A DNA stretch of 10,336 bases. Source: Verrucomicrobiia bacterium (GTDB lineage: Bacteria; Verrucomicrobiota; Verrucomicrobiia; Limisphaerales; Palsa-1400). The stretch covers positions 1 to 10,336 of the forward strand of contig JAICXV010000022.1 of the NCBI GenBank assembly GCA_025934545.1, in the 5' to 3' direction. Positions 1 to 10,336 of the stretch are shown piece by piece (the first letter of the stretch is position 1; each line of letters opens with the position of its first letter). Both the position numbers and the translations under genes were made by a program. A model generated the notes under the pieces. The model was given only the letters and a program-made list of their open reading frames with translations, searched no databases and had not been told where the DNA came from.

Positions 1-47
1 ATGTTCAAGAAGCTCTCGAACGCAAATTCGGAACGGCAAAGAAATAG
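1..47 (+). CDS. C-terminal tail of an upstream gene, possibly CoaD (partial)
   Basis: Reading from base 3, the window opens with a short in-frame tail ending in TAG at 45-47; the last residues read VQEALERKFGTAKK. A V-x-x-AL-x-x-K pattern at the very end is what I remember of phosphopantetheine adenylyltransferase (CoaD, coenzyme A synthesis), and coaD lies near yceD-rpmF in several bacterial phyla. Fifteen codons cannot prove this. The alternative reading from base 1, which opens with ATG, runs through the yceD start region and resembles nothing. The tail is followed by an 81-bp gap before yceD. Confidence 0.4.
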   Translation, partial: VQEALERKFGTAKK

Positions 48-48
48 G

Positions 49-60
49 TTCGAATTCGAA
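49..60. repeat. 12-bp perfect palindrome between the upstream gene and yceD
   Basis: TTCGAATTCGAA is a perfect dyad lying 1 bp after the upstream stop codon. It has no loop and no T-tract, so it is not a terminator. It could be a protein-binding site or part of the TTCGA-rich intergenic filler that continues at 93-118. Confidence 0.4.
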
Positions 61-92
61 ACGCTCCATTTTGAGAAACTGATGTGTTTCAA

Positions 93-118
93 ATTTCGAG
101 TTTGGGCATTTCGAGTTT
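93..118. repeat. Two 11-bp direct repeats upstream of yceD
   Basis: ATTTCGAGTTT occurs at 93-103 and again at 108-118, a period of 15 bp, directly before the -10-like element and the yceD start. The copies are identical. The role is unknown: they could be a tandem operator or simple low-complexity intergenic repeat. Confidence 0.5.
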
Positions 119-123
119 ACAAT
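118..123 (+). promoter_or_regulatory. Possible -10 element for a leaderless yceD transcript
   Basis: TACAAT differs from the sigma-70 -10 consensus at one position and ends 5 bp before the ATG at 129. A transcript from it would start at or next to the start codon, which would fit the absence of a Shine-Dalgarno sequence. No -35 hexamer is seen at the proper distance, so this is weak. Confidence 0.25.
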
Positions 124-128
124 TATTT

Positions 129-590
129 ATGGCTGTTAAATTCAACATTCGACATTTGGAAGAAAACGATCTGCATCTGGAGGGCGAACTTTCTCCCGAA
201 GAGCTGCAATTGGAGAACAGCGATCCGTTGGTGCAGGTGCGCAAGCCGCTGGCGTATGAGGTCGAAATCCAGAAGAACGGCGGTGACATTTTGGCGCAAG
301 GACGGCTGGAACTGACGTTGCAATGCGAGTGCGCGCGGTGTCTTAAACCGTTTGAAACCAAGGTCCTGCTCGAGGATTGGGCGGCTTTGATACCGTTGGA
401 AGGCGAGGAAAAGGCCTTGATAGAAAATGATTTGGTAGACTTGACGCCTTACATGCGTGAAGATATTCTCCTCAACTTTCCGCAACACCCGTTGTGTAGC
501 GAGAAATGCGCTGGGTTGCCCGCGCACCACGATCAGAAGAAGGCGCAAGATGCGTCGGCTTGGTCGGCATTGAATAAACTGAAGTTTTAA
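129..590 (+). CDS. yceD: YceD / DUF177 family protein (23S rRNA accumulation)
   Basis: This 153-residue protein belongs to the DUF177/YceD family, which is linked to 23S rRNA accumulation and almost always lies directly before rpmF, as here. The visible family signature is a cysteine cluster CECARCLKPF (residues 66-75) in the middle and an acidic C-terminal segment, DLTPYMREDILLNFP (104-118), followed by a second cysteine pair, C123 and C127. The spacing suggests metal binding, though this is not proven for the family. The frame is open to an ATG at 84, but I chose the ATG at 129 because the protein then starts with MAVKFNIRHL, a normal family start, and the extra 15 residues would overlap the direct repeats. 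There is no ribosome binding site at either start. The gap to rpmF is 11 bp, so the two are surely co-transcribed. Confidence 0.88.
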   Translation: MAVKFNIRHLEENDLHLEGELSPEELQLENSDPLVQVRKPLAYEVEIQKNGGDILAQGRLELTLQCECARCLKPFETKVLLEDWAALIPLEGEEKALIENDLVDLTPYMREDILLNFPQHPLCSEKCAGLPAHHDQKKAQDASAWSALNKLKF

Positions 591-601
591 ACGAAAATTT
601 T

Positions 602-790
602 ATGGGAGTCCCAAAACGCAAGCCCTCGCACAGCCGCCAACGTATGCGCCGTGCCTACAATTCCACGATGACCCTGCCGCAATTGAGCACCTGCCCACAG
701 TGTGCCGCCCCGGCCATCCCGCACCGGGTTTGTCCGGCATGCGGCTATTACAAAGGCCGGCAAGTGATCACCGTCGAAGCGACGGCATAG
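602..790 (+). CDS. rpmF: 50S ribosomal protein L32
   Basis: This 62-residue basic protein is bacterial ribosomal protein L32 of the large subunit. It starts MGVPKRKPSHSRQRMRRA, the highly conserved L32 opening, and carries a complete zinc ribbon: C31-P-Q-C34 and C44-P-A-C47-G. It is therefore the zinc-binding (C+) form rather than the zinc-independent paralog that some bacteria induce on zinc starvation. The length is normal for L32. It follows yceD by 11 bp with no ribosome binding site in the AT-rich spacer. A terminator-like hairpin lies about 60 bp downstream, suggesting that yceD-rpmF can be transcribed separately from plsX-fabH. Confidence 0.97.
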   Translation: MGVPKRKPSHSRQRMRRAYNSTMTLPQLSTCPQCAAPAIPHRVCPACGYYKGRQVITVEATA

Positions 791-849
791 CCAGCGGACA
801 GCGCAGCGCGATTGCCCTGCTTTGTTTAGGTTAAAAATTTGATTTGCCG

Positions 850-889
850 AGAGCGCGGAGAGCCGTCAACTTTCCTGCGCTCTTTTTAT
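850..889 (+). terminator. Probable rho-independent terminator after rpmF
   Basis: AGAGCGC (850-856) pairs perfectly with GCGCTCT (877-883) across a 20-nt loop, and the right arm runs straight into a T-rich run (TCTTTTTATTTTATTT, from 881). The adjacent GGA (857-859) can add pairs with TCC (873-875) around one bulged base. It may end the yceD-rpmF message or attenuate read-through to plsX. Confidence 0.6.
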
Positions 890-898
890 TTTATTTAT

Positions 899-1008
899 TG
901 TAGGAGACGAGATAACGACTCTCTGCTTACATGACCGGGGAGCCGATTGCGCGGAGAGCAGTGAAAATATCGTCCGCCGTAAACGGGGCAAGCGCCTTGG
1001 CTCCTACA
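899..1008. repeat. 110-bp intergenic element with 13-bp terminal inverted repeats
   Basis: The left end TGTAGGAGACGAG (899-911) and the right end CTTGGCTCCTACA (996-1008) are inverted repeats matching at 11 of 13 positions, the outer 8 bp perfectly. Inside, CTCTCTGC (919-926) can pair with GCGGAGAG (951-958, one G-U), and CCGT-AA-ACGG (977-986) makes a small hairpin. It codes for nothing evident and shows no clear target-site duplication. The architecture is that of a miniature inverted-repeat or REP-type element. It sits between rpmF and plsX and ends 10 bp before the plsX start codon, so it forms most of the plsX leader. Confidence 0.55.
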
Positions 1009-1018
1009 GAATACGAAT

Positions 1019-2053
1019 ATGCGAATTGTTGTGGATGTGATGGGGGGCGACCACGGACCGGAGGTTTTAATTGATGGAGTGCGGCTCGCTTTGGAGACCA
1101 GCGCTCACATTACGGACCTTTTTCTGGTCGGCCGCCAGGATGACATCCAGACGGCGATCAGGAATACCGGGTTGCGCGATCGCCGCGTGCAAATTGTCCA
1201 TGCCAGCGAAGTCCTCGAAATGGACGACAAACCGGTGGAAGGTTTGCGCCGCAAAAAAGATTCCTCGATTCTCCGCGCGGTCGAATTGGTTAAGGACGGA
1301 AAGGCGGACGCGATCATTTCTACGGGCAATACGGGCGGTATCGTCGCTGCGTCGACCATTCGTTTGCGGCAGATTCCCGGTATTGATCGGCCCGCTATCG
1401 CGACTGTCATCCCGGCTCCCGAAAACGAATTTGTGCTGATCGATTCCGGTGCGAGCGTTGAATGTAAACCGCACCATCTCCTGCACTTTGCGGTCATGGG
1501 CAAAATTTATTCGCAACAGGTGCTGGGTTATAAAAATCCGCGCGTCGGTATTCTTTCCAATGGGACGGAGACCAATAAAGGCACGGAGTTGACGCAAGGG
1601 GCGTATAAGCTTTGCCAGATGGCAAATATGAATTTTATTGGTTACGTGGAAGGTTACGATTTGTTTCACAACCGCGTCGATGTGGTAGTTTGCGATGGGT
1701 TCATCGGCAATATTGTTTTGAAAACGATCGAAAGCTTTGCGCGCGGGCTGGTCGGCTGGCTGAAGGATGAGCTTTCCAAGAACCCCAAGCGCATGCTCGG
1801 CGCGATGCTCGCGTCCAATGCCCTGCGCACAATCAAGCGTCGGATGGACCCCGATGGGCCCGGAGGTGCGCCCTTGCTAGGTTTGAACGGAACTGTTATG
1901 AAAGTGCATGGTTCTGCGAAAGCTAAAGCAATGACGAACGCAATCCGGGTGACAAGCAACGCGGTCGCCCATCAAATCAACCAAAGCATCCGCGACGAAG
2001 TGGCAGCGGCAAACGCGCGGGTGGAATCAGCAAAACAGCCGCAGCCTGCATGA
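1019..2053 (+). CDS. plsX: Phosphate acyltransferase PlsX
   Basis: PlsX is a peripheral cytosolic enzyme that converts acyl-ACP plus phosphate to acyl-phosphate, the acyl donor for PlsY in phosphatidic acid synthesis. The 344 residues match the usual length. Visible family motifs are VDVMGGDHGP (5-14) at the start, STGNTGG (101-107), LIDSGASVECKP (140-151), NGTETNKGTEL (181-191), CDGFIGNIVLK (225-235) and GGAPLLGLNG (282-291), where the family usually has YGGAPLLG. The C-terminal 20 residues are Ala/Gln-rich and variable. The ATG at 1019 starts exactly at the conserved N-terminus. It has no ribosome binding site and lies 10 bp after the inverted-repeat element. The stop codon overlaps the fabH start in ATGA, indicating translational coupling. 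Confidence 0.97.
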   Translation: MRIVVDVMGGDHGPEVLIDGVRLALETSAHITDLFLVGRQDDIQTAIRNTGLRDRRVQIVHASEVLEMDDKPVEGLRRKKDSSILRAVELVKDGKADAIISTGNTGGIVAASTIRLRQIPGIDRPAIATVIPAPENEFVLIDSGASVECKPHHLLHFAVMGKIYSQQVLGYKNPRVGILSNGTETNKGTELTQGAYKLCQMANMNFIGYVEGYDLFHNRVDVVVCDGFIGNIVLKTIESFARGLVGWLKDELSKNPKRMLGAMLASNALRTIKRRMDPDGPGGAPLLGLNGTVMKVHGSAKAKAMTNAIRVTSNAVAHQINQSIRDEVAAANARVESAKQPQPA

Positions 2054-3087
2054 CAAATCTGCCTGAAAGAGATTTCAAAAACCCGCGCGCGGAGCACGGG
2101 TTCAAAGGACGCACCTGTTCGATTGCCGCCGTCGGGTCCTACGTCCCCTCCAAAGTTTTGACCAATGCCGACCTCGAGAAAATGGTCGACACAACGGACG
2201 ACTGGATTACCAGCCGCACCGGCATCAAAGCACGCCGCATCGCCGCCGCTGACGAATTTACGTCCGACATGGCAACGAAGGCAGCGCAGCTCGCTTTGGA
2301 ACGCGCCCAGCTTGAGGCGTCGCAAATCGATTTGATCATCGTCGCGACGATTACTCCCGACATGCCCTTCCCTTCCACGGCTTGTTTGGTGCAACAAAAG
2401 CTCGGAGCTTACCGGGCGGCAGCGTTCGATATCGAGGCGGCTTGTTCTGGTTTTATTTTTGCGCTGGAAATTGGACAGCAATTCATCATGTCGCGCACGT
2501 ATGACACGATTCTGGTCATTGGCGCCGAAAAGCTTTCGTCGATTATTAATTGGAAAGATCGCAATACGTGCGTGTTGTTTGGCGATGGTGCGGGCGCGGC
2601 CATTTTACAGAATCGCCCCGATTCGCACGGTTTGTTGACGGCGTGCATGGGTTCGGACGGAAATAAAGCGGACCTTCTCTGTTTGCCGGGCGGCGGTTGC
2701 CGGATGCCTCCTACTCCCGATTCGCTCGCGGCGGGCAATCATTATTTGCGGATGGATGGCAAAGAAACTTTCAAAAACGCGGTCAACGCCATGTGCAGCG
2801 CGGCTACGGAAGCGTTGCGCCGGTGCGAAGTCGACATCACGCAAATCAAATGCATCATCCCGCACCAGGCGAACCTGCGCATCATCGATGCGGTTTCCGA
2901 TCGGCTCGGCGCAAAACCGGAACAACGGTTTATTAATTTGGACAGATATGGCAACACGTCGGCGGCTTCCGTGGCGATTGCACTGGATGAAGCGGTGCAA
3001 GCGGGGCGGATTCAGCGCGGGGATTTGGTGTTGCTGGTGGTTTTCGGAGCGGGACTGACGTGGGGCGCGGCGGTTATTGAGTGGTAA
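2050..3087 (+). CDS. fabH: Beta-ketoacyl-ACP synthase III (FabH)
   Basis: FabH performs the first condensation of type II fatty acid synthesis, joining an acyl-CoA primer with malonyl-ACP. The 345-residue protein shows the complete catalytic triad: C132 in EAACSGF (129-135), H272 in PHQANLRI (271-278) and N302 in YGNTSAAS (300-307). GDGAGAA (178-184) and the terminal FGAGLTWGA (332-340) are also typical. The first ~20 residues, before CSIAAVGSYVP, are an N-terminal extension compared with E. coli FabH. A start further in would lose the 4-bp ATGA overlap with plsX, so I kept the ATG at 2050. Placement after plsX is the classic plsX-fabH lipid cluster; fabD, fabG and acpP are not seen downstream. 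Its 3' end overlaps the convergent nagA by 14 bp. Confidence 0.97.
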   Translation: MTNLPERDFKNPRAEHGFKGRTCSIAAVGSYVPSKVLTNADLEKMVDTTDDWITSRTGIKARRIAAADEFTSDMATKAAQLALERAQLEASQIDLIIVATITPDMPFPSTACLVQQKLGAYRAAAFDIEAACSGFIFALEIGQQFIMSRTYDTILVIGAEKLSSIINWKDRNTCVLFGDGAGAAILQNRPDSHGLLTACMGSDGNKADLLCLPGGGCRMPPTPDSLAAGNHYLRMDGKETFKNAVNAMCSAATEALRRCEVDITQIKCIIPHQANLRIIDAVSDRLGAKPEQRFINLDRYGNTSAASVAIALDEAVQAGRIQRGDLVLLVVFGAGLTWGAAVIEW

Positions 3088-4216
3088 ACGGCGTGACCGT
3101 GTGCAACCGCTCTAGTTTCTGATCTGCCATGTGCAGCAAACAAAAGTTTGCTGGTTGCTTCGCCGCAATTTCGTTTTTCAATCCCATGAAATGTGCGGGT
3201 GCTTCGGCCATGCGTTTCCACGTTTCTTGCCATGGCACGCCTAACATTTCTGCTGCACGAAATACTCCATCGATCGGACTCAATGCAGAGCCCGCAAAGT
3301 TTGTTTTTCCGGGTTGCCGGACAATTTGATCTTCCCCGACTTCAAGTTCCATCGCGCCGAGTTTGAATTTACCGGGACCTGCCCCTGCGGCGGACATGGC
3401 GTCGGTCGTGTAAAAGATTTTCGGCAACGTCCGATGGACCAAACGAAATAGAGCCGGCGAAACGTGGATTTTGTCTGGAATCAAACTGACGGTTAATTCA
3501 GGACGTTCGAACACACGCCACAAAATATTGTCGTGACGATCGAGTTCGCGTGGGCAGCCGTTGCCCAGATGGGTGAAACCGGTCGCGCCGGCGTCGACCG
3601 CTTGTTTTAAAACATCTGCGGAAGCGTTGGTATGGCCTAGACTCACCTTGGCTCCGCGTGAAACGGCGTGTTTGATTGCGGCGATTGCACCGTTACGTTC
3701 TGGCGACACGGTGAGAAGCAACGGATCGCCGGCAGCGATGTCGCAAAGTTCGTTCACTTTTTCGACGGTCGGATCGAGCATCAGCTTCGGATCATGCGCG
3801 CCGTGGAATCCGGGAGCAGCGGACAGAAACGGACCCTCAATGTGCCAACCGGCCACGCTCGCCCGCAACTCCGGCGATTGTGCGTGAAATTCCTTAGCGC
3901 GCTTGAACCGCGCCGTGAGTTGTTTCCAATCGGCGGTGATGAGCGTCAGGAAAAATTTGCCGCATCCATGCTCGCGCAGCTTGCGCGAGGCCGTCAGCAA
4001 ATCATCCAACGTAAAGTCGTCTCGTTGAAAATCGACCGCGCCGTAACCATTGACCTGCACGTCAAAGAGCGCCGGCGCGATCCATAAAGAATCAGCGGGA
4101 GCATTGCTGCTCCCGCTGTTCAAGTTTTCAATTTTGGTTACGACGCCGTTTTTCCAGGTGACACGCACCGGCTTGCGCGTTGCGTAATGCCACGCTGCAA
4201 TTTCGCCATCGTTCAT
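3074..4216 (-). CDS. nagA: N-acetylglucosamine-6-phosphate deacetylase (NagA)
   Basis: NagA removes acetate from GlcNAc-6-phosphate in the cytosol, giving glucosamine-6-phosphate for amino-sugar catabolism or wall recycling. This 380-residue amidohydrolase shows metal ligand E127 in HIEGPF (125-130), H195 in GHTNA (194-198), H216 in HLGNG (216-220), H251 in DKIHVSP (248-254) and the catalytic aspartate D272 in TTDAMSAAG (270-278). The H216, R227 and H251 positions agree with those I remember for the E. coli enzyme. The usual HL(F/Y)NAM segment is replaced by HLGNGCP, a lineage-type variant. The substrate could also be a related N-acetylhexosamine phosphate. The ATG at 4216 is 12 bp after the stop of the outer-membrane protein gene, so they are likely one operon. 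No nagB is visible. Its last 14 bp overlap the end of fabH tail to tail. Confidence 0.9.
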   Translation of the reverse strand: MNDGEIAAWHYATRKPVRVTWKNGVVTKIENLNSGSSNAPADSLWIAPALFDVQVNGYGAVDFQRDDFTLDDLLTASRKLREHGCGKFFLTLITADWKQLTARFKRAKEFHAQSPELRASVAGWHIEGPFLSAAPGFHGAHDPKLMLDPTVEKVNELCDIAAGDPLLLTVSPERNGAIAAIKHAVSRGAKVSLGHTNASADVLKQAVDAGATGFTHLGNGCPRELDRHDNILWRVFERPELTVSLIPDKIHVSPALFRLVHRTLPKIFYTTDAMSAAGAGPGKFKLGAMELEVGEDQIVRQPGKTNFAGSALSPIDGVFRAAEMLGVPWQETWKRMAEAPAHFMGLKNEIAAKQPANFCLLHMADQKLERLHTVTPFTTQ

Positions 4217-4228
4217 TCGCGCTACGAC

Positions 4229-4909
4229 TTAGAAATGCACCGTGAAGGCGGCGACGACCGCGTGCGTGAACAAATGATCCAGTCGAACGCGCAGGCCGTT
4301 ATCTTTCCAGTCCTGGTCGGTCGTTCCGAGGAATTTGTAACCAAGGCCAATATTAGCGCGGTCGCTCAACCGGTATCGAACGCCGGCAAACGCTTGATAC
4401 GCGAATGTGATGTCGGTGTCTTTCAAACGGGCGGTCGGGAAGGTCGCATCGAAAAGACTCAGTTCGCCGCCCGCGCCCGCGCCGATGTACGGTGAAAAGG
4501 CTTTTTCCGGTGAGAATTTGTAGACGACGTTGAGGAGCAGCGGAATTTGATACAGATCGCCGTGGCCGAATTCATACGCTTCGCCAGACTCAGTCGGCGG
4601 GGGCGGAGGAGGAGGTGGCGGCGGATTGGTGGTAATTGTTCCAACGCGACTCATGCGATTCCAGATGACGCCGGTCTGCAATTGCAAACCGATGTTCTGG
4701 TTCATCATCACGCCCCACATCAGGTCGGCGCGGACGCCCGTCGAAAAGTGCGCCTTTTTGTCATCAACGTCTTTAAGTTGCTCAGACTGAACCCAGGACG
4801 GGCCAGCATCGAAGCCGAAATATGATTTTGACATATCGACCGCTCGAACTTCCATTCCAGCCCAAAGAGCGGCCCCCGCGATTACGGTTTTCAAAAATGC
4901 TTTAGTCAT
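4229..4909 (-). CDS. Small outer-membrane beta-barrel protein with a polyproline loop
   Basis: This predicted 226-residue protein has a signal peptide (MTKAFLKTVIAGAALWAGMEVRA, shown here only as residues 1-23: a basic start, a hydrophobic core and an A-x-A-like VRA end), alternating polar/hydrophobic strands, repeated YxGxGxG patterns (YIGAGAGGEL, 141-150; IGLGYKF, 187-193) and a terminal Phe (VHF), the usual barrel-assembly signal. It resembles the 8-stranded OmpA/OmpX-like beta-barrel families; its ligand is unknown. Residues 96-105 are ten consecutive prolines, probably in an extramembrane loop. The frame is open to an ATG at 4981, but I chose 4909 because only that start places the signal peptide at the N-terminus. 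nagA follows after 12 bp, which may point to a link with amino-sugar or wall-fragment uptake, but this is inference. Confidence 0.8.
   Translation of the reverse strand: MTKAFLKTVIAGAALWAGMEVRAVDMSKSYFGFDAGPSWVQSEQLKDVDDKKAHFSTGVRADLMWGVMMNQNIGLQLQTGVIWNRMSRVGTITTNPPPPPPPPPPTESGEAYEFGHGDLYQIPLLLNVVYKFSPEKAFSPYIGAGAGGELSLFDATFPTARLKDTDITFAYQAFAGVRYRLSDRANIGLGYKFLGTTDQDWKDNGLRVRLDHLFTHAVVAAFTVHF
4595..4624 (-). repeat. 30-bp CCN tract encoding ten prolines
   Basis: Ten successive proline codons (mixed CCG, CCA, CCT and CCC) lie in the barrel gene. Because the codons are mixed, the run is not a pure DNA microsatellite, which suggests the protein sequence is selected. A run of ten prolines would normally stall ribosomes unless EF-P is active. 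Confidence 0.85.
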
Positions 4910-4996
4910 AAGGCGGCCAATATCATCCGGCTGACGTTGTGTTGACAAGGGAGTTTTTTTGAGCGTTTCCCCGATGCGCAATGTCTGTTAGACAGA
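4910..4996. promoter_or_regulatory. Divergent promoter region with a shared -35-like core and a 13-bp dyad
   Basis: This 87-bp gap separates the divergent barrel and hydrolase genes. For the - strand, TTGTCA (plus-strand 4943-4948) and GATATT (plus-strand 4919-4924) stand 18 bp apart, giving a plausible promoter with a very short leader. On the + strand the overlapping TTGACA (4942-4947) is a perfect -35 hexamer, but I see no good -10 at 16-18 bp from it. A perfect inverted repeat TGTCT-GTT-AGACA (4982-4994) ends 2 bp before the GTG start of the hydrolase. It could be an operator or a start-occluding hairpin. Confidence 0.4.
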
Positions 4997-5830
4997 GTGA
5001 TAAAGCGCAAAACTTCAGTGCGATGGAGATTGGTCGGCATCACCGTTTGTTGCGTCGTCGCGTTGTTGGTGCTCGGTTGTTCGATGTTTACCCGCAAACT
5101 GCTTTATTTTCCCAGCCATGTTCCGCTCGACCAGGCAACATTTATGGCGGCGCGCGCTGGATATGAACCGTGGCGCGACGAGACCGGCGAGGTTATCGGT
5201 TGGAAGCTCGAGTCAAAAACGAATTCGAATCTGCCGCGCGTTTTGATTACGCACGGCAACGGCGGTTGCGCGGTCTTTCGCGTCAATTATCTCGATAATT
5301 TGCAAAAGGTCGCGCCGTGCGATGTCTATCTGCTGGAGTACCCCGGATATGGCGCAAGGCCGGGTTCGCCGACGCAGACGAGTTTTTTCAAAGCAGCGGT
5401 CGGAGCGATGACGTTGCTTGAAAAGAAAAAAGGCGGACCCATTTACATTGTCGGCGAATCTCTTGGGACCGGCGTGGCGTGTTATCTCGCCGGAACGTAT
5501 CCGAATCTCGTTAAGGGCGTGCTCTTAATTGCGCCGTATCACAATTTGACGGATGTCGCGCAATATCACATTCGCGTTCTGCCGGCGAAGTGGCTGTTGC
5601 CAGATAAATTTCCGTCTGCCTCGCTGTTAAGTTCGTATCACGGGCTTGTTGCAGTCATCGTTGGCGGGCGCGACACGGTTGTTCCCGAACAATTTGGTCG
5701 CGCGTTGTACGACTCTTATTCGGGACCGAAAAAATTATGGGAAGTCAAAACGGCCGGACACAATGATCTGCCAATTGAGCCAGTCGAGTGGTGGCAGGAG
5801 TTGGTCGAATTTTGGAACCGCAAATTGTAG
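4997..5830 (+). CDS. Membrane-anchored alpha/beta hydrolase
   Basis: This 277-residue serine hydrolase fold belongs to the BEM46/ABHD13-like group. It starts with a basic segment (MIKRKTSVRWR), then a hydrophobic stretch (about residues 12-27) ending in LVLGC, so it is either a lipoprotein acylated at C28 or a one-pass membrane protein with the catalytic domain outside the cytoplasm. The triad is visible: S155 in the nucleophile elbow GESLG (153-157), D226 in GGRD (223-226) and H255 in AGHND (253-257). HGNGG (86-90) supplies the oxyanion hole. The substrate cannot be read from sequence; esterase, thioesterase or acyltransferase activity is possible. The start is GTG at 4997, chosen because it gives the anchor; a GTG at 5018 is an alternative. 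It is divergent from the barrel gene, and 93 bp separate its end from the next gene. Confidence 0.85.
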   Translation: MIKRKTSVRWRLVGITVCCVVALLVLGCSMFTRKLLYFPSHVPLDQATFMAARAGYEPWRDETGEVIGWKLESKTNSNLPRVLITHGNGGCAVFRVNYLDNLQKVAPCDVYLLEYPGYGARPGSPTQTSFFKAAVGAMTLLEKKKGGPIYIVGESLGTGVACYLAGTYPNLVKGVLLIAPYHNLTDVAQYHIRVLPAKWLLPDKFPSASLLSSYHGLVAVIVGGRDTVVPEQFGRALYDSYSGPKKLWEVKTAGHNDLPIEPVEWWQELVEFWNRKL

Positions 5831-5843
5831 ACAAAAATATACG

Positions 5844-5872
5844 TTGACACGATTTGTTGAGGACACTATTAG
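5844..5872 (+). promoter_or_regulatory. Sigma-70-like promoter for the RNR-like gene
   Basis: TTGACA (5844-5849) is a perfect -35 hexamer. After exactly 17 bp comes TATTAG (5867-5872), which matches 4 of 6 positions of the -10 consensus. Transcription would begin near 5879, giving a leader of about 45 nt before the ATG at 5924. The gene would then be its own transcription unit, not a read-through from the hydrolase. Confidence 0.55.
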
Positions 5873-5923
5873 GAGGGCTGCGGCAGGCCTTGTAACACCA
5901 TTTGTGGGCTTACCGCGTCTATA

Positions 5924-7852
5924 ATGAAAAGGAAGGTCGACGGGCAACCGGATTTGCTGGCGCTTGACTCGGTCCAAAGCGCCCCCCCGCCTGCCGCCAA
6001 ATCGCCTTCTACCGATACCTCGAAACCCGCGATTTCCTCCGACAAAGTGCTCGTACGCAAACGCGATGGTTCGACCGAACCTTTCAGCCGGGCACGCATT
6101 GCCGTGGCGATCGAAAGCGCGTTCAAGGCCGTTCGCAACATTCCCGCGGACGAACCGATGACAGGCGCAATGAACGAAATCGTTAGTGGTCTCGCCGACA
6201 AAATTTCCCAATGGCTGCTTGATCACGCACGCAAGGGAGCGAACCTCGACGTCGAACGGATTCAAGACTCGGTCGAAAATCAAATGATGTGCGACGGCTA
6301 CTTGACCGAAGCGCGCCGATATATTCTCTATCGCGAAGATCGTCGAAAATCGCGCGAAGAGAAAACCGAGGTCCCGCAAACGATTTATGTGGTTCGCCGC
6401 GATGGGCGTCGTGAAGAATTTGACCCCGAACGCATCCGGCATCGGCTAACAGAGGCTGCTGCCGGACTCGAGGGGTGCGACGTCGACGCGTTGCTGCGCG
6501 AAGTAAAAGGTTTTATCGCCGACGGCACAGCGACTGCGCAGATCACAGATATTCTCGTCGCGACCGCCAAAGCGCGTCGTGATGTCTGTGCTGCCTGTGG
6601 CAAAATCGCTTCGCGCCTGTTGCTCAAAGAAATTTATTCCCAGACCATTCCCGAAATTTGCCCGGCGAAAGAATTTCCGGCATTGCACCAGGCGCGGTTC
6701 AGCTATGCCATCCAGGATGCGGTGCACAATAATCAACTCGCCCCCGAGTTGCTCGGCTACGAGTTGGAACATCTCGCGAGTGCATTGAAACTCGAGCGTG
6801 ATGAGTTGCTTGCCGTTGATGGACTGGAATGGATGGCCGATGTTTGCCTGGCACGCGACGGCGAGCGTCGCGTTGAAACTCCGCAATATTTCTGGATGCG
6901 CGTCGCCATGGCGCTGGCGTTTAATGAAGGCGAGGAAAAAGAAAATCGCGCGATTGAATTTTACGAAGCTCTTTCGACGCTCCGCTTTTTGCCATCGGAA
7001 AAGCTTTTGCGCGTTTGCGGCCGCTCTTCCGCCATCATCGCGCGCAACGCCTCGTCGGAGAGTGAAGATGTCCAATTGACCGCCCGGCCCGGCGGCCACG
7101 TCAACCTCGCCGGTCACGTTCAGGCCGGCGCGCTCGACGAGTTGCTGCTCTATAACACTGTCACAACAGGCGTTCGCCTCCTCGACAACGCGATTGATTT
7201 CAAAAAAGATCGCCTCGACGCGATGGCGCAACACGCGCGCGACCATCGCGATATTGCCATTGGCATTATTGGCTACGACGCTGCCGGCGCATCGCTCGAT
7301 CTGGCCGACCGCGCCACCGAAGCCGTCGCCTATTGCGCGGCGCTTAGTTCTGCGGTGCTCGCCGGTGAACGGGATTCGTATCCCGCCTGCTCCGAATCGA
7401 ACTGGACAATTGGCGCGTTGCCATTTGAAGGTTTGAAATTCGCCAAGGCCGACAGCAACACTCCGTCGCAAACGAACCGAGCGCCGTCGAAAGATTGGAC
7501 GTCCGTCCGGGCTGCAATCAAACAAAACGGTATCCGCAATGGCCATCTCCTCGCGCTCACGCCGGCGCCGGCACTGGAAAAACTGATCAGCGACGCGTCA
7601 CTGCCGGCCTCGTTTTCTTCACAACTGGAACGAACAGTGCGCTGTCGAAAATGGGTGGACGGACCGGTATGGATTACGTTGCCGCAATACCTCACCGGAC
7701 CGGATTTCGAACAGGCGTGTTTGCTCGCGCAACAATTGGGCATTCGACCTTTCACTCCGCCGGTTCGTTTAACCATGTCCGACGATCATCTGCTAATCGA
7801 CGCTGCGGCGGCGACGAAGGTGCTCAAACACCTTGTTAGTAAAGGTTCGTAG
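5924..7852 (+). CDS. Double ATP-cone protein with degenerate ribonucleotide reductase alpha domain
   Basis: The first 40 residues of this 642-residue protein are Pro/Ser-rich and probably disordered. ATP-cone 1 spans about 41-142 (VRKRDGSTEPF, 44-54) and ATP-cone 2 about 152-243 (VVRRDGRREEF, 156-166). Residues ~258-357 resemble the RNR large-subunit N-terminal domain, including VETPQYFWMRVA (317-328). Then about 40 residues stand where a normal class I alpha subunit has well over 200. RNR similarity resumes at HVNLAGHV (392-399), VRLLDNAID (417-425), GIIGYD (447-452) and GIRNGHLLALTP (536-547). In the skipped region I find no counterpart of the first redox cysteine or the Asn-Cys-Glu active-site segment. 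The radical-transfer Tyr pair is replaced by TPP (611-613), and the redox C-terminal tail is absent. Active RNRs use ATP-cones to sense ATP/dATP. I infer a catalytically dead nucleotide sensor or regulator of a true RNR. No nrdB or nrdR is adjacent. The frame is intact, so it is not an obvious pseudogene. Confidence 0.75.
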   Translation: MKRKVDGQPDLLALDSVQSAPPPAAKSPSTDTSKPAISSDKVLVRKRDGSTEPFSRARIAVAIESAFKAVRNIPADEPMTGAMNEIVSGLADKISQWLLDHARKGANLDVERIQDSVENQMMCDGYLTEARRYILYREDRRKSREEKTEVPQTIYVVRRDGRREEFDPERIRHRLTEAAAGLEGCDVDALLREVKGFIADGTATAQITDILVATAKARRDVCAACGKIASRLLLKEIYSQTIPEICPAKEFPALHQARFSYAIQDAVHNNQLAPELLGYELEHLASALKLERDELLAVDGLEWMADVCLARDGERRVETPQYFWMRVAMALAFNEGEEKENRAIEFYEALSTLRFLPSEKLLRVCGRSSAIIARNASSESEDVQLTARPGGHVNLAGHVQAGALDELLLYNTVTTGVRLLDNAIDFKKDRLDAMAQHARDHRDIAIGIIGYDAAGASLDLADRATEAVAYCAALSSAVLAGERDSYPACSESNWTIGALPFEGLKFAKADSNTPSQTNRAPSKDWTSVRAAIKQNGIRNGHLLALTPAPALEKLISDASLPASFSSQLERTVRCRKWVDGPVWITLPQYLTGPDFEQACLLAQQLGIRPFTPPVRLTMSDDHLLIDAAAATKVLKHLVSKGS

Positions 7853-7865
7853 TTTTCGCGAACGC

Positions 7866-9110
7866 TTACGCTTCGATTCCGGTGAGCGCGCGTTCTCTCT
7901 CTAGCAACGTTGGATGCGAATAGTAAAACGCGCTGTAGAAGGGATGCGGCACGAGATTGCTCAAATTTTTCTCGTTTAATTTTCGCAACGCGCCAATCAG
8001 CGAGCGCACCTCGTTCATCACCTTAGCGGCGTAGGCATCCGCTTCGTATTCATATTTTCGCGAGAAGAGATGGCCGACCGGCGATAGCCAGAACGTCACC
8101 ACGCCGGCGAGCAAGCCGAACAGTAGAAACGCCGGGACGACGCTGCCGGTTGCAAATCCAAACGGGTAATAAAACCATTCCTGCCTCGCGAGCAATGAGA
8201 TCAAATAAAATCCAACGAGCGTCGCCAATGCGGACCAAACCATCGTCTTGGGAATATGACGCTTCTTGTAATGGCCGATTTCGTGCGCCAGCACCGCCTC
8301 CAATTCCGTCGGCTGCAATTGCTCCACGAGCGTGTCGAACAAAACAATTTTGCGGAAATGTCCGAACCCGGTGAAAAACGCGTTCGAATGTCGCGACCGT
8401 TTGCTGCCGTCCATCACCTGAATGTCTTTGGCGCGAAAACCCACGCGCGTGCCCAGCGCGAGCAATTGGTCGCGCAACGGTCCTTCCGGCAAAGGCGATA
8501 GTTTGTTAAAGAGCGGCAGGATAAGAATCGGTGCGACGACCATCAGCACCAATTGAAAAATCATCATGCAACTCCAAGCCCATAACCACCACCAATTCGG
8601 CACCCACAGAACGAATTTGAAGATCAACCAGAGGAGCGGAAAGCCGAGCGCGACGCCGAGCAACAAGCCTTTGATGCGATCGGCCCAAAATGTTTTCGCG
8701 GTCATCGTGTTGAATCCAAATTGTTGTTCTAAATGAAACTGCGAATACCAATCAAACGGCAGGTCCGGCAGGGTCAGCAGAATTGAAACCGCAACGACAA
8801 AGGCCGCGCCGACCCAAATCGAGTTGCCCAATGAATTGCGAAAAACGTCGTAGAACCACGGAAGAACTCCACTGAACAAAACAACGGCAAGAACGAGCGT
8901 CCCCCACGTCAACTCGAGGCAATGAAAGTCACTTTTCGCCAGCGTGTACTCGACTGATTTCGCATACGTTTCCGGCGGCACCACTTCTTTGAACGCGTCC
9001 GGGACTGCGCCGGCATGGGCCCTGACATGCCGTTGATTTAGAAATTCCAGCCACAGTTGCGCAATCGCGCGAGCGAAAATTAGGACGGTGCATACAATCA
9101 ATACGTTCAC
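7866..9110 (-). CDS. M48 family membrane zinc metalloprotease (Ste24 / CAAX protease 1 type)
   Basis: This 414-residue integral membrane protease has the Ste24 (M48A) layout: several hydrophobic segments (about 66-84, 97-115, 148-170, 174-200, 290-308, 323-345) and the zinc motif HEIGH (276-280), with the third ligand E356 in YEYEADAYA (353-361). HSNAFFTGF (241-249) and the terminal SHPTLLERERAL (398-409) are also family hallmarks. In eukaryotes Ste24 cleaves prenylated proteins; in bacteria these enzymes are thought to act in membrane protein quality control, and prenyl substrates are not expected. The length is normal. The start is a GTG at 9108-9110, chosen because the conserved first membrane segment begins there; upstream the frame soon meets a stop. 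It follows RNase R by 31 bp, so the two are likely co-transcribed. Its stop lies 13 bp from the convergent RNR-like gene. Confidence 0.93.
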   Translation of the reverse strand: MNVLIVCTVLIFARAIAQLWLEFLNQRHVRAHAGAVPDAFKEVVPPETYAKSVEYTLAKSDFHCLELTWGTLVLAVVLFSGVLPWFYDVFRNSLGNSIWVGAAFVVAVSILLTLPDLPFDWYSQFHLEQQFGFNTMTAKTFWADRIKGLLLGVALGFPLLWLIFKFVLWVPNWWWLWAWSCMMIFQLVLMVVAPILILPLFNKLSPLPEGPLRDQLLALGTRVGFRAKDIQVMDGSKRSRHSNAFFTGFGHFRKIVLFDTLVEQLQPTELEAVLAHEIGHYKKRHIPKTMVWSALATLVGFYLISLLARQEWFYYPFGFATGSVVPAFLLFGLLAGVVTFWLSPVGHLFSRKYEYEADAYAAKVMNEVRSLIGALRKLNEKNLSNLVPHPFYSAFYYSHPTLLERERALTGIEA

Positions 9111-9141
9111 TGTTACAATTTACACTGAAATCCCGGACTGG

Positions 9142-10336
9142 TTACTGGTGACGACGTCCCTTGCGTTTCTGCTCGCGGCCGCGGACTTCCTTGTTCACTT
9201 CACGCGCGAGCTCGAAATCCACTTGTTTCTTGTAGGTGTCGACTTTGCAAACCTGCACCATGACTTTGTCGCCCAGTTTGATGACGCGCCGGGTCCGACG
9301 ACCGACGAGGTGATTGCGTTGGGAATCGAATACAAAAAAATCATCCTGCACGGAAGACAGCGGAACGAGTCCACTCATGCCAAGGTCGCTCACATCCACA
9401 AAGAATCCGAAGTTTCGGACATCCGTAACGAGCGCGTTGTATTTGTGGAGCGGACCGTCTTTGAGCTGCGCCTTGAGGAACGCGAACATTTTGACGTCTT
9501 TGCTGTCGCGCTCGGCATCGGCGGAATTTCGTTCCGTTTCGGAAATGTGATCGGTGATCGACTTGAGCGCGAAACCAGTAGCCGAATTTTTGTCGAAGAG
9601 CGCGCGGTGAACCAACAAATCGGCGTAACGACGGATCGGCGAGGTGAAATGCGTGTACTTCGCCTTCGCCAAACCGTAATGGCCAATCGGCTCGATCGCA
9701 TAGCGGGCGCGCATCAGTGATTTCAAAAATCCAATCTTAAGCGCGTTTCCAATCGGAATCGTTCCGAGTCGTTGCAATAACTTTTGCACTTCGGGACGAT
9801 GGCTCAAATTGCCGCAGGGAATATTGTGACTGAGGACTTGTTCGCGATACTCCTGCAACCGCTCGTCATTTGGAGGTTCGTGAATCCGATGTGGGGCCTG
9901 CCGGCGCGTCGCAATCAACTTCGTCGCGACGGCTTCGTTGGCGAGGAGCATGTATTCTTCAATCAGTTGATGCGACGCATCGTTCTCCATTTTCTCGATG
10001 AACAGAACACGGCCATGCGCATCAAGACGGATTTTATTTTCCGGAAAATCCAAATCAAGCGAGCCGGCCTTGAAGCGCGCGCGCCTGATTTTCTGGGCCA
10101 TCGCGTGCGCATCATGCAACATGCGTTCCACGGGATCACCGTTGGGCGGCTCATTCAAAATCGCGAAGGCTTCTTTGTAGGTGAATCGCCGCTTCGAACG
10201 AATCACGGACGGATAAAATTTCGCCTGCAAAACCGCGCCGGCATCCGAGAGCAAAAACTCGACGCACTTGGTCAATCGATCGACACCTGGCTTGAGCGAA
10301 CAAAGCTCGTTGCTCAACGCCTCGGGCAGCATTGGA
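9142..10336 (-). CDS. rnr: Ribonuclease R, C-terminal part (partial, runs off the right edge)
   Basis: RNase R is a processive 3'-5' exoribonuclease that degrades structured RNA and takes part in rRNA quality control. The window holds about 397 C-terminal codons. They begin inside the RNB catalytic domain at PMLPEALSNELCSL, so the Met at 10330-10332 is internal and the true start lies beyond the window. Numbered from that Met, HQLIEEYMLLANE (121-133) and HFTSPIRRYADLLVHR (228-243) are late RNB signatures. An S1 RNA-binding domain follows at about 296-377 (NFGFFVDV, 307-314) and then a short basic tail (REQKRKGRRHQ). The first catalytic aspartates are outside the window, so activity cannot be judged here. 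RNase II is less likely because the tail is basic and the S1 domain follows in the RNase R manner. The protease gene follows after 31 bp. Confidence 0.92.
   Translation of the reverse strand, partial: PMLPEALSNELCSLKPGVDRLTKCVEFLLSDAGAVLQAKFYPSVIRSKRRFTYKEAFAILNEPPNGDPVERMLHDAHAMAQKIRRARFKAGSLDLDFPENKIRLDAHGRVLFIEKMENDASHQLIEEYMLLANEAVATKLIATRRQAPHRIHEPPNDERLQEYREQVLSHNIPCGNLSHRPEVQKLLQRLGTIPIGNALKIGFLKSLMRARYAIEPIGHYGLAKAKYTHFTSPIRRYADLLVHRALFDKNSATGFALKSITDHISETERNSADAERDSKDVKMFAFLKAQLKDGPLHKYNALVTDVRNFGFFVDVSDLGMSGLVPLSSVQDDFFVFDSQRNHLVGRRTRRVIKLGDKVMVQVCKVDTYKKQVDFELAREVNKEVRGREQKRKGRRHQ

Follow-up and report, generated by a model that had tools for sequence, protein, structure and literature searches.

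Ribonucleotide reductase (RNR) sets the supply of DNA precursors, and the ATP-cone switch is textbook allostery. Dead RNR large subunits that do other work are already known from betaherpesviruses, where the inactive R1 proteins include HHV-6B RNR, MCMV M45 and HCMV UL45. These are viral proteins with immune functions, and the available text describes no cone-based role for them. In the titles and opening abstract lines returned by our literature searches, no bacterial inactive RNR kept for another role was found. The class I large subunit NrdA of P. aeruginosa (5im3) is a double-cone enzyme, and the NxCxE finger-loop motif is given as a class I RNR feature (PMC9669993). NrdR is a non-enzymatic reader of ATP and dATP through an ATP-cone and is concerned with RNR supply (PMC12051234), and NrdB of L. 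blandensis carries an ATP-cone that is a switch outside the catalytic chain and acts through oligomerisation (PMC5794259).

Here we describe a gene, pseudo-NrdA, on a 10,336-nucleotide stretch of DNA (the window) from the draft genome of a Verrucomicrobiia bacterium (G000). Like the betaherpesvirus R1 proteins it encodes an inactive large subunit with a proposed other role; unlike them it is bacterial, keeps a cone and has an NrdR-like operator. Like NrdR it is proposed to be a non-enzymatic cone protein, and the two occur side by side in the same genomes. NrdR differs in having a Zn-ribbon DNA-binding domain and a model of 147 positions, whereas Pfam and NCBIfam found no such domain in pseudo-NrdA, and the NrdR model TIGR00244 reached only 13.3 bits (E 0.064) against a cut-off of 124.65. 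A DNA binder in the manner of NrdR, as the initial annotation had suggested, was therefore rejected. In L. blandensis the cone sits on a working radical-generating subunit, whereas the chain that bears it here is a dead alpha subunit, found alongside a class II enzyme. What appears to be new is an RNR pseudoenzyme in bacteria that has retained a nucleotide-sensor domain, and pseudo-NrdA is probably a regulator that has lost the chemistry and kept the ATP/dATP-sensing part.

The gene begins with ATG and its frame of 642 codons has no internal stop, as first annotated (Table 1). Pfam detected the ATP-cone in two stretches (E 8.6e-29), Ribonuc_red_lgN (PF00317) at residues 302-368 (E 2.8e-14) and Ribonuc_red_lgC (PF02867) at residues 391-548, equivalent to profile positions 230-389 of 523 (E 3.6e-18), so that coverage of the barrel profile is ~31%. 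Ribonuc_red_2_N and TSCPD, which are domains of the class II NrdJ, were not detected in the protein by Pfam. NCBIfam, searched with an E limit of 1, gave 19 matches; 18 were to RNR models and one was to NrdR, and all fell under the model cut-offs. The best solved relative was P. aeruginosa NrdA (E 2.6e-50), which matched in two pieces, residues 18-362 and 390-554, and 5im3 chain residues 361-603 are absent between them. The homology to class I NrdA spans the cones, the all-alpha domain and the barrel, and pseudo-NrdA derives from a class I NrdA that had two cones. The barrel collapse was placed by alignment between about residues 366 and 391, flanked by the two Pfam domains just as the initial annotation had described RNR blocks around a collapsed middle. 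A 64-residue NrdA segment is also deleted at the start of the C-terminal part. The suggestion that the fold is retained held in part only, as most of the barrel profile is gone and AlphaFold is unsure there. The model had a mean pLDDT of 67 and a pTM of 0.49, with values below 50 for 138 of the 642 residues, and because of these low scores the barrel remnant and the junction are unreadable from it.

Table 1. Positions of pseudo-NrdA, its parts and its upstream elements in the window
Feature	Position	Strand	Basis
Sigma-70-like promoter, TTGACA-17-TATTAG	5844..5872	+	read by eye
NrdR-box-like 16-mer 1, 10/16 to consensus, overlaps the -10 element	5863..5878	+	consensus scan
NrdR-box-like 16-mer 2, 10/16 to consensus, 32 bp from box 1	5895..5910	+	consensus scan
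Pseudo-NrdA gene, 642 aa	5924..7852	+	intact ORF, Pfam domains, same-genus ortholog with 60% identity
Outer ATP-cone (residues 41-148), the conserved one	6044..6367	+	Pfam, alignment; contacts from PMC11226230
Inner ATP-cone region (residues 149-245), missing from both relatives	6368..6658	+	Pfam, alignment
RNR all-alpha N-terminal domain region (residues 246-366)	6659..7021	+	PF00317 at 302-368
Junction (residues 367-390); first barrel part with the catalytic Cys and the specificity-site loops gone	7022..7093	+	alignment; same in G001
Barrel remnant (PF02867 positions 230-389 of 523)	7094..7567	+	Pfam and genome profile search
C-terminal part (residues 561-642), without Tyr-Tyr and redox Cys pair	7604..7849	+	alignment

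To describe the loss of catalytic motifs, we assigned residue roles in the finger loop, the specificity-site loops and elsewhere after E. coli NrdA. Compared with P. aeruginosa NrdA, pseudo-NrdA lacks NxCxE, the specificity-site loops, Tyr-Tyr and the Cys pair, most of its barrel is gone, and NrdB was not found in its genome. No N.C.E motif is present, and the finger loop falls into an alignment gap. TPPVR at residues 611-615 replaces Tyr-Tyr, and the tail, TKVLKHLVSKGS, has no Cys pair. The losses of the catalytic-cysteine segment and of the redox cysteines that had been reported for this gene were thus confirmed. NxCxE with its catalytic Cys is missing from all three pseudoenzymes that we found (G000, G001 and G004), as are the Tyr-Tyr of the radical path and the C-terminal redox Cys pair. 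As a control we used the best 80 of the 255 passing loci for the same query, in 76 of which the pattern found a frame. NLCTE, YY.R and a C-terminal CxxC were all carried by 64 of the 65 relative frames uncut by the locus end; the sole exception, L098, is a broken frame of 539 aa. Since 64 of 65 complete frames from named genomes keep the three motifs, losing all of them is unusual among relatives.

A search for orthologs with the same deletion identified a 581-aa protein in a second genome of the same genus (G001), with 60% identity and an identical junction. Its gene lies between the same outer-membrane protein (OMP) and M48 genes as in the window, and the G001 OMP gene was confirmed by translation. 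The window additionally has the gene of an alpha/beta hydrolase between OMP and pseudo-NrdA. With the chemistry motifs lost, an ATP-cone kept and the same-genus ortholog alike, the pseudoenzyme proposed in the initial annotation is real and conserved: the active-site segment is absent, and the close relative shares the deletion. A third genome, of the same family (G004), encodes a dead single-cone form of 751 aa (L101, G004:C187 10286-12541), and the upstream neighbour there is a CHASE2/guanylate cyclase gene. This form keeps more of the barrel, its best stretch covering profile positions 80-402, and has A, G and A in the finger loop in place of the N, C and E of NrdA. It is without the specificity-site-loop segment, Tyr-Tyr and the Cys pair, and may represent an earlier step in this loss. 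The same 64 NrdA residues before the C-terminal part are absent from all three pseudoenzymes, which argues for their common descent. A tree united the G004 form with G000 and G001 at 99/92 support, but with a long-branch warning, and when either side was removed the placement of the other lost support. A shared origin with the G004 form is suggested by this support, read with that warning, together with the common deletion.

The distribution of the pseudoenzyme is narrow. Among 320 genomes of the order, only G000, G001 and G004 gave an end-to-end profile match in the matches listed, with scores of 982-1117 bits; the next match, a true NrdA, scored 303 bits. No further member was found at E <= 1e-90 in 384 genomes of the class or 387 of the phylum, both sets being samples drawn from larger groups. 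The pseudoenzyme is present in three of the six family genomes; in the others (G002, G003 and G005, which are 81, 89 and 95% complete) NrdJ and NrdR are present and the pseudoenzyme gene was not found. Within the order, G250, G252 and G253 have long frames that match over the cone alone; of these, G250 and G253 were rejected as further dead RNRs, both being ordinary NrdD. Of 82 candidate stretches from viral contigs (IMG/VR), two encode a relative, and both match over the cone only, resembling the outer cone of pseudo-NrdA. They lie on L194 (1853-2176) and L195 (3001-3276), and Pfam identified that of L194 as an ATP-cone. In another member of the order, NrdA-like matches at G187:C256 3186-5788 are split over two frames of 404 and 856 aa, which reflects either a disrupted gene or a fault in the assembly.

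The initial annotation had reported two ATP-cones. Both were confirmed in the window genome by Pfam, but they are not conserved together: the inner cone is missing from both relatives, so that the keeping of two cones is true for the window genome alone, and only the outer cone is conserved. The outer cone retains the VxKRDG and YxxxRxxxR patterns in all three pseudoenzymes, and K46, R47, Y133, R137 and R141 are invariant across them. The N-terminal Lys-Arg and the Y-x3-R-x3-R of the last helix are residues of the two-nucleotide (P. aeruginosa) type, with nucleotide contacts taken from PMC11226230 and transferred onto the outer cone by spacing. The outer cone might thus be an ATP- or dATP-binding cone of the P. 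aeruginosa type.

To place the pseudoenzyme among other RNR proteins, we compared the RNR complement of the genomes. In G000 (797 contigs, 73% complete) pseudo-NrdA is the only PF02867 match, and a split enzyme with the missing barrel encoded elsewhere was rejected on this result. NrdB was found in none of 11 genomes, including all six of the family, where the drafts are 67-95% complete and absence is not certain; in the positive control, 12 of 12 NrdA-bearing genomes picked from the order had NrdB. Class II NrdJ is the only full RNR found in five of the six family genomes. A full-length RNR elsewhere in the genome was thus seen in these five and not in G000, the exception, where NrdJ was not found at 73% completeness. 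All five NrdJs have Ribonuc_red_2_N, a whole barrel and TSCPD, and no ATP-cone. A cone occurs in fewer than 10% of class II RNRs (PMC11226230), so that a cone-less NrdJ is not odd by itself. NrdD was found in none of seven genomes, five of them family members, and NrdR was present in all 11 genomes searched, including all six of the family. With NrdB found in none of the six family genomes and a cone-less NrdJ as the RNR found, the earlier idea that the protein assembles with a real NrdA/NrdB is an unlikely one for these genomes.

To look for control of the gene, we read its upstream region by eye and scanned it with an NrdR-box consensus. The TTGACA/TATTAG promoter layout of the window is also seen by eye upstream of the G001 (spacing 17) and G004 (spacing 18) pseudoenzyme genes. 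No Rfam match was found in the window, nor within 5800-6000. The scan gave 32-bp-spaced pairs of 16-mers at -61/-29 in the window, -60/-28 in G001 and -78/-46 in G004, matching the consensus at 20, 20 and 22 of 32 positions; box 2 of G001 matches at 9/16. In all three genes the first 16-mer lies over the -10 element. No better-scoring pair at a spacing of 31 or 32 was found with this consensus on the window contig or on the G004 contig. When spacings of 17-59 were scanned, 48 (window) and 25 (G001) scored one point above 32. Of 5000 Markov shuffles of the 100 upstream bases, 83 for the window, 118 for G001 and 2 for G004 scored as high against the consensus as the real sequence. NrdR boxes are described as paired 16-mers separated by 15-16 bp (PMC12051234), and therefore 31-32 bp from start to start. 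A box matrix was trained on 22 pairs that had been chosen with the same consensus at 31/32 bp, and is therefore not independent of it. Its score summed over the three genes was 44.9 for a spacing of 32 bp, and none of the remaining 29 spacings between 20 and 49 exceeded 9.4. For the window, the 44.9 counts a pair at -109/-77 (32 bp), which the matrix favours over the homologous pair. Against a background of random stretches from related contigs, real RNR promoters among them, the p values for the best pair of each single gene were 0.0062, 0.0153 and 0.0013. Together, these results suggest that the pseudo-NrdA gene is likely an NrdR target, although its boxes are weak and degenerate.

We also collected 111 upstream regions (92 unique), all labelled class I, with seemingly no nrdJ promoter among them. 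The best pair over spacings of 20-59 scored at least 22 in 25 of the 92, and 19 of these 25 pairs were spaced by 31 or 32 bp; most RNR genes in this set are therefore without a strong pair within 350 bases. Five nrdJ promoters of the family were scored apart. These genes (L140-L144) have an upstream NrdR box, for example CCACTATATGTGGTGT in G004. A second palindrome of another spelling (TCCC.ACT...ATGGGG-like) follows 31-32 bp on, is clearest in G002-G005 and is perhaps a family-specific box 2.

We tentatively propose, as a whole chain that seems to us quite possible, that pseudo-NrdA is a maintained dead descendant of a double-cone NrdA that belongs to the NrdR regulon and acts in trans as an ATP/dATP sensor on dNTP supply. 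The NrdA descendant has lost the catalytic cysteine, the specificity-site loops, Tyr-Tyr and the redox cysteines in a family where NrdB was not found, and the genus of G000 and G001 has additionally lost about half of the remaining barrel. As part of the NrdR regulon, the protein would be made when dNTPs are short, alongside the class II RNR, a step with fair support. The outer cone might then bind ATP or dATP in the P. aeruginosa manner, dATP might drive cone-cone association as in P. aeruginosa NrdA, and this association might conceivably act as a switch for partner binding by the all-alpha/barrel surface that remains. NrdJ would be the most economical choice of partner, because the family NrdJ has no cone and hence no such overall-activity switch. 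In this more specific form, which we consider possible although unlikely, the stripped class I NrdA would be a detached allosteric subunit, an NrdR-controlled dATP sensor that restores overall-activity control of NrdJ in trans. NrdJ can manage without it, since three of the six family genomes have NrdJ and NrdR but no such gene. If the detached-subunit reading is true, pseudo-NrdA would be, as far as our searches show, the first bacterial regulatory RNR pseudoenzyme. If the switch has outlived the enzyme in a conserved bacterial lineage, sensing would be shown to be separable from catalysis, and the evolution of an enzyme into a regulator would be caught at two stages, the 751-aa form with more barrel and the 642- and 581-aa forms with less. 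The proposal also makes trans control of a cone-less class II RNR testable.

The partner may instead lie outside dNTP synthesis. The dead NrdA surface would then be a nucleotide-gated scaffold that holds such a partner, with the cone as a switch or a mere dimeriser, which we judge rather unlikely. Between G000 and G001 the C-terminal part, which is distant from the cones, is 67% identical, compared with 70% for the cone and 66% for the all-alpha domain; being as conserved as these, it may contain a binding surface. There is also a precedent in betaherpesviruses, where a host signalling protein is held by the inactive RNR (PMC11772975). However, the NrdR-like operator suggests dNTP metabolism, and the neighbours in the window (YceD, PlsX, FabH, NagA-like, OMP, hydrolase, M48 and RNB-domain RNase genes) include no obvious partner gene.

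Pseudo-NrdA could also pair with NrdR itself, cone to cone, and tune the repressor, so that nrdJ and its own gene would receive a second nucleotide input. With NrdJ cone-less and NrdD not found in the seven genomes, NrdR, present in all 11 genomes, is the one further cone protein that we found or would expect in them, and the pseudo-NrdA gene itself resembles an NrdR target. However, NrdR also occurs in the relatives without the pseudoenzyme, and NrdR is not known to form complexes with the cone of an RNR. We regard this pairing as improbable.

Pseudo-NrdA could also be a functionless relic in slow decay. Between G000 and G001, the differences over 567 codons were 0.295, 0.212 and 0.598 at first, second and third positions. 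The dN/dS was 0.132, a rough value because dS is saturated, and close to that of the M48 neighbour (0.101 over 330 codons). The comparison of cone and barrel proposed at the outset gave a dN/dS of 0.086 for the outer cone and 0.141 for the barrel remnant, with 0.156 for the C-terminal part. In a simulation, none of 1000 neutral copies was free of stops at the G000/G001 divergence. Purifying selection has thus maintained the outer cone and the all-alpha domain, together with some of the barrel and the C-terminal part, and we are confident that pseudo-NrdA is a conserved dead RNR under selection. In favour of a relic, the protein was shortened stepwise from 751 aa to 642 and 581 aa, the inner cone was lost in two of the three members, the gene was not found in half of the family genomes, and constraint is looser between G000 and G004 (dN/dS 0.33). 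However, the three frames are intact, the third-position excess and the neighbour-like dN/dS point to constraint, and the promoter layout is conserved between genera, so that present lack of function has a low probability.

An assembly or binning artefact, that is, a chimeric contig or a wrongly closed gap over a normal NrdA, can practically be dismissed: G000 is a fragmented draft, but the separate genome G001 has the same junction and flanking genes at 60% protein identity, and a second deletion, of 64 residues, is common to both frames. A frameshift, assembly error or recent deletion was likewise ruled out by the same junction in the second genome. In the window, the OMP gene (4229-4981, - strand) encodes an outer-membrane beta-barrel protein with a run of ~10 prolines. 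At 3074-4216 (- strand) is the gene of a NagA-like deacetylase, which gave no Pfam match at E 1e-3 and scored 156 bits against the NCBIfam nagA cut-off of 226.
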